A stretch of 64,000 nt of DNA, taken from Desulfovibrio sp. (lineage in GTDB: Bacteria; Desulfobacterota; Desulfovibrionia; Desulfovibrionales; Desulfovibrionaceae). Of this stretch, positions 1 to 64,000 are shown in pieces. The notes under the pieces were generated by a model. That model searched no databases, was not told the DNA's origin, and saw only the letters and a program-made list of their open reading frames with translations. Positions within the stretch are counted from its first letter, which is position 1. Every line of letters starts with the position of its first letter. The translations under genes and the position numbers were made by a program. The stretch spans positions 1 through 64,000 of the forward strand of contig JAIKXS010000010.1 of assembly GCA_024683955.1 (NCBI GenBank), written 5' to 3'.

Positions 1-45
1 GCATGTCGATACAATTGATAGATCTGTATGAAAAGCAGGCGCTCT

Positions 46-804
46 CTATCTGACTTTCACCCTGCCGGCTGCGCGTAACCGAGCAAACTCCTCCCTCACG
101 GTTTGCAGATGCCGCAAAAATTTCTCGTTGGCGTGAAGATCCGCAAATCCAGCGGAACCGGCCAGCCTGCCCGCGTCCACATCACTTTGCCAATGATAGC
201 CGCAAATGACCCGGCTCTGTCCGTATTCAAATCCGCGACGCAGAAGAAACTCCCTGCGCCCCGGATTGATTTCACTCAATAAAAGTGCCATTCCCCAGGC
301 ACGTGCGCTGTGCCCTGATGGATAGGAACCGTTTTTCCGCAGATGTTCCTCGGCATCCGGAAAGCAGGTTTGGGTATTATAGAGCACAAAGGGGCGGATT
401 CGTTTGTACTTCTTCTTCGCTCTCCTTACGGACATGCTGTCGAACTCGTGAAGCACCCGCTGCATGAGCGAAAAGAGCTCGGGCGTATTTTCCATGGTGA
501 TTTCCGCTCCAAAGGCTTCGGAAAAATATTCGGGAAGACGATTGAGATCGACATCTCTTGCCGCCTCTGCTCCGCGCTTAGTGCCTCGTACCGAAAGTCC
601 GTACTCATACATGGCCCTGTCGTGTTCAAAGGCCAGGCTGCCGAAGGCCGGGGGAGGAGGAAGAAATCCTGTCTCCGCACCCTCGGCACCCGGAAAAGTC
701 ATTCCCTCCTGCAGAAGAGCCTCACTGCCCCCGGGCTCCTCGCGCGCACTCCCCGTGCCGGAAAGGACAAGCATCCAAAGCATGACCCCCACAAATAAAC
801 GCAT
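46..804 (-). CDS. Class A acid phosphatase (PAP2 superfamily), exported
   Basis: This periplasmic non-specific phosphomonoesterase probably releases phosphate from organic phosphates. The three-part PAP2 active site is visible: KYKRIRPF, then GSYPSGHSARAWG (the class A signature, usually GSYPSGHT), then SRVICGYHWQSDVDAG with the second catalytic His and Asp. The mature length suits the class. I start it at the internal ATG at 804 rather than the 346-residue ORF start. That gives a clean signal peptide beginning MRLFVGVML and ending near GSA, and a G-rich Shine-Dalgarno (GGGGGG) lies 5 bases upstream. The 94 extra residues of the ORF look non-coding. It ends the first run of minus-strand exported-protein genes. 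A link to the nucleotidase pair at 16.8-19.5 kb in phosphate scavenging is inference. Confidence 0.88.
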   Translation of the reverse strand: MRLFVGVMLWMLVLSGTGSAREEPGGSEALLQEGMTFPGAEGAETGFLPPPPAFGSLAFEHDRAMYEYGLSVRGTKRGAEAARDVDLNRLPEYFSEAFGAEITMENTPELFSLMQRVLHEFDSMSVRRAKKKYKRIRPFVLYNTQTCFPDAEEHLRKNGSYPSGHSARAWGMALLLSEINPGRREFLLRRGFEYGQSRVICGYHWQSDVDAGRLAGSAGFADLHANEKFLRHLQTVREEFARLRAAGRVKVR

Positions 805-978
805 ACTCACCCCCCCGGACCACGGCAAGGCTCTGACCTCCGTGCGCCAATAACATCTTCCTCCGAACATCCTCATCACCGCAACGGAAAGGAAATTCCC
901 GTCGACGGGACGCTGATTAACCGTATCACGGGAACCGTTCCGCCTCCAAGGAGAGAGAGCCCCGAAAACCTTGGCTGC

Positions 979-1015
979 AAAAAAAGCCCTTCTCCCGAGC
1001 TTTGGGAGAAAGGGC
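979..1015 (-). terminator. Rho-independent terminator after the 1130-1615 gene
   Basis: A GC-rich stem (GCCCTTTCTCCC pairing with GGGAGAAGGGC, one bulge) is followed on the minus strand by seven T. It lies about 115 bases past the stop of the gene at 1130-1615 and separates it from the acid phosphatase gene. The remaining 805-1129 interval shows only the phosphatase leader. Confidence 0.75.
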
Positions 1016-1129
1016 CAGTGTTGTTTCCCGTTTTTCCGGGGACTATCTGCCGTGCTCCGTTCCGGAAAGCGAATGCATTCCGTCATACTACACCGGCAAC
1101 GAGCGTTCGGAGAAAGGTTTTGCTCATCT

Positions 1130-1615
1130 TCAGAACGGCTTAAATGTCGAAACGGCCATGTTCACAAGACCGTTATACAGGTTCTTCATGGATTTGGGAT
1201 ATTCAAAATGCAGAGTGGGCCAATGGTCCTCGTGATAAAACTGCTTGGTATAGATAATCTTGCCATTTTCCTCATAGGATACGGCATACCATCCCTGTTC
1301 CTTGTTGACCCGTCTGTATGCGGCCTTCGGCATGCTGTCAGCCTTGGCAAAAAAATCTTCACGGCTCACGTCTCCAACTCTCGGTTCAAGGGCTGCGTAG
1401 GCCTGCATGGTGAGGCCCTTGCCGTCGGTGACCGTGATGCCGTCCCCATTGTCAGCCTCAAACACGGTATAGGTTCCTGGCGTCCAGGAAAGAGAAAAAC
1501 CGAAACGGGCATTATGATAGGCGGGAGATCCGGGGTCTACCGTGATTTCTCCTGCGTAGACAAGCGATGTGGCAAAAACGAACATAAGTGTCAGAAGCAC
1601 CCAATATCTGGCCAT
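1130..1615 (-). CDS. Exported small protein, paralogue of the 13332-13856 gene
   Basis: The 161-residue protein begins with a clear signal peptide (MARYWVLLTLMFVFATSLVYA, cut after AYA-like VYA). The start is supported by AGGAG five bases upstream. I do not recognise a named family. The body has the pattern Y-x-N-x-x-x-GFS-x-x-x-x-PG near residue 35 and a final block with WYAVS, a KQFYH-like strand and STFKPF. The protein at 13332-13856 has the same pattern in the same order (Y-x-N, GFSFALPAG, DWFAIT, ESFKPG), so the two are distant paralogues. The layout recalls the PsbP/DcrB-like fold of small exported or lipid-anchored proteins, but that is a guess from pattern alone. No catalytic residues are visible. 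Confidence 0.75.
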   Translation of the reverse strand: MARYWVLLTLMFVFATSLVYAGEITVDPGSPAYHNARFGFSLSWTPGTYTVFEADNGDGITVTDGKGLTMQAYAALEPRVGDVSREDFFAKADSMPKAAYRRVNKEQGWYAVSYEENGKIIYTKQFYHEDHWPTLHFEYPKSMKNLYNGLVNMAVSTFKPF

Positions 1616-1689
1616 ACTGTCTCCTCATACGCTCCCTGCTCGGAACAGCCCCGAAACATTTCGGTTTTTACAAAAAAAGCGGCAGGCAG

Positions 1690-2436
1690 TCACTCCTGCT
1701 GGCTCCCGTTCTCCGTATATTGGCGCTTCCAGGTTCCGGCCTTCTCACCGGGGCTTAGCACGAGACGGAAGGTTCCGGGCTTTCTCATCTCCTCGGGATC
1801 GCCAATCACTTCAATAACATCTCCCGTAAGGAGAAAGCCCTCGCCCTTTTTTGAAATATCCTGCAGAACGGCTTCGGTTCCCGCATCGCCGAGACCATCG
1901 ATGCTCACAAAATACCCCTTATCGGTGAGAAGGGTCTCGCCAAAAAAATCATCGCCCTTGGGGGCTGCGTGTTTCTTTACACTGTGCCCCGTAAAGTGCA
2001 GGGCAGCCCCTTCAACAGCCTCCCTGGTGAGGAAGCATGTAAAGGATTCGGCGCGATTTTTGAAGGCCTCCGGATTCTCACTGCGCAGGAGGACCTGATT
2101 AGCTGAAACGGTCTGCCCGTTGACGGTAAAGAGCGGGCTCGATGCCGGTAAAGGCTTTTGTCCTTCTTCCTTGCGCTTTTCCTGCTCATACACAAAGATA
2201 TTTTTCGCGTTGTAGGCACCGAAAAGTGCCGCCTTGATGATATTCCCAGGCGCTTTCACATAGTCGGATTCGCCGCTCAAACCGAGATACGACGCTATGG
2301 TTGCTGTTTCCGAAAGCACCCGCTTCGCGTCTTGCTTTGAGAGGTCGGAAGCCTTGCAAAGGTCCGGGGAAAAAATAAGTGAAGCCCCTAAAATCACGGA
2401 AAAAGAGAGATACCGTATGATGCTGCCTATGCTCAT
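1690..2436 (-). CDS. Exported protein of unknown function, distant paralogue of 3662-4303
   Basis: The 248-residue protein has an N-terminal signal peptide ending near CKA-SDLS. The start at 2436 has AAGGAA about 6 bases upstream. No family is recognised. Features in order are an Asp/Lys-rich helical stretch after cleavage (SKQDAKRVLSETATIASYLGL), a hydrophobic FGAYNAKNIF segment, then a C-terminal beta-rich part with GEGFLLTGDVIEVIGDPEE and GTFRLVLSPG. The protein at 3662-4303 shows a similar plan: a post-signal S-Q-x-E-M-K-R helix, FGIMHNYVNNF, then NVVHMKGDIFNAEDKDD and STFEATARPV. Identity is low, so the relation is probable, not proven. It lies in a minus-strand series of exported genes. 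Confidence 0.65.
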   Translation of the reverse strand: MSIGSIIRYLSFSVILGASLIFSPDLCKASDLSKQDAKRVLSETATIASYLGLSGESDYVKAPGNIIKAALFGAYNAKNIFVYEQEKRKEEGQKPLPASSPLFTVNGQTVSANQVLLRSENPEAFKNRAESFTCFLTREAVEGAALHFTGHSVKKHAAPKGDDFFGETLLTDKGYFVSIDGLGDAGTEAVLQDISKKGEGFLLTGDVIEVIGDPEEMRKPGTFRLVLSPGEKAGTWKRQYTENGSQQE

Positions 2437-2451
2437 GGAGCGTTCCTTCTT

Positions 2452-2486
2452 GTGACGGATACAGGAAGCACGCCTGTATCCGTCAC
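2452..2486 (-). other. Perfect 14-bp inverted repeat between two exported-protein genes
   Basis: GTGACGGATACAGG is separated by 7 bases from its exact reverse complement. It lies between the stop of the 2559-3230 gene and the Shine-Dalgarno of the 1690-2436 gene. No T-run follows on either strand, so it is not a standard terminator. It could be a rho-assisted terminator, an RNA-processing or stability hairpin, or an attenuator for the downstream gene. Confidence 0.6.
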
Positions 2487-2558
2487 CGGTTGAGTCAGTC
2501 TGACACCGTTGCTCACACTACACGGAAAAAGTCCCGAGTAAAAGGCCTCCGCCCGGCT

Positions 2559-3230
2559 CTATTTCTTTTCACGGACGAAATCGCCGTCAAATGTGACACC
2601 TGCACCAAGGGCACCGCTTTTCTTGAAGGCCTCTGGTTCAGCGATGGTTGCCGTATCGCCCTTGAAGGTGATGTTGACAGGATTCTGATCATCATTCTTG
2701 TCAACGGCGCTCATGACATTCCCCTTAAGTTTTCCAAAGCCCGCAAGCTCACCACTGTTATTAGGGGCATTCTTCTGAATGGCATAGATTTCCACGGCAT
2801 AGAGATCCGGCTCATCTCCCTTCTCAACAAGAAGCCAGCCGTCAAAGGCCTTGCTCTGCATGCGGTAGAAGCCCTGTGCACCTTCCGGATGACGTCGGAG
2901 CCAATCACGTTTAATCTCCTGCTTTGCCCGTTCAAGAGCTATGGTGTAGGCGCTTTCCCACGCTTCGGATTCCTTGGTGTCCGATGCCATGTCCTCCTTT
3001 ACCTGCTCCGTCATTGCAGCTTCAAGGGACTTCTTGAGATCGGCAAAATCTTTCGCCTCAAGACGTTCTTCGGCCTCTTTGAGCGTAGCGGTGTATGATT
3101 CAAATGCGTTCTTATATTCCTCGTCGGCCATGAGCGCGTCATGGTTGGCGGGGGCGGCGTAGACTGCGCTGGACGCAAACAACACAAAACTGGTCAGAAA
3201 AAACGTTTTTTTGAAAAAGGAGAAAATCAT
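2559..3230 (-). CDS. Exported alpha-helical protein of unknown function
   Basis: The start is placed at the ATG at 3230 because GGAGG lies 6 bases upstream and the protein then opens with a good signal peptide (MIFSFFKKTFFLTSFVLF, cleaved near VYA-AP). The ORF track begins 8 residues earlier. After cleavage comes about 90 residues rich in Ala, Glu and Lys, likely helical or coiled (EEYKNAFESYTATLKEAEER). A C-terminal half follows with short strands (AFDGWLLVEKG, YAVEIYAI, GVTFDGDFV). No family is recognised and no catalytic motif is seen. Codon choice matches its neighbours. It belongs to the exported-protein run. Confidence 0.65.
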   Translation of the reverse strand: MIFSFFKKTFFLTSFVLFASSAVYAAPANHDALMADEEYKNAFESYTATLKEAEERLEAKDFADLKKSLEAAMTEQVKEDMASDTKESEAWESAYTIALERAKQEIKRDWLRRHPEGAQGFYRMQSKAFDGWLLVEKGDEPDLYAVEIYAIQKNAPNNSGELAGFGKLKGNVMSAVDKNDDQNPVNITFKGDTATIAEPEAFKKSGALGAGVTFDGDFVREKK

Positions 3231-3348
3231 CCCGTGCCTCCTTATTATCTCCACGACGGCAAAGCACCCCGGGCCATACCGTCAGACTGAAATGCTTTGA
3301 CAACATACGAAACAAAGCATTGGCCGTATTTCCGATCGACGACAATAC

Positions 3349-3624
3349 TCACCTGATTATACGAAGATTGCAAACGCTCATTTCGTTTTGCACCGTGGTC
3401 GTCCAGTGTCCCGTCCATTCGGCATTCTGTCCGGGATGGGACAAAAGCCAGTCCTTCAGGACCTCGGGACAACGTATCTTCGCGTGCTCATTATCCCAGA
3501 TGGGCCCCGCTTCCACATCAAAGCTTTTCTGATGGGTTGTTCCAGAGTCAGCCTGCGCGTGCACGAGTCCCGGAAGAAAAAAGGAGAGCAGCAGAACACT
3601 TCCAAGTGCCAATCGCAACATCAT
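3349..3624 (-). CDS. MVL-type mannan-binding lectin, exported, single domain
   Basis: The 91-residue protein has a signal peptide (MMLRLALGSVLLLSFFLPG, cleaved near VHA-QA) followed by one lectin repeat. The motif set GPIWDNEHAK, then AEWTGHWTTTVQNEMSVC, matches the Microcystis viridis lectin family, whose repeats read roughly GPLWSN-x-EAQ and FTGQWTT-x-V-E-x-x-MSV. MVL has two such repeats; this protein has one and adds two Cys (IRCPEV and SVCNL) that could form a disulfide after export. The family binds high-mannose oligomannosides. A purine-rich GGAAGAAG precedes the start. Its role here is inferred: binding host or microbial mannose glycans at the cell surface, or blocking them. Confidence 0.8.
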   Translation of the reverse strand: MMLRLALGSVLLLSFFLPGLVHAQADSGTTHQKSFDVEAGPIWDNEHAKIRCPEVLKDWLLSHPGQNAEWTGHWTTTVQNEMSVCNLRIIR

Positions 3625-3661
3625 AACGACTTCTTCCTTTTTTGACCCATTGCAGAAGCTC

Positions 3662-4303
3662 TTAGCGCTGCGTGGATTTAAAGGAAAGGATCACCCAGCT
3701 GTTCTTTCCATCCCTCTTGACAGGTCTGGCAGTCGCCTCAAAGGTTGAAGGACGGTCATCCTTGTCTTCGGCATTGAAAATATCGCCCTTCATATGCACG
3801 ACATTGTCCGTAAGCGTCGCTTCCTTCACAAGGGCGTGATACACCGCCTCACCATCCGCCCCTTCAAAGTGATACTGCTTGCCGTCAAAATGGTAGACCG
3901 GATCCGAGTTCTCAACACTGGCATGTTTCAGGTTAATTCCAAAATATTTTTTGACACTCTCGGCCACGTAGGTTGCGTCGATCACGAGCGAGCCGTACTT
4001 GCACCCGGCCGTCGAACATTTTTTGATTCGTTTTTTAAAGTTGTTCACATAGTTATGCATAATGCCGAAACGGATAAGATCCGGATCTGACGGATCAGCA
4101 CCGAAATGGAGAAGATTCTCGTCTCCATCCTTCTGGACGTCAAAGTTCATGAAGCCAAGTTCCGTGAAGTTGCTCAGAAACGTGCTCATGCGTTTCATCT
4201 CAGGCTGTGAGACGTCGGCGGCACGGGCCTCTGTCAGCCCCTCTGAGGTAACAAATCCAAGTGTCAGCAAAAAAAGCAGTGTTTTCAACAAAAGATGTCT
4301 CAT
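3662..4303 (-). CDS. Exported protein of unknown function, distant paralogue of 1690-2436
   Basis: The 213-residue protein has a signal peptide (MRHLLLKTLLFLLTLGFVTS, cleaved near ARA-AD). GGAGG about 7 bases before the ATG supports the start. Two Cys (KKCSTAGCKYG) near the middle could pair in the periplasm. The C-terminal half looks beta-rich (YHFDGKQYHFEGADGEAVYH, VHMKGDIFNAEDKDD, SWVILSFKS). Its arrangement parallels the 1690-2436 product, as described there. I recognise no family. It lies immediately upstream of the lectin gene in transcription order, with 37 bases between them, so the two may be cotranscribed. Confidence 0.7.
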   Translation of the reverse strand: MRHLLLKTLLFLLTLGFVTSEGLTEARAADVSQPEMKRMSTFLSNFTELGFMNFDVQKDGDENLLHFGADPSDPDLIRFGIMHNYVNNFKKRIKKCSTAGCKYGSLVIDATYVAESVKKYFGINLKHASVENSDPVYHFDGKQYHFEGADGEAVYHALVKEATLTDNVVHMKGDIFNAEDKDDRPSTFEATARPVKRDGKNSWVILSFKSTQR

Positions 4304-4452
4304 GTGGTTTTCCTCCAGATAGTGTGAAAAAACTATGCGTTCGTAATGCCCAAAGGTGCCGTTCTTTCCGGAGAACGAAAAGCTTCATGACATGAACAGG
4401 GAGAGGACAGTCTTTACACCGGATCCCCCTGTCAGCCCTGGCATGAAGAAGG

Positions 4453-5211
4453 TTACTTCTTACCTTTCAACATTTCTGACCGGGACAGACGTACCTGGGT
4501 ATCGCTGACCTTTTCGTCATCGGCCCAGTCCTTTGCACCCTTCACAACGCTCTCCATAACTTCAAGAGATCCGTCCTTCGTCTCGATGCCGGTAATGCAG
4601 TAGTTTCGGGTCTCTGTGGCGGCACGGAGTACGTTTGTTTTGCCCGTTATGACATCATGAAGAGCTATGGAACTCCACCAGAGATCAAACTTTCCGCTGA
4701 CTCTCATCCCCTTTTTCATATCGACGGAAGTAACGGCAAACGTCCTGGCATCGATCCAGAAGGAAGGTCCCTGCACAGGAATCTCTGTCTTTTTTACAAA
4801 GTCCTTGTTCTTCCCGACCGCATAAACGTTGAGATGCTGGACATATTCCATCCCCCAGGAAAGCAAGAAATACTCTCCGGACGGGGAAAAGGTCAGTCTG
4901 CAGGATTCCACTTCTTCCGTTACGGGCAAAAAGCCCGCAGGAGCAGCGTCCTTTCCCCTGAAAAAGTAGATTCCCTCCTCTTTTTCACCCAACCCGTCGA
5001 ACTGGTTCTGACCCACAAGGATCCAGGACCAGAGTCCGGCTTCCGTCCCGACCTTCTGCACCGGGCAGTCCTTCAGAGCCGTTTCCCTGCCATCCTCAAT
5101 ACGAAAGGCGTTCCCATCCTTAATGAGAATGGTGCCCGGAGCGGCGCAGGCCGGTTCTACAAAAAGCATCCCGACAAGCAGCAGGATGCCAAGCAGGCGT
5201 ACAATCTCCAT
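4453..5211 (-). CDS. Exported protein with beta-propeller-like strands, unknown function
   Basis: The ATG at 5211 is chosen because GAGGGG lies 7 bases upstream and the protein then opens with a signal peptide (MEIVRLLGILLLVGMLFV, cleaved near CAA). The ORF track adds 58 unlikely residues. The 252-residue product has repeated strand-loop units such as LTFSPSGEYFLLSWG, LNVYAVGKN and SIALHDVITGK. The first resembles the F-SPDG blades seen in TolB/WD40-like propellers. With only about four such units, a full propeller is not certain. A promoter was looked for upstream and none was convincing. Confidence 0.65.
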   Translation of the reverse strand: MEIVRLLGILLLVGMLFVEPACAAPGTILIKDGNAFRIEDGRETALKDCPVQKVGTEAGLWSWILVGQNQFDGLGEKEEGIYFFRGKDAAPAGFLPVTEEVESCRLTFSPSGEYFLLSWGMEYVQHLNVYAVGKNKDFVKKTEIPVQGPSFWIDARTFAVTSVDMKKGMRVSGKFDLWWSSIALHDVITGKTNVLRAATETRNYCITGIETKDGSLEVMESVVKGAKDWADDEKVSDTQVRLSRSEMLKGKK

Positions 5212-5397
5212 AGGTGATCCCCTCTGTTTGAAAAGCGTTCTGTCAGACAACTCTTTTGTCTTGGTGATTTCATGACACAAACGTTCCGTACGCTTTCCCT
5301 TTCCACAACGAAAGATATACCACAAAAGGTAGTTTTTGAAAAAACAGGGTTTCCCCGTGCCGGACAGCAGGAAACAGGAGAACAAACGACGGGCACG

Positions 5398-5634
5398 TCA
5401 CATAAAAAGCAATATTAAAAACAGAGCGGCAGAAAAAGCAGCCGCGAGTCCGTGGATCCAGGAGAGAATGCGCCACCCGCGCGTACGGAAAAACCATGCA
5501 ACAAAACCAAAGAGGAGGAAGGCGCAGATAGCCGCGCAGAAAAGGTGAGGTTCCTGCCTTGTGAGAAAGAGGAGGGCCAGCACATAGGCATACCCACCTA
5601 TCCCGAGAAGTGAACAAAAAGCAAGAAAGATCAT
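5398..5634 (-). CDS. Small three-helix membrane protein
   Basis: The 78-residue product from the ATG at 5634 has three hydrophobic spans (MIFLAFCSLLGIGGYAYVLA, FCAAICAFLLFGFVAWFF, and a final GLAAAFSAALFLILLFM) joined by short charged loops. CGGAG lies about 6 bases upstream of the start. The ORF track extends 31 residues further, but that part has no hydrophobic or coding character. The family is not recognised. The case rests on the regular hydrophobic pattern; a chance ORF is still possible. Downstream bases on the minus strand include an imperfect GTGCC/GGCAC stem and TGTTTTTT, a weak terminator candidate. Confidence 0.45.
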   Translation of the reverse strand: MIFLAFCSLLGIGGYAYVLALLFLTRQEPHLFCAAICAFLLFGFVAWFFRTRGWRILSWIHGLAAAFSAALFLILLFM

Positions 5635-6219
5635 GGGGTCTCCGGGGAAAGAGGGGAGAGGGGAAGAAGGCACGACGTACGGCAGGAAAAAACAGTTGTG
5701 GGACCGGCATCGTGCCTTTCTTATCAAACGCGCCGTAAAATACCGCCCTTCTGGGAGAGGATATAAGGCATGTACGGATCCGCCCTTGACCTCACCTTAG
5801 CTGAATTTCATTTCTTTCCTGTTCCAACATACTCTTTGGCGGATCGGCAAGCCGTGTCAGCCTGGAGCGAGACAGTGAGCCCCGGAGGAAGAGGGCGCTG
5901 GCTCGCTGCCGTAAACGTTCCCGCCGTGGGAATTTGAATGCAAAAATCAGCTGATGTTCCTCCGGGCGGTTTCGTCGATGCGGAAAGCCCGCTTTGAAAT
6001 GCAGGCCAAATCCCGTCTCCGCCAGCCACCCCCCGCGTTGGGTGAAGGAGGATGACAACCGCACCTCCGCTTCTTCGGGAACATATGTTCTGATCATTCC
6101 GCCGGGTCCTCCGGAGAAGACTTCGCCGGCATTGCAATTGCGAAGAAAGAATGGGCATGCAGTCATATTCCGTTGAACGGGGAGAGAAGCCGGAACGGAC
6201 TGAATAAGGACGTTGGCCT
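5635..6219 (-). other. Gap of 585 bp with a possible degraded small gene
   Basis: The minus-strand ORF 5792-6166 contains a stretch with protein-like pattern (SSSFTQRGGWLAETGFGLHF), while a second frame continues plausibly afterwards (ADFCIQIPTAGTFTAASQ). That is what a frameshifted remnant would look like. Neither frame has a good start or a recognised family. GC-rich DNA easily gives such ORFs by chance, so I do not call a gene. Confidence 0.25.
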
Positions 6220-8151
6220 CTACCAGCCGCCCCCGCCGCCGCCACCCGTGCTTCCGCCGTCTGAATCGCTGCCTCCGGAGTCTCCGTCTCCGGAGGCTCT
6301 CTGTGATGCGCCATAGGCAACACCTGCGGCGCTTGCGGCAGCAAGAGCCGAGCTATAACTGGGATCCGTTGCCACGAAAACGTACAGCGGGTTTTCCATA
6401 TAGGGATCCTGCCAGTCCTTGCAGGAACCGGTCTGGGCACAAATCATTTCGAAGCGTTTTTCCCAAGCCTTTGCCTTGCCAATGGCCAGGGCGTAGGGCA
6501 GCATCTCACCGTAGCGCTCGGGAGTATCATCGTGGTCACTGAGACGATCGGAACGTTCCGTTCCGGCCCGGCTTATATAGAGGGCCAGGCCCTCCACAGC
6601 CGCACGTGCCTTAAGACCTTCAGAGGTCGGACGGACGGGAAAACACAGCCAGAAAAAAAGCGGGGCAAAGACTGAAGTCAGCGCCGCTGAAAAAAACAAG
6701 GGGTCATATTCGGTAAGGATGCCCAGTATCAGCACTGAACATGAGCAGGACAGACAAAGGGCGATCCTCCGTACAATCCCTTTTTTCATACATATAAGAA
6801 TCGGGAGCGCCGAAAGAAAACCAAAGAAAACGATACCGATAAAATGATCAAGAAGACCCTGGCCGTCGTAAATGCCAATCCATCCGGAAAAATAGAAGGC
6901 AGCATAAAGAAGAAGGACGTTTACGAGGGCGCCCGAAAGAGGCAGAAGAGCGGATCTCGGGGCCATTGACTTCATCTTCTGACGGTATCCGCTCTCAAGG
7001 TTCCCGAACGCATGGTAGAGACGTTCTCCGTCATCGCTGCGAACAGGTCTCCAATCGTCTGGCATGCCCTGCCGCAGATCGCGGACGATCTCTCCGTGTT
7101 CCGAAAAAAGCCTGTTTGCAATGCCGAGGCACGCTTCATTCTGCCAGTTCTGCCGTACCCGTTTGGGCCATGCGGGGACAAAGGTCCAGTTGTTTTCGCC
7201 CTTTTCCATACGCATAAAGCCTGAGACAGCCGTCCAAAGAAGATCGGCATGAAACGCAAGCTCCGGTTTGCCGCTAATATACGCGGCAAGCCCCGGGGAA
7301 ATCCCTTCGGGAGGCGAATAAAGCGGAACAACAGGAAGCTTTCTGCCACGACGGAAGAGAAACCAGAAAAGAACAAAAAAGAAAAGCGGAATAAGGGCAG
7401 TGCCCTGCATAATCTGCGGGCCATAGGCGCCCATGCGTTCCCGGAGGGACTGTGCGGGGAGCGTGATTCCGCCTCCCTCCCAACGGACGTGAATGACCAG
7501 GGCCTCACCCTTCCCGAGGGGCCGTTCCGTGACAAAAAGATGACCGTCTCCCACGGTTCCTTCATCCGTTTTCTGCGCTCCCTTCGATATGCAGGAGGAA
7601 AAATCGGTGACTCGTGAGCCGTCAGGCAAAATAAGGAGAAGTTCAGCCTGATCAATCGGAAGATTCCACTGTTTGCCCGTTACATTGTAATGAATGGCAT
7701 AGCCGTTCTTTTCCCGGCGCAGATGGCCCGTTGCGCGGTAGGTAATCTCAAAGACGTGTGTGCCCTTTTCGAGCTCCGTTTCGGAATTACCCAGAACAAA
7801 GGTGGTCTGAAGGTCACTGTCTTCTCTCCGTACCTGAACGGGAGTGTTGTCCATCCGCGCCTCAAGAAGCTCGACATGTCCTATTCCAAGGTGCCTCGCA
7901 TGCCAGGTCAGCGTCGGAATGGAACGGAAAATTCCGTGTCTGACAGTATCTTGCTCGGCCGTCACGGAAATTGATTCCTTCACAAGCAGGGACGCATCCG
8001 TCTGCACTCTGACCTCTGCGGAAAAGGAGTCGATACATTCCCGTGCGTGACAGCACTGTGACATGAAGACAAAAATGAAGAGAAGCCCCCCGGCAAAAAC
8101 AGGGAGGCCCAAAAAGGCAAAACCTTTCTCCTTATGCACATTCACGGACAT
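6220..8151 (-). CDS. DUF2207 family membrane protein
   Basis: This 643-residue protein matches the DUF2207 plan. A signal or anchor segment is followed by an extracytoplasmic beta-rich domain (about 45-230) with the family-like opening 'DASLLVKESISVTAEQDTVRHGIFRSIP' trimmed here to DASLLVKESISV and HGIFRSIP. Next comes a transmembrane span near 245-265 (TALIPLFFFVLFWFLF), a cytoplasmic region, a cluster of hydrophobic spans near 415-510, and a C-terminal Ser/Gly tract ending GGGGGGGW. That Gly-rich tail with a terminal Trp is typical of the family. Members often sit beside LemA genes, but none is seen here. The biochemical function is unknown. No Shine-Dalgarno is obvious before the ATG, so the start is less certain than the rest. 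Confidence 0.88.
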   Translation of the reverse strand: MSVNVHKEKGFAFLGLPVFAGGLLFIFVFMSQCCHARECIDSFSAEVRVQTDASLLVKESISVTAEQDTVRHGIFRSIPTLTWHARHLGIGHVELLEARMDNTPVQVRREDSDLQTTFVLGNSETELEKGTHVFEITYRATGHLRREKNGYAIHYNVTGKQWNLPIDQAELLLILPDGSRVTDFSSCISKGAQKTDEGTVGDGHLFVTERPLGKGEALVIHVRWEGGGITLPAQSLRERMGAYGPQIMQGTALIPLFFFVLFWFLFRRGRKLPVVPLYSPPEGISPGLAAYISGKPELAFHADLLWTAVSGFMRMEKGENNWTFVPAWPKRVRQNWQNEACLGIANRLFSEHGEIVRDLRQGMPDDWRPVRSDDGERLYHAFGNLESGYRQKMKSMAPRSALLPLSGALVNVLLLYAAFYFSGWIGIYDGQGLLDHFIGIVFFGFLSALPILICMKKGIVRRIALCLSCSCSVLILGILTEYDPLFFSAALTSVFAPLFFWLCFPVRPTSEGLKARAAVEGLALYISRAGTERSDRLSDHDDTPERYGEMLPYALAIGKAKAWEKRFEMICAQTGSCKDWQDPYMENPLYVFVATDPSYSSALAAASAAGVAYGASQRASGDGDSGGSDSDGGSTGGGGGGGW

Positions 8152-8178
8152 GGCAAGATGAGCCTGGCTTATGTACCA

Positions 8179-8628
8179 CTAACTTGTTCTTTTAAAATTA
8201 TATTTTAAAATTCGTATACGCACATTTTTATATGGGAACCAACCTTTGGCAGGATTTACCTTGCGTTTGAACTCTGTCTTAAGATTTTTTGAATGTCCGG
8301 GTTCAAGAACTGGCTTAAAGACATAATTAATGTCAACATTTCTTTGATATGTTTCTTTCCTTCCATTACCAATATCACCTGTCAATTCAAGAGTAACACT
8401 GTTAAGTTTTGAAATATATTCAACATCTGATGTATTTTTTACGGTAAAATGAAAAACAATGGACTGTTTACCATTGTTCACCTTTCCTATCTGTGTTTTT
8501 TTGACTGACAAACTTAATGGACCTGCATCTGCAGATGTTGTTAAAACAATGGAAAAGAAAAGTAGGATAAAAATATGACAACAAGCAAGAAATACGGTTC
8601 TTATTCTGTTATTCATCGCCAAGCGCAC
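8179..8628 (-). CDS. AT-rich exported protein of unknown function
   Basis: The 149-residue protein has a signal peptide (hydrophobic FLACCHIFILLFFSIVL, cleaved near ADA-GP). The mature part looks like a small beta-sandwich with alternating strands (SIVFHFTVKNTSDVEYI, SVTLELTGDIG) and a basic C-terminus (FKRKVNPAKG, RIRILKYNFKRTS). A phrase such as F-TVKNTS is common in proteins with Ig-like or bacterial FxLYD-like domains, but no family can be assigned. The base composition is far lower in GC than its neighbours, both in the gene and its upstream flank, with many A- or T-ending codons. This indicates recent transfer or unusual selection. The start could also be the MNNRIR Met four codons later. 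Confidence 0.7.
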   Translation of the reverse strand: MRLAMNNRIRTVFLACCHIFILLFFSIVLTTSADAGPLSLSVKKTQIGKVNNGKQSIVFHFTVKNTSDVEYISKLNSVTLELTGDIGNGRKETYQRNVDINYVFKPVLEPGHSKNLKTEFKRKVNPAKGWFPYKNVRIRILKYNFKRTS

Positions 8629-8697
8629 TCTTTTTTATAGAAAAAAGGTTATTTGTCACCAAATTAAAGATGTCGCTAAAAACAATCTTGTGCACAA

Positions 8698-9441
8698 TCA
8701 ATTCAAAGACAGGGCTTTTATACCCTCAGGAGTAGCAGGGACCCATGTTATCCTGAGTGGATCAGCGCCTCCGAGGATGCCGGAAACCCAGGCCTCATAT
8801 ACGGGCGTATCCACCGGTGCAGGATCCTCCGACTCATCGCGCGAAGGATCACTGATGAAATACACAAAACCGTCACCCGTCACATCAATCTTTTGGGGAA
8901 AGGGCTCATCGTCGCGGGGGTCTGTTGGGTAGGCTTTCCTGCTCCATCCATAGACACGCCCCTTTTCCTCGCATGAGCCTTTTTTTGCGTCGCAACAAAT
9001 GAGAGTGTAGGGCCAGAACGTCCCCCCGGCGGTACGATTGCGTCTTGCCTTTTCCTTAATACAGCCGTTGGTAAAGTATTCAAGCTCGGGAAAGCCCTCA
9101 TACATTATGGTAATCTCTCCCCTGCTTTCGTCAAAACCGCACACAAACTCCTGCATTGAGAAGGTCGGACCGCTCTGAAACCGGACAAGAAGCTCCGGCT
9201 TGCCGTCCATATCCACATCAGCAAGTGCAAGCTGATTCTCTCCGAAATCCCCCTGCAGAAGTTCCTTATCTATGGAATCCCCGGTCGGGAGCACATGATT
9301 CCGGACAAAGGCCTCCGCAGCTGTACGAAACGCCTCTTGTCTCACGTCAGCTGCGTGCACATCTTCCGTACAAAGAAGAAAAATGGGAAGAAAAAAAAGA
9401 AGCAGAGCGTGACGAAAACCCGTTCCACAACGTTTTAGCAT
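8698..9441 (-). CDS. Exported protein with one DxDxDG (VCBS/EF-hand-like) motif
   Basis: The ATG at 9441 has AGGGGGG about 5 bases upstream and gives a signal peptide (HALLLFFLPIFLLC, cleaved near VHA-AD). The 247-residue product carries ADVDMDGKPELLVRF near residue 80, the Asp-rich calcium-binding-like loop followed by a strand found in VCBS/FG-GAP-type repeats, and a second partial loop (DVTGDGFVYF) near residue 195. Four Cys (GCIKEK, LICCDAKKGSC) could form disulfides. No enzyme motif is seen. Similar loops occur in the products at 19891 and 20865. The first 63 residues of the ORF track entry are ignored. Confidence 0.7.
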   Translation of the reverse strand: MLKRCGTGFRHALLLFFLPIFLLCTEDVHAADVRQEAFRTAAEAFVRNHVLPTGDSIDKELLQGDFGENQLALADVDMDGKPELLVRFQSGPTFSMQEFVCGFDESRGEITIMYEGFPELEYFTNGCIKEKARRNRTAGGTFWPYTLICCDAKKGSCEEKGRVYGWSRKAYPTDPRDDEPFPQKIDVTGDGFVYFISDPSRDESEDPAPVDTPVYEAWVSGILGGADPLRITWVPATPEGIKALSLN

Positions 9442-9499
9442 TGTACCCCCCTGACATTTTCCCGTCCGCCAAGCGATGGAATGCCGGCATACAAGCAAA

Positions 9500-9775
9500 T
9501 CAGAAGACAGAACTGTCGTCCGACAGCCCCAATACCGCACGTTCAACATCACAGCCTTCAAGATTACAACCCCGTATTCTATCGTCACTCCCTGCGAAGG
9601 ACAGGAACGGATTGGTTCCATCGGGATCATGCACTATACGGCATTCAGGACATGTCCACCGTCTTATCTTCAGTGATTGCGCCATCTTTTTCTCTGTTAT
9701 GATGCCGTCGTACCCAGAAAACATCAATGGCTTGCACACAAATTTTGCTGTAAAAGTACGGTCTTTCAAAGACAT
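9500..9775 (-). pseudogene. Degraded TnpB-like (IS200/IS605 family) zinc-ribbon relic
   Basis: The 91-residue ORF contains SLKIRRWTCPECRIVHDPDG. This resembles the C-terminal zinc ribbon of TnpB proteins (L-x-x-R-x-WTCP-x-CG-x-x-HDRD-x-NAA). The first CxxC pair is missing, the expected CG is CR, and HDRD is HDPD. The rest of the protein, including the RuvC-like core, is not present. Bases on either side show stop codons in all useful frames. I read it as the last remnant of a transposon-associated gene; a chance resemblance cannot be excluded. Confidence 0.45.
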
Positions 9776-10172
9776 TCGCCGTTACGAATGCAAAGGCTCT
9801 CATTCCGATCAGTTCCACATGACGGGCTTAGGACCGTGCTTATTTATCTCTGATGAACAAACTAAGACTGTCACGGGACGCATTACGACTCATATCCTGA
9901 CGAACAAATTTGTCAAGACTGCCCGCCAAAAGGATTTCGGTTTCCATCACTTCCGTCACATTATTCCGTTCCATCATCTCCACGTTGCATGAAAATTCCA
10001 ACAAGGCACGAGCGGTGGCCTTGAGGGGAGGTCTGGAGAAGGGCTCGGGAGACAGTCATTCACCATGGCGCGCCCATAGCGTATCACGGGACATGCAACC
10101 AAGCCGTCCCAGGTCCAGGAGTTTCTCAACAAAGGATTTCTTCTTGAAGTCCCTAAAAAACATCCCCAGGGA
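9776..10172. other. Gap with no intact gene
   Basis: No convincing gene is seen. On the minus strand a short open stretch translates with MERNNVTEVMETEILLAG and ends at IRDK, but it has no clear start signal or recognised family. Together with the TnpB-like relic this looks like decayed mobile-element DNA. Confidence 0.4.
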
Positions 10173-11126
10173 CTAAGCTCCGCTCACCGTCTCCCCCCGT
10201 TCGGTCAGAATCTTCTCAAAAAAATCCATGATGGCCTGACGTGCTTCGCGGTAGCCCTTTGGAAAACGCATGTAGCCCTCAGCGTACACCTTTTTGCCGT
10301 CGGCCGTCCGGACATTGAGAATGAAGCCCTCACCGTCGAGGACACGTCTGTTCGTACCGTAAAAACCGTTCCAGCGGTCAAGTTCCAGTTTTTTAAAAAG
10401 CTCTTCAAACTCAGTACGCTCATCATCAGTGACCGGGCAATCAAGGACCTGTGAACCGCGTCGCCGCAAAAGTCTCAGCACCATGCCTCCGGGATCTTTC
10501 CGCCAGTACAGTTCATAGATCTGACACTGTTTTGGGCTCATCCCGCTGCCGGTCCAGGCGAAATACGTCAGGCCGGTTGCGGGAATGGGGGGAATAAGCG
10601 TGTCAGCCGGCCCGAGGGCCTCATCAAAAAGTGCGAGGAGAGCCTTCTCTGCCTCCGGAAAGCGGCCGGGAGCCCCTCCTTTACGAAACATATCACCGTA
10701 GACATTAATGGACTGGCCGGACTCCATGGCAAGGTAAAGACTGTATGATCCATCCTTCAGCCGTTCCTGGCGCTCGCAGTTAAAGCCGCGCCATCCGGAA
10801 ACACCAAATGCTTCCATCCAGTCGGAAAGTCTTGATAAAAGCGCCGGATGGACATAGGCTTGACAGCTCTCCTTTCCCACAGTGCGGGAGAGGGAAACCT
10901 TGCCGCCCGAAGCCTCCATAAAATAGCTTACGGCCGTTGGTCCCGCACCCCTGCCATAGCTGACCGCATGCACTTTCATGGATTTTCCTTTCTCATTCGC
11001 CGCCATCGGTGATCCTCCAAAAAGAACGGCTGCGGCTGCCATAAGACACGCCGCGGCAAGCAGGAAGGAATGAAAGGAATACCGCGGGGAACGTAGCGAA
11101 CGCGTCACATGAAAAATCTTCCACAT
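10173..11126 (-). CDS. Membrane-anchored or exported protein with two copies of one domain
   Basis: The ATG at 11126 has GGAGG 5-6 bases upstream and is preferred over the ORF start 26 codons earlier. An N-terminal hydrophobic segment (FHSFLLAAACLMAAAAVLFGG) serves as signal peptide or anchor. The 317-residue product contains an internal duplication. The block around WMEAFGVSGWRGFN, SLYLAMESGQSINVYGDMF and EAEKALLALFDEAL is repeated as LFKKLELDRWNGFY, ILNVRTADGKKVYAEGYMR and EARQAIMDFFEKIL. Each unit is about 110-120 residues. Conserved positions include W-x-GF, the Y-G/A-E/D turn and the final helix. I do not recognise the family. It is the last gene of a run of four closely spaced minus-strand genes. 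Confidence 0.7.
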   Translation of the reverse strand: MWKIFHVTRSLRSPRYSFHSFLLAAACLMAAAAVLFGGSPMAANEKGKSMKVHAVSYGRGAGPTAVSYFMEASGGKVSLSRTVGKESCQAYVHPALLSRLSDWMEAFGVSGWRGFNCERQERLKDGSYSLYLAMESGQSINVYGDMFRKGGAPGRFPEAEKALLALFDEALGPADTLIPPIPATGLTYFAWTGSGMSPKQCQIYELYWRKDPGGMVLRLLRRRGSQVLDCPVTDDERTEFEELFKKLELDRWNGFYGTNRRVLDGEGFILNVRTADGKKVYAEGYMRFPKGYREARQAIMDFFEKILTERGETVSGA

Positions 11127-11151
11127 GCTACCTCCATGGCAGAAAGAGTGG

Positions 11152-11520
11152 CTATCCCAAAAAAACACGGCCTGCGAGAAAACCAAATGCAAAGCTGCAG
11201 ACATTGCAGAAAAGAAGCGTCAGCCAAAGACGTCTCGCCGTGCAGCCAGTACAAAACCGGCAGAGAGCAAATTCAAGAAGAAGAACAACCCCTTCACAGA
11301 CCGCGACAAGCAGGTTGTAATGCGGCGTTCCGGCCGCCGTGAGCAGAAATTCATTCAAAAGAATATTGCTCACGATGTTGACCACAAAAAACCACAGACA
11401 CTCATGGAGTCTCCGAAAGCCAAGGACCCAGAATAGCGGTGTTTCAATGGCCGCGGTCAGAAACGCCGGAGCCAGCAGAAGAAGCCCCAGAGGGGTTCCC
11501 GAGACAAGGCTTCCCGTCAT
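11152..11520 (-). CDS. Small membrane protein coupled to an MFS-like gene
   Basis: The 122-residue product starts at the ATG at 11520, which overlaps the stop of the upstream MFS-like gene in an ATGA arrangement. That implies translational coupling and sets the start. Four hydrophobic spans are visible (GLLLLAPAFLTAAIETPLFW, ECLWFFVVNIVSNILLNEFL, a third near LLVAVCEGVVLLLEFAL, and LWLTLLFCNVCSFAFGFLAG). The ORF track entry is 63 residues longer, but the extension lies inside the MFS gene in another frame. No family is recognised. It may be a partner subunit of the transporter-like protein. Confidence 0.7.
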   Translation of the reverse strand: MTGSLVSGTPLGLLLLAPAFLTAAIETPLFWVLGFRRLHECLWFFVVNIVSNILLNEFLLTAAGTPHYNLLVAVCEGVVLLLEFALCRFCTGCTARRLWLTLLFCNVCSFAFGFLAGRVFLG

Positions 11521-12512
11521 GGGGAAACCCGCTTCCGTTCCGTTGGAGAATACCTTGTGTACAGGGCATTCGCGGCAACGAGGAGAAGGAAGAGCGCCAC
11601 CGCCATGACATGCGGGGGGATGGCCGACGTAAGGACTCCAAAAAAGAAACCCGGAAGAAGGGCGCCCGCCGCAAGGCCAAACACAAGCCCCGGATAGGCC
11701 GGAGCACACAGATGGGCAAGTCTGAGTGTCAACGGCATTGAGATATTGAAGGCAAAGGCCAGCAACAGGGGGGAAAGCAGTCCCTCAATCTGAAGCGCAA
11801 GGAAGGAAAGAAGAAAGAGGAGAAGAAGCGTATTCCTATAACCGATTCTGTCGCACAGAAGGCCTCCCGACGCCTTTCCGAGAGCGAAAACACAGGGAAA
11901 AAGCAGAATATGGCTTCCAGCTTCCCCGCCGCCACCGAAACCGCGAAGCGTCACACAGAAGAGCAGAAGAATAACACATGCCGCAAGCGCCATCCTGCTC
12001 GGAACATCGTGATCCGGCACCGCAGAGGGCCCAGACACGGCATGGTTGCGCAAAAGAAAAAGGAGAGTCCCGGTTAGGGAGGCGCAGAGGAAAAGGAAGA
12101 AAAGAGCCGGCACAACGCCGTTCAGTCCGAGAGCCAGACCGATGGCCCCGCTTGAAACAAATATCCCCGGCTCCGTATAGGTGTTGCAGCTTCTCAGAAT
12201 AAGACTGCCGCCGGCCGCGTGAAAGACACAGTTTCCGACGCCAAGAACGAAACCCTGGAAAAGGCAGCCGGGACCGGGAAGAAGGCCCGCTCCGAGGGCC
12301 AGAAGCGACAGAACAAACAGAGCGGGGATTCTGCGCGGAAACACATCGGAAAAAAGGCCGACAAGCCATTGCCCGCCAAAGGCGATCAGATTGTAGAGGG
12401 CAAAGAGCCGCAGGATGTCCGCATAGGCCGTTCCAGCCTGATCATGGGCGGCAAGCGCCGCGCCGCAGAGCCCGTCTACGGAAAAATGCAAAAGGGTCAG
12501 AAGAAAAAGCAT
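11517..12512 (-). CDS. MFS-like multi-spanning membrane protein
   Basis: The 331-residue protein has about ten hydrophobic spans. The loop GLFSDVFPRR after the second span resembles the G-x-x-x-D-x-x-x-R/K-R motif A between helices 2 and 3 of major facilitator transporters, and a second copy (GGLLCDRIGYRN) appears in the C-terminal half, as expected from MFS pseudosymmetry. At 331 residues it is shorter than a usual 12-helix MFS protein (about 400). The substrate is unknown. The gene begins 5 bases after the stop of the exported-protein gene at 12518 and overlaps the small membrane gene at 11520, so the three form an operon. Confidence 0.72.
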   Translation of the reverse strand: MLFLLTLLHFSVDGLCGAALAAHDQAGTAYADILRLFALYNLIAFGGQWLVGLFSDVFPRRIPALFVLSLLALGAGLLPGPGCLFQGFVLGVGNCVFHAAGGSLILRSCNTYTEPGIFVSSGAIGLALGLNGVVPALFFLFLCASLTGTLLFLLRNHAVSGPSAVPDHDVPSRMALAACVILLLFCVTLRGFGGGGEAGSHILLFPCVFALGKASGGLLCDRIGYRNTLLLLFLLSFLALQIEGLLSPLLLAFAFNISMPLTLRLAHLCAPAYPGLVFGLAAGALLPGFFFGVLTSAIPPHVMAVALFLLLVAANALYTRYSPTERKRVSP

Positions 12513-12517
12513 TGCCG

Positions 12518-13102
12518 TCAGTGAAGGGACTTTCCGTCAAACGAAACAGCATAGTCCCCGTCCTTCGTGTCTTTTATGACCAGAGGGACGTCCAGAGAAA
12601 ACCTCTTCCCGTTTCTGTCCTGCAGCTCGTAGCGGAATTCATGCTCATCGGCAAAGCCGGTACGGACACGCAGGTTCCTGCCAAAGGCCGCCAGGAATCC
12701 CTCGTCGTCATCACGCACGAGAGGAACTTTTTTGTAGGTATAGAGGTTTCCGCTGACGGTGAAGCGACTTTCCGCGCCGTTGCCGGCACTCAGAACCGGC
12801 AGATCAATGCGTACCGAAACACTCTGACGTCCAAAACGCTCCAAAACGCCCTTTTTGGGTCCCAAAAGCGATTTTCCGCCGTGTCCGGTCAAAGCAAGAC
12901 TGTACGCGCACGGGCCGGGTGCATGAAACGTGAGGATCAGTGACGTGCCGTCTCGCCGGCAGGAAACCTCAGGCCTTGCCCCCTTGACATACGGCTCCAG
13001 AAGTCCGGGAGGAAGGGCGATGTCCGCCCTGGCGGGGATAACGGAGAAACAGATTATCAGTGCCGGCAAAACTCGAAAACACAAGGTCTGCAGAATTCGC
13101 AT
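12518..13102 (-). CDS. Exported protein, first gene of an MFS-like operon
   Basis: The 194-residue protein has a signal peptide (MRILQTLCFRVLPALIICFS, cleaved near ARA-DI) and a mature N-terminus ADIALPPGLLEPY. The rest is beta-rich with a C-terminal hydrophilic region (GLADEHEF-like and VIKDTKDGDY). GGAG 8 bases before the ATG at 13102 supports that start; an ATG at 13126 preceded by GGGGG is an alternative. No family is recognised. It is followed by the MFS-like gene with a 5-base gap, suggesting an exported partner of a membrane transporter or sensor. Confidence 0.65.
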   Translation of the reverse strand: MRILQTLCFRVLPALIICFSVIPARADIALPPGLLEPYVKGARPEVSCRRDGTSLILTFHAPGPCAYSLALTGHGGKSLLGPKKGVLERFGRQSVSVRIDLPVLSAGNGAESRFTVSGNLYTYKKVPLVRDDDEGFLAAFGRNLRVRTGFADEHEFRYELQDRNGKRFSLDVPLVIKDTKDGDYAVSFDGKSLH

Positions 13103-13331
13103 ACGGTGTTCTCCAAACAAAAACATTTGTCACCCCCATCCCGTGCAGGGATTCAGCAGGGATTCGGTTCTCTTCGCAAAGACCGCAAATTTTCACGTGA
13201 CGTCCGTCCCCGGACGGACAGGCAGCAAAGGCCCGCTTCATGCCGATCGTGCCGTTGGGAGGTATGAAGGAAGACATATTGGGACTGATGTGACCGTCCC
13301 TTTCCCAGCGATGAAACACAAGGAGATTCCA

Positions 13332-13856
13332 ATGCGACTGTTTGCCCTCGCCACTGTTCTGCTCTCTCTCTGCCTTTCGCAAAACACCGCAGCCGCCGAA
13401 AAACGCATTTTTCTTGACTGCGACGCCCCCCGCTACACAAACACCGTCTACGGTTTTTCATTTGCTCTCCCTGCAGGACAGTGGGACGCGATGGAAAAGA
13501 ACGACGGCAGGGAAATCAGCGTTCACGACGGCTCGGAAGGAGAAACGGACGTCACCCGCATACGGGTGACGGTCCGCGACGGCTATGCGGACATTCCTCT
13601 TCAAACCCTTCTCGACAACGAAGCAAAACGCCATGTTTCCATCCTTAAGAAGGAAGTCGGACAGACGGGCGACTGGTTCGCCATAACGGCGAAAGACTCG
13701 AAGAACAACCTTGTTCTTGTCACCTATCACCTTCGGGGAGACAGGGCGAACATACTTGAGATTACGGCCCCGGGAGATCAGAAGGCCTCGTTCGACATGG
13801 TGAGCCGCAAGATGGCCGAAAGCTTCAAACCGGGATTCGGGCACCGGGGCCGCTAA
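13332..13856 (+). CDS. Exported small protein, paralogue of 1130-1615
   Basis: The start is the ATG at 13332, with AAGGAG 6 bases upstream; the 134-residue ORF extension runs antisense through the neighbouring leader. The 174-residue product has a signal peptide (MRLFALATVLLSLCLSQNTA, cleaved near AAA). The mature part shares its pattern with the 1130-1615 product: Y-x-N, GFSFALPAGQW, a middle helix (LLDNEAKRHVSILKK), GDWFAIT, and ESFKPG near the end. A PsbP/DcrB-like fold is a possible guess. It is divergent from the 12518 operon, with about 230 bases between that holds both leaders. Confidence 0.72.
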   Translation: MRLFALATVLLSLCLSQNTAAAEKRIFLDCDAPRYTNTVYGFSFALPAGQWDAMEKNDGREISVHDGSEGETDVTRIRVTVRDGYADIPLQTLLDNEAKRHVSILKKEVGQTGDWFAITAKDSKNNLVLVTYHLRGDRANILEITAPGDQKASFDMVSRKMAESFKPGFGHRGR

Positions 13857-13961
13857 AAAACGCAACCAGTGATACGCATCGTTGTCCCGTGCCCGTGGCG
13901 GCTCTACACAAAAATGAGAAAAAAGGCCTGAAAAAAAGCCCCGTGCCGATATTCCCACCAA

Positions 13962-14005
13962 GAGCCCCGGCCTCCCATGAGGGCCTTCCGGGTCTCTTCC
14001 TTTTT
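13962..14005 (+). terminator. Terminator after the 13332-13856 gene
   Basis: An imperfect GC-rich hairpin (GAGCCCCGGCC pairing with GGCC-TTCCGGG-TCTC around an ATGA-like loop) is followed by TTCCTTTTT on the plus strand. It lies between two convergent genes and touches the stop of the leucine-rich-repeat gene. Confidence 0.5.
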
Positions 14006-15183
14006 CAGTCCCGTGATATTTCCACACCCGGCGCAAAGCCGTTGAGAGCCGATTCCGGCACATCCTCATCCACGACGACGCTCTGCAGCGAGGAAAGGTG
14101 CTTGATGGCAGACAAATCGCCTGCGCCCTTCACATTCGTAAGCGTGATGCGCTCAAGATGCTTGAGGGACGAGAGCACTTCAAAATTCGACACCGCCATA
14201 TCGTCCAGGACGAGTTCCTTGAGACCGGCAATCCCTGCCACATATGCGAGGTCAAAGGTCTTCCCGCCGTCCATCTCCGAAAGTTTCAGGGTTTCGAGAT
14301 GGCTTTTTGCCAGCGGACTGAAATCCTGCACGGGATCCTTGAACAGGGAGAAGCTCTTCAGCCCGGGGAGCTGCGTGATCCAGCCAATATCCTTAAGACC
14401 GCTCATCCCGCCTTCAAGCTCCTTCAGGGAGGAAATCCTCCCAAGGCTTGCGTAGTCGGCGTCTTCGGTCCCATAAAAATTCAGACTGACAAGGCTTTTA
14501 CAGCCTGACAGGGGGGCGAAACTTTTTATCTTCGAACCATAGAGGTCAAGGGATTCCAGGCTGGTAAGCTGTGCCAGGGGAGACATGTCACCAAGACTCA
14601 TCTCACGGAGTCCCAGCGTCTGCAGGGCGGGCATGGCTTCGACAAGAGGCGAGAGATCGCTGATGACGCCGCCGGAAATGATGATATCCGTCAGCTCGGG
14701 GAGCTTCGGCAGGCCCTTAAGTGACGTGAGTTTTTCCGAAGAAAGCGTAAGCAGGGTCAGGTTCGTGAGTTTTTCCATCCATGTCAGGTCGATCATGGCA
14801 GCGTCCACATGCAGGGTTGTGAGCCCAGTGAGCCCAGCAAGAGGCGAAAGATCGGCAGCCCCGCAGTCTTCTATCTCCAGGGCCACCAGGTTCTTCAGTC
14901 CGGCAAGTGGCGCCAGGTTCTTGATTTTGCTGCTGTTGGTAATCTGCAGGGTTTCCATGTCAGGAAAAAGGGAACACAGTCTCGCAAGATCGGCGTCACC
15001 GCACTCCTGCAACGAAAAAGTCTTCAGGCCATCCTCCTTCTTGAGTTTGGCCTCAACGGCATCGGTAATGCCTTCGGTAATGATGGCTCCCTCCTCGAAT
15101 TCAACGGAGGGATCCGCAAAGGCCGTGTGAGCGCCAAGACAGAGAGAAAGGGGCACGGCAATGGCCAGTGATTTCCACTTCAT
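14005..15183 (-). CDS. Exported leucine-rich-repeat protein
   Basis: The ATG at 15183 follows GGAGG by about 5 bases and gives a signal peptide (MKWKSLAIAVPLSLCLGAHT, cleaved near AFA-DP). The 392-residue product is nearly all leucine-rich repeats of about 22 residues, with the pattern L-x-x-L-x-x-L-x-x-L-x-L, for example LAPLAGLKNLVALEIEDCG, LSPLAGLTGLTTLHVD and MSPLAQLTSLESLDLYGS. At least a dozen units can be counted. The repeats resemble the internalin-like (LRR_4/SDS22) type. No cell-wall or membrane anchor is seen, so it is probably periplasmic or secreted. Such solenoids bind proteins; the partner is unknown. Confidence 0.85.
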   Translation of the reverse strand: MKWKSLAIAVPLSLCLGAHTAFADPSVEFEEGAIITEGITDAVEAKLKKEDGLKTFSLQECGDADLARLCSLFPDMETLQITNSSKIKNLAPLAGLKNLVALEIEDCGAADLSPLAGLTGLTTLHVDAAMIDLTWMEKLTNLTLLTLSSEKLTSLKGLPKLPELTDIIISGGVISDLSPLVEAMPALQTLGLREMSLGDMSPLAQLTSLESLDLYGSKIKSFAPLSGCKSLVSLNFYGTEDADYASLGRISSLKELEGGMSGLKDIGWITQLPGLKSFSLFKDPVQDFSPLAKSHLETLKLSEMDGGKTFDLAYVAGIAGLKELVLDDMAVSNFEVLSSLKHLERITLTNVKGAGDLSAIKHLSSLQSVVVDEDVPESALNGFAPGVEISRD

Positions 15184-15481
15184 AACAACCTCCAGAATGA
15201 ATACCGTGATCTGCGAAAAGGTCAGTCTCCGGTTCGTTCCACAAAAAAGCATGGGCTACGCAAAAGGATTTCCTGAGCTGAAACCTCTTTCATCTGCCTT
15301 CCCGATGTATCAGAACCGTCTCCGTCCCAGCGACAACAGAGCAGAACAGGCCATACTACACATACAGTACCGTCACAAGGATCTTTATTGCTCTTACTCT
15401 GCTACCAATACGCTATTACCGAAACGCCGTCCATCAAGAAAGTGTCAGTCAGGGGCAGCCTTCCTTCATTAAACATGACAT
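15184..15481 (+). ncRNA. Candidate small RNA region upstream of an orphan terminator
   Basis: No convincing ORF lies in this interval. A plus-strand terminator at 15482-15511 has no plus-strand gene before it, the last ending at 13856 behind its own terminator. That suggests a short transcript starting somewhere here. No promoter could be fixed by eye and the family is unknown. The interval also holds the leader of the leucine-rich-repeat gene on the minus strand. Confidence 0.25.
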
Positions 15482-15511
15482 GAGAGTATCTTTCTGCTAC
15501 TCTCCTTTTTT
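15482..15511 (+). terminator. Intrinsic terminator without an upstream plus-strand gene
   Basis: GAGAGTA pairs with TACTCTC across a 9-base loop and is followed by CTTTTTT. It sits about 40 bases before the TMEM43-like gene, which must therefore start transcription downstream of it or read through. Confidence 0.55.
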
Positions 15512-15553
15512 CTTCAATGAAAAAATTTTTTCACTAAAAAACGGAGTTATGCA

Positions 15554-16795
15554 ATGGAATACACCGAAGTAACCTCAACCAGCTGGTTTTCACGACTGCG
15601 CTCATCCTTTGGAGGTATCTTCATCGGCATTGCGCTCATTATCGCGGGGACAGTCCTGCTCTGGTGGAATGAGGGGGATTTCGTCAAAACGCGTGACGCA
15701 CTGAACGAAGCGCAGGGAGCAGCCGTCGAGCTCCCCGATGTCAACAGGGTCGATCCTGCCTTCAACGGAAAAATGGTCCACGCCACAGCCCCGGCAGACA
15801 CCAGTGACATACTTACGGACCCGGTCTTCGGCATCGGCGGCAGGGGCATCGCTCTGGACCGCGAGGTTGAGTACTATCAGTGGACGGAACACTCCAAATC
15901 GGAAACACGGCAGAAACTGGGTGGCGGAGAAGAGACGGTGACGACCTACTCCTACAGCAGGGAATGGACGGGGATTCGCGTTGATTCACAGCAGTTCCAC
16001 GCCCCCGAGGCCCGTGCGCAATACATCAACACCCCCCTCCTCGCCGTTGACGACGAAACGCAGCATGCACGCAACGTGCGTTTTGGCGCCTACCGTCTCC
16101 CGGGCTTCCTTATAAGTGCCATCGGCGGCGAGGAGCCCTTCACGGTAAAACTCGACCCGGCAAGCCGTGAACGCCTCACACGCGATATTCTCCGTGGAAG
16201 ACCGGATCTTCTCTCCTTCTACTCAACCAACATGGACCGCGTTCCCTTTGAGAGGCTTCCGGTTGTACTTCACGAACAGTCGAGCACCCTGTACATTGGC
16301 CGTTCACCGGCGGCTCCGCAGGTCGGCGACGTACGGGTGACCTTTACCATGACACCGCCGGCCACCGTCAGCATCATCGCCATGACCAAGGGAGACACCT
16401 TCGAAAAGTTTGCCGCCCGGAACGGCAAGGGCATAAGCGCCCTCGCCATGGGAACGGTGAGCATGGACGACATGTTTGCCGAGGAACACAGCGACAACAA
16501 AATAATGACATGGATATTCCGTGCACTCGGCACAATTCTTGTCATTCTGGGGCTCAAGGGCGTGCTTGGACCGCTTTCCGTCATCGCGAGCGTCATCCCC
16601 ATACTCGGAAATATTGTCGGTGTCGGGACGGGACTTGTGAGTTTTCTTCTTGGCCTTGCCTGGTCGCTCATCATCATCGCCATCGCGTGGCTGAGCTACC
16701 GGCCTCTCATCGGCGGCATCATACTCGCGGTTTCTCTTGCCATCATCGCCCTTCTTGGCATCAAGGGAAAAATCAGATCGGCCACATCCGCCTAA
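15554..16795 (+). CDS. TMEM43 family membrane protein
   Basis: The 413-residue protein follows the TMEM43 (LUMA) plan. An N-terminal SWFSRLRSSFGGIF segment leads into a span (IGIALIIAGTVLLWWNEG) with the family WNEG motif, then a large non-cytoplasmic domain (about 50-315), and three closely packed C-terminal spans (from IFRALGTILVILGLKG to IIALLGIKG). Bacterial members are common and their function is unknown. CGGAG lies 7 bases before the ATG. The nucleoside hydrolase gene begins 27 bases after its stop, so it may lead a three-gene operon. Confidence 0.88.
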   Translation: MEYTEVTSTSWFSRLRSSFGGIFIGIALIIAGTVLLWWNEGDFVKTRDALNEAQGAAVELPDVNRVDPAFNGKMVHATAPADTSDILTDPVFGIGGRGIALDREVEYYQWTEHSKSETRQKLGGGEETVTTYSYSREWTGIRVDSQQFHAPEARAQYINTPLLAVDDETQHARNVRFGAYRLPGFLISAIGGEEPFTVKLDPASRERLTRDILRGRPDLLSFYSTNMDRVPFERLPVVLHEQSSTLYIGRSPAAPQVGDVRVTFTMTPPATVSIIAMTKGDTFEKFAARNGKGISALAMGTVSMDDMFAEEHSDNKIMTWIFRALGTILVILGLKGVLGPLSVIASVIPILGNIVGVGTGLVSFLLGLAWSLIIIAIAWLSYRPLIGGIILAVSLAIIALLGIKGKIRSATSA

Positions 16796-16822
16796 CTCAC
16801 AGCCATCAAAAAACGGAACAGC

Positions 16823-17917
16823 ATGCAAAAAAACATTACGGCACTTCTTCTCTGCATTCTTCTTTTCGCGTACTCAACCTCCTCCCACGCGGGACAAACA
16901 AAGGAAAAAGTCCTGCTTGATTCGGACATGACCGAGGCCTTTGACGACGGCATAGCCATGCTGCTTCTGGCAGGAGCCCCCAATGTCGAACTGCTCGGTG
17001 TGACAACCCTTTCCGGCAACTCCTGGGTTGAGACAGGCACGGCCTGCGCCCTGCGCCAGCTTGAGGAGGGAGGATATACCGACATTCCCGTGGCAAAAGG
17101 GCTTGAGTATCCGCTGAGGCCAAACCGTCATGACCTCTTTACTCTGGAACGCAAGTTCGTTGGTCGCGGACATGACTACTGGGTAGGTTCCCTGGACCTC
17201 AAAGAGCCGGCAAGCTGGCAGGCCGCCTACAAAGCTGTCTACGGCCAGAACCCAACCATGAAGCCCGTGGACAGGCACGCGGTACAGTTCATCATCGACA
17301 CCGTACGAGCGAACCCCGGAGAGGTCACCATCGCCGCCATCGGCCCCCTTGGAAATCTGGCGCTCGCCGTACGCATGGCGCCCGACATTGTCCCTCTCAT
17401 AAAACGCGTGGTCTATATGGGTGGGGCCTTCTTTCAGCAGGGCAATGTCACCCCGGCTGCCGAATTTAACTGGTACTTCGATCCCGAGGCGGCCCGCATC
17501 GCCGTGCGGAGTCCCTTCAGGGAACAACTCGTTCTGGGACTTGATCTGTGCGAGAAGGTGATATTCAGGGCCGAGCACTACGACAGATTTCTCAAGGCCA
17601 TTGGAGACCACCCAGTACGAAAAATGGTACGTGCGTCCTTTGCCGGGCAGTCGTTCGAAAAAGACCCGAACTTCACCTTTTTCATCTGGGACGTGCTGGT
17701 TTCAGCCGTCATCATTGACCCCAGCCTCATCACGGAATCCGTGGAATGCTTCATTGACGTCAACGATCAGATGGGCCTCTCCTACGGGCAGGGGCTGGCC
17801 TATCCCGTTGAACCGCCACTTGGAACACAGAAGGCCCGTATCGTAACGGCCGTGGACACGGAGCGGTTCTGGAACCTGCTCTGTGATCCGGGGTACTGGA
17901 AAGGGAAAAAACAATGA
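16823..17917 (+). CDS. Exported nucleoside hydrolase (IU-NH family)
   Basis: The enzyme splits ribonucleosides into base and ribose. A signal peptide (MQKNITALLLCILLFAYSTS, cleaved near SHA) places it in the periplasm, unusual for a family that is mostly cytoplasmic. The N-terminal calcium-binding Asp cluster reads DSDMTEAFDDG, a variant of the DTDxGNDxDDA form. Further family marks are AAIGPLGNLALA, VVYMGGAFF, and AEFNWYFDPEAA with the substrate-binding Asn. The C-terminal Asp region is at about 290. The stop overlaps the 5'-nucleotidase start as ATGA. The pair would take extracellular nucleotides to free bases and ribose in the periplasm. Confidence 0.88.
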   Translation: MQKNITALLLCILLFAYSTSSHAGQTKEKVLLDSDMTEAFDDGIAMLLLAGAPNVELLGVTTLSGNSWVETGTACALRQLEEGGYTDIPVAKGLEYPLRPNRHDLFTLERKFVGRGHDYWVGSLDLKEPASWQAAYKAVYGQNPTMKPVDRHAVQFIIDTVRANPGEVTIAAIGPLGNLALAVRMAPDIVPLIKRVVYMGGAFFQQGNVTPAAEFNWYFDPEAARIAVRSPFREQLVLGLDLCEKVIFRAEHYDRFLKAIGDHPVRKMVRASFAGQSFEKDPNFTFFIWDVLVSAVIIDPSLITESVECFIDVNDQMGLSYGQGLAYPVEPPLGTQKARIVTAVDTERFWNLLCDPGYWKGKKQ

Positions 17918-19542
17918 AACAAAGCACCGTCCGTAAGACGACACATCTGGGCATGCTTCTTGCCTCAGGCCTCATGCTTGTCCTCGCCGCCTGCGCCACC
18001 CGCGCAACGCGCCCCGTGGACACAAGTGCCGATCTGCTCATTCTGCACGCCAACGATACCCATGGTCACGTCGCCGGCATCGACAAGTACGGCAACGCAT
18101 GTGTGGATGACACCGACTGCCGCGGAGGTCTTGCCCGCATTTCGGCCGCCATCAAAAACGCCAGGGCGCAGGGTGCCAACGTGTTGGCCCTGGATGCGGG
18201 CGACATGTTTCAGGGGACGCTCTTCTACAGCGTCAACAAGTATCCCATGCAGGCCGAACTCAACAGGATCATGCCATGGGACGCTTCCACGCTCGGCAAC
18301 CATGAATGGGATGAAGGATGCGAAGAACTGGCACGATACCTCAATGAAAAGCGGCCGTTTCCCATACTCGCGGCCAATCTGAAGCCCCTCCCTGGCTGCC
18401 CACTCAGCAACAGCAAAACCCCACCCTACATGGTCCGGAACATCGGAGGCCACAAGGTGGGTGTCATAGGCCTTGCCAACGACGAGGTTGTGGGCCTTTC
18501 CAATGCCTGCCCGAAGACGACCTTCAGCGACAGGGTAAAAACAGTGCAGGCTGCCGTGCGCGAACTTGAAGCCCAGGGCGTCAAGCGCATCGTGCTCCTG
18601 ACCCACATAGGACTTCCGGCCGACCGTGAACTTGCCAGAAGCGTGGACGGCGTGGACGTTATCGTGGGCGGACACACCCACTCCTATCTTGGTCCGAACT
18701 CCAAGGAAGGGCCCTACCCAGTGGTTGAGAAATCGCCTTCGGGAGCACCAGTACTTGTCGTAACGGCAAAAAACGCCACCCGCTATCTTGGAGAGCTCGC
18801 CTGCCGCTTTGACAACGACGGAGTGCTCACCGGCTGGAGCGGACAGGCCGTTGAGCTTCTGTCCTCCTTCCCCCGGGACGAGAAAGTGTCGGCCGTCGTT
18901 GCCAAGTATGCCAAAAGCCTTGAGGTGTTCAGAAGCCGCGAGGTCGGAAGCCACGGCATCGACATCGGCCCTGACGGCATGGAGGCCTGCCGCAGCAATG
19001 AATGTCTGACCGGCATGATCATTACCGATGCCATGCTTGATTTCGGAAGAAAGCACGGCGCTCGCATCGCGCTTTTCAACAGCGGCGGCGTCCGTGCAGC
19101 GCTCAGACCCGGCACCATAAACCAGGGAGACATTCTCTCGGCATTCCCGTTCAACAACATGATTCAGCTCCGGGAATACAGCGGGAAACAGATTCTTGAG
19201 GCTCTTGAACACGGTGTGGCCGGGGAAGGTGCCATGGGACCGCAGATGCTCCAGGTGTCGGGACTGCGCTATGTGGTAGACGGCTCAAAACCCGCTGGCA
19301 AACGTGTGCTCAAGGCCGAAATTCTGGATGAAAAAGGACGGGCGACCCCTCTTGCCCCCTCAAAGCGCTATCTCGTCATGGTTCCGGAATACCTGGCCAG
19401 TGGCGGCGATTTCTTTGACATGCTGACCAAAGGAAAGCCCGTCTCCTCGCCAGACCCCATAGACGCGGACCTTCTCTCCTCATACCTTTCTTCTCATTCA
19501 CCCCTGCCAAAGCCGATGACGGGACGCATTGTGCGTAAATAG
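17914..19542 (+). CDS. 5'-nucleotidase / UshA-like metallophosphoesterase lipoprotein
   Basis: The signal sequence ends in the lipobox LAAC, so the mature protein is lipid-anchored. The N-terminal metallophosphoesterase domain shows all metal-binding motifs: ILHANDTHGH, LDAGDMFQG, TLGNHEWDEG, LLTHIG and GGHTHSYLG. The C-terminal 5'-nucleotidase domain shows NSGGVRAALRPGTINQGDI and AFPFNN. At 542 residues it matches UshA-type enzymes that hydrolyse 5'-nucleotides and sometimes UDP-sugars. Its ATG overlaps the nucleoside hydrolase stop by 4 bases, implying coupled translation and a shared role in nucleotide salvage. Confidence 0.93.
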   Translation: MKQSTVRKTTHLGMLLASGLMLVLAACATRATRPVDTSADLLILHANDTHGHVAGIDKYGNACVDDTDCRGGLARISAAIKNARAQGANVLALDAGDMFQGTLFYSVNKYPMQAELNRIMPWDASTLGNHEWDEGCEELARYLNEKRPFPILAANLKPLPGCPLSNSKTPPYMVRNIGGHKVGVIGLANDEVVGLSNACPKTTFSDRVKTVQAAVRELEAQGVKRIVLLTHIGLPADRELARSVDGVDVIVGGHTHSYLGPNSKEGPYPVVEKSPSGAPVLVVTAKNATRYLGELACRFDNDGVLTGWSGQAVELLSSFPRDEKVSAVVAKYAKSLEVFRSREVGSHGIDIGPDGMEACRSNECLTGMIITDAMLDFGRKHGARIALFNSGGVRAALRPGTINQGDILSAFPFNNMIQLREYSGKQILEALEHGVAGEGAMGPQMLQVSGLRYVVDGSKPAGKRVLKAEILDEKGRATPLAPSKRYLVMVPEYLASGGDFFDMLTKGKPVSSPDPIDADLLSSYLSSHSPLPKPMTGRIVRK

Positions 19543-19890
19543 AAGAAAAAGACCATGAACAGGCCTTCCGTGCATACGCCGTTTCCCTGTTGTCCCCGCG
19601 GCGTTTCTACCGCGCTCCCGCTCCGTTTTTACGGACGCGCCCGCGCGGCTGCCCGGCTTAAACCCGCTGCAGCCGGCTCTCTGAAGGACTCTGCCCACTT
19701 CGTCTGACTCCGTTCCCGCGTTCCGCGGTTCCGGGAAGGAAGGTGCCCTGGGCACCGGGGATCCCGGACACCGCGGGGCGCTTCCGAAGTACGTGGGACG
19801 CGGTCGCGAAAAATCTCCGGTTCCCGTCATCACGCAAGAATGCGTTGCAGCATCTCGCCTAAAGCGGGATCAACGTGCGCCACCCCTGTT
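19543..19890. other. Intergenic gap of 348 bp, no gene seen
   Basis: This lies between convergent genes. It is GC-rich and holds a small exact inverted repeat (GGTGCCC-T-GGGCACC at 19742-19756), but no reading frame with start signal or recognised product. The ORF 19498-19833 on the minus strand has the composition of a chance frame. Confidence 0.4.
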
Positions 19891-20496
19891 CTACTGCCGT
19901 TTGTTTTTCTCCCAGAGCTGGTCGGCAAAGAGTCTGAACCGTTCGTTGGCGGTTGCAAACGACGGGTCCGCCTTGTACCTTCCGCCCATGTCCATCCCGT
20001 CTGCATGCACAAAGGTCTCACCTCGCAAGGCATACTTCCGTCCTCCCTCGTACATAAGAATCTTCATGCCGATCGGACTGACATCGCCCCGGCACCCCAC
20101 ATAATAGGTGAGCCACACCTCGGAAAGACCGTTTTCGTCAAGATCGGTGATGACAGGACTGTCAGGTGAGAACTCTGCCTCGGCACTGGCCTCGCAATCC
20201 TTCACCAGATCGTGCATCTGCCATACCGGCCGGGGGACGCCCCCATCCGTGACATAGCCATACGCATAGAGGTCGCTGTTGGACGTTTCGTCGGAATCCA
20301 TGGCCCGGCCCGGATACATGCCGGTATGGGTCAGGAGGATATCGTTGACCCCCTTTCCGTCCACAAACGTGACCTTCTTCAGGAGGGTTCCCTCCACATT
20401 GCCGAAGCCGCGCAGAACGTCACGGGCACCGTCGGCGTATGCGGGAAGGGCTGACAAGACAACAAGAGCGAGAGCGGCAATCATACGAAATTTCAT
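19891..20496 (-). CDS. Exported protein of the M949_RS01915-like family, function uncertain
   Basis: The ATG at 20496 has GGGAGA about 5 bases upstream and gives a short signal peptide (MKFRMIAALALVVLSALPAYA). The 201-residue protein has an Asp-rich loop followed by a strand (VITDLDENGLSEVWLTYYVG), then CRGDVSPIGMKILMYEGGRKYA. That combination matches my memory of proteins named M949_RS01915 family surface polysaccharide biosynthesis proteins, which share D-x-D-x-x-G-x-x-E-V/I-W and C-x-x-DVSP. The published name implies a role in surface polysaccharide, but the mechanism is unknown and I treat the assignment as moderate. Cys at 109 and 144 may pair. Confidence 0.65.
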   Translation of the reverse strand: MKFRMIAALALVVLSALPAYADGARDVLRGFGNVEGTLLKKVTFVDGKGVNDILLTHTGMYPGRAMDSDETSNSDLYAYGYVTDGGVPRPVWQMHDLVKDCEASAEAEFSPDSPVITDLDENGLSEVWLTYYVGCRGDVSPIGMKILMYEGGRKYALRGETFVHADGMDMGGRYKADPSFATANERFRLFADQLWEKNKRQ

Positions 20497-20864
20497 GAGA
20501 ATCTCCCTGTCGTGGTTCCACATTCGTTAAAGACTGCACGAACCGAACACTCTCCCGAACACCGTTCGGGACGACCGTTTTCAGTCCGTTTCCCCGTAGC
20601 CTGCACCATACTAAAAATGCATGGCAAACAGAAGATAACGGTCTGTTTTCAGCCGCGGTCCGGCAGTCCAAACCTTCTTCCGGAGGATTTGGTCACACAT
20701 GGAAAAACAGATTCCCCGGTCTGCCCCGTCCTCTTGCCATGGAAAACAGGAGAGCCTGCGCTTGGCAGAAAAAAGGGAACAGGCTACCATATCTCCTCGT
20801 TCTCCGACTGACACAAGCGTTCACATCCTTCACCTTCCGACAAGGAAAATGACGGGAGATTCCC
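20497..20864. other. Divergent intergenic region, 368 bp, no gene seen
   Basis: This separates the divergent genes at 19891 and 20865 and must hold both promoters. I found no convincing -35/-10 pair and no ORF with a plausible start. The overlapping ORFs in the track are short and lack ribosome-binding sites. Confidence 0.4.
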
Positions 20865-22538
20865 ATGAAAAGACGCCCGCTTGCATCCTTTATCCTCTCG
20901 GCCGTGCTGCTCTGTCTTCTCTCTCCTTCCGGTGTGCTCTCCGCGGCCCAGACACCCGATCTCAAACAATTGCGCAAGGCGGCAGAGCGGGGCGACGCGA
21001 GCGCCGCCAACAAGCTCGGCGTCTACTACGAAAAAGGCAAATACGGCCTCACTCCCGATACCGCAAAGGCCGTCGAGTGGTACAGAAAAGCCGCGAAAGC
21101 CGGAAACATCCTTGCCATGCACAATCTGGGGGACTGCTATCAGAACGGGGTCGGGGTTCCCCGCAACCCGGCCGAGGCGTATGCCTGGTACAAAAAAACA
21201 GCCGAAGCAGGCGGTGCCATCGGTTATGAGGATATCGGCAGATTTTTTGAAACCACGGGTTTTGGCAAGCCTGACCGGGAAAAAGCCAGGATCTGGTACA
21301 CGGCGGCCGCAAAACAGGGACGCACAAAGGCACAGGAACGACTTCTGGCTCTCGGAGGGAAAGAACAGACGGCAGGGAAGCCATTCTCCCCCTGCCCGCG
21401 CCGCGAGACAGGGAAAAATCTTGTTGCGGGCACGCTGCGGGGAATACATGAGTATGGACCTGCGGGTGCCGGGAGTTCCATGCTGACTCTTGACGTCAAC
21501 GGAACGCCCATGGACATCTTTGTGGACGATACTTCGATGAAGACGGAACTGCGTTCCCTTTTTTCCACGGGAAAGACCGCCGGCATCCACCTGTCCCTTG
21601 GGACCGTAAGCATGCAGGGTCTCGAGGACTTCACTGCCCGGTGCGGCACGCTGCAGCACTATGTGCCGGGCAGCCTGCATCAAACGGAAATGTCCGTTTT
21701 TGAAGAAACAACGCACATAACTGAAGAACGCGAAACCGCGGGAGACATCTACATCGCCTATGACGGCCTGCTGCTTGGTGCCTTTCTCGAAGGGAAATGG
21801 GTGAACGTCCAGGATCTGCAAAACAGCCAGCAATATTCCGGAAAAAAGCTCTGGGGGGGAACAGACGCCTACATCTACAGCGCGCACGGTCTTGTCAGCG
21901 ACTGCATCATGGGGGCCCTCATGAACGAGCACCCCGAGGAATTCAGCCAGCACGGTCCTCTTGCGGAGTTTCCCTTCTTTACCGTACATACCAGATATGG
22001 CGAATACAAGGGAGATGAGGCTCTGATCATCGGCGGCCCGGGCAGGGATTTCAACCCGCTGCCGCGCACGGCCCGCCTCGTGACGGACAGGAGGGACCAC
22101 TTCCGGGCCCTTGTACGGGAATATCTCTCAAGCCAGGGACTAGCCGATGCGTCCTGCCGCATCCGTGACGTCCATGCCGTTGACCTTGACGGCGACGGCA
22201 CCGAGGAACACATCATCTGCGCCGAGGATTTCAAGGAAGAGATGATTCCGCCCATGGCCCCTAAAAAGGGCATGTACTCCGTCATGTTGATCGAGACAAG
22301 CCACGAAGGACAACGAACGGTCCTCCCTGTCGCAAGCTATATCGCGCTTAAGGACGCAATTCCCGGCGAGGCTCCTCCCCCCGAAACAAGCAAACTGAGC
22401 ATCTGTGCCGATGTGAACAACGACGGCGTCATGGAGCTCATCGTCTACACGGGCTACTATGAAGGAGGAAGTTCCCTCGTCTTCACCCTGAAAAACGGGA
22501 AGCTGATCAAGCTTCTTTCGGAGGGCTGGGGCGTCTGA
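20865..22538 (+). CDS. Exported Sel1-repeat protein with C-terminal DxDxDG loops
   Basis: GGGAGA precedes the ATG. The 557-residue protein has a signal peptide (cleaved near LSA-AQ), then about four Sel1-type repeats at residues 35-165, visible as A-x-x-GDASAANKLGVYYEKG, AVEWYRKAAKAGN, AMHNLGDCYQNGVGV and AYAWYKKTAEAGG. The rest is a different domain without a recognised family. It carries two Asp-rich loops followed by strands (VDLDGDGTEEHIICAED near 445 and ADVNNDGVMELIVYTGYY near 520), of the VCBS/FG-GAP type. Sel1 repeats mediate protein binding, often in surface or secretion contexts. The target is unknown. Confidence 0.8.
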   Translation: MKRRPLASFILSAVLLCLLSPSGVLSAAQTPDLKQLRKAAERGDASAANKLGVYYEKGKYGLTPDTAKAVEWYRKAAKAGNILAMHNLGDCYQNGVGVPRNPAEAYAWYKKTAEAGGAIGYEDIGRFFETTGFGKPDREKARIWYTAAAKQGRTKAQERLLALGGKEQTAGKPFSPCPRRETGKNLVAGTLRGIHEYGPAGAGSSMLTLDVNGTPMDIFVDDTSMKTELRSLFSTGKTAGIHLSLGTVSMQGLEDFTARCGTLQHYVPGSLHQTEMSVFEETTHITEERETAGDIYIAYDGLLLGAFLEGKWVNVQDLQNSQQYSGKKLWGGTDAYIYSAHGLVSDCIMGALMNEHPEEFSQHGPLAEFPFFTVHTRYGEYKGDEALIIGGPGRDFNPLPRTARLVTDRRDHFRALVREYLSSQGLADASCRIRDVHAVDLDGDGTEEHIICAEDFKEEMIPPMAPKKGMYSVMLIETSHEGQRTVLPVASYIALKDAIPGEAPPPETSKLSICADVNNDGVMELIVYTGYYEGGSSLVFTLKNGKLIKLLSEGWGV

Positions 22539-22674
22539 CAGCCTGGCCCCTTCATCGCCACCCGCACATCGAAAGAAATCTCACGCCGAAAAAACCGCTT
22601 CCGTGAAACCGGAACAGGAGAGGCGCTTACGACAAAAAACATCGCCCGCAGCCTCTCTCAACGTACAAAACACT

Positions 22675-23901
22675 ATGCCTTCCACCCCTTCTCTTGCCAT
22701 CGTCATCGCCCTCTTCAACAACTGGGCGCTCACGGCGGCATGTCTTGAAAGTCTCGCTGCCACAACAGGCGGCTCTGACTACGAGCTCATCCTCGTTGAC
22801 AACGCCTCAACCGATGAGACGGCCACGGGCCTTGCCCCGCTCTGCCGTACGCTCTTCGGGCCTCGCGCACGCATCTTCCGTCTTGAACAGAACAGGAATT
22901 TCGGACCGGCCTCAACCCTCGGTGCGTACGAGAGCACGGCAAAATATGTCTTTTTCCTGAATAATGACACAAAACTCACAAAAGACTGGGCCCCGCCTCT
23001 CCTCAATGCTCTGGACAACGATCCGGGACTCGGTGCAGTGGGCCCGCTCCTCCTCTATCCCGACGACAGCGTACAGCACCTTGGTGTCGCCTTCACCATG
23101 GGGCACATGGTCCATCTCTATCAGCATTTTCCGCACACCCATCCCCTCGTCGGCAAAAAACGCTCTTTCCAGTGCATCACGGCGGCGGCCCTTCTCATGC
23201 CGCGAGACCTCTTTCTTTCTCTCGGAGGTTTTTTTCCTGAGTATGCCAACGGCTATGAAGACCTTGATCTCTGTCTCCGTCTCAGGAGTCTTGGAAAAAG
23301 ACTGACGGTTGAGCCTGCATCCCGCATCTATCATCTCGAAGGGCAAAGCAGCGGACGAAAGGCCAACGATGCGGAAAACGCGCGTCTCTTCACAAGGCGG
23401 TGTGCCCGCCTGCTCTCTCCCGACCTCCATATCCACGGTCTGCGTGACGGGCTGCGGCCATGGCTTGACGACGCCCTTGATCTCGAGCTCTCGCTTCCCG
23501 AGAAAGATGAGGAGGAGCTCTCTCAAAAGGCATCGGCCCTCTCTGTCCCGGACCTCCACCGCCTTCTTGCCGCCCATCCCCTCTGGCTTTCCGGAAAACG
23601 CCTTCTTGCGGCACGCCTCCTGGCAGACCAAATGATACCGGAGGCCCTCGCGCTTCTCGCTGAAGTGGCCCAGGATTCCCAGACATGCGGGGATTATCGT
23701 GCCCTTCTTGCCCTTGAACACCGGGCCCCCTTTGCGGCAAGTCTCTTTCAGGCGGCCAGGGAGGAACACGCCAGACTCGATGCCACACGGAAAAACGCTC
23801 ACCTTGCAAAAAAACGCCTTAACCAGGCCATGGAACTGCGGGATAAGACCCTGATCAGCCTCTACACGGGACACATCGAAGCCCTCGGCCAGGGAAGATG
23901 A
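22675..23901 (+). CDS. Family 2 glycosyltransferase
   Basis: The GT-A fold is clear. LAIVIALFNNW opens the domain, LILVDNASTDET is the nucleotide-binding strand and loop, FFLNNDTKL holds the metal-binding DxD-like site (NND), and FFPEYANGYEDLDLCLRLRS is the acceptor-side motif with the catalytic-base ED pair. The remaining 150 residues are helical and not assigned. The ATG at 22675 places the start just before the first strand. The ORF track starts 24 codons earlier at a GTG; neither has a good Shine-Dalgarno. It could act in surface glycan or flagellin glycan synthesis, as other sugar transferases lie at 42.9-52 kb. Confidence 0.85.
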   Translation: MPSTPSLAIVIALFNNWALTAACLESLAATTGGSDYELILVDNASTDETATGLAPLCRTLFGPRARIFRLEQNRNFGPASTLGAYESTAKYVFFLNNDTKLTKDWAPPLLNALDNDPGLGAVGPLLLYPDDSVQHLGVAFTMGHMVHLYQHFPHTHPLVGKKRSFQCITAAALLMPRDLFLSLGGFFPEYANGYEDLDLCLRLRSLGKRLTVEPASRIYHLEGQSSGRKANDAENARLFTRRCARLLSPDLHIHGLRDGLRPWLDDALDLELSLPEKDEEELSQKASALSVPDLHRLLAAHPLWLSGKRLLAARLLADQMIPEALALLAEVAQDSQTCGDYRALLALEHRAPFAASLFQAAREEHARLDATRKNAHLAKKRLNQAMELRDKTLISLYTGHIEALGQGR

Positions 23902-23925
23902 CGACAGGGTAAGAGGACAAAACGA

Positions 23926-23965
23926 AAACGACCGTCCGGAACACACTTCTTCCGAACGGTCGTTT
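23926..23965. terminator. Bidirectional terminator between convergent genes
   Basis: AAACGACCGT-CCGGAA pairs with TTCCG-AACGGTCGTTT around a short loop. A/T-rich ends on both sides let it serve both the glycosyltransferase gene and hypE, which converge here. Confidence 0.75.
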
Positions 23966-24022
23966 CAGACTATTCCCGGGTACGGGAAACAATCTTCTCA
24001 ACCCATAAAGTTGAAACAATCT

Positions 24023-25027
24023 TCAGCAGATACGGGGAAGCTCGGCCCCCTCAAGAAGACTGAGCAGCCGTTCCCCGCCGATGGCCGTTTCAAGCACGAC
24101 ACGGCCGGGTTGTTCCTCCGTCACGGATCCGATGACGGCGGCCTCCCTGCCGAAGGGATCTTCCCGCATAATGGCAAGGGCCTCCTCTGCCGACGCCCCC
24201 GGCACGATGACAATGCACTTCCCTTCGTTAGCGAGATAAAGAGGATCAAGGCCCATGAAGGAGCAGCCGGAACGAACACTTTCGTGCACGGGCACGGCGT
24301 CTTCCCTGATCCGGATCCCCACACGGGACTGGGACGCTATTTCGTTCAGCGTTGAAGCGAGCCCCCCGCGTGTCGGATCCCGTAACACATGGACCGGAAC
24401 CCGTTCGAGAAGGCGGCCGCAGAGGCCGCAGAGAGGGGCAGAATCGCTTTCCACATCGGTCGCAAAGGAAAGCCCTTCCCGCTGCGCCATGATGGTCAGG
24501 CCGTGGTCTCCGACGCTTCCGCTCAGCAGCACCGCGTCCCCGGGCCCTGCCCTGTGCCCCGAAGGCGGATCCTCCACCAGGATTTCCCCTATTCCCGTGG
24601 TCGTGATAAAAATCTTGTCGGCAAAGCCCTTCGGCACAACCTTCGTGTCCCCCGTGACGATCCGGACGCCGGCTGTCCGGGCTGCCTGCGCCATATCGTT
24701 CACAACACGGTACAGGGTTTCGAGCTCAAGGCCTTCCTCAAGGATGAAGGCGGCGCTCAGATACCTGGGAACGGCGCCAAGCATGGAGACATCATTGACC
24801 GTGCCGTGCACGGCAAGCGTCCCGATACTGCCACCGGGGAAAAAGAGCGGCGTTACGGTATAGCCGTCCGTGCTCATGGCAAGACGCCTGCCGACCGCCG
24901 GCAGCAGCGCCGCATCATCAAGAGTGTCAAGCAAAGGATTGGAAAAAGCCTTGCGGAAACAGTCGGAGACGAGCTCCTGCATGGCCCGTCCGCCACTTCC
25001 GGCATCAAGTAATAGCCGCCCTGTCAT
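24023..25027 (-). CDS. hypE: Hydrogenase maturation protein HypE
   Basis: HypE dehydrates the carbamoylated C-terminal Cys to a thiocyanate and so makes the CN ligands of [NiFe]-hydrogenase. The C-terminus is PRIC, the exact modified tail. The PurM-like ATP-binding core shows DDAALLP, STDGYTVTPLFFPGGSIG, VHGTVNDVSMLGA, and RDPTRGGLASTLNE. At 334 residues the length fits the family. It follows hypD by about 140 bases. hypA, hypB, hypC and hypF are not in this window and must lie elsewhere. Confidence 0.96.
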   Translation of the reverse strand: MTGRLLLDAGSGGRAMQELVSDCFRKAFSNPLLDTLDDAALLPAVGRRLAMSTDGYTVTPLFFPGGSIGTLAVHGTVNDVSMLGAVPRYLSAAFILEEGLELETLYRVVNDMAQAARTAGVRIVTGDTKVVPKGFADKIFITTTGIGEILVEDPPSGHRAGPGDAVLLSGSVGDHGLTIMAQREGLSFATDVESDSAPLCGLCGRLLERVPVHVLRDPTRGGLASTLNEIASQSRVGIRIREDAVPVHESVRSGCSFMGLDPLYLANEGKCIVIVPGASAEEALAIMREDPFGREAAVIGSVTEEQPGRVVLETAIGGERLLSLLEGAELPRIC

Positions 25028-25167
25028 GTCTCTTCAGCGTCACGGCCCCTTTCCCGGGACACAACGCAGCCTCCCTTAACAGCCGGAATCCGTATCCCTC
25101 GGGAATCATTCCGGCCAGTTCATTGTCAAACCGTCCGTTTTAAAACATCACGCACATATATGCAGCG

Positions 25168-26238
25168 CTATACTCCCGCATACTTGAACCAGGCGGCGCA
25201 GCTTCCCTCCGTGGACACCATACACGGCCCCACGGGATTTCTCGGGGTACAGCGTGTGCCGAACAGCGGACAGTCCTTCGGTGCGATACGCCCGGTCAGC
25301 ACTTCCCCGCAACGGCAGGCCGACTTCTTTTTCTGCTCCGTGATCGTGAGAGAGAAACGAGCCCTCGCGTCGAACGAGGCATAGGAGTCACGTATGCCAA
25401 GCCCGCTTCCGGGAATCCTTCCGATTCCCCTCCAGAGGGCGTCCTCAACGGTAAAGACCTGTTCCATGAGAGAACGAGCCCTGGGGTTTCCCGCATCGTC
25501 CACGGCCCGCGGGTACGCGTTCCCGACCAGGTCCACCCCGTCCCTCCTCGCCCTGGCAAGCTGACAGAGAGCAAGAAGAATATCCGCGGGTTCAAAGCCT
25601 CCGACGACACCGGGCACATGGTAGTCGCGCAGAAAGGCATAGGGCTCAAGACCGATGATGGTCGACACATGACCCGGCAAAAGGAAAGCGTCGATTCGTG
25701 TTTCCGGATTGTCAAGCAGGGTCCTGAGCACCGGAGGAACAAGCTTATGAAGCGAGAGGACACAGAAATTGTCAAGCCCCAGACGCTCGGCGGTCAAGAT
25801 GGTCGCTGCAATGGTCGGGGCGGTTGTTTCAAAGCCCACGCCAAGAAAGACGACCGTGTCAGAGGGATTTTTCCTCGCAAGCTCAACGGCATCCAGGGGA
25901 GAATAGACGATTTCGATGCGCGCCCCTTCAGCCCTTGCGTGCTTGAGGCTTTTTCCCGAAGGTCCCGGCACGCGAAGCAGATCCCCGAAGGTGGCGAGGA
26001 TGACGTTTTCGTGTGCGGCGAGCTCGAAAAAGGCCGCGATTTCCGCATCGTGGGTCACACAGACGGGACAGCCGGGTCCCGAAAGGTGGGTAATTCCGGA
26101 CGGCAGCATGGAACGCAGACCGCTCCGGAAAATAGCGACCGTATGCGTGCCGCACACCTCCATGAACCGCATGGATGTTCCGGCAAGAAGCGTTTCGAGC
26201 TCAGCCAGAAGCGACCGGCAGATTGATTGCTCGTTCAT
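25168..26238 (-). CDS. hypD: Hydrogenase maturation protein HypD
   Basis: HypD is the [4Fe-4S] scaffold on which, with HypC, the Fe(CN)2CO group is assembled. Family motifs are present in order: MEVCGTHTVAIFRSG, SGPGCPVCVT, VGFETTAPT, PGHVSTIIG, and the C-terminal Cys-rich region (CRCGEVLTGRIAP, DCPLFGTRCTP, GPCMVSTEGSC) that carries the cluster. I take the ATG at 26238, with GGAGGT 7 bases upstream, which overlaps the YigZ-family stop as ATGA. That gives 356 residues; the ORF track start is 18 codons further up. Confidence 0.96.
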   Translation of the reverse strand: MNEQSICRSLLAELETLLAGTSMRFMEVCGTHTVAIFRSGLRSMLPSGITHLSGPGCPVCVTHDAEIAAFFELAAHENVILATFGDLLRVPGPSGKSLKHARAEGARIEIVYSPLDAVELARKNPSDTVVFLGVGFETTAPTIAATILTAERLGLDNFCVLSLHKLVPPVLRTLLDNPETRIDAFLLPGHVSTIIGLEPYAFLRDYHVPGVVGGFEPADILLALCQLARARRDGVDLVGNAYPRAVDDAGNPRARSLMEQVFTVEDALWRGIGRIPGSGLGIRDSYASFDARARFSLTITEQKKKSACRCGEVLTGRIAPKDCPLFGTRCTPRNPVGPCMVSTEGSCAAWFKYAGV

Positions 26239-26897
26239 GACCCGACCTCCTCTTGGGAGGAAAAACAGCAGGTTCCACCTGTCATATCGCACACCCTTTC
26301 CCGAAACAGCACCGCATCCTCCCGCGCCAGAAAGAGCTCGCAGTGGATGCGTGCCTCATAGCGTGTTGCCAATATCTCTCCCTGAACCTCTTTCACAAGA
26401 CGCATGACGGCGTCCATATGGGGATAATCAAGGGTAAGGGCCAGCCCCACCCTCTCCTTTTTCTCCACTGAGGAAAGGGTTTCGAGATTTTCCCTCACAC
26501 TGTCCTGATACGCCCTGACAAGCCCGCCCGTCCCGAGCTTTACCCCGCCAAACCAGCGCACCACAACCGTGCAGACCTCACCTATCCCCGAATGGGCAAG
26601 AATCTGCAGCATGGGACGGCCTGCCGTTCCGTGAGGTTCGCCGTCATCAGAGCACTGCGCATGTCCCATGTCTCCCGGGGCCCGTCCCACACAGGCCCAG
26701 CAGTGGTGGGTGGCGTCCGGATAGAGGCCTCTCACCTGCTCAACGAAGAGTCGTCCTGCATCAAGGCCTTCCGAATGGGCGGTCAGGGTCAGAAAACGGC
26801 TCCGCTTGATGACGAGTTCGCTTGCGTGGGGATGCTCCACGTCGGCACAGGGAATAAGAAAACGCCCGGCAGTCTTGACGGAATCGTTAGAGGTCAT
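26235..26897 (-). CDS. YigZ/IMPACT family protein
   Basis: The 220-residue product has the UPF0029 (IMPACT N-terminal) domain: ELVIKRSRFLTLTAHSEG, ATHHCWACVG, CSDDGEPHGTAGRPML and VVVRWFGGVKLGTGGLVRAY. These are the family signatures. The C-terminal 65 residues match the DUF1949 domain usually attached. Members are linked to translation or ribosome-associated regulation, but the activity is unclear. The ATG at 26897 lies inside the last codons of rel (MTSNDS start), so the 258-residue ORF is over-long. The stop overlaps the hypD start. Confidence 0.9.
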   Translation of the reverse strand: MTSNDSVKTAGRFLIPCADVEHPHASELVIKRSRFLTLTAHSEGLDAGRLFVEQVRGLYPDATHHCWACVGRAPGDMGHAQCSDDGEPHGTAGRPMLQILAHSGIGEVCTVVVRWFGGVKLGTGGLVRAYQDSVRENLETLSSVEKKERVGLALTLDYPHMDAVMRLVKEVQGEILATRYEARIHCELFLAREDAVLFRERVCDMTGGTCCFSSQEEVGS

Positions 26898-29043
26898 CGT
26901 TCTCGGTTTCCCTGATGACTTCAAGGATGAAAGGCATGGCGCGCACATCCTCGATGAGCTTATAGAGCTGCGTTGCGTTCTTGACCTCAACCGTGAACTT
27001 GAGCTTGGCACGGCCGTCCACGGTCGTTTCCATCATAATTCCCGAGATGTTGACATCGTTCCTGGCAATGGCTTCTGCCGTCTTGGCGAGGACACCCCGC
27101 TCGTTCTTCGCGATGACAAAGATACCAGCCTCGTAGGGTTTTTCCTCCTGCCCGTCCCAGTAGACGTTGATGAGACGCTCGATTTCCATGTTCGAGACGT
27201 TCGGGCAGTCCTGACGGTGCACGGTGATCCCGACGCCACGGCTGATATAGCCTATGATGGCGTCACCGGGCACGGGATTGCAGCACTGCGCAAAACGCAT
27301 GAGGACGCCGTCAACACCGGCAATGCTCACCCCGTCCCGTTTTCGCGGCGTCTCCTCCTTGACTTCCTTCGGCACAATGGGCGGCGTGGCAACGCTTTCC
27401 GGATGCATGGCAGCGTAGAGACGGTTCAGAACACGGCGCGAGGTCAGGTGTCCATAGCCCACGGCCGCAATCAGATCATCCACACTGTCAAACTTGAACT
27501 CCTGGGCCACGAGCACAAAATGCCCGTCCTTCATGGCCTTGGCCACATTGAGACTGAGCTTTCTTCCGTCCTTTTCGAGGATTTCCGTACCAAGCCGCAC
27601 TGCCCGCCCCCGTTCCTCCGTCCGGAGATAGCGCTGTATATAGCTCCGGGCCTTGGCCGTCTTGACCATGGTAAGCCAGTCACGGTTTGGATGACGGTTT
27701 GCGTCGGTTATGATTTCAACGAGATCGCCGTTTTTCAGGACCGTGTTCAGCGGCATGAGACGGTCGTTGATTTTCGCACCCGCGCAATGGGTACCGACCT
27801 TTGAGTGGATCTGAAAGGCAAAATCAAGCGGGGTCGCCCCTTCCGGAAGTTCCTTCACATCGCCTGCCGGCGTGTAGACATAGACCTCGTCCTTGAAAAG
27901 ATCCATCTTGAGGGACTGCATAAACTCTTTTGAGTCGCTCTCGCCCCCCTGCCGCTCAAATATTTCCCTGAGCCATGTGAACTGCTCGAGGTCCTTTGAG
28001 TTCACCCGCCCCTTTTCCTTGTAAAGCCAGTGGGCGGCAATGCCGTGCTCGGCCTGTCTGTGCATCTCCTCCGTACGGATCTGTATCTCGATGCGCTCCG
28101 CCTCCGGCCCGATGACTGTGGTGTGCAGGCTCTGGTAGCCGTTGGCCTTCGGCATGGAAATATAGTCCTTGAAACGACCGTGCACGGGCTTCCACTGTGA
28201 ATGGACGAGGCCGAGGACCGCGTAGCAGTCGCGAATATCCTTGACGAGCACCCGGAAGGCCATAATGTCGTGCATCTCATCAAGAGTCAGGGACTGCGAC
28301 TGCATTTTTTTATAGATACTGTATTTATGCTTGATGCGTCCGTAGACGTAGCCTTCAACCTTGTTGAGGCCGAGAAGATTCCGGATCATTCCGACCACGT
28401 TGTCGATAATGTTCTTCTCAACGACCTGATGTTTTTCGAGCCATGTGCAGATCTGGTTATAGATGTCAGGCTGAAGATATTTGAAACTGAGATCCTCGAG
28501 ATCGCGCTTCAGAATATAGAGGCCAAGACGATTCGCGAGGGGGGCGTAGATATCCATGGTCTCGCGGGCAATGCGCTGTCGCTTGTAGGTCTTCTGAAAA
28601 TCGAGGGTGCTCATGTTGTGGAGGCGGTCGGCAAGCTTCACCATGAGCACACGCATGTCATGACTCATGGCAAGAATCATCTTTCTGATGTTTTCAGCCT
28701 GCGCCTCTTCCCTGTTTTCAAAGGTGATTGTGCTGATTTTGGTTACACCGTCGACGATATCAGCGACTTCTTCCCCGAATTCGGAATCGATGTCCTCAAT
28801 GCCGGCCTTGGTGTCCTCAACCGTGTCGTGAAGCAGGCCCGCGGCGATGGTCGGAGCGTCAAAGCCCATGCGGGCAAGGGTGTTGGCGACAGCAAGAGGA
28901 TGAGAAAGATAGGGCTCTCCCGAAAGACGGGTCTGCCCCTCGTGGTAGGCGGATGCAAAAACATAGGCTTTCCGGATAAGTTCCGGATCCGCTCCCGGGT
29001 TTTTGCTCTGATAGGTAGTGATAATGTCTTGAATCGGTATCAT
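26887..29043 (-). CDS. Bifunctional (p)ppGpp synthetase/hydrolase, Rel/SpoT family
   Basis: The enzyme makes and degrades (p)ppGpp in the stringent response. The N-terminal hydrolase has HDTVED at about 72-77. The synthetase domain at about 200-330 has RFKDYISMPKANGYQSLHT, with the RFKD motif typical of bifunctional Rel rather than monofunctional RelA. A TGS domain (VYVYTPAGDVKELPEGATPL) lies near 395, a zinc-finger/helical region (RFAQCCNPVPGD) near 580 and an ACT domain (FVIAKNERGVLAKTAEAIA) at the C-terminus. The 718-residue length is normal. Its 3' end overlaps the YigZ-family gene. Confidence 0.96.
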   Translation of the reverse strand: MIPIQDIITTYQSKNPGADPELIRKAYVFASAYHEGQTRLSGEPYLSHPLAVANTLARMGFDAPTIAAGLLHDTVEDTKAGIEDIDSEFGEEVADIVDGVTKISTITFENREEAQAENIRKMILAMSHDMRVLMVKLADRLHNMSTLDFQKTYKRQRIARETMDIYAPLANRLGLYILKRDLEDLSFKYLQPDIYNQICTWLEKHQVVEKNIIDNVVGMIRNLLGLNKVEGYVYGRIKHKYSIYKKMQSQSLTLDEMHDIMAFRVLVKDIRDCYAVLGLVHSQWKPVHGRFKDYISMPKANGYQSLHTTVIGPEAERIEIQIRTEEMHRQAEHGIAAHWLYKEKGRVNSKDLEQFTWLREIFERQGGESDSKEFMQSLKMDLFKDEVYVYTPAGDVKELPEGATPLDFAFQIHSKVGTHCAGAKINDRLMPLNTVLKNGDLVEIITDANRHPNRDWLTMVKTAKARSYIQRYLRTEERGRAVRLGTEILEKDGRKLSLNVAKAMKDGHFVLVAQEFKFDSVDDLIAAVGYGHLTSRRVLNRLYAAMHPESVATPPIVPKEVKEETPRKRDGVSIAGVDGVLMRFAQCCNPVPGDAIIGYISRGVGITVHRQDCPNVSNMEIERLINVYWDGQEEKPYEAGIFVIAKNERGVLAKTAEAIARNDVNISGIMMETTVDGRAKLKFTVEVKNATQLYKLIEDVRAMPFILEVIRETENDDL

Positions 29044-29113
29044 GGAAAGACCTGGCGGGACGCCACCTTTCTCAAAAAAAACAGCGGCTCAGGGCCCGAA
29101 CGAAAAACGTGCT

Positions 29114-30007
29114 TTAGCCAAGTTCAAGGTGTCTGTGATCAAGGGACGTACGGTAGCCCTGCTGACGGAAATACTGGGCCAGCGCCTCCGCAAAGGCCAC
29201 CGAGCGGTGACGCCCTCCGGTACAGCCAAGGGCAACGGCAAGACGATAGCGCCCTTCCGCCTCCATCTGCGGAAGGAGAAAGGAAAAGAGATCGCAAAGC
29301 CTCGTGCGGTACTCGCGGGAGACGGGATTTGCGAAAACGTAGGAGGAGACCGCTTCGTCAAGACCGCTCAGCGGACGCAGGGACTCCTCAAAATAGGGAT
29401 TTTGCAGAAAACGCAAGTCAAGCACCATGTCCGCTTCCTTCGGCACCCCATACTTGAAGCCAAAGGAGATGAAGGTAACCCGCAACGAATGGAGGGCATC
29501 GCGTCCGGGGCTGAAACGGCGCTGTATACGCCTGCGCAAATCGTGAATGGAATAGTGGGAGGTGTCGAGCACAAGATCTGCCTGCGCCTTGATGGGCATG
29601 AGGCGTTCCTGTTCCGCAAGAATTGAGGCCTCAAGTCCCATCCCCTCTTTTTCAAGGGGATGGGGACGTCTTGTCTGGGCGTAACGGCGGATGAGCACGG
29701 AGACGTCCGCCGTTACAAAAAGGAGCTCGGGCCGTATGCCCTTCTGGGCCAGGGCGTCGAGGGCCGGAAGGATTTCCTCCTGAAAATCGCTCTGACGCAT
29801 GTCCATGCCCAGGGCTATGCCGGTGAAATGGGACATGGAGGGCTGTTCCATCATGGAGACCATCTGTCCGGCAAGTCCGGCCGGAAGGCCGTCAACGGTA
29901 AAGAACTGCAAATCCTCAAAAACCCTGAGGGCCGTACTTTTCCCGGCCCCTGAAAGACCGGTCACTATTGAGACCCGAATGGTGCCGTCGCTGTGCTGAC
30001 CTGCCAT
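29114..30007 (-). CDS. rapZ: RapZ family RNase adapter / nucleotide-binding protein
   Basis: RapZ-family proteins bind nucleotides and, in enterobacteria, guide RNase E to GlmZ/GlmY small RNAs. Visible motifs are the Walker A GLSGAGKSTAL at about 17-27, a Walker B-like region, VTFISFGFKYGVP, DLRFLQNPYFEESLRPLSGLD and the C-terminal GCTGGRHRSVAFAE. The length of 297 fits. The chromosomal link rpoN, hpf, rapZ is common in proteobacteria; the PTS-IIA(Ntr) gene often found there is missing. The GlmZ connection is not established in deltaproteobacteria, so the target is unknown. Confidence 0.94.
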   Translation of the reverse strand: MAGQHSDGTIRVSIVTGLSGAGKSTALRVFEDLQFFTVDGLPAGLAGQMVSMMEQPSMSHFTGIALGMDMRQSDFQEEILPALDALAQKGIRPELLFVTADVSVLIRRYAQTRRPHPLEKEGMGLEASILAEQERLMPIKAQADLVLDTSHYSIHDLRRRIQRRFSPGRDALHSLRVTFISFGFKYGVPKEADMVLDLRFLQNPYFEESLRPLSGLDEAVSSYVFANPVSREYRTRLCDLFSFLLPQMEAEGRYRLAVALGCTGGRHRSVAFAEALAQYFRQQGYRTSLDHRHLELG

Positions 30008-30041
30008 GAAAGCCCACCTGTTTCCGGGACATGGGTATGAT

Positions 30042-30581
30042 CTAAAGAACCGGGTCGATCAGCCCATACCCCTGATTACGCCTGCGGTAGACAACATTGA
30101 TGCGGTTGTTTTCGGCGTTGAAGAACACAAGGAAGTCACTGCCTATGGATTCAAGCTGCATGAGAGCCTCATCCAGATAAAGAGGCTTTGAAGCAAAACG
30201 CTTCGTTCCTACAACGTCCGGCAGGTCTTCGGCCTCGCCGTCCATGGTGAAGGTAAAGACATCCACATTTGTCTCGCGAGCGGTTCTCCGCTGTTCCTTC
30301 ACCTTGGCGACACGCTTCTTGACCTGGCTTTCGACCTTGTCTGTCACAATGTCGATGGCCGCGTACATATCCTGCGTCTGCTCGCCAGCGTTGACATGAA
30401 GTCCCTCCCCCGTCAGGGTCACTTCGCAGCGGTGCCTGAACTTATCGACCGAGAGGGCTACTGACACATCTATATCGCTGTTCTTGCCAAAAAAACGTCC
30501 AAGCTTTTCCATTCTGCGACGGGCATACTTCTTCAGATGTTCCGACGCTTCAAAGTTCTTAAAGACGAACGAAATATTCAT
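30042..30581 (-). CDS. hpf: Ribosome hibernation promoting factor, long form
   Basis: Long HPF joins two 70S ribosomes into an inactive 100S dimer. The 179-residue product has the N-terminal S30AE domain (MNISFVFKNFEASEHLKKYA, DVSVALSVDKFRHRCEVTL) and the C-terminal dimerising domain (VGTKRFASKPLYLDEALMQL, GSDFLVFFNAENNRINVVYRR). The start at 30581 has GGAGA 7 bases upstream; the ORF track adds 65 spurious residues. It lies directly behind rpoN, as in many proteobacteria. With rel next door, stress control of ribosomes is well represented in this stretch. Confidence 0.95.
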   Translation of the reverse strand: MNISFVFKNFEASEHLKKYARRRMEKLGRFFGKNSDIDVSVALSVDKFRHRCEVTLTGEGLHVNAGEQTQDMYAAIDIVTDKVESQVKKRVAKVKEQRRTARETNVDVFTFTMDGEAEDLPDVVGTKRFASKPLYLDEALMQLESIGSDFLVFFNAENNRINVVYRRRNQGYGLIDPVL

Positions 30582-30702
30582 GGCATCTTCTCCAGGCTCA
30601 TGTGATTGTAGTTTGGGGGTCGCAAGCAACGCGCGCAACGGACGCCACCCAGTGGTAAGGAAGAAACAACAGGGGAAACATTGTCCCGCGGCACGGGACG
30701 GC

Positions 30703-32133
30703 TTACCGGCGACGACGCTTCGAGGAGGAATCAATGCCAAGCTGCGTTCTGTACTTGGCAACGGTACGCCGCGCAATGGAAATATTCATTTTTTTATTCA
30801 GCATGTCAGCCAGGTGTTCATCGCTGTAGGGATTTTTCGGATCTTCCTCAGAAATGAGGTCCTTGATGAAGGCCTTGACGCTTTCCGAACCGACAAGGGA
30901 GCCGTCCGCCTGCTCCAGAGCGCTGTTAAAGAAAAATTTTAGTTCATAGACCCCGTAGGGTGTTGCCACATACTTATTGGTCGTTATACGGCTCACCGTC
31001 GACTCGTGCATCTCGATATCGTCGGCGATGTCCTTGAGAATCAGCGGCACGAGTTTTGTCGGACCGAATTCAAAAAAGTCCCGCTGATGACGTACGATGC
31101 TCTCCGTCACCTTATAGAGTGTACGCTGGCGCTGATAAAGGCTTTTGATGAGCCAGGACGCCGAACGTATCTTCTGCGTGCAGTATTCTTTCTCGGTTTC
31201 GCTCGCCCTCGAGATATCGGCCAGTGCCAGTTCGGAAAGCTGAAGATTGGGAATTCCTTCCTCATTGAGCGTGATCACAAAGTCGTCGTTCACCTTGTGA
31301 ACATAGACATCAGGACAGATGTAGTTCGGCTCCTCGTCCCCGAAGCTCGCCCCCGGCATGGGTTCAAGATCCTTTATAATGGCAAGGTAGTCCTCCAAGT
31401 CCTCCATATCAAGGGAAAACTTTTTAAGAAGAACCTTGTAACGGCGAGCCTCAATATCCTCAAGATGGTGGGAGACGAGCTCGACAAGGACCGGATCCCG
31501 ATCATAGCCCCTGTCCTCAAGCTGTATAAGAAGACATTCGCGTGCATCGCGTGCGGCCACGCCGACCGGATCGAAGTGCTGGATATTCTTGAGCATGCTC
31601 TCGACAGATGCCTGATCAGCCCCCGTCTTTTCAACCAGTTCCTGGATCTCGGCACAAAGATAGCCGGAGGAAGAAAGATTGCCAATGATCTCCTCTCCTA
31701 TGGCGATATCTTCTTCAGAATAGGCGGAAAAGTGCAGTTGCCAGAGCAGGTGGGCCTCGAGGGTCGGCTTGACGGCATAGCGGGCTTCAAAAGATGTCGC
31801 ATCATCAAGAGACTCGTATTCACGGCTTTGTGACTGACGCGACGTGCTCGAAAACTCGCCAAGATAATCCTCCCACTGGGCATCCCTGGCCACCTCGTTG
31901 TCGTAGACATCGTCCTCATGGGACTCCTTGCGCTCAACCTCATGATTTGTTTCGGTTCCTGCCTGGGTATCAGCCTGCCCCTCCTCGAGAAAGGGATTTT
32001 CAAGCATTTCCTTCTGAATGGTCTCTTCCAGTTCAAGACGCGACAGCTGAAGCAGCTTGATGGCCTGACGCAACTGCGGCGTCATCACCATGCGCTGCTG
32101 CATCTTTAACTGCTGATGAAGTTCCAACGCCAT
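30703..32133 (-). CDS. rpoN: RNA polymerase sigma-54 factor
   Basis: RpoN directs RNA polymerase to -24/-12 promoters and needs an AAA+ activator. The N-terminal activator-interacting region (QMVM-type, LHQQLKMQQRMVMTPQLRQA with LLQLSRLELE) is present, followed by an acidic region II and the core-binding domain. The DNA-binding region ends in the RpoN box, here ARRTVAKYRTQLGI. The 476-residue length is normal. It lies 46 bases after pyrG. A good sigma-54 promoter precedes flagellin at 57.9 kb, a likely target. Confidence 0.97.
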   Translation of the reverse strand: MALELHQQLKMQQRMVMTPQLRQAIKLLQLSRLELEETIQKEMLENPFLEEGQADTQAGTETNHEVERKESHEDDVYDNEVARDAQWEDYLGEFSSTSRQSQSREYESLDDATSFEARYAVKPTLEAHLLWQLHFSAYSEEDIAIGEEIIGNLSSSGYLCAEIQELVEKTGADQASVESMLKNIQHFDPVGVAARDARECLLIQLEDRGYDRDPVLVELVSHHLEDIEARRYKVLLKKFSLDMEDLEDYLAIIKDLEPMPGASFGDEEPNYICPDVYVHKVNDDFVITLNEEGIPNLQLSELALADISRASETEKEYCTQKIRSASWLIKSLYQRQRTLYKVTESIVRHQRDFFEFGPTKLVPLILKDIADDIEMHESTVSRITTNKYVATPYGVYELKFFFNSALEQADGSLVGSESVKAFIKDLISEEDPKNPYSDEHLADMLNKKMNISIARRTVAKYRTQLGIDSSSKRRRR

Positions 32134-32179
32134 GATTATCCTCTACCTTACGCAAAGAGCCTCTGCCTGATATGCACTT

Positions 32180-34267
<2,088 letters not shown>

Positions 34268-34296
34268 TTGACGCTCCATTTTTAAAAACGTATATT
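34268..34296 (+). promoter_or_regulatory. Sigma-70 promoter for the purQ-like gene
   Basis: TTGACG and TATATT are separated by exactly 17 bases in an AT-rich stretch. The predicted transcript starts near 34303, leaving about 43 bases before the ATG at 34346 with a GGAG Shine-Dalgarno. Confidence 0.7.
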
Positions 34297-34345
34297 TGTT
34301 TCTTTCAAATTTTTATCAGAGGCCTTGTTGATTTGGAGTGTTGTA

Positions 34346-35158
34346 ATGGTGAGCGTACACACAATCGTCGTAACGGGGTTCGGCACCAATTCCCATGTGG
34401 AAACAGCCCATACCGCACGGCTTGCCGGGTCGGACCGCGTTGATATTATTCATTTTGCAGATCTTGCGGCCGGAATGGCCACTCTCGATGACTACCAGTT
34501 CCTCATATTTCCCGGCGGGTTTCTCGATGGCGACGACCTTGGAGCCGCCCAGGCTGCGGCCGTCCGCTGGCGTTTTGCCAAAGATCCCCAGGGAACGCCC
34601 CTCTACGAACATCTCTCCCGTTTTCTCGACAGGGGAGGGCTGATTCTTGGCATCTGCAACGGCTTCCAGCTCCTTGTGAAACTCGGCATTCTCCCCTCGC
34701 TCAATAACGAACTTTTCTCTCGCACAGTCTCCCTCGGGCACAACGATTCGGCACGCTTTGAGGACAGGTGGGTCACCCTGCGCGTCAACAAGGAAAGTCC
34801 CTGTGTCTTCACCAAAGGCTTCGATCGATTTGCCATGCCCGTCCGGCACGGCGAGGGAAAAATCGTCTGCCGGAGCGAGGACGTGCTGCAGCGACTCTGG
34901 AAGGAAGGACACGTTGCCCTGCAGTACGCCGATCCAAAGACCCTTCTCCCGACAGACGCCTATCCGGCGAACCCCAATGGTTCACCCCTCTCCATCGCCG
35001 GACTCACCAATCCCAACGGCCACGTGCTTGGCCTCATGCCACATCCCGAGGCCTTCCATCACGTGACAAACCATCCGCGCTGGACCGCCGGCGAGCTTGA
35101 TTCGCCTCCCGGCACCATGCTCTTCAGCAACGCCGTACGCTTTCTGAAGGCCTGCTGA
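34346..35158 (+). CDS. Phosphoribosylformylglycinamidine synthase subunit PurQ-like glutaminase
   Basis: This class I glutamine amidotransferase resembles the PurQ subunit, which supplies ammonia for FGAM formation in purine synthesis. The nucleophile Cys lies in LGICNGFQLLVKLGILP, a PurQ-type elbow, and the His-Glu pair in LGLMPHPEAF. GFLDGDDLGAAQ and GHNDSARFEDRWV are also PurQ-like. The start at 34346 has GGAG 8 bases upstream; the ORF track start is 7 codons earlier. PurS and PurL are not adjacent, so partner subunits must be elsewhere. Length is 270. Confidence 0.85.
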   Translation: MVSVHTIVVTGFGTNSHVETAHTARLAGSDRVDIIHFADLAAGMATLDDYQFLIFPGGFLDGDDLGAAQAAAVRWRFAKDPQGTPLYEHLSRFLDRGGLILGICNGFQLLVKLGILPSLNNELFSRTVSLGHNDSARFEDRWVTLRVNKESPCVFTKGFDRFAMPVRHGEGKIVCRSEDVLQRLWKEGHVALQYADPKTLLPTDAYPANPNGSPLSIAGLTNPNGHVLGLMPHPEAFHHVTNHPRWTAGELDSPPGTMLFSNAVRFLKAC

Positions 35159-35250
35159 GAATGCGGGAGCCCCTCTTCTCCGTCCCCAGCCCCCTTCTGC
35201 AGCAGCATCGCGACCCTTCTCCCGTACTGTAAGGATAAGAAACAATCATA

Positions 35251-36066
35251 ATGGACAGACAAGAACTCATCGCCCTTATCGAAGGGTACTGCCCGCCCGG
35301 AAACGCCGCCTCTTGGGACCGTTCGGGCATTCAGATTCACGCAGAACACAAGGACATTCTTTCTCTTGCCGTGGCGCTTGATCCCACGCCGGAAACTATC
35401 GGGAGCGCCATAGCGCACGGGGCGGACGCCGTTCTGACCCATCATCCCCTCTCCCTCTCCCCCGGTCTTCCGGACAAAGACGGTCCCTATTTCCGCGTGC
35501 TGAAAAAAGCCCTTGCTGCTGACATCCTGCTCTACGCGGCCCACACGACCCTGGACACCAATCTCAACGGGCCTGCGGGCTTTCTGGCCGATGCCTTTTC
35601 TCTGCAAGACCGTGCCCCCCTTGAGACGATTGACGGCGTTCCCCCGTCTCTTCCTCCTTCGAAAGAGCCCCTTTTGGGCTACGGCCTTTCCGGCACCCTT
35701 GAAAAACCTCTCCCCCGTGAAGAATTTCTCGCCCGGCTGAACAGCATCTTTCCCGTTCAAACGGCAACACTTGTGGGCACTCTTCCCAAAACCATCACCC
35801 GCATGGCTTACTGCACGGGATCCGGTGCCTCCCTTATTTCAGCGGCAAGAGAAGCAGGGGCCGATGTTTATATCACCGGAGACGTCAAATACCACGCTGC
35901 CCTTGATGAGATGACGGGGCCCATGGCCATTTGTGACGTGGGACATCACGCACCCGAAGAAGCCATGATAAAGGTTTTCGGAGACCTTCTCGCGGCGGCT
36001 CTTCCCGTGCCCGTGACGGTACTTCCCTCAACATCCCCCTTTACACCGCTTTTTTCCACGCTGTAA
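35251..36066 (+). CDS. Nif3-like dinuclear metal centre protein
   Basis: The Nif3/YbgI/DUF34 family binds two metal ions in a toroidal hexamer. The ligands are visible: SWDRSGIQI near the N-terminus, VLTHHPLSL, YAAHTTLDTN, and near the C-terminus TGDVKYHAA and DVGHHAPEE. Members are linked to GTP cyclohydrolase I type 2-like or metal-homeostasis roles, but the substrate is not firmly established. The 271-residue length matches the short form without the PII-like insert. It is followed after about 90 bases by the zinc-ribbon gene, a pairing common in many bacteria. Confidence 0.92.
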   Translation: MDRQELIALIEGYCPPGNAASWDRSGIQIHAEHKDILSLAVALDPTPETIGSAIAHGADAVLTHHPLSLSPGLPDKDGPYFRVLKKALAADILLYAAHTTLDTNLNGPAGFLADAFSLQDRAPLETIDGVPPSLPPSKEPLLGYGLSGTLEKPLPREEFLARLNSIFPVQTATLVGTLPKTITRMAYCTGSGASLISAAREAGADVYITGDVKYHAALDEMTGPMAICDVGHHAPEEAMIKVFGDLLAAALPVPVTVLPSTSPFTPLFSTL

Positions 36067-36154
36067 TCAGGAGCCCGCACCGTCTCGGGACCGTATTTTT
36101 GCACACAAATTTTTGCATACAAAATAACCCATATATTTTTGAGGAGCAGGACTT

Positions 36155-37090
36155 ATGAGCGTCATCTATCTTGCAGAAATAAAACAACTGATCGAACTTC
36201 AAAAAGTCGATGACGAGCGCTTTGCCACACGTCAGATTTTGGAGAACGCGCCGGAAGAGATCGCGCAGCTGCGTAAGAAGTACGAAAGCGTTGAACGCCG
36301 CAGGGATCACATCCTCGATAAAATCACCCATCTGAACGAACAGTCAAAACGTCTTTCAAGCGAGCTCTCCGACGATTCGGCCAAAATCAAGAAAAGCAAA
36401 ACAAAACTGATGCAGGCCGAAAACACCCGTGAATACCAGGCAATGGTCCGCGAGGTGGACAATATGGAAAAAAGTTCCTCCACGCGGGAGGAGGAAAAAA
36501 CCGCCCTCGAGGATGAACTCAAGAACCAGAACGTCCTGCTCACGGAAATCGACAAAGAATACACTGCCCTCAAGAGCGAACTCGAAGTCAAGGAAGGCGG
36601 GCTCGCCGAAAAAATCGAAAAGACGGAAGCTCTGCTTACAACCCTTGACGCACGGCGCGCCGAATCCAGCAAGAGTATTTCAACACCCGTTTTCCAACGC
36701 TACGAATTTATCCGCAAACGTCTTGATCATCCTGTCATTGTGGCCATAAAGGACGGGGTCTGCACGGGCTGCCACATAGCCGTCCCCCCGCAGGTTTTCA
36801 TCGAACTTCAGCGCGGCCAGCAGATCATGAGCTGTCCCAACTGCCAGCGTCTCATTTTCTGGGACAAGCACTTTGAAGAGGAAGACACGCCCGTGGCAGC
36901 GCCCGAAAATGCCGAAGAACAGACCGAAACAACGGAAAACACCGTCGATAAAGCCGAGAAAAACGATTCGACGAAACGCCGCGTGAAGAAGGCAAGGACC
37001 GAGGACGAGAAGGGGCAGGATGCTGAGACTGACGCGGCTGACACGAACGCTTCTGAAGAAGCCGCCGGCGCTGATTCTGAAGAGGCGTAG
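36155..37090 (+). CDS. CT398-like coiled-coil zinc-ribbon protein with acidic tail
   Basis: The 311-residue protein has a long helical hairpin coiled coil at about 5-180 (LRKKYESVERRRDHILDKI, LKSELEVKEGG) and then a C4 zinc ribbon (CTGCHIAVPPQV, MSCPNCQRLIFW). This is the architecture of the C4-type zinc-ribbon family of chlamydial CT398 (CdsZ) and its homologues, sometimes linked to secretion or sigma-54 functions. After residue 245 comes an unusual 65-residue extension rich in Glu, Ala, Thr and Asp with a basic patch (KRRVKKART). GAGGAGC precedes the ATG. rnpB begins 27 bases after the stop. Confidence 0.88.
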   Translation: MSVIYLAEIKQLIELQKVDDERFATRQILENAPEEIAQLRKKYESVERRRDHILDKITHLNEQSKRLSSELSDDSAKIKKSKTKLMQAENTREYQAMVREVDNMEKSSSTREEEKTALEDELKNQNVLLTEIDKEYTALKSELEVKEGGLAEKIEKTEALLTTLDARRAESSKSISTPVFQRYEFIRKRLDHPVIVAIKDGVCTGCHIAVPPQVFIELQRGQQIMSCPNCQRLIFWDKHFEEEDTPVAAPENAEEQTETTENTVDKAEKNDSTKRRVKKARTEDEKGQDAETDAADTNASEEAAGADSEEA

Positions 37091-37117
37091 GGTCTTTCGT
37101 TCTCCGAACGTCTCCAA

Positions 37118-37451
37118 CGAGTTGAACGAACCGTCGCTGCGACAGAATGTCGGAGAGGAAAGTCCGGGCTCAGCAGGGCAGGACGCTGGGCAACACCCAG
37201 AGGGGGTGACCCCTGGAAAGCGCAACAGAAAGTAAACCGCCGCATCCGCGGTAAGGGTGAAAGGGTGGGGCAAGAGCCCACCAGAGGATACGGTGACGTA
37301 TTCTGCTAGGCATACCCCGTCATGAGCAAGACCAAGTAGGAAAGGGGCCGGCCCGGCCGTAACCTTTCGGGTAGGTTGCTTGAGGGCACGGGTAACCGTG
37401 CTCCTAGATGAATGACGGTTCTCGACAGAACCCGGCTTACAGTTCGACTCG
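37118..37451 (+). ncRNA. rnpB: RNase P RNA, bacterial type A
   Basis: The catalytic RNA that trims tRNA 5' ends. Conserved blocks are in order: GAGGAAAGTCCGGGCTC, CAGGGCAGGACGCTGGG-like P-region, ACAGAAAGTAAACCGCC (universal ACAGAAA), GGTAAGGGTGAAA, and the 3' part ATGAATGACGG with ACAGAACCCGGCTTACAG. The ends are set by the P1 stem CGAGTTGAAC pairing with GTTCGACTCG (one G-U). Length is about 334 bases. It lies between the zinc-ribbon gene and ispDF. Confidence 0.95.
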
Positions 37452-37456
37452 TTTGC

Positions 37457-37487
37457 TTCAAAGGCCCCCGCGGAGGGGGCCTTTGAA
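37457..37487 (+). terminator. Hairpin terminating rnpB
   Basis: TTCAAAGGCCCCC pairs perfectly with GGGGGCCTTTGAA across a short loop. A clean T-run does not follow, but the position just after P1 of rnpB makes termination or 3'-end formation likely. Confidence 0.6.
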
Positions 37488-37544
37488 AAACCTTTACGGA
37501 CGCCTTCATATCTGCAAAACCACAGAAAACGCAGAAGATGCCTT

Positions 37545-38774
37545 ATGAAAAATTCCCTGACCGAGTCCGCACAACACCCCGCACCGACCCTGCCGGATGC
37601 CTGCGTCTGGGGGGTTGTCGTCGCTGCCGGGCTCGGGACACGCATGGGGGAGGGGCGTGAACCCAAACAGTTTCTGCTTCTCGACGGAAGACCCCTCTAC
37701 TGGCGAAGCATCTCTGTCATGGCGTCGTGTCCGGACATACGGGGCATCGTCCTTGTTTTACCGAAGGACTTTGTCTCAAGGGAGGAGGAGCGGATCCGCG
37801 AATTCTCCAGGGAGACCCCGCCCGGGATTCCGCTTCTCCTCACGGAAGGAGGGGCATCACGGAAGGACTCCGTCCGTCTGGGACTCGAACGGCTTCCCCA
37901 TGAATGCACCCACGTCCTCATCCACGACGGAGCGCGCCCCTTTCTTTCTGCAGGCCTTATACACGCTCTTGTGGAGGAACTTCGTTCCGGAAAGAACGCG
38001 GTCATCCCGGCCGTCCCCGTTAACGACACCATAAAACGGGTACGTTACGGGCAGGTTCTGGAAACACCGGACCGGGAGGAACTCCTTGCCGTTCAGACAC
38101 CGCAGGCATTTGAAAAAAACGCGATTCTGAAGGCCCATGAGACCCTGGAGGGATCGTTTACCGACGACGCCTCCATGCTCGAAGTCCTGGGGGAAAAAGT
38201 TTATACTATTCCCGGGGACGGCAGAAACAACAAAATAACCTATCCCTCGGACCTTTCTGCGATTATGGAAGAGAAAACCCCCAGACTGACCGTTGGTCAG
38301 GGCTATGACGTTCACCGTTTCGGCGGAACCCGTCCCGTCGTGCTTGGCGGGGTGCCCATTCCCTCAGGGGAGGCCATCCAGGCCCATTCAGACGGCGACG
38401 TCCTTCTTCACGCCCTTATGGACGCCCTCCTCGGTGCGGCCGGTCTTGGGGATATAGGGGAACATTTTCCGGACAGCGATCCGCGCTTTGCCGGTATTTC
38501 CTCTTCGCTTCTTCTTGACCACGTTCTGACCCTTCTGAGGGAAAAAGGGATCGTTCCCTGCCATATTGACGGCACAGTCATCTGTGAACGCCCGAAAATA
38601 GCTCCTCACCGCGACGCCATCCGTGCCAACATCGCCCGTCTTCTCTCCCTTCCGAAAGACGCCGTAAATATCAAAGCCACCACAGAAGAGGGCCTTGGTT
38701 TCACGGGACGAAAAGAGGGGATCAAAGCGCTTTGCGTGGCACTGTGCAAAGGAATGGGGCACAAGCATGCCTGA
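37545..38774 (+). CDS. ispDF: Bifunctional IspDF of the MEP isoprenoid pathway
   Basis: The 409-residue fusion catalyses cytidylyl transfer to MEP (IspD) and cyclisation to MEcPP (IspF). IspD spans about 22-235 with VVAAGLGTRMG, GGASRKDSVRLGL, HVLIHDGARPF and AVQTPQAF. IspF spans about 247-405 with VGQGYDVHRFG (metal-binding D-x-H), AHSDGDVLLHALMDALLGA, GDIGEHFPDSDP and TTEEGLGFTGR. IspDF fusions occur in epsilon- and alphaproteobacteria and Desulfovibrio. A second MEP gene, dxs, lies at 63.3 kb. Skipping IspE in the physical fusion is the known paradox of this family. Confidence 0.96.
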   Translation: MKNSLTESAQHPAPTLPDACVWGVVVAAGLGTRMGEGREPKQFLLLDGRPLYWRSISVMASCPDIRGIVLVLPKDFVSREEERIREFSRETPPGIPLLLTEGGASRKDSVRLGLERLPHECTHVLIHDGARPFLSAGLIHALVEELRSGKNAVIPAVPVNDTIKRVRYGQVLETPDREELLAVQTPQAFEKNAILKAHETLEGSFTDDASMLEVLGEKVYTIPGDGRNNKITYPSDLSAIMEEKTPRLTVGQGYDVHRFGGTRPVVLGGVPIPSGEAIQAHSDGDVLLHALMDALLGAAGLGDIGEHFPDSDPRFAGISSSLLLDHVLTLLREKGIVPCHIDGTVICERPKIAPHRDAIRANIARLLSLPKDAVNIKATTEEGLGFTGRKEGIKALCVALCKGMGHKHA

Positions 38775-38843
38775 TCCGGGTGACTATCACCCTAATCCTG
38801 TTTCCTCCCACCCGACAAGACGGCTCAAGCCGTTGGAGATTTT

Positions 38844-40547
38844 ATGACCGCTTTTTCCAAACCGTGGCTTGGCCACTACTCGACGTTCATGCAGAATGAA
38901 ACCATTGAGCCGTGGGACCGTCCTCTCTTTGACCTCCTTGACGAAGCGGCGTTGGAATATCCGGACCGGGAGGCCATCCTCTACGAAAAGACAGCCATCC
39001 GCTATGCGGACCTCAAGCAGAAAGCCGAACAGTTCGCGGCGGCCCTTCAGGCACGGGGATTCAAGCAGGGCGACCGCATTGCCCTCATGCTCCCAAACCT
39101 TCCACAGATGATCATCGCTTTCTGGGGTGCTGCCAAGGCCGGCGGCGTCATTGTCATGATGAACCCCCTCTACAGGGAAAAGGAAATTCTCGACAATCTC
39201 AACAACGCCGGAGCCGAGTACATTGTGCTCGAAGAGAACAGCTGGCCCCGCATAGACGCGCTGAGAACAAAACTGCCCCTCCACACCTATATCACGACAA
39301 AGGCCATTGACTGCGAAGGCTTTGCCCAAAAAATTCTGAAGCGCCTCACGCAGAAAAGCGGTGACGTCCGTGTGCCGCACGACGGAAAAGACATCTTCTC
39401 CTGGTCCCAGTTCATGGCTCAGGGTACGGACTACAGGCCCCCCTCTGACATCAACGGAGAGTCCCCCCTCCTTTTACAGTATACGGGCGGCACAACAGGC
39501 ACCTCAAAGGGTGTCATCCTCACCCACGGCAACATGGGAAGCAATGCGAGACAGGTCCAGACATTCTTCTCCCTCCAGTCAAAGGACGCCCACATTTTTC
39601 TCTGTATCCTGCCGTTTTTCCATGTTTACGGGCTGAGTCTGGGGCTTGTGCAGCCCTGTATTGTGGCCGGCAAGGCCATCCCCGTCCCCCACTTTGATCC
39701 GCGCGAAACACTGCGAATCATCGAGGAGTACAAACCAAGCATCTTCCCGAGCGCCCCGGCCATGTTCATCTCGCTCCTGCAGCAAAAGGAACTCGCCAAC
39801 TACGACCTTAAAAGCATCAAGATCTGCCTCTCCGGATCAGCCCCCCTGCCGGAAGACATCTATAAACGCTTCCAGGCGGTGACGGGAGCCTCCATCGCCG
39901 AGGGCTACGGCCTGACCGAAGCCTCCCCTGTGACCCACTTCACCCCCCTTGGCGCCGAAGGCACCCGCAAATGCTCCATAGGCATTCCTCTTCCCGGCAC
40001 CGACGCACGCATTGTGGACATGGTTGGCGGCGCCCTGACCCTTGAACCCGGCAAACGCGGGGAACTTGTCATACGGGGTCCCCAGGTCATGAAGGGCTAT
40101 CTGAACCAGCCGGACGAAACGGCAAGTGCTCTCAGAAACGGATGGCTCTACACCGGCGATATTGCCATGATGGATGAAGACGGCTATTTTTATATCGTGG
40201 ACCGGAAAAAAGACATGGCCATTGTAGGCGGCTACAATGTTTTTCCCCGGGAAGTGGACGAAGTGCTCATGGAGCACCCGAGCATACGCGAGGCCGTTTG
40301 TGTGGGACTTGCCGATCCACTGCGGGGCGAGATTCTCAAGGCCTATATTGTCCTCGAGGAAGGCAAGAGCCTGACCAAGAGCGAAGTTGTGGCCTACTGC
40401 CGTACAAAGCTCGCCTCCTACAAGGTGCCCCGTCAGGTGGAATTCAGAGATGCCCTGCCCCGTTCCGTTGTCGGAAAGATCCTGCGTCGCATCCTGCTCG
40501 ATGAGGAAACGGCAAAAACCAAGCAAAAAAACACGGTGGCAAAGTAA
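38844..40547 (+). CDS. Long-chain fatty-acid-CoA ligase (AMP-forming)
   Basis: The adenylate-forming enzyme activates fatty acids to acyl-CoA. Core motifs are present: YTGGTTGTSKGVILTH (P-loop, A3), YGLTEASPVTHF (A5), GWLYTGDIAMMDEDGYFYIV (A7), DRKKDM (A8), and the C-terminal catalytic Lys in SVVGKILRRIL (A10). The 567-residue length matches FadD-type ligases. GGAG precedes the ATG. A gene of this type lies next to ispDF in D. vulgaris as I recall. It is probably part of phospholipid fatty-acid recycling; the exact chain length is not visible. Confidence 0.94.
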   Translation: MTAFSKPWLGHYSTFMQNETIEPWDRPLFDLLDEAALEYPDREAILYEKTAIRYADLKQKAEQFAAALQARGFKQGDRIALMLPNLPQMIIAFWGAAKAGGVIVMMNPLYREKEILDNLNNAGAEYIVLEENSWPRIDALRTKLPLHTYITTKAIDCEGFAQKILKRLTQKSGDVRVPHDGKDIFSWSQFMAQGTDYRPPSDINGESPLLLQYTGGTTGTSKGVILTHGNMGSNARQVQTFFSLQSKDAHIFLCILPFFHVYGLSLGLVQPCIVAGKAIPVPHFDPRETLRIIEEYKPSIFPSAPAMFISLLQQKELANYDLKSIKICLSGSAPLPEDIYKRFQAVTGASIAEGYGLTEASPVTHFTPLGAEGTRKCSIGIPLPGTDARIVDMVGGALTLEPGKRGELVIRGPQVMKGYLNQPDETASALRNGWLYTGDIAMMDEDGYFYIVDRKKDMAIVGGYNVFPREVDEVLMEHPSIREAVCVGLADPLRGEILKAYIVLEEGKSLTKSEVVAYCRTKLASYKVPRQVEFRDALPRSVVGKILRRILLDEETAKTKQKNTVAK

Positions 40548-41040
40548 TTGCATTAGTTATCAGCACAGCCGTCTGAAGTGGGAGTCTGCAGATACAGAAG
40601 CCTTGGACATTGCAACATGGGGAGACAGCGTTATGACATCCGGCCGTGGGACATGGTCATCTTCAGGCACGGGAGGGATGTCGCACAGGCGGTGTCACGG
40701 GTTCATAATACCATTGTTCCGGATGGATGCGGAATCCAATAACCTGAACGCCACGAGGACAGCAGTCCATCCGCCATTCCCTGTGTCAGCTGGAGTCTGA
40801 TTGCTAACGGCGGCTTATATAAGCATATTGTAAGTTTTTTCTGCGACGGGCATTTGCGCAAAACAAAATACATTGCCATACGCAAAGGCTTCCCGTATAA
40901 CCTTGATATCCATCCTTCCGCAAAACCAGGTTGGACAACAAGTAAGATACCGCTGCTCCCTGAAGCCTTTATCTGATGAGCCGGATCGTTTTTCTTGAGA
41001 AGACATCCCCACGCGTCCGCCACCTAAAGAGGATTTTCAC
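40548..41040. other. Gap of 493 bp, no gene seen
   Basis: Plus- and minus-strand ORFs here (40703-41023 minus is the longest) lack ribosome-binding sites and recognised motifs. The lower-GC second half contains the leader of the STAS gene. A -24/-12 signal was looked for and none fits. Confidence 0.4.
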
Positions 41041-41394
41041 ATGTATGCCGTAGAATCGCGTGTTCAGGGAAAAATGCTTATTGTACGTGTCACGGGAGAT
41101 ATTCTTCTGCCTATGGCCATCAATTTTCAGGAGGAACTCTGCTCGTGCGTCTACGCAAAACGGCTGCCGGAAGTAATCATTGATCTGAGCCAGATGGGCA
41201 GAATGGATAATGCGGCCCTTGGCGTTCTCGTGACCGCGAGCACCCTCTTCAGCAAACGCGGCATGCGTCTTTTTCTCTTCAATCCCGCGCAGCATATAGA
41301 AAAGTTGATTAAAGAGATCGGCATCGAAAAATTTTTCCCGATCTTCGCGACGGAAGATGAACTTTTAAACCATAAATTAAGCGACGCTGAGTGA
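41041..41394 (+). CDS. STAS-domain (anti-anti-sigma-like) protein lacking the usual phospho-Ser
   Basis: The 117-residue protein is a single STAS domain: RVQGKMLIVRVTGDI, then VIIDLSQMGRMDNAALGVLVTA, and a final helix VEKL-like region (HIEKLIKEIGIEKFFPIF) typical of SpoIIAA-like proteins. Canonical family members have D-S-S/G around the phosphorylated Ser, as in F-x-DSSGLG; here the site reads MDNAALG, so Asn and Ala replace the Ser pair. It may therefore be regulated in another way or act as a structural partner. No anti-sigma kinase or phosphatase is adjacent. It precedes the FapA-like gene by about 300 bases. Confidence 0.88.
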   Translation: MYAVESRVQGKMLIVRVTGDILLPMAINFQEELCSCVYAKRLPEVIIDLSQMGRMDNAALGVLVTASTLFSKRGMRLFLFNPAQHIEKLIKEIGIEKFFPIFATEDELLNHKLSDAE

Positions 41395-41699
41395 ACCGAA
41401 GTACAACGGGCGTGAAGCGTTACTGCAACCCGGCACAACACTCTTTCTGAAATTCATTACACAGAACAACTGAAATTATTTGCACCATCACTTAACAACC
41501 TTTTTTCCTATCATTTTCCGGTGTTACAATATTGATACAGCACTTTCGCACATCAGGAATGAGCATAGCTTGCAGCTTGACTGCAGCTGTACCACAGAGG
41601 AAAGAGGCTCTGCGGTACTCCTGCAAAAAAACTTGCCGTACAGGAGACGCACCTCCCAAAAATCAACACGGTCTGTCGTTCCTGTCATGAGGTTCTTCC
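41395..41699. other. Gap of 305 bp ahead of the FapA-like gene
   Basis: AT-richer than its surroundings. It should hold the promoter of the flagellar/glycan cluster, but I cannot fix a -35/-10 or -24/-12 pair. No plausible gene is seen. Confidence 0.35.
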
Positions 41700-42839
41700 T
41701 TGCGCTACTATCTGCAACACTTTTTTGATCCAGATTTTGACCATCTGAACCGGAAGCCGGACGTCAACGCGGTCAAGATGAACACCATGGATCTCTTCAA
41801 CCTTGGTTACGTGCAGAACGTCATCAAGGGACAGATATTGGCGCAAATTCTACCGCTAGACGCCATCACGTCACCTCCCGACCCCCGCTATATTCTCAAC
41901 ACAGTGGACTTTCCCGCCGGACAGAACACCTATATAGATCCGGAATACCCCCAGTACCTCCTCTCCTCCGTAAACGGCTACGTCTTCTATAACGAGGGAC
42001 GTATCACGGTGAAGGCGCTGCTCAACGTCCGCCAGGACGTGAGCTTTCATACGGGCAACATCAATTTTGTGGGCGACATGGCCGTCCATGGCGCCGTGCG
42101 CTCCGGCTTTTCCATCCTCGCAAACAACGTCCGCATCTCGGGTCTTGTGGAAGGGGGAATCGCCCATTCGGGCTCCAATATGCTCGTCGATGGCGGCGTA
42201 CGGGGCAATTCAAGCGATCACTGCCTCGTGGATTCGGGGGGAAAGCTCCTCATCAACTTCATCGAAAAGGCGGAAGCCCGTGCGCGGGGCAATATCGTCA
42301 TCAACAAGTACTGCCTCTACAGCACGGTCTATGCCGGCAACAACATACTGGTCAAGGAACAGCTCTACGGCGGCACGGTCAACGTCTTTTCAAGCATCTA
42401 TGTTGGAAAGCAGCTCGGCAATAAGGCGGGCATTCCAACAGTCATCTACATCGGCTATGACCCGCTCACCATACGACGCATGGAAAAGCTTGAGGGATTC
42501 ATCGCCTCCCTCACGCAGCGGATCATGCACCTCAAGGCCATCACAAAAAAGCTTCCGCCCGACGCCAACGAGCAGACCCTGAAGCTCCAGAAATTCCTTG
42601 CCCAGCGCCAGAATATCATCAACCAGCGCGCGGACATCGCCAATAAGCTTATCAAGGACGAAAAGACCATACAGAACTGCCGGCTGATTGTGCCGGGCAT
42701 CACGTATCCGGGCGTTGAAATTTCCATCGGCCGCTATTTCTTCTCAGTGGAAAAGGTTTACGAAAACGTGGTCTTCCGCCTTGTGGACAACGAAATCCGT
42801 CCGGAAGCCATAAGCTCCCTGCAGCCAACACTGCGCTGA
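41700..42839 (+). CDS. FapA-like (DUF342) protein
   Basis: The 379-residue protein matches the FapA/DUF342 type. A right-handed beta-helix made of short repeats fills the middle (VHGAVRSGFSILANNVRISG, EGGIAHSGSNMLVDGGVRG, NSSDHCLVDSGG). A coiled-coil segment follows at about 260-320 (KLEGFIASLTQRIMHLKAI, LAQRQNIINQRADIANKL), then a C-terminal strand region (YPGVEISIGRYFFSVEK). The family affects flagellar assembly in Vibrio. The start is a TTG with AGG about 9 bases upstream; the first residues (YYLQHFFDPDFDHL) look genuine, so the later ATG at codon 27 is less likely. It opens the cluster running to flgD. Confidence 0.82.
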   Translation: MRYYLQHFFDPDFDHLNRKPDVNAVKMNTMDLFNLGYVQNVIKGQILAQILPLDAITSPPDPRYILNTVDFPAGQNTYIDPEYPQYLLSSVNGYVFYNEGRITVKALLNVRQDVSFHTGNINFVGDMAVHGAVRSGFSILANNVRISGLVEGGIAHSGSNMLVDGGVRGNSSDHCLVDSGGKLLINFIEKAEARARGNIVINKYCLYSTVYAGNNILVKEQLYGGTVNVFSSIYVGKQLGNKAGIPTVIYIGYDPLTIRRMEKLEGFIASLTQRIMHLKAITKKLPPDANEQTLKLQKFLAQRQNIINQRADIANKLIKDEKTIQNCRLIVPGITYPGVEISIGRYFFSVEKVYENVVFRLVDNEIRPEAISSLQPTLR

Positions 42840-42904
42840 GTTCGTCCGCCCATACCCGCGCGAGCCCCAGCGGCGGTCCAACTTGACGCTTCTCCGGGAT
42901 CACT

Positions 42905-44608
42905 GTGCATACCTACTCCTTAACCCCGCTCGTTGACGATCAGCAGAACCTCATGGATATTGAGGCCAAAAGTCCGGGCCGCCGCTTCCTCCTGCTCGGT
43001 CCCAAGGGGCCGGCCCGCGAAGAGGCCATCATCACGCCATTTCTTCAGAAATACGCCGAGAACCCGCGACTCCTGCCGGTTCTGCTGGGCCTTGGCGTTG
43101 GCAGGGCTCTTGAATCCCTTCTCGAATCCTACGATGGTCCCATAGCCGTCCTTGATAACGAACACACGAAAAGCAGCGAACTCTGCCCGAAAACCCTCTC
43201 GCGTCTTCTGGCTTCAGGTAACGTCACCGTCATTTCCGCCCCCTCTTTTGAAGAAGCGAGGAACCGCCTGACCATCTGGCAGAAACAGCATGGGGACCGC
43301 CCTCTCTGCCCCCTCATCAACCCCTTCTACCAGCGTCTCGATCCCGCTTTCTACGGAGAAATCCGAAAAGTCCTGGAAGCGAGCAGCGCCTTTGATTTCT
43401 GGAACAAGGCCGTCCAGCCGCGCTTCACGACATCCACGCCACGTCTTCTGCTCCTGACAAGCAAGTATTTTCTCATGGGCGAAGTGCAGGCCGCCTGCAA
43501 GCGTCTCGGCATTCCCACAACCCTTATCACCATCGGTGACGAAGAAGTCGGCCAGGAACGTTTCGTCGAACAGATACTCCAGGCTGTCCTCCGTCATGCG
43601 CCCGACTTCTGCCTTACCCTGAACCACATGGGCGTTGACAGGGAAGGGGTGCTCATGGATCTTCTGGCACGATTGAAGCTGCCCCTTGCATCCTGGTTCG
43701 TGGACAATCCCCATCTCATCATCCACCTCTACACCCGTTGTATAAGCCCCTGGACATGCCTCTTTACCTTCGACAGCGACAATGTCGCATCCCTGAAAGA
43801 GATGGGATTTCCCCATGTCTACTACCTTCCGCTGGGAACCGATCCGCTCCGCTTCTCACCGGCGGCGGGCCAGGCTCCGGCAGCCTGGCGCTCGCGGCTC
43901 TCCTTTGTCGGCAACTCCATGCTTTACAAGGTCGGAGGACGCCTGAAAAAGGCCGATCTTCCAAAATCCCTGAAGATGGCCTTTCAGGAGGTTGCAACAG
44001 CCTACATACAGAGCAGCGAACGATCCGTCGCGGTCTTTTTGCAAGAGGCCTTTCCTGACCTCTACGCGATCTATGAGACACTCCCCGACAATGAGCAGAA
44101 GCTCGCCTACGAAACGGCCGTCACCTGGCAGGCCACACGGCGCTACCGCAACGACCTCGTCCGCCGCCTTCTCCCCTTTCATCCGACCATTGCGGGTGAC
44201 ACGGGCTGGGCCATTGAGTTCAGAAACGAGGCGGAACAGCCGCGCTATATGCCGGAGCTCAACTACTACGCGGAACTGCCTCTCTTCTACACCTGCCAGG
44301 ATATTTCCTTTAACTGCACAAGCCAGCAGATGAAGGGAGCCGTCAACCAGCGCATTTTCGACTGTCCTGCGGCGGGAGGCTTTGTCCTCACGGACTGGCG
44401 GGAGCAGATGGACGAACTCTTCACGCCCGAAGAAATGGCGGTCTACCGCGAAGCTGACGAAATCCCGGACAAAATCCGGTTTTTCCTCTCCCATGAGCAT
44501 GAACGAAAAGCCATGGCCGCCCGCGCAAGAAAACGTGTCCTCGCCTGTCACACCTGGGAAGCGCGTCTGAACATTCTGATTCACCGCATGCGCGAAATTT
44601 ACGGCTGA
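42905..44608 (+). CDS. CgeB-like glycosyltransferase
   Basis: The 567-residue protein has an N-terminal domain with a central nucleotide-fold strand ([26 protein letters not shown]), a middle domain ([33 protein letters not shown]), and a C-terminal GT-B-like half ([37 protein letters not shown] trimmed here to [13 protein letters not shown]). The final block, with R-x-F-D-C/A-PA-AGGF and a downstream helix that ends in a Y, is characteristic of DUF3880/CgeB-type transferases. These often act in spore-coat or flagellin glycan building. The start is a GTG at 42905. Confidence 0.8.
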
Positions 44609-44631
44609 TAACGCCCAAAGGACCTTGCCCC

Positions 44632-46044
44632 ATGAGCAGCGACCCGATTCTCATCATTCAGATGCAGAGAATAGGGGACTGCATCCTCTCATTCCCACTG
44701 CTTTTCGATCTGCACAGGCTCTATCCGGACGCGCCGCTCTGGGTTGTGGCCAAAGAGGAATTTTTCCTGCCCCTCATGCCCCTGGCTCCCCCACTCACCT
44801 ATTTTTCTCCCTCCCATCTCCCGGCCCTTGCGGAGCACAAATTTCGCATGGCCATCAATCTGAGCACCCAGGGCGAAGCCCAGCATATCATGGGACAGAT
44901 CAGGGCCGGCTCAAAGCTTGGTCTCTCCCTTGAAGGAAAGGTCCTGCACATCCACGGATTCTGGCAGCTCTACCGCCACTCCCTCACCCAGAACAACCGG
45001 CACAACACCTTCCACTGGGCAGACCTTCACCGTCTTGACCTCTTTCCCGACGGTGGGCACACACGGTTCGTGCACGCGGTTTCCCCAAAGAAGGACAAAA
45101 AAATCGGTCTCGTGCTTGGCGCAAGTGAAGACACGAAACGGCCTGACTTGTCCTTTCTGACCATACTTTCACGCGCGCTTCTGCGGGCAGGCTATCTTCC
45201 CTTCTTCTTTGGCGGGCCCGGGGAGGCGGAACTCGGCAGGAACCTTGCCGTGCGCATTGGTCTTCCAAAGGCCAATTTTGCCGGAAAACTCTCCCTTTCC
45301 CAGGTCGCCGCCTTCTTCGCAGACCTTGACCTCGTGATCACGCCGGATACCGGTCCCATGCACCTTGCCGACTGGGTGGGCACCCCCGTGCTTAATCTCT
45401 CCATGGGAAGCGTGCGGGCCCAGGAAACGGGCCCCTATTCACCAAGGCAGTGGATTCTCCTCCCGCACATGAGCTGTGCCGGCTGCTGGCAGTGCACCTA
45501 CAGGGAAAACCGCTGTCGGAAAAAATTTCAGCCCCGCCAGGTCATCTCGGTCCTTCCTGACATTCTGGAAGGTGCCCGCAATCCTTCCTCCCCGCACTAT
45601 CTCCGCCTTGCCAGAACTACCCGCAACGACAATCTCTATGCCGTCTCCGTCGTTGACGGCACGACAAACGCGGAAGCCGAGCTCGATGCCCTTTTCAGGA
45701 CACTCTTTCTCGCCATGGGACAAAAACGGGAAGAACTGTGGGGAGACGGGAAAAAAGACGGTGGGACGGAAGACCTCGGCAAACGGATCGATATTCTCAA
45801 CGAACATCACCCGCGCCTTGCCTCGCATCTTGCCCGCCATCTCGTACGCCTTCTGCAGAGCATGCGTCAGGGGGCGAGAAAGAACGTTCTGCCGGAACAG
45901 GGATCCTTCACGTCCGTGCCCCCCTCACTCCGTCTTCTCGCGGGATTCTGTGAAATGTATGTGCAGAACAAAAACGGCGGCAAGGAAGCGTGGGAGGACG
46001 TCTGTCAGTGGATATCCCGTCTTCTCTCCCTTCTGGAACGGTGA
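44632..46044 (+). CDS. Family 9 glycosyltransferase (heptosyltransferase-like)
   Basis: The GT9 fold is clear: ILIIQMQRIGDCILSFPLL (N-terminal phosphate-binding loop), GLVLGASEDTKR (the A-S-W/T-KRP-like acceptor loop) and the C-terminal donor site LDLVITPDTGPMHLADWVGTPVL. Cys-rich CAGCWQCTYRENRC near 285-300 is an extra feature also seen in related GT9 proteins. The last 120 residues are unassigned. Its position between a CgeB-like transferase and fliK suggests a role in flagellin or LPS-core glycosylation. It starts 23 bases after the upstream stop. Confidence 0.88.
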   Translation: MSSDPILIIQMQRIGDCILSFPLLFDLHRLYPDAPLWVVAKEEFFLPLMPLAPPLTYFSPSHLPALAEHKFRMAINLSTQGEAQHIMGQIRAGSKLGLSLEGKVLHIHGFWQLYRHSLTQNNRHNTFHWADLHRLDLFPDGGHTRFVHAVSPKKDKKIGLVLGASEDTKRPDLSFLTILSRALLRAGYLPFFFGGPGEAELGRNLAVRIGLPKANFAGKLSLSQVAAFFADLDLVITPDTGPMHLADWVGTPVLNLSMGSVRAQETGPYSPRQWILLPHMSCAGCWQCTYRENRCRKKFQPRQVISVLPDILEGARNPSSPHYLRLARTTRNDNLYAVSVVDGTTNAEAELDALFRTLFLAMGQKREELWGDGKKDGGTEDLGKRIDILNEHHPRLASHLARHLVRLLQSMRQGARKNVLPEQGSFTSVPPSLRLLAGFCEMYVQNKNGGKEAWEDVCQWISRLLSLLER

Positions 46045-46092
46045 ATCCCGCCCGGCTCCTGAAAATAGTTCGCCTGCGCTCCGTTCGCGAAT

Positions 46093-46108
46093 TGGAACAC
46101 TCTTTGAA
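46093..46108 (+). promoter_or_regulatory. Weak sigma-54-like site ahead of fliK
   Basis: TGGAACACTCTTTGAA resembles TGGCACG-N4-TTGCA, but the essential GC at -12 is GA. It lies 26 bases upstream of the fliK start, so it may be a degenerate site or chance. Confidence 0.3.
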
Positions 46109-46134
46109 TAGATATGGCTACCAAGGAGTGAACC

Positions 46135-47928
46135 ATGCAAATTCTTCCTACTGTTTCCACCATGACGAATCAGGAAATGAGCGCGAAAGACCAGCTCAAG
46201 GCCGCAATCAACCAGTCCATAGCCCTGTTCGGTTCAAAATTTGCCGATTCGCTTAATATGGCCGAATCAAATCTTTCCCTGCAGGCACAACCCCAAACGG
46301 CCGAATCGACCTTAACCATGCAGGAAGAAACAGAAGAGGAAGAAAAGGACGAACGCGACTCCGATTCGGTCTATTCCAGGTCCGCCAGTCAGCCGCAGTC
46401 CTTCACCATAGACGAGGTCTGCTTCACCCAGACGGAACTTACGAATCTTCTGTCGGGACTTAAGAAGAACAAGGCCCCTCAAAAGAGTCTCAAGGCCCTG
46501 TCGAAGCTCTGCGAGCTGCCTGACGGCGCAAATCTGGGACAGGTGCTTGCGAGCCTCAAGGGAAAAAAGGAAGAGATTTCCCTCTCCGATGAAGACGCAA
46601 ACAACATCACGAATCTTACAAACAGCATCGACCCGTCTGGAATGCTTGAACGCACTGTTCTGGACGCGATCTACAACAATAAGCCCGACACGGCTCTGAG
46701 GGCCCTTACAAACGCTCTTGACGAACTTGATCCGGGCGAAATGATCTCCGTCTCCAAGGATGACGTGCTCTCCTTCGGCCGGGGTCTTGGTCTTGGTCAG
46801 GAAAGCCTTGAGCGCCTTGAGTCCTTCTTCGGCGACGCCCAAAACGGCACGACCACCCCTGCAGGCTTCAAGAAGCTTCTTTCTCCCGCACAGGATGAAA
46901 TCCTGAACGCAAAGAAGGATGAGGAGAGCCTGAACACAGCCATTGAAAAGACCCTGGGGCCCATGCTCGACAAGGCAAAAAAGCGTATGGAGGAGGAGCG
47001 GAATTCCCAGACCCTGAAGAGTCGGGAATCGGAGCAGAGCAAGACCTATATCGACAAGACCGTCCAGGAAGAGAGCCGGCTGACCCTCAATAATATCCTT
47101 GATGAAGGCTATTATGATCACGAGCCTCCGTCCCTGGAGGAAAGCATGCGCCAGGCATCGGCGATCCCCTCTATGCAGAACCCGGCCGGCCAGTCCTTCT
47201 CCGGAACGCCCCAGAACTTCACGGGAAGCGATTCCCGTGGAAAGCAGGGAGAGAATCCGTGGAATGAACTCTTAGGCAAGGTCAAGATGCAGACATCGCA
47301 ACAGGGAGCCCCCCTCGCCGCGCCCGCTCAGGGGCAGGGCATGCCGCACCCTGCCGCGTTCAGCCCGACCCCCGTGATGAACCAGGCGAACCTTGCGGCC
47401 TCAGGACCTGGTCAGGATGCCAGGCAAAATTTGCCTATCGCACGGCAGGTCGCGGCACAGGTTGAAGAAGGTCTTTTCCAGACACTGAGAAACGGCTCCT
47501 CACGTCTTGAGCTCCAGCTCCATCCCCAGGATCTCGGAAGCGTCGCCATCACACTTATTGCGAGAGGCGGGGAAGTCAGCGCCCACATCAAGACCGACAG
47601 GGCAGAAACAGCGGAACTCCTCAGCCAGCAGGCAGACAGCATCAGGGCAAAGCTTGAAGAACAGGGAATCAAGGTCGACAACATCGAAATCGAACTGAAG
47701 GACGAAAGCCAGAACGAGAAGAACGAGCAGCAGCTTCTCCAGGATATGGAACAGCACAATTCCTTCCAGGAAGAGGATGCACGCCGCCAGCAGCTTCGGC
47801 GCATGCGGACCCTTGCAGCCATCAATAATTCCGCGGGCAGAGAGGATTCACAGAAATTGGAACAGAGTGTGCAAAGAAAGGACGACCAGGAAACATCTTC
47901 CACCCGCATTCTTGACCGGGTGGCATAA
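46135..47928 (+). CDS. fliK: Flagellar hook-length control protein FliK
   Basis: FliK measures hook length and triggers the export switch. The N-terminal two thirds (about 1-400) are low-complexity, rich in Glu, Ser, Gln and Pro, as usual. The conserved C-terminal domain is at about 450-545: RLELQLHPQDLGSVAITL, GGEVSAHIKTDRAETAELL, LRAKLEEQGIKVDNIEI-like. AAGGAG lies about 7 bases before the ATG. The 597-residue length is large but normal for Desulfovibrio. flgD follows after 17 bases, so the two are cotranscribed. Confidence 0.92.
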   Translation: MQILPTVSTMTNQEMSAKDQLKAAINQSIALFGSKFADSLNMAESNLSLQAQPQTAESTLTMQEETEEEEKDERDSDSVYSRSASQPQSFTIDEVCFTQTELTNLLSGLKKNKAPQKSLKALSKLCELPDGANLGQVLASLKGKKEEISLSDEDANNITNLTNSIDPSGMLERTVLDAIYNNKPDTALRALTNALDELDPGEMISVSKDDVLSFGRGLGLGQESLERLESFFGDAQNGTTTPAGFKKLLSPAQDEILNAKKDEESLNTAIEKTLGPMLDKAKKRMEEERNSQTLKSRESEQSKTYIDKTVQEESRLTLNNILDEGYYDHEPPSLEESMRQASAIPSMQNPAGQSFSGTPQNFTGSDSRGKQGENPWNELLGKVKMQTSQQGAPLAAPAQGQGMPHPAAFSPTPVMNQANLAASGPGQDARQNLPIARQVAAQVEEGLFQTLRNGSSRLELQLHPQDLGSVAITLIARGGEVSAHIKTDRAETAELLSQQADSIRAKLEEQGIKVDNIEIELKDESQNEKNEQQLLQDMEQHNSFQEEDARRQQLRRMRTLAAINNSAGREDSQKLEQSVQRKDDQETSSTRILDRVA

Positions 47929-47945
47929 GTATAACGGAGTTCACC

Positions 47946-48764
47946 ATGTCCAGTATCTCAAGCGCTCTCGCCCAGACAAGCAAGGAATTCGCTTCCGCCC
48001 TCTCCACCAAGAAAAGCACCGGTGACAATATGGACAAGGAGGACTTTCTCATGCTCCTTGTGACACAGTTCCAGTACCAGGATCCCCTGAATCCCATGGA
48101 AGACCAGGAATTCGTGGCACAAATGGCACAGTTCTCAAGTCTTGAGCAGCTGATGAACCTGAATACGAGCATGGAAGGACTGACCTCGGCGACGGACAAT
48201 CAGCAGATGCTCAACGCCACGTCCTATATCGGCAAGCAGGTCACTGTGAGCGGCAACTCCATAGGCAAGGTGACCAATACCGACGGCACGACCACCATCA
48301 GCACCTTCCGCTACGCCTTTGGCGAGACGGTCCGCGAAGGCGTTCTCACGGTTATGGACGGAAGCGGCAACACCGTCTACACCGAAAATCTCGGCGGAAA
48401 GAACGCCAACACGACCTTTGAATTCAACTGGAACGGTCTGAACGACAAGGGTCTGCCCGCGTCGGACGGCACCTACACTGTTTCTCTTGCGGCGTATAAC
48501 AGCGCCGGCGAAGCGGTGGTTTCCGACCAGGTTGTCGACGCAACGGTCACGAGCGTCGTCAAAAACGAGAACGTGGTCTATCTGGGCCTTGACGGCGGAC
48601 AAAGCATGGAGCTTGCGAACGTTCGTCAGGTGACAACGCCAAAGACCACCACCCAGACGACGACCTCCTCCGCCAGCGGGACAGAGACAACAAGCGCAAC
48701 AACAACGGAAGCAACAGAGGAAAAACAGACCCTGACCACGTCGAGCGACCCGATCTCGGGCTAA
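47946..48764 (+). CDS. flgD: Flagellar hook assembly scaffold FlgD
   Basis: FlgD caps the growing hook and is absent from the finished structure. The N-terminal signature DKEDFLMLLVTQFQYQDPLN and MEDQEFVAQMAQFSSLEQL is unmistakable. The FlgD Ig-like and tudor-like part follows (FEFNWNGLNDKGLPASDGTY, VYLGLDGGQSMELANV). The last 50 residues are a Thr/Ser/Ala-rich tail (TTTQTTTSSASGTETTSATT), an extension beyond the usual end. The hook gene flgE, which commonly follows flgD, is not next to it here. Confidence 0.95.
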   Translation: MSSISSALAQTSKEFASALSTKKSTGDNMDKEDFLMLLVTQFQYQDPLNPMEDQEFVAQMAQFSSLEQLMNLNTSMEGLTSATDNQQMLNATSYIGKQVTVSGNSIGKVTNTDGTTTISTFRYAFGETVREGVLTVMDGSGNTVYTENLGGKNANTTFEFNWNGLNDKGLPASDGTYTVSLAAYNSAGEAVVSDQVVDATVTSVVKNENVVYLGLDGGQSMELANVRQVTTPKTTTQTTTSSASGTETTSATTTEATEEKQTLTTSSDPISG

Positions 48765-48940
48765 ATTTCCAGGAACTCCCGAGCGCTCCGTAAAAGACGA
48801 CGGAGCACGTCGCGGAAAGGGACGGAATGCGCGAAAAGATGGTGTGGATTGCGAAAGCGCAGCACTGTCCGCGAAGGAAAGACGTTCCGCCAAAAAATTA
48901 CGTCTCAAAACGCGGTTGAAAGATACTGTGAACTGCCGAA

Positions 48941-48973
48941 GAAAGACCGTCCCGGGCTGTGGGACGGTCTTTC
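48941..48973 (+). terminator. Terminator of the fapA-like to flgD run
   Basis: GAAAGACCGTCCC pairs with GGGACGGTCTTTC over a 7-base loop and is followed by TTAT. It lies about 175 bases after flgD. The rest of 48765-49120 shows no gene. Confidence 0.75.
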
Positions 48974-49120
48974 TTATAGTGCTCAGACGCTGGCCCCGCG
49001 TTGCGGATAAAGGCTTCCATTCCGACTTCTCTTTCTTCTCTTGCTCTCTTTTCCGCAAGGGCCTACAATTTGGACGTTCCCATTCTTTCTTCTAACGCTT
49101 TTTCTTAAAAAGGCCCCTCC

Positions 49121-50362
49121 ATGCCGCGTTTTCTGGTCATCCAAGCCGCACGCTTCGGGGATCTTCTTCAGACAAAACGTCTTATCCTTTCGCTCGAACG
49201 CCTGGGCCGGGTGCATCTTCTCTGTGATACGGGACTGGCATCCCTTGCCGCTCTTCTCTATCCTGCTGTCGAAACTCACGCGTTTTATTTCCATGCGCCC
49301 CAGACAGAATGCGTCAGAGAGCACAATTCGCGAACACTCACGGATCTCGCCGATCTCTCCTTCGATACCGTCTATAACTGCAATCTTTCCCCTCTTTCAA
49401 ACGCCCTTTGCCACCTCTTTCCCCGTGAACGCACGGTGGGCTACAGGCCGAATGCTGTCGGACGGACGGAACGCATGCCGCTTCTTCAGCGCGTTGCCCG
49501 CATGACCGCCATGCGATCAACGGCAGCCTTCAACCTCGAAGACGTCTGGGCCCATCTCGTGAGCAACCCTGTTCCCGCCGACGAGGTGAATCCCCGCCCG
49601 AAACCGGGCGGAGGAGGTCTTGGAATAATCCTTGCGGGCCGGGAGGAACGCCGATCCATCCCTCCGAACATTCTTGCCGACCTTGCCTCCGTCTACGTTC
49701 AGACCGGCCAGTTTCCTCATCTCTATCTTCTTGGCACGGCACAGGAAAAAAAACTCGCCCACGCAATCCGCCGTCTTCTTCCAAGCTCTCTTCAGCCACG
49801 TACCGAAGACCTCTGCGGAAGAACAGGATGGAAGGAACTTCTTGACTGCGTGGCGTCTCTCGACCTTGTTCTCACGCCCGACACGGGAACCATGCACCTT
49901 GCGGCCCATCTGGGGGCCCCCGTTCAGGCCTTTTTTTTCTCCTCGGCATCCTGTCATGAAACCGGTCCCTATGGCACGGGACACCGGATCATCCAGGTGG
50001 CTCCGCCCTGTGCACCATGCCTTGAAAGCGCTCCCTGCCAAAGGGAACTTCTCTGCCACAAGGCCATGGAAGGACGGGATTTTCTTAGATACGTGACCGC
50101 GATGGCACGGGGGAAAGACATTCCCGCGCCGCCTCACATCCAATTTTTTGAAACGGCCACGGACGCCCTCGGGGTCCACTGCATTCTCCGATCAGGACAC
50201 GACCCCATGGCGTCGCAGCGAAGGTTCATACGGGCTCTTCTTCTTGAAGAATACGCTGACGGGGAGACTGTCCTGCCCAAGAATCCAGGGGAGGAAAAGC
50301 TCATGGAACTCCTTTTTGTCCAGGACCGCGACTGGATGATCAACGCAAAAAGCTACGTCTGA
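49121..50362 (+). CDS. Family 9 glycosyltransferase, second copy
   Basis: The 413-residue protein is a second GT9 member: FLVIQAARFGDLLQTKRL at the N-terminus and the donor-site motif LDLVLTPDTGTMHLAAHLGAPV near 250. Cys-rich CAPCLESAPCQRELLC near 300 parallels the Cys cluster of the 44632 gene, so the two are related paralogues. A G-rich acceptor loop (GLGIILAGREERRSI) is present. The substrate is unknown; heptose or other sugar transfer to LPS or to the flagellar glycan is plausible. Confidence 0.86.
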   Translation: MPRFLVIQAARFGDLLQTKRLILSLERLGRVHLLCDTGLASLAALLYPAVETHAFYFHAPQTECVREHNSRTLTDLADLSFDTVYNCNLSPLSNALCHLFPRERTVGYRPNAVGRTERMPLLQRVARMTAMRSTAAFNLEDVWAHLVSNPVPADEVNPRPKPGGGGLGIILAGREERRSIPPNILADLASVYVQTGQFPHLYLLGTAQEKKLAHAIRRLLPSSLQPRTEDLCGRTGWKELLDCVASLDLVLTPDTGTMHLAAHLGAPVQAFFFSSASCHETGPYGTGHRIIQVAPPCAPCLESAPCQRELLCHKAMEGRDFLRYVTAMARGKDIPAPPHIQFFETATDALGVHCILRSGHDPMASQRRFIRALLLEEYADGETVLPKNPGEEKLMELLFVQDRDWMINAKSYV

Positions 50363-50722
50363 TTCCCTTCTCCCGCCGGGGAGGACGGCACACGGAAAGA
50401 AACCGCATCCCTGCGTTCCTGGAAGCGCTCTGTCCTCATGAAGAGCGCAGCAACGCGCGGCGAAAAAACGTTGAATGTACGGGGCCCCCCGCTCCGTCGA
50501 CGACAAAAAAACGATAACACATGCCCGTTTTCACAAAGGCTGGCTCCGACGCCACAGTCCTCGCAGAACACGTCGCAGGAATCCCGCAGGCCGGGGAAAC
50601 AGGCCCGGTGTCGCATGACCGCCGGGCATGGATTTCCGGACGTGACAGCGCGCTTTCCAAGGTTACCAAAACGGCGTGGATGGACAGGCTCACCCTGGAC
50701 CAACGTGCTTAAAAGGATTGCA
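50363..50722. other. Gap of 360 bp, no gene seen
   Basis: The ORFs here are extensions of the next gene or antisense frames. No ribosome-binding site or recognised motif occurs before the start of the CgeB-like gene at 50723. Confidence 0.4.
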
Positions 50723-51991
50723 ATGAACAAAAAATTGCGGATTCTCGTTGTTTTGCCGATGTACGGCGGTTCCCTCCCCATAGGCAACTTCTGCGCCGAC
50801 GCGCTGCGCAACCTCGGACACAGCGTCCGGGTCTTCGAGGCCCCCCTCTTCCACCCCACCTTTGAAGGTCTGAAAAAGCTCGACATCGGCCCCGAACACA
50901 TAAGCCAGATCGAACATTCCTTCCTGAACCTTGTTTCCCAGGCAATCTTTGCCCATGTCCAGTCCTTCGAGCCCCATCTCGTTCTGGCTCTGGCCCAGGC
51001 GCCCATGGGAAAGACCCTTCTTGCAAGACTTCGCCGCACGGGCATTCGCACGGCAATGTGGTTTGTGGAGGATTACAGGATTTTCCAGTACTGGAAGCTC
51101 TTTGCGCCTCTCTACGACGTCTTCTTTGTCATACAAAAAGAGCCCTTTCTCTCTCTCCTCTCCGAAACCGGTCAACAGAACGCCGTCTACCTCCCCCTTG
51201 CGGCACTCCCCTCATTCCACAGGAAGGCCGACCTTACGCCTGAAGAAAAGGCCCTGTACAAAGCCGACATCGCCTTTCTTGGCGCGGGCTATCCCAACAG
51301 ACGTCTTGCATTCCGCCCCCTTGCCGGAAAAAACTTCAAAATCTGGGGATCTGACTGGGACGGGGAAGCCATTCTGAAAAACAACATTCAAAAAGGGGGG
51401 CAACGCATCTCAAGTGAAGAGGGGCTTAAGATTTACTCGGCCTCCACAATCAATCTCAATCTCCATTCAAGCGTACAGACGGACACCCTTGTGAGCCACG
51501 GTGATTTTGTTAATCCGAGGACATTTGAGCTCGCATGCATGGGGGCCTTCCAGCTTGTGGATGAACGCAGCCTTATGCCGGAACTCTTCCCGGACGATGC
51601 CGTGGCAACCTTTTCCTCAATTGAGGATATGTACGCAAAACTTGAGCATTTCCTGCGGGCGAAGGACGAACGCGAGGCGTACGCTGAAAAAGCCCGGGAG
51701 ATCGTCCTTCAGCGGCACACCTACGAAAAGCGCATGGAGGAGCTGCTGCGGCACGTTGAAGAACGTCTCGGATGGCCATGCTTCGAGCAGGACACGCGGA
51801 CGGAGGGGGAGCCTGAGGGAATAAGAAAGGAAATTGAGGCGCTTCTGACCGATCTCTCTCTCGGTCCCCACGCCTCCTTTGAAGAAGTGTGCGCAAAGCT
51901 TCGCAAGGCAAACGGACGCCTGACCCCTCTGGAAACGGGCGTGCTTTTTCTGGACGAATGGCGGAAGCAGTACGTGAAACCAAAGTCCTAG
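50723..51991 (+). CDS. CgeB-like glycosyltransferase, second copy
   Basis: The start is the ATG at 50723 (AAGGA 6 bases upstream), cutting 95 spurious residues from the ORF. The 422-residue protein opens LRILVVLPMYGGSLPIGNF, has MWFVEDYRIFQYWKLF and FFVIQKEPF in the middle, and ends with the CgeB block FVNPRTFELACMGAFQLVDER, a SSIEDMYAKLEHFL helix and RHTYEKRMEELL. It shares the organisation of the 42905 product but is shorter. It is another candidate for glycan transfer to flagellin or surface polymer. Confidence 0.82.
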   Translation: MNKKLRILVVLPMYGGSLPIGNFCADALRNLGHSVRVFEAPLFHPTFEGLKKLDIGPEHISQIEHSFLNLVSQAIFAHVQSFEPHLVLALAQAPMGKTLLARLRRTGIRTAMWFVEDYRIFQYWKLFAPLYDVFFVIQKEPFLSLLSETGQQNAVYLPLAALPSFHRKADLTPEEKALYKADIAFLGAGYPNRRLAFRPLAGKNFKIWGSDWDGEAILKNNIQKGGQRISSEEGLKIYSASTINLNLHSSVQTDTLVSHGDFVNPRTFELACMGAFQLVDERSLMPELFPDDAVATFSSIEDMYAKLEHFLRAKDEREAYAEKAREIVLQRHTYEKRMEELLRHVEERLGWPCFEQDTRTEGEPEGIRKEIEALLTDLSLGPHASFEEVCAKLRKANGRLTPLETGVLFLDEWRKQYVKPKS

Positions 51992-52063
51992 ACCGGATTC
52001 TTCCTGGGCGGAAAAAAATCCCCGTTCCTTATTGCGGACACACGCGGAAAAACGCGTTTTCCC

Positions 52064-53032
52064 CTACATCATACGGCACATTTCAACGTAGAACGGTACG
52101 GAGGAGATAAGAAGGAGATCGGCAAAGACGACGGACACCTTGTGACGCAGGGGCAGTTCGCTCAGGCTCACGGCCAGATGAAGCAGTGACCCGAGAAGCC
52201 AGAGAAGTCCGAACAGCAGCACCGGGAAAAAGGGCTGAAGCACTGTCCACGGATCCGCAAGAAGGCGCTCCTGAGCGGGCCAGAGGAGAAAGCCGAGCAC
52301 AAGGACCAAAAGAAGGAAAAGCATAAGTCCGGTCCTTGCAATCCAGCCGGAAAGCCAGCGCGTCACGGTCTGATAGTGATCACGCCCGTAATCGTGGACG
52401 GAACGCAGGCAGAGAAGGCCCATGCTGCCATAGACGGCGGGCATGGCCAGAAGAAGAAGAAAAAGAGGCAGGGCAATACAAAGGAGGGGTGTCTCTATAC
52501 CGAGGAACCCCGTCGCAACCTGCTCAAGCTGTGTCTGCAGGTCAAGAAGGGTCACGGGCTCACCGGGCATCCTCAGACGCCACAGAAACACCACAAAGAG
52601 AGCCCAGACAAAGCCCTGGAAAAAGGTCGCGAAGGAGAGAATGCTCGAGACAAGGGGATGAGAGGAAAGCGCCTTCCACACAACAAGATGAAGAGAGAAA
52701 AGCAGGAGCGTCACAAGCCCCATAAGCCATGCAATTTCCTCGAGAAGACCGAAGACCGACTCCGGGAAGAGAGTTCCGCTCTGCAGATAGCTCCACGCCT
52801 TCCAGCCAAGAAGGGGAATCCAGCCGAGGGCACAGGCGAGAACGGCGAGCTGCCGTGCTCCCTTCTCATAGGCACTGCGTTTCCGTTTCTTGGCAAGTCT
52901 GCGACCGACAATGAAGAAAAGCCCCATGCAGGCAATGGAGAAGACGCAGAGGAAAAGACAGGAAACCCCTCCGTGCGTATAATAAGGAAGAAGAAACGGA
53001 CAGGACAGCAGAACGTCTTGCAGAGATTGCAT
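52064..53032 (-). CDS. Uncharacterised multi-spanning membrane protein
   Basis: The 322-residue protein has about eight hydrophobic spans (for example CLFLCVFSIACMGLFFIVG, LLPLFLLL-type, LMLFLLLVLVLGFLLW, VLLFGLLWLLGSLL). Charged loops include RRLAKKRKRSAYEKGARQL, a basic patch after the first span that would face the cytoplasm by the positive-inside rule. I recognise no family. The start at 53032 has AGGA 7 bases upstream; the ORF track begins at a GTG seven codons earlier. It converges with the glycosyltransferase at 51991. Confidence 0.7.
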   Translation of the reverse strand: MQSLQDVLLSCPFLLPYYTHGGVSCLFLCVFSIACMGLFFIVGRRLAKKRKRSAYEKGARQLAVLACALGWIPLLGWKAWSYLQSGTLFPESVFGLLEEIAWLMGLVTLLLFSLHLVVWKALSSHPLVSSILSFATFFQGFVWALFVVFLWRLRMPGEPVTLLDLQTQLEQVATGFLGIETPLLCIALPLFLLLLAMPAVYGSMGLLCLRSVHDYGRDHYQTVTRWLSGWIARTGLMLFLLLVLVLGFLLWPAQERLLADPWTVLQPFFPVLLFGLLWLLGSLLHLAVSLSELPLRHKVSVVFADLLLISSVPFYVEMCRMM

Positions 53033-53053
53033 ATACTTTCCTTTATAGCTCAC

Positions 53054-53678
53054 TGCCCTGATGTTACACCTGACAGGGCAGAAGTTGTCTGATACGGAGC
53101 TCGGTCGTAACCGGTCTTCTGAGCCGGCATTCCGAAAAATATAGTTGGTCTAACAAAAATAGCAAGAGAGAGCCCGTTCCGTCCAACGGCAAAGGGGCGC
53201 GGGACAGGCTGCCCCTGCAGGCCGGCTGATCAAAAACGGGCCACCGATCGATGGGGGCTTTCTCAGACGAACACGCCGCGTCTTTGGGGGAGAGAGGACG
53301 CGGAACCCCCTACTTGACTTGTTTTGCCGTTACCGACTATTCATATTTCCGGCAGAGGAGAATACCGCGTCGGCCCCGTGCAACGAGAAGGCCCGAAAAG
53401 ACACGTGCTTCTCAGTCCCGGCATGTCCCTGCGGAGGGCACCCGCACACCCCGCCGTGCGCACATCGCCTCCAGGCGTTCCCGTCCGAAGCAGGAGTCGC
53501 ACTGCCGCCCATGCTTCTGGCCGCCACACTCCGGCCCCCCCGTCGGGAGAGGACACCGGACAGTCACCGCCAAGGCCCTGCACAAAAGCCCAATCAATAC
53601 AGAAATAACCAGGAAAAACTTACGGGGGGCGGCTTTCCTCCTCCGCCTGAACGCGGAGGTTCACGCCGCAGAAAAACA
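53054..53678. other. Leader region of cpoB, 625 bp, no gene seen
   Basis: No ORF here has a plausible start. A possible sigma-70 site is TTGACT at 53314 with CTATTC 17 bases further on, which would make a long leader of about 330 bases for cpoB. The rest is GC-rich with chance ORFs on both strands. Confidence 0.35.
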
Positions 53679-54719
53679 ATGGAAACCATACGGATTCAGG
53701 TACAAAAAGCACTTCTTCTTTCGTCCGTTCTTTCTCTGACACTCTGCGGCTGCGCGGCCAAGGACCCTGAACATCAGCGGCAGGAACGGCTATGGGCGCA
53801 GAACGAGCAACGGATGGCTGTCCTTGAAAAAAATGTCACCCAGCTGAACGAACAGGTTTCCATTCTCAATAACCGCGTCTACGAAGTGCGTGGCCACAAG
53901 GGAAAGCGAACGGGCCTTACGGTGGTTCCCGTTCTGCCACATTCTCCCGCAACCCCCGGAGCCCCCGCCCATCAGAAATACGAACCGTCCAGGCAAAACG
54001 CTTCCCAGCCTTCAAGAAAAGCCCCGCAGCAGCGCCATCCGCAGCGGGCCGCTCAGAACAGACCCGTGACGCCGGTTCTTCCGCCGACGAACGCCATGCA
54101 GAAGCCGACAGACACCCGCGCAGCAGCGGGATCCGCCCCAAGCCCCGCGAACCCAGCCCTGCCTCCTGCGCTCCCGCCAACCGGGAATGAAACCTTTGCC
54201 CTGCCGCCCGAGTCCGCCGCGGGGGGACCTGCACCTCAGCCGACCCTGCCCATTGAGAACTCCACTCCGCCCCACAATGTCAAAAACCCCGCCCCCGCGC
54301 CCATGACCCCGGGGCTTCCTGCGCAAGGCGCCCAAAAAGCACCCCAACGCTCTCTTAAGGGAGAAGAGGCAAGCTACAAGGAAGCTCTGAAACTTGTGCG
54401 CTCAGGCCGTTCTCAGGAAGGCATTGCAAAATTCAACGATTTTCTTGCCAAGTATCCCAACGGCAAGTACGCACCCAACGCCTCCTTCTGGATGGGCGAA
54501 GCCTATTACTCCCAGGGGAACTACAAGGAAGCCCTCAATCAGTACAACCGGGTCAACGCCAACTACCCGAAACACCACAAGAACGCCGACGCGCTCTTAA
54601 AAAGCGGCATGACCTACCGAAAACTCGGAGACGACGGGAACGCGAAGGCCAGCTTCGAAACACTCCGGAAGCAGTTCCCCAATTCCGATGCCGCAAAACG
54701 GGCAAGACGTGGACACTAA
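53679..54719 (+). CDS. CpoB/YbgF-like Tol-Pal associated lipoprotein
   Basis: CpoB acts in the periplasm with Tol-Pal to tie outer-membrane constriction to septal peptidoglycan synthesis. The N-terminus has a hydrophobic segment with a lipobox-like LCGC, so lipid attachment is likely. A short coiled coil follows (RMAVLEKNVTQLNEQVSILN), then a 140-residue Pro/Ala-rich linker, and three C-terminal TPRs (YKEALKLVRSGRSQEGIAKF, ASFWMGEAYYSQGNYKEAL, GMTYRKLGDDGNAKASFETL). The start at 53679 replaces the 120-residue over-long ORF start. tolB and pal are not adjacent. The Xer gene overlaps its last 32 bases. Confidence 0.84.
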   Translation: METIRIQVQKALLLSSVLSLTLCGCAAKDPEHQRQERLWAQNEQRMAVLEKNVTQLNEQVSILNNRVYEVRGHKGKRTGLTVVPVLPHSPATPGAPAHQKYEPSRQNASQPSRKAPQQRHPQRAAQNRPVTPVLPPTNAMQKPTDTRAAAGSAPSPANPALPPALPPTGNETFALPPESAAGGPAPQPTLPIENSTPPHNVKNPAPAPMTPGLPAQGAQKAPQRSLKGEEASYKEALKLVRSGRSQEGIAKFNDFLAKYPNGKYAPNASFWMGEAYYSQGNYKEALNQYNRVNANYPKHHKNADALLKSGMTYRKLGDDGNAKASFETLRKQFPNSDAAKRARRGH

Positions 54720-55674
54720 CCGGGAGGAAGGCCCCCTACTCTCCCGCTTCAGTCTTTGGCTTGAGAGCCGAAACGCCCGTTCGACAACTTCAAGAGCCTA
54801 TCTGACTGATCTTAGGCAGCTGGACGGCATCCTAAGCCCCCACGCTCTCTCCCTCGAGGATCCGTCCCGCATTACCAAACGCCATCTCGAGGGCTACGTG
54901 GCGACCCTCTTCCGCATGGGGCTCGACAAGGCCTCCATCGCACGCAAACTTGCGGCCTGCCGCTCCTTCTTCCGATTTCTTCTGCACGAAAAAATTCTGG
55001 AAGAGGACCCCACAAGCCACCTCAGAAATCCCAGACAGGATAAAAAGGAGGCACGCGTTCCCAACGTGGATGAAATGTTTGCCCTCCTGGATCAGCATGT
55101 CGAGGAAGACGAGGCCGTCAGACTCAGGGATACGGCCCTCCTCGAACTCCTCTACGGATCCGGACTCCGCATCAGCGAAGCCCTCGCCCTGAACGTTCAT
55201 GATGTCCGGGGAGCGAAGGGGCTCACCATCATGGGCAAGGGCTCACGGGAGAGAATCGTGCCGTTAACGGACACGGCAAAGGAACGCCTCGCCGACTGGA
55301 TCAACGCGAGGGAACAGCTGGCCCTTCGGCAGGAAGAGGCCCTTTTCGTGGGCGTGCGCGGGAAGCGTTTGCAGCGGCGGGAGGCTCTGCGGATCACGGA
55401 AAAATTCGGGGAACGTGCGGGCATCGCCGTCTCCCTGACCCCCCACAGCATGCGTCACGCTTTTGCGACCCACCTCCTTGAGGGGGGCATGGATCTGCGC
55501 TCTGTACAGACCCTCCTCGGACATAAACGCCTTCAGACAACACAGCGCTACACGCACATAAGCCTGAACGAGCTGACCGCCGTCTACGACAGAGCCCATC
55601 CGAGAGCCCTCGGAGAAGAGAACGGGGAAACGAATCAGAAAAAGGAAGAGAAAGACCGTCCCGCAGAAACGTAA
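54688..55674 (+). CDS. Tyrosine recombinase, XerC/XerD type
   Basis: Xer recombinases resolve chromosome dimers at dif. The N-terminal SAM-like core-binding domain covers about 15-105 (RSTTSRAYLTDLRQL). The catalytic residues are visible: Arg in YGSGLRISEALAL, Lys in IMGKGSRERIVPL, His-x-x-Arg in TPHSMRHAFATHLL, His in LLGHKRLQTTQ and the nucleophile Tyr in RYTHI. At 328 residues it is chromosomal-Xer length. It starts within the end of cpoB. No attachment site or integrated element lies beside it, so it is more likely housekeeping than phage. Confidence 0.9.
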   Translation: MPQNGQDVDTNREEGPLLSRFSLWLESRNARSTTSRAYLTDLRQLDGILSPHALSLEDPSRITKRHLEGYVATLFRMGLDKASIARKLAACRSFFRFLLHEKILEEDPTSHLRNPRQDKKEARVPNVDEMFALLDQHVEEDEAVRLRDTALLELLYGSGLRISEALALNVHDVRGAKGLTIMGKGSRERIVPLTDTAKERLADWINAREQLALRQEEALFVGVRGKRLQRREALRITEKFGERAGIAVSLTPHSMRHAFATHLLEGGMDLRSVQTLLGHKRLQTTQRYTHISLNELTAVYDRAHPRALGEENGETNQKKEEKDRPAET

Positions 55675-55706
55675 AACAAAAAAGGCCTCTTTCACAAGAA
55701 GCCTTA
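55675..55706. terminator. Terminator between the Xer gene and the Sm-like gene
   Basis: AAGGC-TTCTT pairs with AAAGA-GGCCTT, and the minus strand then reads TTTTTTGTTTT. It fits the minus-strand 55738 gene best and may also serve the Xer gene. Confidence 0.65.
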
Positions 55707-55737
55707 TCACGTCCTGAAGACTCGGTTACACAGCGAT

Positions 55738-56070
55738 CTAGAGTTGCAGTTTCGAGGCGGGAATGGTGCTTGAACCAAAATTCAGCTTGCCCAGTCCGCC
55801 TGCAACCGTCAAATTGGTAACGGCCTCAATGTACTTGTCCTGCAATTCCTTGGGGGTTGAGGAATAGCGGTACATAAAATGCTTTCCCTCAATGGTTCCC
55901 TCGAAGTTTGGTTCAAACGGATGGCCGTAGGGGAGAAGAACCATCTGCGCCCCCTGCTGGGTGGGAATGACCTGCAGGGCCCCCACATCCGTCAGACAAT
56001 CTTTTTCCGCATCGTATTTGCCGATTACGAGTTCACCCGTCACCAGCTTGACCAATCGAATATCGTACAT
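55738..56070 (-). CDS. Small Sm-like protein conserved in Desulfovibrio-type genomes (putative)
   Basis: The 110-residue product has no signal peptide or membrane span. The N-terminal half alternates strands (MYDIRLVKLVTGELVIGKYD, DVGALQVIPTQQGAQMVLLPYG). The phrase K-x-V-TGE-x-V-x-G-K-x-x at the start recalls the Sm1 motif of LSm/Hfq folds (x-x-G-x-x-x-x-G). The C-terminal half is helical with a glycine-rich end. I recognise no named family, and the Sm-like reading is a weak structural guess. It lies divergently beside rnc, so an RNA-related role is tempting but unproven. Confidence 0.6.
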   Translation of the reverse strand: MYDIRLVKLVTGELVIGKYDAEKDCLTDVGALQVIPTQQGAQMVLLPYGHPFEPNFEGTIEGKHFMYRYSSTPKELQDKYIEAVTNLTVAGGLGKLNFGSSTIPASKLQL

Positions 56071-56155
56071 ACTCTATACCTCAACACAGCGTATTCGGTT
56101 AAAAAGTCGTTTTTTTCGACGAATTTCTCTACTGCAAAAGAGTAAAAAAATCAAT

Positions 56156-56893
56156 ATGACACAGCATCCCACCCCGTCCGGGTCAACGGACCTACTTGAA
56201 AAAGCCCTGGGCTACACCTTCACGGACAGAGGGCTCCTCGATCTGGCCCTCACCCACACCTCCTGGGCCAATGAAAAGGCGGCCGACCATGGGCAGAAAA
56301 CCAGGCACGAAAATATCCGAAACAACGAACGACTGGAATTTCTTGGCGATGCGGTCCTCGAGCTCTGTGTCTCCAACATTCTCTTCCACTCCTTTCCCTC
56401 CCTGCGTGAAGGATCCCTCACAAAAATCCGTTCAAGCCTCGTCAGCACAACGAATTTTGCGAACATGGCCAAAACGCTTGGCATTAATCACCTGATAAAA
56501 TTGGGAAAGGGAGAGGAACTGCAGGGAGGAAGAGAGCGTGACTCTGTTCTGAGCGACGCCTTTGAAGCGGTCATTGCGGCCGTATATGAGGATGGCGGAT
56601 ACAAGGCTGCCATGAAGACCATCGAGGGTCTCTTCCACACCTACTGGAATCAGGACTGGGATGCGGAGACCGTGAAGGACAACAAGACAAGCCTGCAGGA
56701 GCTTGTGCAGCAGCGTTTTAAGACAACACCTCTCTATCAGCTTACCAAAAGCGACGGGCCGGACCACGCAAAGACCTTCACGGTCCAGCTTACCCTTCCG
56801 GACGGAGCCGTTTTTCAGGCCACGGGCACAAGCTGCAAAAAAGCAGAACAGGAAGCAGCAGGAAAAGCTCTGCTATACTGCGCGAACCTCTGA
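56156..56893 (+). CDS. rnc: Ribonuclease III
   Basis: RNase III cuts double-stranded RNA, including the rRNA precursor. The catalytic signature NERLEFLGDAVLELCVSN is exact, with the second metal-binding site at SDAFEAVIAAVYED. A C-terminal double-stranded RNA-binding domain follows (DNKTSLQELVQQRFKTTPLY, ATGTSCKKAEQEAAGKALL). The start at 56156 gives 245 residues; the ORF track begins 65 codons earlier in the neighbour's leader. No good Shine-Dalgarno is seen. A strong hairpin lies after the stop. Confidence 0.95.
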   Translation: MTQHPTPSGSTDLLEKALGYTFTDRGLLDLALTHTSWANEKAADHGQKTRHENIRNNERLEFLGDAVLELCVSNILFHSFPSLREGSLTKIRSSLVSTTNFANMAKTLGINHLIKLGKGEELQGGRERDSVLSDAFEAVIAAVYEDGGYKAAMKTIEGLFHTYWNQDWDAETVKDNKTSLQELVQQRFKTTPLYQLTKSDGPDHAKTFTVQLTLPDGAVFQATGTSCKKAEQEAAGKALLYCANL

Positions 56894-56919
56894 CATCCCC
56901 AGAAAAGCCGTTTGAGGGT

Positions 56920-56950
56920 CCGGCCCGGGAACCACTCCCGGGCCGGTTGT
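56920..56950. terminator. Strong bidirectional terminator between rnc and flagellin
   Basis: CCGGCCCGGGA pairs perfectly with TCCCGGGCCGG over a 5-base loop. The plus strand continues TTGTCTTT. It separates the convergent rnc and flagellin genes and can serve both. Confidence 0.75.
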
Positions 56951-56980
56951 CTTTGGGTCGCCTTAGCCACATGAGAAAAA

Positions 56981-57865
56981 CTAACCGATAAGCTGCATGG
57001 CCATCTGCGGCAAGGAGTTGGCCTGGGAAAGCATGGCAACCGCACTCTGGGTGAGAATCTGGTTTCGGACGAACTGCGTCATTTCCGTTGCCACGTCCAC
57101 GTCCGAAATTCGTGATTCGGCAGCCTGCAGATTTTCCGCCTGGGTTGTCAGGTTTGTAATGGTGTTCTCAAGCCTGTTCTGCATGGCGCCTATATGGGCG
57201 CGGATCTTGTCCTTGGACACAATGGCGTTCGTAAGGGCATTCAGAGCCTGCTGGGCACCCTGCTGGGTGGAAATCGAATACCCGGCCCCCGCAGCGGCAT
57301 TGTTACCGACACCGAAGGCGGAAGCCGTGCAGCAGCCGATCTCGATATAGTAGTAGTCTTCTGCCGAATCGTTGCTTGATCCAAAGTGCACCTTAAGTCT
57401 GCCGGTGCTCGTCATTCCCGAACCGTTATGAGTGCCGGAAAGGCTCCCGTTCAGAAGGTGGATTCCGTTGAAATCTGTTGCATTTGCGATTCGCGTGATT
57501 TCCGAAGCCATCTGCTGGTATTCAGACTCGATCATGAGACGCTGCGTGGAATCGTAGGTACCGGTGGCTGCCTGTTCCGCAAGCTCTTTCATGCGGATGA
57601 GTTTTTCGTCGATAACTCCGAGGGCACCGTCCGCGGTCTGGATGAGCGAAATCGCATCGTTTGCGTTGCGGACACCCTGTTGCAGGGCGGCGATGTCGGT
57701 ACGCATGAGTTCGCGGATGGCAAGGCCCGCCGCATCGTCTGCAGCCGAATTGATACGCATGCCCGAGGACAGGCGCTGGGTTGAGGTGGACAAACGGTTG
57801 TAGTGAGAATTTAACGCGTTGGCAACGTTTGTTGCCATAAGGTTGTGGTTAACGACCAAAGACAT
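56981..57865 (-). CDS. Flagellin
   Basis: The filament protein is exported by the flagellar type III system, so it has no signal peptide. The conserved N-terminal D0/D1 domain (MSLVVNHNLMATNVANALNS, STQRLSSGMRINSAADDAAGLAI) and C-terminal D1/D0 domain (RISDVDVATEMTQFVRNQIL, AVAMLSQANSLPQMAMQLIG) flank a short central region. That region is small and Ser/Thr-rich (SLSGTHNGSGMTSTGRLK), which could take O-glycans from the nearby transferases. The length of 294 suits Desulfovibrio FlaB proteins. AGGAGG precedes the ATG. The sigma-54 promoter at 57907 drives it. Confidence 0.97.
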   Translation of the reverse strand: MSLVVNHNLMATNVANALNSHYNRLSTSTQRLSSGMRINSAADDAAGLAIRELMRTDIAALQQGVRNANDAISLIQTADGALGVIDEKLIRMKELAEQAATGTYDSTQRLMIESEYQQMASEITRIANATDFNGIHLLNGSLSGTHNGSGMTSTGRLKVHFGSSNDSAEDYYYIEIGCCTASAFGVGNNAAAGAGYSISTQQGAQQALNALTNAIVSKDKIRAHIGAMQNRLENTITNLTTQAENLQAAESRISDVDVATEMTQFVRNQILTQSAVAMLSQANSLPQMAMQLIG

Positions 57866-57906
57866 AGGACTCCCTCCTACTGGCTAAAGTTAAGCTACAA
57901 AGCTAT

Positions 57907-57923
57907 TGCAGAAGGCGTGCCAA
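57907..57923 (-). promoter_or_regulatory. Sigma-54 promoter of flagellin
   Basis: On the minus strand the sequence reads TTGGCACGCCTTCTGCA: the -24 block TGGCACG, four bases, then CTGCA, one mismatch from TTGCA. GG and GC are exactly 10 bases apart as required. It lies about 42 bases upstream of the flagellin ATG. RpoN is encoded at 30.7-32.1 kb. Confidence 0.88.
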
Positions 57924-58423
57924 GTATATACAAATTAAATAAAATCGGTAAGTTACAAAAAGTCTTGAAAAAGTTTTTCTTCAAATGCCCTCCTTTCTGC
58001 CAGATTATCCGCCCGAACGGAAAAAACTGCCCTGAACGGACGTCTCCATAAGAACGGCGACAAAACGCGAAAAACGAAGAGGGGAGCAGATATTCAGGAG
58101 GAGGGAAAAAAAGTACGGGTATCAGCAGCGTCCGGGAAATTTGGCAGTATTTTGACAATGGTCTCAGGAGTACAATCTGATAGGCAGGGTCAGCGGAAAA
58201 AGATCGGCAACGAAAACATGCCTACAACGCACAAAGGCAGGGCACGTCAGAACGGGGCAAAAACGTGGCAAGAGGCCCTCTGTTCCGGCTTTTTCCTCCG
58301 CTTCTTCCTACTTTCACAATCTTATGCTAGAGAATCGATATCCTCGGGGGAAAGGGGAAAGGAGAGAAGACGCCTGACGTGACTCCGGCGTTCAACACAG
58401 TGCTCACCAGAAAGGCGGACGGC
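57924..58423. other. Divergent region upstream of flagellin, 500 bp, no gene seen
   Basis: The first part is AT-rich and should hold the flagellin activator-binding sites. An ORF at 58152-58382 lacks any recognised motif and I reject it. A TTGACA at about 58153 has a TACAAT only 13 bases further, too close for a normal promoter. Confidence 0.35.
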
Positions 58424-59161
58424 ATGCAGGAACCCACAAAACACTTTTACCACATAGCCATTTCGCTTGCGGACAGAATCTGTCTCATCGCAGGCCTCGG
58501 CCGGGTCGGAAAAAGGAAACTTGCAGGGCTCCTTGCCCTTGGGACCGAAGCGCCGGAACGCATACTGCTCTTTGAACCCAGGCCGGACGAACCGCTCAGG
58601 GCCCTTCTCAGGGATCATCCGCGTCTCATCCTTTTTGAGCGCTCTCCCACGCCCCTTGATCTTCTCAGGGCAACTCTTATCTTTGCCTGTACCGGAAACC
58701 TCTCCCTCAACAGGGATATCGCGCTCTTCTGCCGGGAGCACAGTATCCTTTGCAACTGCACGAGCGATCCCGAGCTTGGCGATGTAGAAATTCCGGCGCA
58801 GGTGGATCTTGACCCGATGGTTCTGACTCTTTCAACGGGTGGGGCCAGTCCGGCCCTTGCACGTGTGTGGAAGGAAGAACTGCGGAAATGGGGCGAGGGA
58901 AAACGCCCAATGCTGCTTCTTATGCGGCGTCTGCGCCCTCTTGTCCTGGCTCGCAAGGCCCCGCAGGAAGAAAATCAGAAGCTCTTCCGGGCCCTTGCCG
59001 AAAGCGCCCTCGAAACCCTGCTCGCAAACGCCGAGCAGGAAAAGGCCTGGCAGCTTTTGCACTCGCTTCTGCCGGACCCCATGAAAAAACAGGCAAAACC
59101 TCTTATCGAAGAACTTTTTGGAACGAATGCCATACCTGTGCGACAGTCACGGAAACACTGA
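58424..59161 (+). CDS. Precorrin-2 dehydrogenase-like protein (siroheme synthase N-terminal domain)
   Basis: This NAD-dependent dehydrogenase-like protein should oxidise precorrin-2 to sirohydrochlorin, the branch point to siroheme, cobalamin and the alternative haem route of sulfate reducers. The Rossmann loop is LIAGLGRVGKRKLAGLL, and the SirC/CysG-like signatures TLIFACTGNLSLNRDIALF, NCTSDPELGDVEIPAQVDL and LSTGGASPALARV are present. The tail of about 70 residues matches the helical dimerisation region. I start at the ATG at 58424; a GTG 15 codons earlier is possible. It heads the tetrapyrrole cluster with hemX/ccsA-like and hemA. Confidence 0.88.
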   Translation: MQEPTKHFYHIAISLADRICLIAGLGRVGKRKLAGLLALGTEAPERILLFEPRPDEPLRALLRDHPRLILFERSPTPLDLLRATLIFACTGNLSLNRDIALFCREHSILCNCTSDPELGDVEIPAQVDLDPMVLTLSTGGASPALARVWKEELRKWGEGKRPMLLLMRRLRPLVLARKAPQEENQKLFRALAESALETLLANAEQEKAWQLLHSLLPDPMKKQAKPLIEELFGTNAIPVRQSRKH

Positions 59162-59262
59162 CCTGCAGGCCATGTTCCGCGTATTCTTTTCAACGAAAAA
59201 AGCCGCGGCCGAAACGGATTCAGCCCGCTTCTGTCCGTGGCACGACTCGTAAAGGATGCACT

Positions 59263-60108
59263 ATGCAGGATCTTCTATCTTCACCGATCCTCTCTCATTC
59301 CCTCTCTCTTTTCCTCATTCTTGCCTGCTATCTCGTGGCAACGGTCACGGGGCTCACGGCCCTCTCTGCCCGCATGCCGCGTCTTCTCCTCTCCTCCTGC
59401 GTTCTTGCCCTCTTCGCCTTTCTCTTTCAGACAATGACCCTGATACTGGGTTACCACAAGACCTTTGGAGATGGGCTCAGCGGCGGCGCCTACCTGCAGC
59501 TTTTTGCCTGGTTCATCATGCTTGCCGCGGTCCTTCTCTGGTTCAAGCTCCGAAAACCCGCGGCCATGGCCCTCTCGAGTCCGCTCTGTGCAGCCCTCTT
59601 CGCCATGTCCATCCCCTATATGCAGCAGTCCATCCGTCTTCCGGATTCACTTAACTATTCCTTCTACATGCTCCATATGGGAACTCTCTTCGCCGCTCTG
59701 GCGCTCATGGCCGTAGCCTGCCTCGTCAGCATGCTCTTTCTTATCCTTGAACGCAGCATCAAGCGCAAGGAACGCGTCAAGGGGTTTCTGGAGGATATTC
59801 CGGCCCTTTCGGCCCTCGACACCGTCAACGGATTCTGTATTCTGGCAAGTTTTCCTCTCTATACCGTGGGCATTCTGACAGGAATTCTCAGTGCCAAGCC
59901 CGTCTTCGGGACAAGCTTCAGCGGGGATCCCAAGGAAATCGTCAGCATCCTTATCTGGCTTGTTCTGGCGTTTATCTTTCATTCCCGCATCGCAAGGGCA
60001 TGGAGCGGAAAAAAACCAGCCATCGCCATGATCTGCGTTTTTCTGCTGAGTCTGTTCTCCCTCTTTGTCGTCAATACGCTTATGCAGTCCCATCATACCT
60101 TTCACTAA
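59263..60108 (+). CDS. HemX/CcsA-like cytochrome c assembly membrane protein
   Basis: The 281-residue protein has about eight spans and belongs to the CcsA/ResC/HemX family. The most conserved segment (FSGDPKEIVSILIWLVLAFI, then FHSRIARAWSGKKPAIAMI) corresponds to the WWD region of CcsA, but the tryptophans W-G-x-x-W-x-W are lost, as in HemX-type members. HemX in Bacillus influences the amount of HemA. The ATG at 59263 has AAAGGA 8 bases upstream; the ORF track begins 132 codons too early. hemA follows after 12 bases, so they are cotranscribed. Confidence 0.86.
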   Translation: MQDLLSSPILSHSLSLFLILACYLVATVTGLTALSARMPRLLLSSCVLALFAFLFQTMTLILGYHKTFGDGLSGGAYLQLFAWFIMLAAVLLWFKLRKPAAMALSSPLCAALFAMSIPYMQQSIRLPDSLNYSFYMLHMGTLFAALALMAVACLVSMLFLILERSIKRKERVKGFLEDIPALSALDTVNGFCILASFPLYTVGILTGILSAKPVFGTSFSGDPKEIVSILIWLVLAFIFHSRIARAWSGKKPAIAMICVFLLSLFSLFVVNTLMQSHHTFH

Positions 60109-60120
60109 ACAACAATACGC

Positions 60121-61380
60121 ATGGACACTTCTATTTATCTTGTGGGTCTGAACCACCGCACCGCGGATGTGGATATCCGCGAACGTTTTGCCCTGACCAA
60201 TCATTGCAGCGGGGAGACCTGGTGTATTCCGGTCACGGAAACCATTAGGGAAAACATCATCCTCTCAACCTGTAACCGGGTCGAAGTTCTTGCCGTCGGC
60301 AGGGAGGGAACAAAGGAGGAAATTCTTTCCGCCTGGGCGAAGGCCAGGGAGGAGTCAAAGGAACTCCTTTCCTCCTGTACCTACGCCTACACGGGTGAAG
60401 AAGCCATACGCCATCTCTTTCTTGTGGCCTCAAGTCTCGATTCCATGGTTGTCGGAGAGCCGCAGATCCTTGGGCAGCTGAAAAAGGCCTATAAACAGGC
60501 CTCGTCCGCAAAAAAAACGGGTCCGATCCTGAACCGTCTCCTTCACAAGGCCTTTTCCGTGGCAAAACGCGTGCGCACGGAAACTGCCGTTGCCTCAAGC
60601 GCAGTATCCATAAGTTACGCTGCCGTGGAACTTGCGAAACGGATCTTCGGCGACATGGGAAAACACAGGGCCATGCTCATAGGAGCGGGGGAAATGGCCG
60701 AACTGGCGGCGAAGCATCTGCTTTCAGCCGGAATCAGAAATCTCTATGTGGCAAACAGAACCTTTTCCCGCGCCGAGGCCCTGGCCGATGAATTCGGTGG
60801 TAAGGCCATCCCCTTCGAGCAGATTTTCGAACACCTTTCATCAGTTGACATCATCATCACCTCGACCGGCTCGACCGAGCCGATCATTCGCGCCAAAAAT
60901 ATAACGGGTGTTTTGCATGAACGCAAAAACACCCCGATGTTCTTTATTGACATTGCCGTGCCCCGTGATGTTGACCCGGATGTCAACGGCATCGACAATG
61001 TCTATCTCTATGACATTGATGATCTGCAGGAAATTGTTGAGGACAACCTCACAAACCGTCAGGATGAAGCCAAAAAGGCGCGGAACATTGTTCAGGAAGA
61101 GGTGGAATACTACAACAGGTGGCTGAAAAGTCTTGAAATACAACCAACAATAGTTGCGCTTCTCAAGCAGCATGAAGACATGGCCATGGCGGAACTCGAA
61201 TACACGTCAAAGCATCTCAACCTGGATGAGGAGCAGATGGCCGCCCTGCGCGTCATGCTCTCCTCCCTCGTTAACAAGCTCGATCACGCCCCGCTCATGT
61301 ATCTCAAGGGGGAAAACAACCACAAGGAACAGCTTGAACGTATCGCTACCATACGTCACGTCTTTGGTCTGCCGTCCTGA
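60121..61380 (+). CDS. hemA: Glutamyl-tRNA reductase
   Basis: HemA reduces glutamyl-tRNA to glutamate-1-semialdehyde, the first committed step of C5 tetrapyrrole synthesis. The N-terminal domain starts IYLVGLNHRTADVDIRE, with the nucleophile Cys in ILSTCNRVEV at about 51. The catalytic domain continues HLFLVASSLDSMVVGEPQIL, followed by the NADPH-binding GAGEMAELAAKHL, and the C-terminal helical dimerisation domain. Length 419 is normal. tilS follows 5 bases after the stop. Confidence 0.96.
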   Translation: MDTSIYLVGLNHRTADVDIRERFALTNHCSGETWCIPVTETIRENIILSTCNRVEVLAVGREGTKEEILSAWAKAREESKELLSSCTYAYTGEEAIRHLFLVASSLDSMVVGEPQILGQLKKAYKQASSAKKTGPILNRLLHKAFSVAKRVRTETAVASSAVSISYAAVELAKRIFGDMGKHRAMLIGAGEMAELAAKHLLSAGIRNLYVANRTFSRAEALADEFGGKAIPFEQIFEHLSSVDIIITSTGSTEPIIRAKNITGVLHERKNTPMFFIDIAVPRDVDPDVNGIDNVYLYDIDDLQEIVEDNLTNRQDEAKKARNIVQEEVEYYNRWLKSLEIQPTIVALLKQHEDMAMAELEYTSKHLNLDEEQMAALRVMLSSLVNKLDHAPLMYLKGENNHKEQLERIATIRHVFGLPS

Positions 61381-61385
61381 GCATC

Positions 61386-62456
61386 ATGCCGATAAAAAAC
61401 ACTCTGGAATCCCTTTCACCCTTCTCCGCACGATTTTGTCTGGACGTTGAAAAACACTGCCGTGATATCGGACTGCACGACTGTCATAGTATTCTGGCCA
61501 TCTCAGGCGGCGCCGATTCCACCGCCCTCGCCATGATTCTGGCTCTTCTGCGGAAACGACTCGGTCTCACGCTGTCGGCCGTGACCATCGATCACGGACT
61601 CCGCGAAGAGGCAAAAGAGGAGATCAGGGGTGTTTTACGACTCACAACGGCCCTCGGCATTCCGACCGTAACGGACTCGGTTGATGTCCGTGCCTGCGCG
61701 CGGAACTGGAAGATGGGAATAGAGGAAGCCGGGCGAAAAGCGCGCTACAAGGTCCTTGAGCGGGAACGCCTCCGCCTTGGAGCAGATCTCATATGCACAG
61801 GCCATCAGGCCGATGACCTGGCGGAAGACATTCTTATGCGCCTCCTTCGGGGAAGCGGATGGCCGGCCCTTGGCGGCATGAAGCCCCTCGACGCCAAACG
61901 CCACCTTGTCCGCCCCCTGCTCCCCGTTCCCGCAATGCGGCTCCGTCTTTTTTTGCAGGATATCGGTGTATCCTGGTTTGAGGACGCATCAAACAGCGAT
62001 GAGCGCTTCACGAGGAACCGTATCCGCCACACCCTTCTCCCCCTGGCAACGCAGGAAAACCCGAACTTTCTTTCCCACTGCCAAACACTTGCCTCCCTGG
62101 CATCTCTCGATGCGCAGTTCTTCTCCGCTGAACTTGAAAAGGCCCTCCGCAGCTGTCCCATCGAGCGGGAGGACGGCCCGGTTCTCCATCTCAAAAAAGA
62201 TCTTCTTGCCGCCCTCCATCCATCCCTGAGGCTTCGCCTCTATAAAATGGTGCTGACGGAGCTCATGAAGGAGGAAGGCATAGACGTCTTCGTCGGTTCC
62301 ACCCATCTTTTTGCCATTGAGAACTGTCTTGTCAAAAGGGGTTCAGGCGTTCTCTCCCTGCCGAAAGGCATCGAAGTCCGGATTGCAAGGCATGCCATAC
62401 GGATTCTTCGCACACCGACACCGCACACCTCATCAACAAAGAAGGTCATCAGCTGA
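61386..62456 (+). CDS. tilS: tRNA(Ile)-lysidine synthase
   Basis: TilS converts C34 of tRNA-Ile(CAU) to lysidine so that AUA is read as Ile. The N-type ATP pyrophosphatase P-loop is ILAISGGADSTALAMI at about 36-50. TGHQADDLAEDILMRLLRGSGWPALGGM follows (trimmed: ICTGHQADDLAEDILMRLL) and the RRPLLPVP-like RPLLPVPAMRLRLFL. RFTRNRIRHTLLPL is the RN-x-IR-H motif. The 356-residue length fits the short form with no extended C-terminal domains. It ends at a strong terminator. Confidence 0.93.
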   Translation: MPIKNTLESLSPFSARFCLDVEKHCRDIGLHDCHSILAISGGADSTALAMILALLRKRLGLTLSAVTIDHGLREEAKEEIRGVLRLTTALGIPTVTDSVDVRACARNWKMGIEEAGRKARYKVLERERLRLGADLICTGHQADDLAEDILMRLLRGSGWPALGGMKPLDAKRHLVRPLLPVPAMRLRLFLQDIGVSWFEDASNSDERFTRNRIRHTLLPLATQENPNFLSHCQTLASLASLDAQFFSAELEKALRSCPIEREDGPVLHLKKDLLAALHPSLRLRLYKMVLTELMKEEGIDVFVGSTHLFAIENCLVKRGSGVLSLPKGIEVRIARHAIRILRTPTPHTSSTKKVIS

Positions 62457-62562
62457 CATCCGGCAAGCCGGGAGTGCGGCATCCGTTGCCGTGCAAAAAT
62501 TGGCAGGGCCCAGGAGAGAATTTCCGCCGGGTGTACGAATGCATTGGCGTTCTCTCTCGGAG

Positions 62563-62606
62563 AATAAAGAAGCTCCCGCAGGATTTCCTGCGGGAGCTTC
62601 TTTATT
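62563..62606. terminator. Perfect 21-bp bidirectional terminator between tilS and the flavin reductase gene
   Basis: AATAAAGAAGCTCCCGCAGGA pairs exactly with its complement over a 2-base loop. The outer A/T bases supply the U-run on both strands. The stop codon of the minus-strand reductase gene is inside the stem. Confidence 0.88.
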
Positions 62607-63261
62607 CGTGCGACGATGCAAGTTCACGGCCTATCCGGTAGGCCTCCTGACAGTCCAGCGGCCATTTGTTCGTACGGCTGGCCATCTTTGCCGACTCCTC
62701 AAAAATGGAGGACTCGTACCTGGAATAGTCGTCAAACTGGTAGGTATCGTAGGCCCAGAGCTGCCTCGGCTTCATACGAAAATGCTGGGTGATTGTCATC
62801 TCAAGCATATCAAGGCGCTCACGCATGCGAAACTGCTCCACGTGCGCCTCGGTCATGTTCATCGTGAGAAAAAGCGCCGACGGCATGACCTTCGGAAAAA
62901 CCGTGGGAATCTCCCGGCTGTAGAGATAGTTGGAAAAAAAGAGACGTTCAAAAAAGGCCAGGAACCCCGATGACACATTCATGAAATAGATCGGGGATCC
63001 AAGAAGAAGCGCATCCACCTCCCTGATTCTCTCAAGAACAGGTGAGAGATCGTCCTTCATGGCACAGATACCGTGCTCCCTGTCTTTGCGCTTACAGGAA
63101 AAGCAGCTGATACACCCTCTGTATCGCAGACGGTAGAGGTGCACAAGTTCCGTTTCGGCGCCGCAGTCACGGGCACCCTTCAACGCTTCTTCAAGAAGCG
63201 TCGCCGTATTTCCGCTGCGTCTCGGGCTTCCGTTGATGGCTAAAACTCGTTTTGCGGACAT
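62602..63261 (-). CDS. NADPH-dependent FMN reductase / iron-sulfur flavoprotein family
   Basis: The flavodoxin-like fold starts LAINGSPRRSGNTATLLEEAL, the FMN phosphate-binding loop. The Cys-rich stretch GCISCFSCKRKDREHGIC near 50 is the compact Cys motif seen in iron-sulfur flavoproteins (CxxCxxC-type with a fourth Cys further on), and SPIYFMNVSSGFLAFFER is the second flavin-contact region. The 219-residue protein probably reduces FMN or a small acceptor with NAD(P)H. GGAGGAG 5 bases before the ATG at 63261 fixes the start; the ORF track adds 50 residues. The stop lies in the shared terminator. Confidence 0.88.
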   Translation of the reverse strand: MSAKRVLAINGSPRRSGNTATLLEEALKGARDCGAETELVHLYRLRYRGCISCFSCKRKDREHGICAMKDDLSPVLERIREVDALLLGSPIYFMNVSSGFLAFFERLFFSNYLYSREIPTVFPKVMPSALFLTMNMTEAHVEQFRMRERLDMLEMTITQHFRMKPRQLWAYDTYQFDDYSRYESSIFEESAKMASRTNKWPLDCQEAYRIGRELASSHE

Positions 63262-63295
63262 ATTCTCCTCCTTTAAACACGAGGGCACCAGGGAT

Positions 63296-64000
63296 CTAGC
63301 TTCCGCTCTCAACCTTCCTGTAGAAGGCCACAACACGGCTTGCGATGCAATGTCCCCTGAGCCCCAGCGATTCCCGGAGCTCGAGCTGCGTTCCGTGCTC
63401 AACAAAGGCATCAGGGAGACCTATACGCAAAACGTGGACCCCGGAAAGACGTTCCTCGTCAGCAAGAAGCTCGAGAACGGCCGAGCCAAATCCTCCGGCA
63501 AGGACCCCGTCTTCGACCGTGACGAGATAACGAACACGTCCTGCAATCGAAAGAATCTCCTCGCGGGGAAGGGGCTTAACCCACACGGGGTCAAAGACCA
63601 TGGGAGAAAAGCCAAGCTCTTTTTCGATGGCAATGGCCGCCTCAAGAGAGGGGTGGACACGGTTTCCGCAGGGAATAAGGGCAATCTTCTCCCCCTCCCG
63701 CAAAAGCTCGCCGCGTCCCGTCTCAAGGATACGCGCCTCGGGCTCCAGTTCGACCCCGAATCCCACACCCCTCGGATAACGGAGTGCCACAGGACCCTCA
63801 ATGGCAAGGGCCGTTCTGAGGGCGTGCTGAAGCATGTTCTCATCCCGTGGGGCCAGGATCTGGAGATTCGGGATTTCCCTGAGATAGCTCATGTCAAAGA
63901 CGCCATGGTGGGTTGCGCCATCCTCGCCGACAAGACCTGCCCTGTCCACCGCAAAGGTCACGGGAAGGTTCTGCAGACAGACGTCATGGATGATCTGATC
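63296..64000 (-). CDS. dxs: 1-deoxy-D-xylulose-5-phosphate synthase, C-terminal part, runs off the window
   Basis: The reading frame continues past 64000, so the 5' end is missing. What is visible is the pyrimidine-binding and C-terminal transketolase-like part: QNLPVTFAVDRAGLVGEDGATHHG is the Dxs signature (trimmed to FAVDRAGLVGEDGATHHG), with YLREIPNLQILAPRDENML, ALRYPRG and LLGLPDAFVEHG-type RIGLPDAFVEHGTQLELRE. Dxs makes DXP from pyruvate and G3P at the start of the MEP pathway; IspDF is 25 kb away. The stop lies 34 bases ahead of the reductase start. Confidence 0.95.
   Translation of the reverse strand, partial: DQIIHDVCLQNLPVTFAVDRAGLVGEDGATHHGVFDMSYLREIPNLQILAPRDENMLQHALRTALAIEGPVALRYPRGVGFGVELEPEARILETGRGELLREGEKIALIPCGNRVHPSLEAAIAIEKELGFSPMVFDPVWVKPLPREEILSIAGRVRYLVTVEDGVLAGGFGSAVLELLADEERLSGVHVLRIGLPDAFVEHGTQLELRESLGLRGHCIASRVVAFYRKVESGS

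Follow-up and report, generated by a model that had tools for sequence, protein, structure and literature searches.

A predicted exported, single-domain member of the MVL family encoded within a conserved gene cluster of Desulfovibrio

The gene and its surroundings

The window, i.e. the whole stretch of 64,000 nucleotides from the Desulfovibrio contig analysed here, encodes on the minus strand (open reading frame 3349-3624) a protein of 91 residues, MMLRLALGSVLLLSFFLPGLVHAQADSGTTHQKSFDVEAGPIWDNEHAKIRCPEVLKDWLLSHPGQNAEWTGHWTTTVQNEMSVCNLRIIR, comprising an apparent signal peptide, a short linker and a single MVL domain, the only copy of this domain found in the genome (Table 1). By eye, the N-terminus has the look of a type I signal peptide, with MMLR followed by a hydrophobic core and a VHA/QA junction, in keeping with the export signal claimed in an earlier note on this DNA. 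The nearest named relatives of the genome are Desulfovibrio metagenome-assembled genomes, one from sheep rumen and two carrying rumen-type isolate names.

Table 1 Features of the MVL gene and its neighbours in the window. The signal-like N-termini of the neighbours were judged by eye.
Feature	Position	Strand	Description and basis
MVL-domain protein gene	3349..3624	-	91 aa, ATG start
GGAAG, ribosome-binding-like	3633..3637	-	8 nt before the ATG; by eye
Signal peptide codons, residues 1-23	3556..3624	-	cleavage proposed between VHA and QA; by eye; model pLDDT low
MVL domain, residues 36-88	3361..3519	-	strand-helix-strand-strand; Pfam, phmmer, AlphaFold (pLDDT about 95)
Cys52 codon	3469..3471	-	invariant; alignment
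Cys85 codon	3370..3372	-	nearly invariant, likely disulphide partner of Cys52 (inferred); alignment
Glu46 codon	3487..3489	-	opposite Asp75 in repeat 2 of MVL, mostly D among congeners; alignment
g3662	3662..4303	-	upstream neighbour, 213 aa, signal-like N-terminus, no Pfam family
g2559	2559..3254	-	downstream neighbour, 231 aa, signal-like N-terminus, no family over cut-off
g1690	1690..2436	-	248 aa, signal-like N-terminus, conserved cluster member
g1130	1130..1615	-	161 aa, signal-like N-terminus, conserved cluster member
g4453	4453..5250	-	signal-like N-terminus, conserved cluster member, start uncertain

The gene is part of a conserved order on one strand, running from a DUF2207 protein through g5398, g4453, g3662, the MVL gene, g2559 and g1690 to g1130, and a stand-alone MVL gene was found between g3662 and g2559 in three other genomes as well (G015, G036 and G069). 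As only 37 bp separate g3662 from the start of the MVL gene, the two are likely co-transcribed; a scan for consensus signals, in which promoters were as frequent as expected at random and terminators roughly twice as frequent, revealed no terminator or promoter clearly separating them. A shorter version of the cluster, lacking g3662, g4453 and the MVL gene, was found in G024, and in G153 a single protein of 437 residues (L075:11626-12939) combines g2559 with g3662, a fusion which suggests that the two products act together. Pfam searches with the adjacent genes returned no family over cut-off, nor did a structural match of use emerge when the fused g2559-g3662 protein was modelled (mean pLDDT 70.5). 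Matches to ureidoglycolate lyase that appeared in searches for neighbour function were weak (E about 0.002) and below cut-off, and we do not believe them. No homology was detected by BLASTP between g1130 and the N-terminal part of one of the MVL fusion proteins of the genus (from G285).

More broadly, the minus strand from 1130 to 9630 carries approximately ten small genes, most with a signal-like N-terminus and no Pfam family, among them one DUF2207 protein and one weak FG-GAP protein, and the order is largely kept in three congeners. Elsewhere the window encodes a bacterial RNase P class A RNA (37118-37455, 300.7 bits), and no tRNA was found in it. A phage or plasmid origin was considered and rejected, the window protein having no match in collections of phage, plasmid and viral contigs; the form of the protein found in Phaeobacter likewise had no match when compared to plasmids. 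A link to anti-phage defence was also dismissed, with PADLOC returning zero matches for the MVL protein and four of its neighbours.

Family, predicted fold and conserved residues

The earlier note had assigned the protein to the MVL type from two stretches, GPIWDNEHAK and TGHWTTTVQNEMSV, both of which are present exactly as quoted, and had named a profile search and structure prediction as checks. Pfam returned a single family, MVL (PF12151), with 33.9 bits (E 3e-8) against a curated cut-off of 25 bits, and the best solved structure by sequence was MVL itself (1zhq; phmmer E 6e-12), both repeats of which align to the window protein. An AlphaFold2 model built with 18 aligned domains as input was of low confidence over the first ~30 residues, corresponding to signal and linker, and near pLDDT 95 over the remainder, with a modelled order of strand (34-40), helix (45-62), strand (68-78) and strand (82-89). 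When compared to the PDB with Foldseek, the model matched apo MVL (1zhq) first, with a probability of 1.00, an rmsd of 1.0 Å over 54 columns and an E-value of 7.7e-3, modest because the MVL domain is small; the second-ranked match had an E-value of 0.46. Sequence and predicted structure agree on the MVL fold, and the family assignment of the earlier note was borne out by both.

The profile score, the predicted strand-helix-strand-strand fold and the motifs GPIW.N, W.G.W.T and MSV are all features of PF12151, and the two Cys together with the signal peptide, the latter judged by eye, are those of an exported Cys-pair MVL module. The two tandem repeats typical of the cyanobacterial MVL lectin proper are absent. 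The 91-residue protein is thus a member of the MVL domain family and not a two-repeat MVL lectin. Domain, motifs and fold are shared with the Microcystis viridis lectin (MVL; 1zhq, 1zhs; PF12151), with 35% identity over the domain, whereas MVL, with two repeats, lacks Cys at either place and the window protein combines a signal peptide and two Cys with a single repeat. The cyanobacterial MVL has been studied as an antiviral lectin. Its homodimers have four sites each, the minimal ligand being a Man-Man-GlcNAc-GlcNAc core (PMC3407925), and one MVL site was found to hydrolyze chitotriose (PMC8004682).

Nine residues (P41, W43, A48, G72, W74, T76, M82, S83 and V84) are shared by the window protein, MVL repeat 2 and the other relatives in the comparison, and the three motifs are conserved. 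The domain is under purifying selection, with pN/pS values of 0.05-0.41 between the domain copies of relatives. The two Cys mentioned in the earlier note correspond to Cys52, invariant across the aligned Desulfovibrio domain copies, and Cys85, found in every aligned copy bar one that is incomplete at a contig end. As both are present together or absent together, MVL having neither, a Cys52-Cys85 disulphide is predicted as likely from the alignment. Residue 46 lies opposite Asp75 of MVL repeat 2, which we take to be the catalytic residue there. Of the 12 complete Desulfovibrio domains, 11 have an acid (D or E) at this place. The residue is Glu in the window protein and Asn in one congener, and among the Pseudomonadota copies several carry N, A, P, Q or G, so that an acid at this place is no requirement of the family.

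The module in Desulfovibrio and in other bacteria

An MVL domain was found in 11 of the 79 genomes sampled from the genus. In the phylum-wide sample it was found in two genomes out of 395, both of them Desulfovibrio, and the domain is thus rare in the phylum outside this genus; three genomes of another genus in the same family encode it as well. The carriers in congeners are mostly exported proteins, with the domain located C-terminally in proteins of about 205 residues (G285, G147, G302) or mid-protein in proteins of 403-513 residues (G031, G153, G023). The core domains of eight Desulfovibrio fusions (L024, L027, L030, L040, L042, L044, L028 and L021) are 58-73% identical to that of the window protein and, where complete, contain both Cys as it does; there, however, the domain is C-terminal or central in proteins of 200-513 residues, whereas that of the window stands alone. 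In one of these (L021, cut by a contig end) the MVL domain is C-terminal on an FG-GAP protein akin to the product of window gene 8698-9630. A further congener locus (L020) encodes an MVL protein of 89 residues with a lipobox-like LAGC. The second MVL copy of G069 is a frame of 211 residues without a clear signal (L028:6890-7516), and, by eye, it lies near an excisionase-like helix-turn-helix protein and possibly in a mobile element.

In some of the syntenic stand-alone relatives the N-terminus could, by eye, remain as a membrane anchor, and location may therefore vary among them. The domain is too short for its tree to be resolved, and the tree paired the window copy loosely with the fused copy of G031 (87/80); unlike the tree, synteny ties the window copy to the stand-alone genes.

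An MVL protein from the other Desulfovibrionaceae genus (L012) resembles the window protein in being exported and in having an MVL domain with Cys, and differs from it in that the domain lies C-terminal to a thiaminase-1 domain, contains additional Cys and is shorter in the helix region. Exported thiaminase-1 (PF22141) with a C-terminal Cys-rich MVL domain was seen in this protein (L012:226-1617, G215) and at L009 and L013. The gene following the L012 fusion has, by eye, the look of a methionine sulphoxide reductase AB fusion.

In the phylum of Phaeobacter, the Pseudomonadota, 12 of 399 sampled genomes gave an MVL match, many of them exported and with Cys at the two positions of the window protein. 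Seven compared loci (L047-L052 and L062) share with it the signal peptide, the MVL domain and the two Cys positions, while most of them have two repeats and a shorter loop from helix to strand; the repeat number is one in L052 (92 aa) and two in L047-L050. In L051 the MVL domain forms the end of a CN-hydrolase protein, an exported carbon-nitrogen hydrolase (L051:1483-2544) of a Pseudomonadota-side genome. Our literature search found no study on exported Cys-pair MVL proteins of Pseudomonadota.

With one-repeat, two-repeat and fused forms occurring across Desulfovibrio, its sister genus and Pseudomonadota, the MVL domain of the exported Cys-pair type is a dispersed module, of which the window protein is the free one-repeat form. 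The earlier note had set a single repeat, two Cys and an export signal against the two repeats of the known lectin. All were found as described, and they are a usual form outside cyanobacteria and no oddity, since every complete Desulfovibrio copy contains the Cys pair, which recurs in exported MVL proteins of Pseudomonadota, the single-repeat L052 among them. The locus is thus a genuine gene under selection, belongs to the family proposed, and is ordinary in kind and unusual in its distribution.

Proposed function and ligand

We consider it probable, on balance, that the gene encodes an exported one-domain protein of the MVL family acting as a disulphide-closed carbohydrate-binding module with a single site. 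Without its signal peptide the mature protein would have roughly 68 residues, and the Cys52-Cys85 disulphide would close it in the oxidising periplasm or extracellularly, giving a free module with one site. The predicted ligand is a short GlcNAc/Man oligosaccharide like the N-glycan core (Man-GlcNAc-GlcNAc or chitobiose-like), and the module may keep a glycan, or a protein carrying one, close to the cell envelope, alongside the small exported proteins of the cluster. Having a single site, it would not be expected to cross-link cells unless oligomers form. The lectin function is proposed by homology with MVL, to which identity is about 35%. As the minimal MVL ligand is a Man-Man-GlcNAc-GlcNAc core, GlcNAc-rich ligands would also be plausible, including the N-glycans of the bacterium itself. 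These N-glycans, and the same exported form in bacteria of other lifestyles, make the choice of ligand wider than the host or yeast mannan suggested in the earlier note, which would be only one option among several. The blocking of such glycans, also raised there, found no support.

That option takes the protein to be an exported lectin against foreign high-mannose glycans, be it of host mucosa, rumen fungi, protozoa or yeast. The binding of oligomannose cores by MVL (PMC3407925) speaks for it, as do the three related Desulfovibrio genomes of sheep rumen or with rumen-type names, the rumen being home to fungi and protozoa. The window protein, however, has a single site and shows no sign of surface anchoring, the domain is present in only 11 of the 79 congeners, its cluster contains no pointer to adhesion, and the same exported form is found in other bacteria outside the gut; we regard this reading as unlikely. 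Alternatively, the module could bind HexNAc oligosaccharides placed on periplasmic proteins by the cell's own STT3/PglB-type oligosaccharyltransferase. Desulfovibrio PglB enzymes are active in E. coli tests, and the HmcA protein of D. gigas has an N-linked glycan with three HexNAc on Asn261 (PMC4894442; PMC3392279), comparable in size to the chitotriose cleaved by one MVL site (PMC4894442; PMC8004682). The D. gigas sugars are, however, not all GlcNAc (PMC3392279). An STT3-family match was found in the window genome (G000) and in 77 of the 79 genus genomes, which agrees with such a role but does not discriminate, since STT3 is found almost throughout the genus and does not track with MVL (11/79). 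A reader of the cell's own N-glycans seems unlikely to us.

Two further readings concern the site itself. The protein could be a small glycosidase hydrolyzing chito-oligosaccharides at a site with an acid in the place of MVL Asp75, given the hydrolysis of chitotriose by one MVL site and the D or E in all but one of the complete Desulfovibrio domains; the residue in the window protein is nevertheless Glu, and the Asn of one congener and the varied residues of several Pseudomonadota speak against an acid as a family requirement. Enzyme activity is only a possible reading of the sequence, and we rate the glycosidase as very unlikely. If, on the other hand, the lectin role had been lost, the fold would serve exported proteins as a module for structure or for protein-protein contacts, and its fusion to unrelated exported proteins would fit any generic module of this kind; the aromatic and motif residues of the family are still conserved under purifying selection, which makes such a loss highly improbable.

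The predicted single-site carbohydrate-binding module would be a smaller, exported, Cys-containing form of MVL in an animal-gut anaerobe, encoded in a conserved cluster and reused on other exported proteins, and its version of roughly 68 residues could be a handy tool for measuring the binding of a single MVL site. A bolder and decidedly doubtful proposal is that in gut and rumen Desulfovibrio the exported, disulphide-stapled one-site module, free or fused, reads the HexNAc N-glycans that the bacterium's own PglB-type enzyme attaches to periplasmic proteins; if true, it would be a bacterial lectin for bacterial N-glycans.
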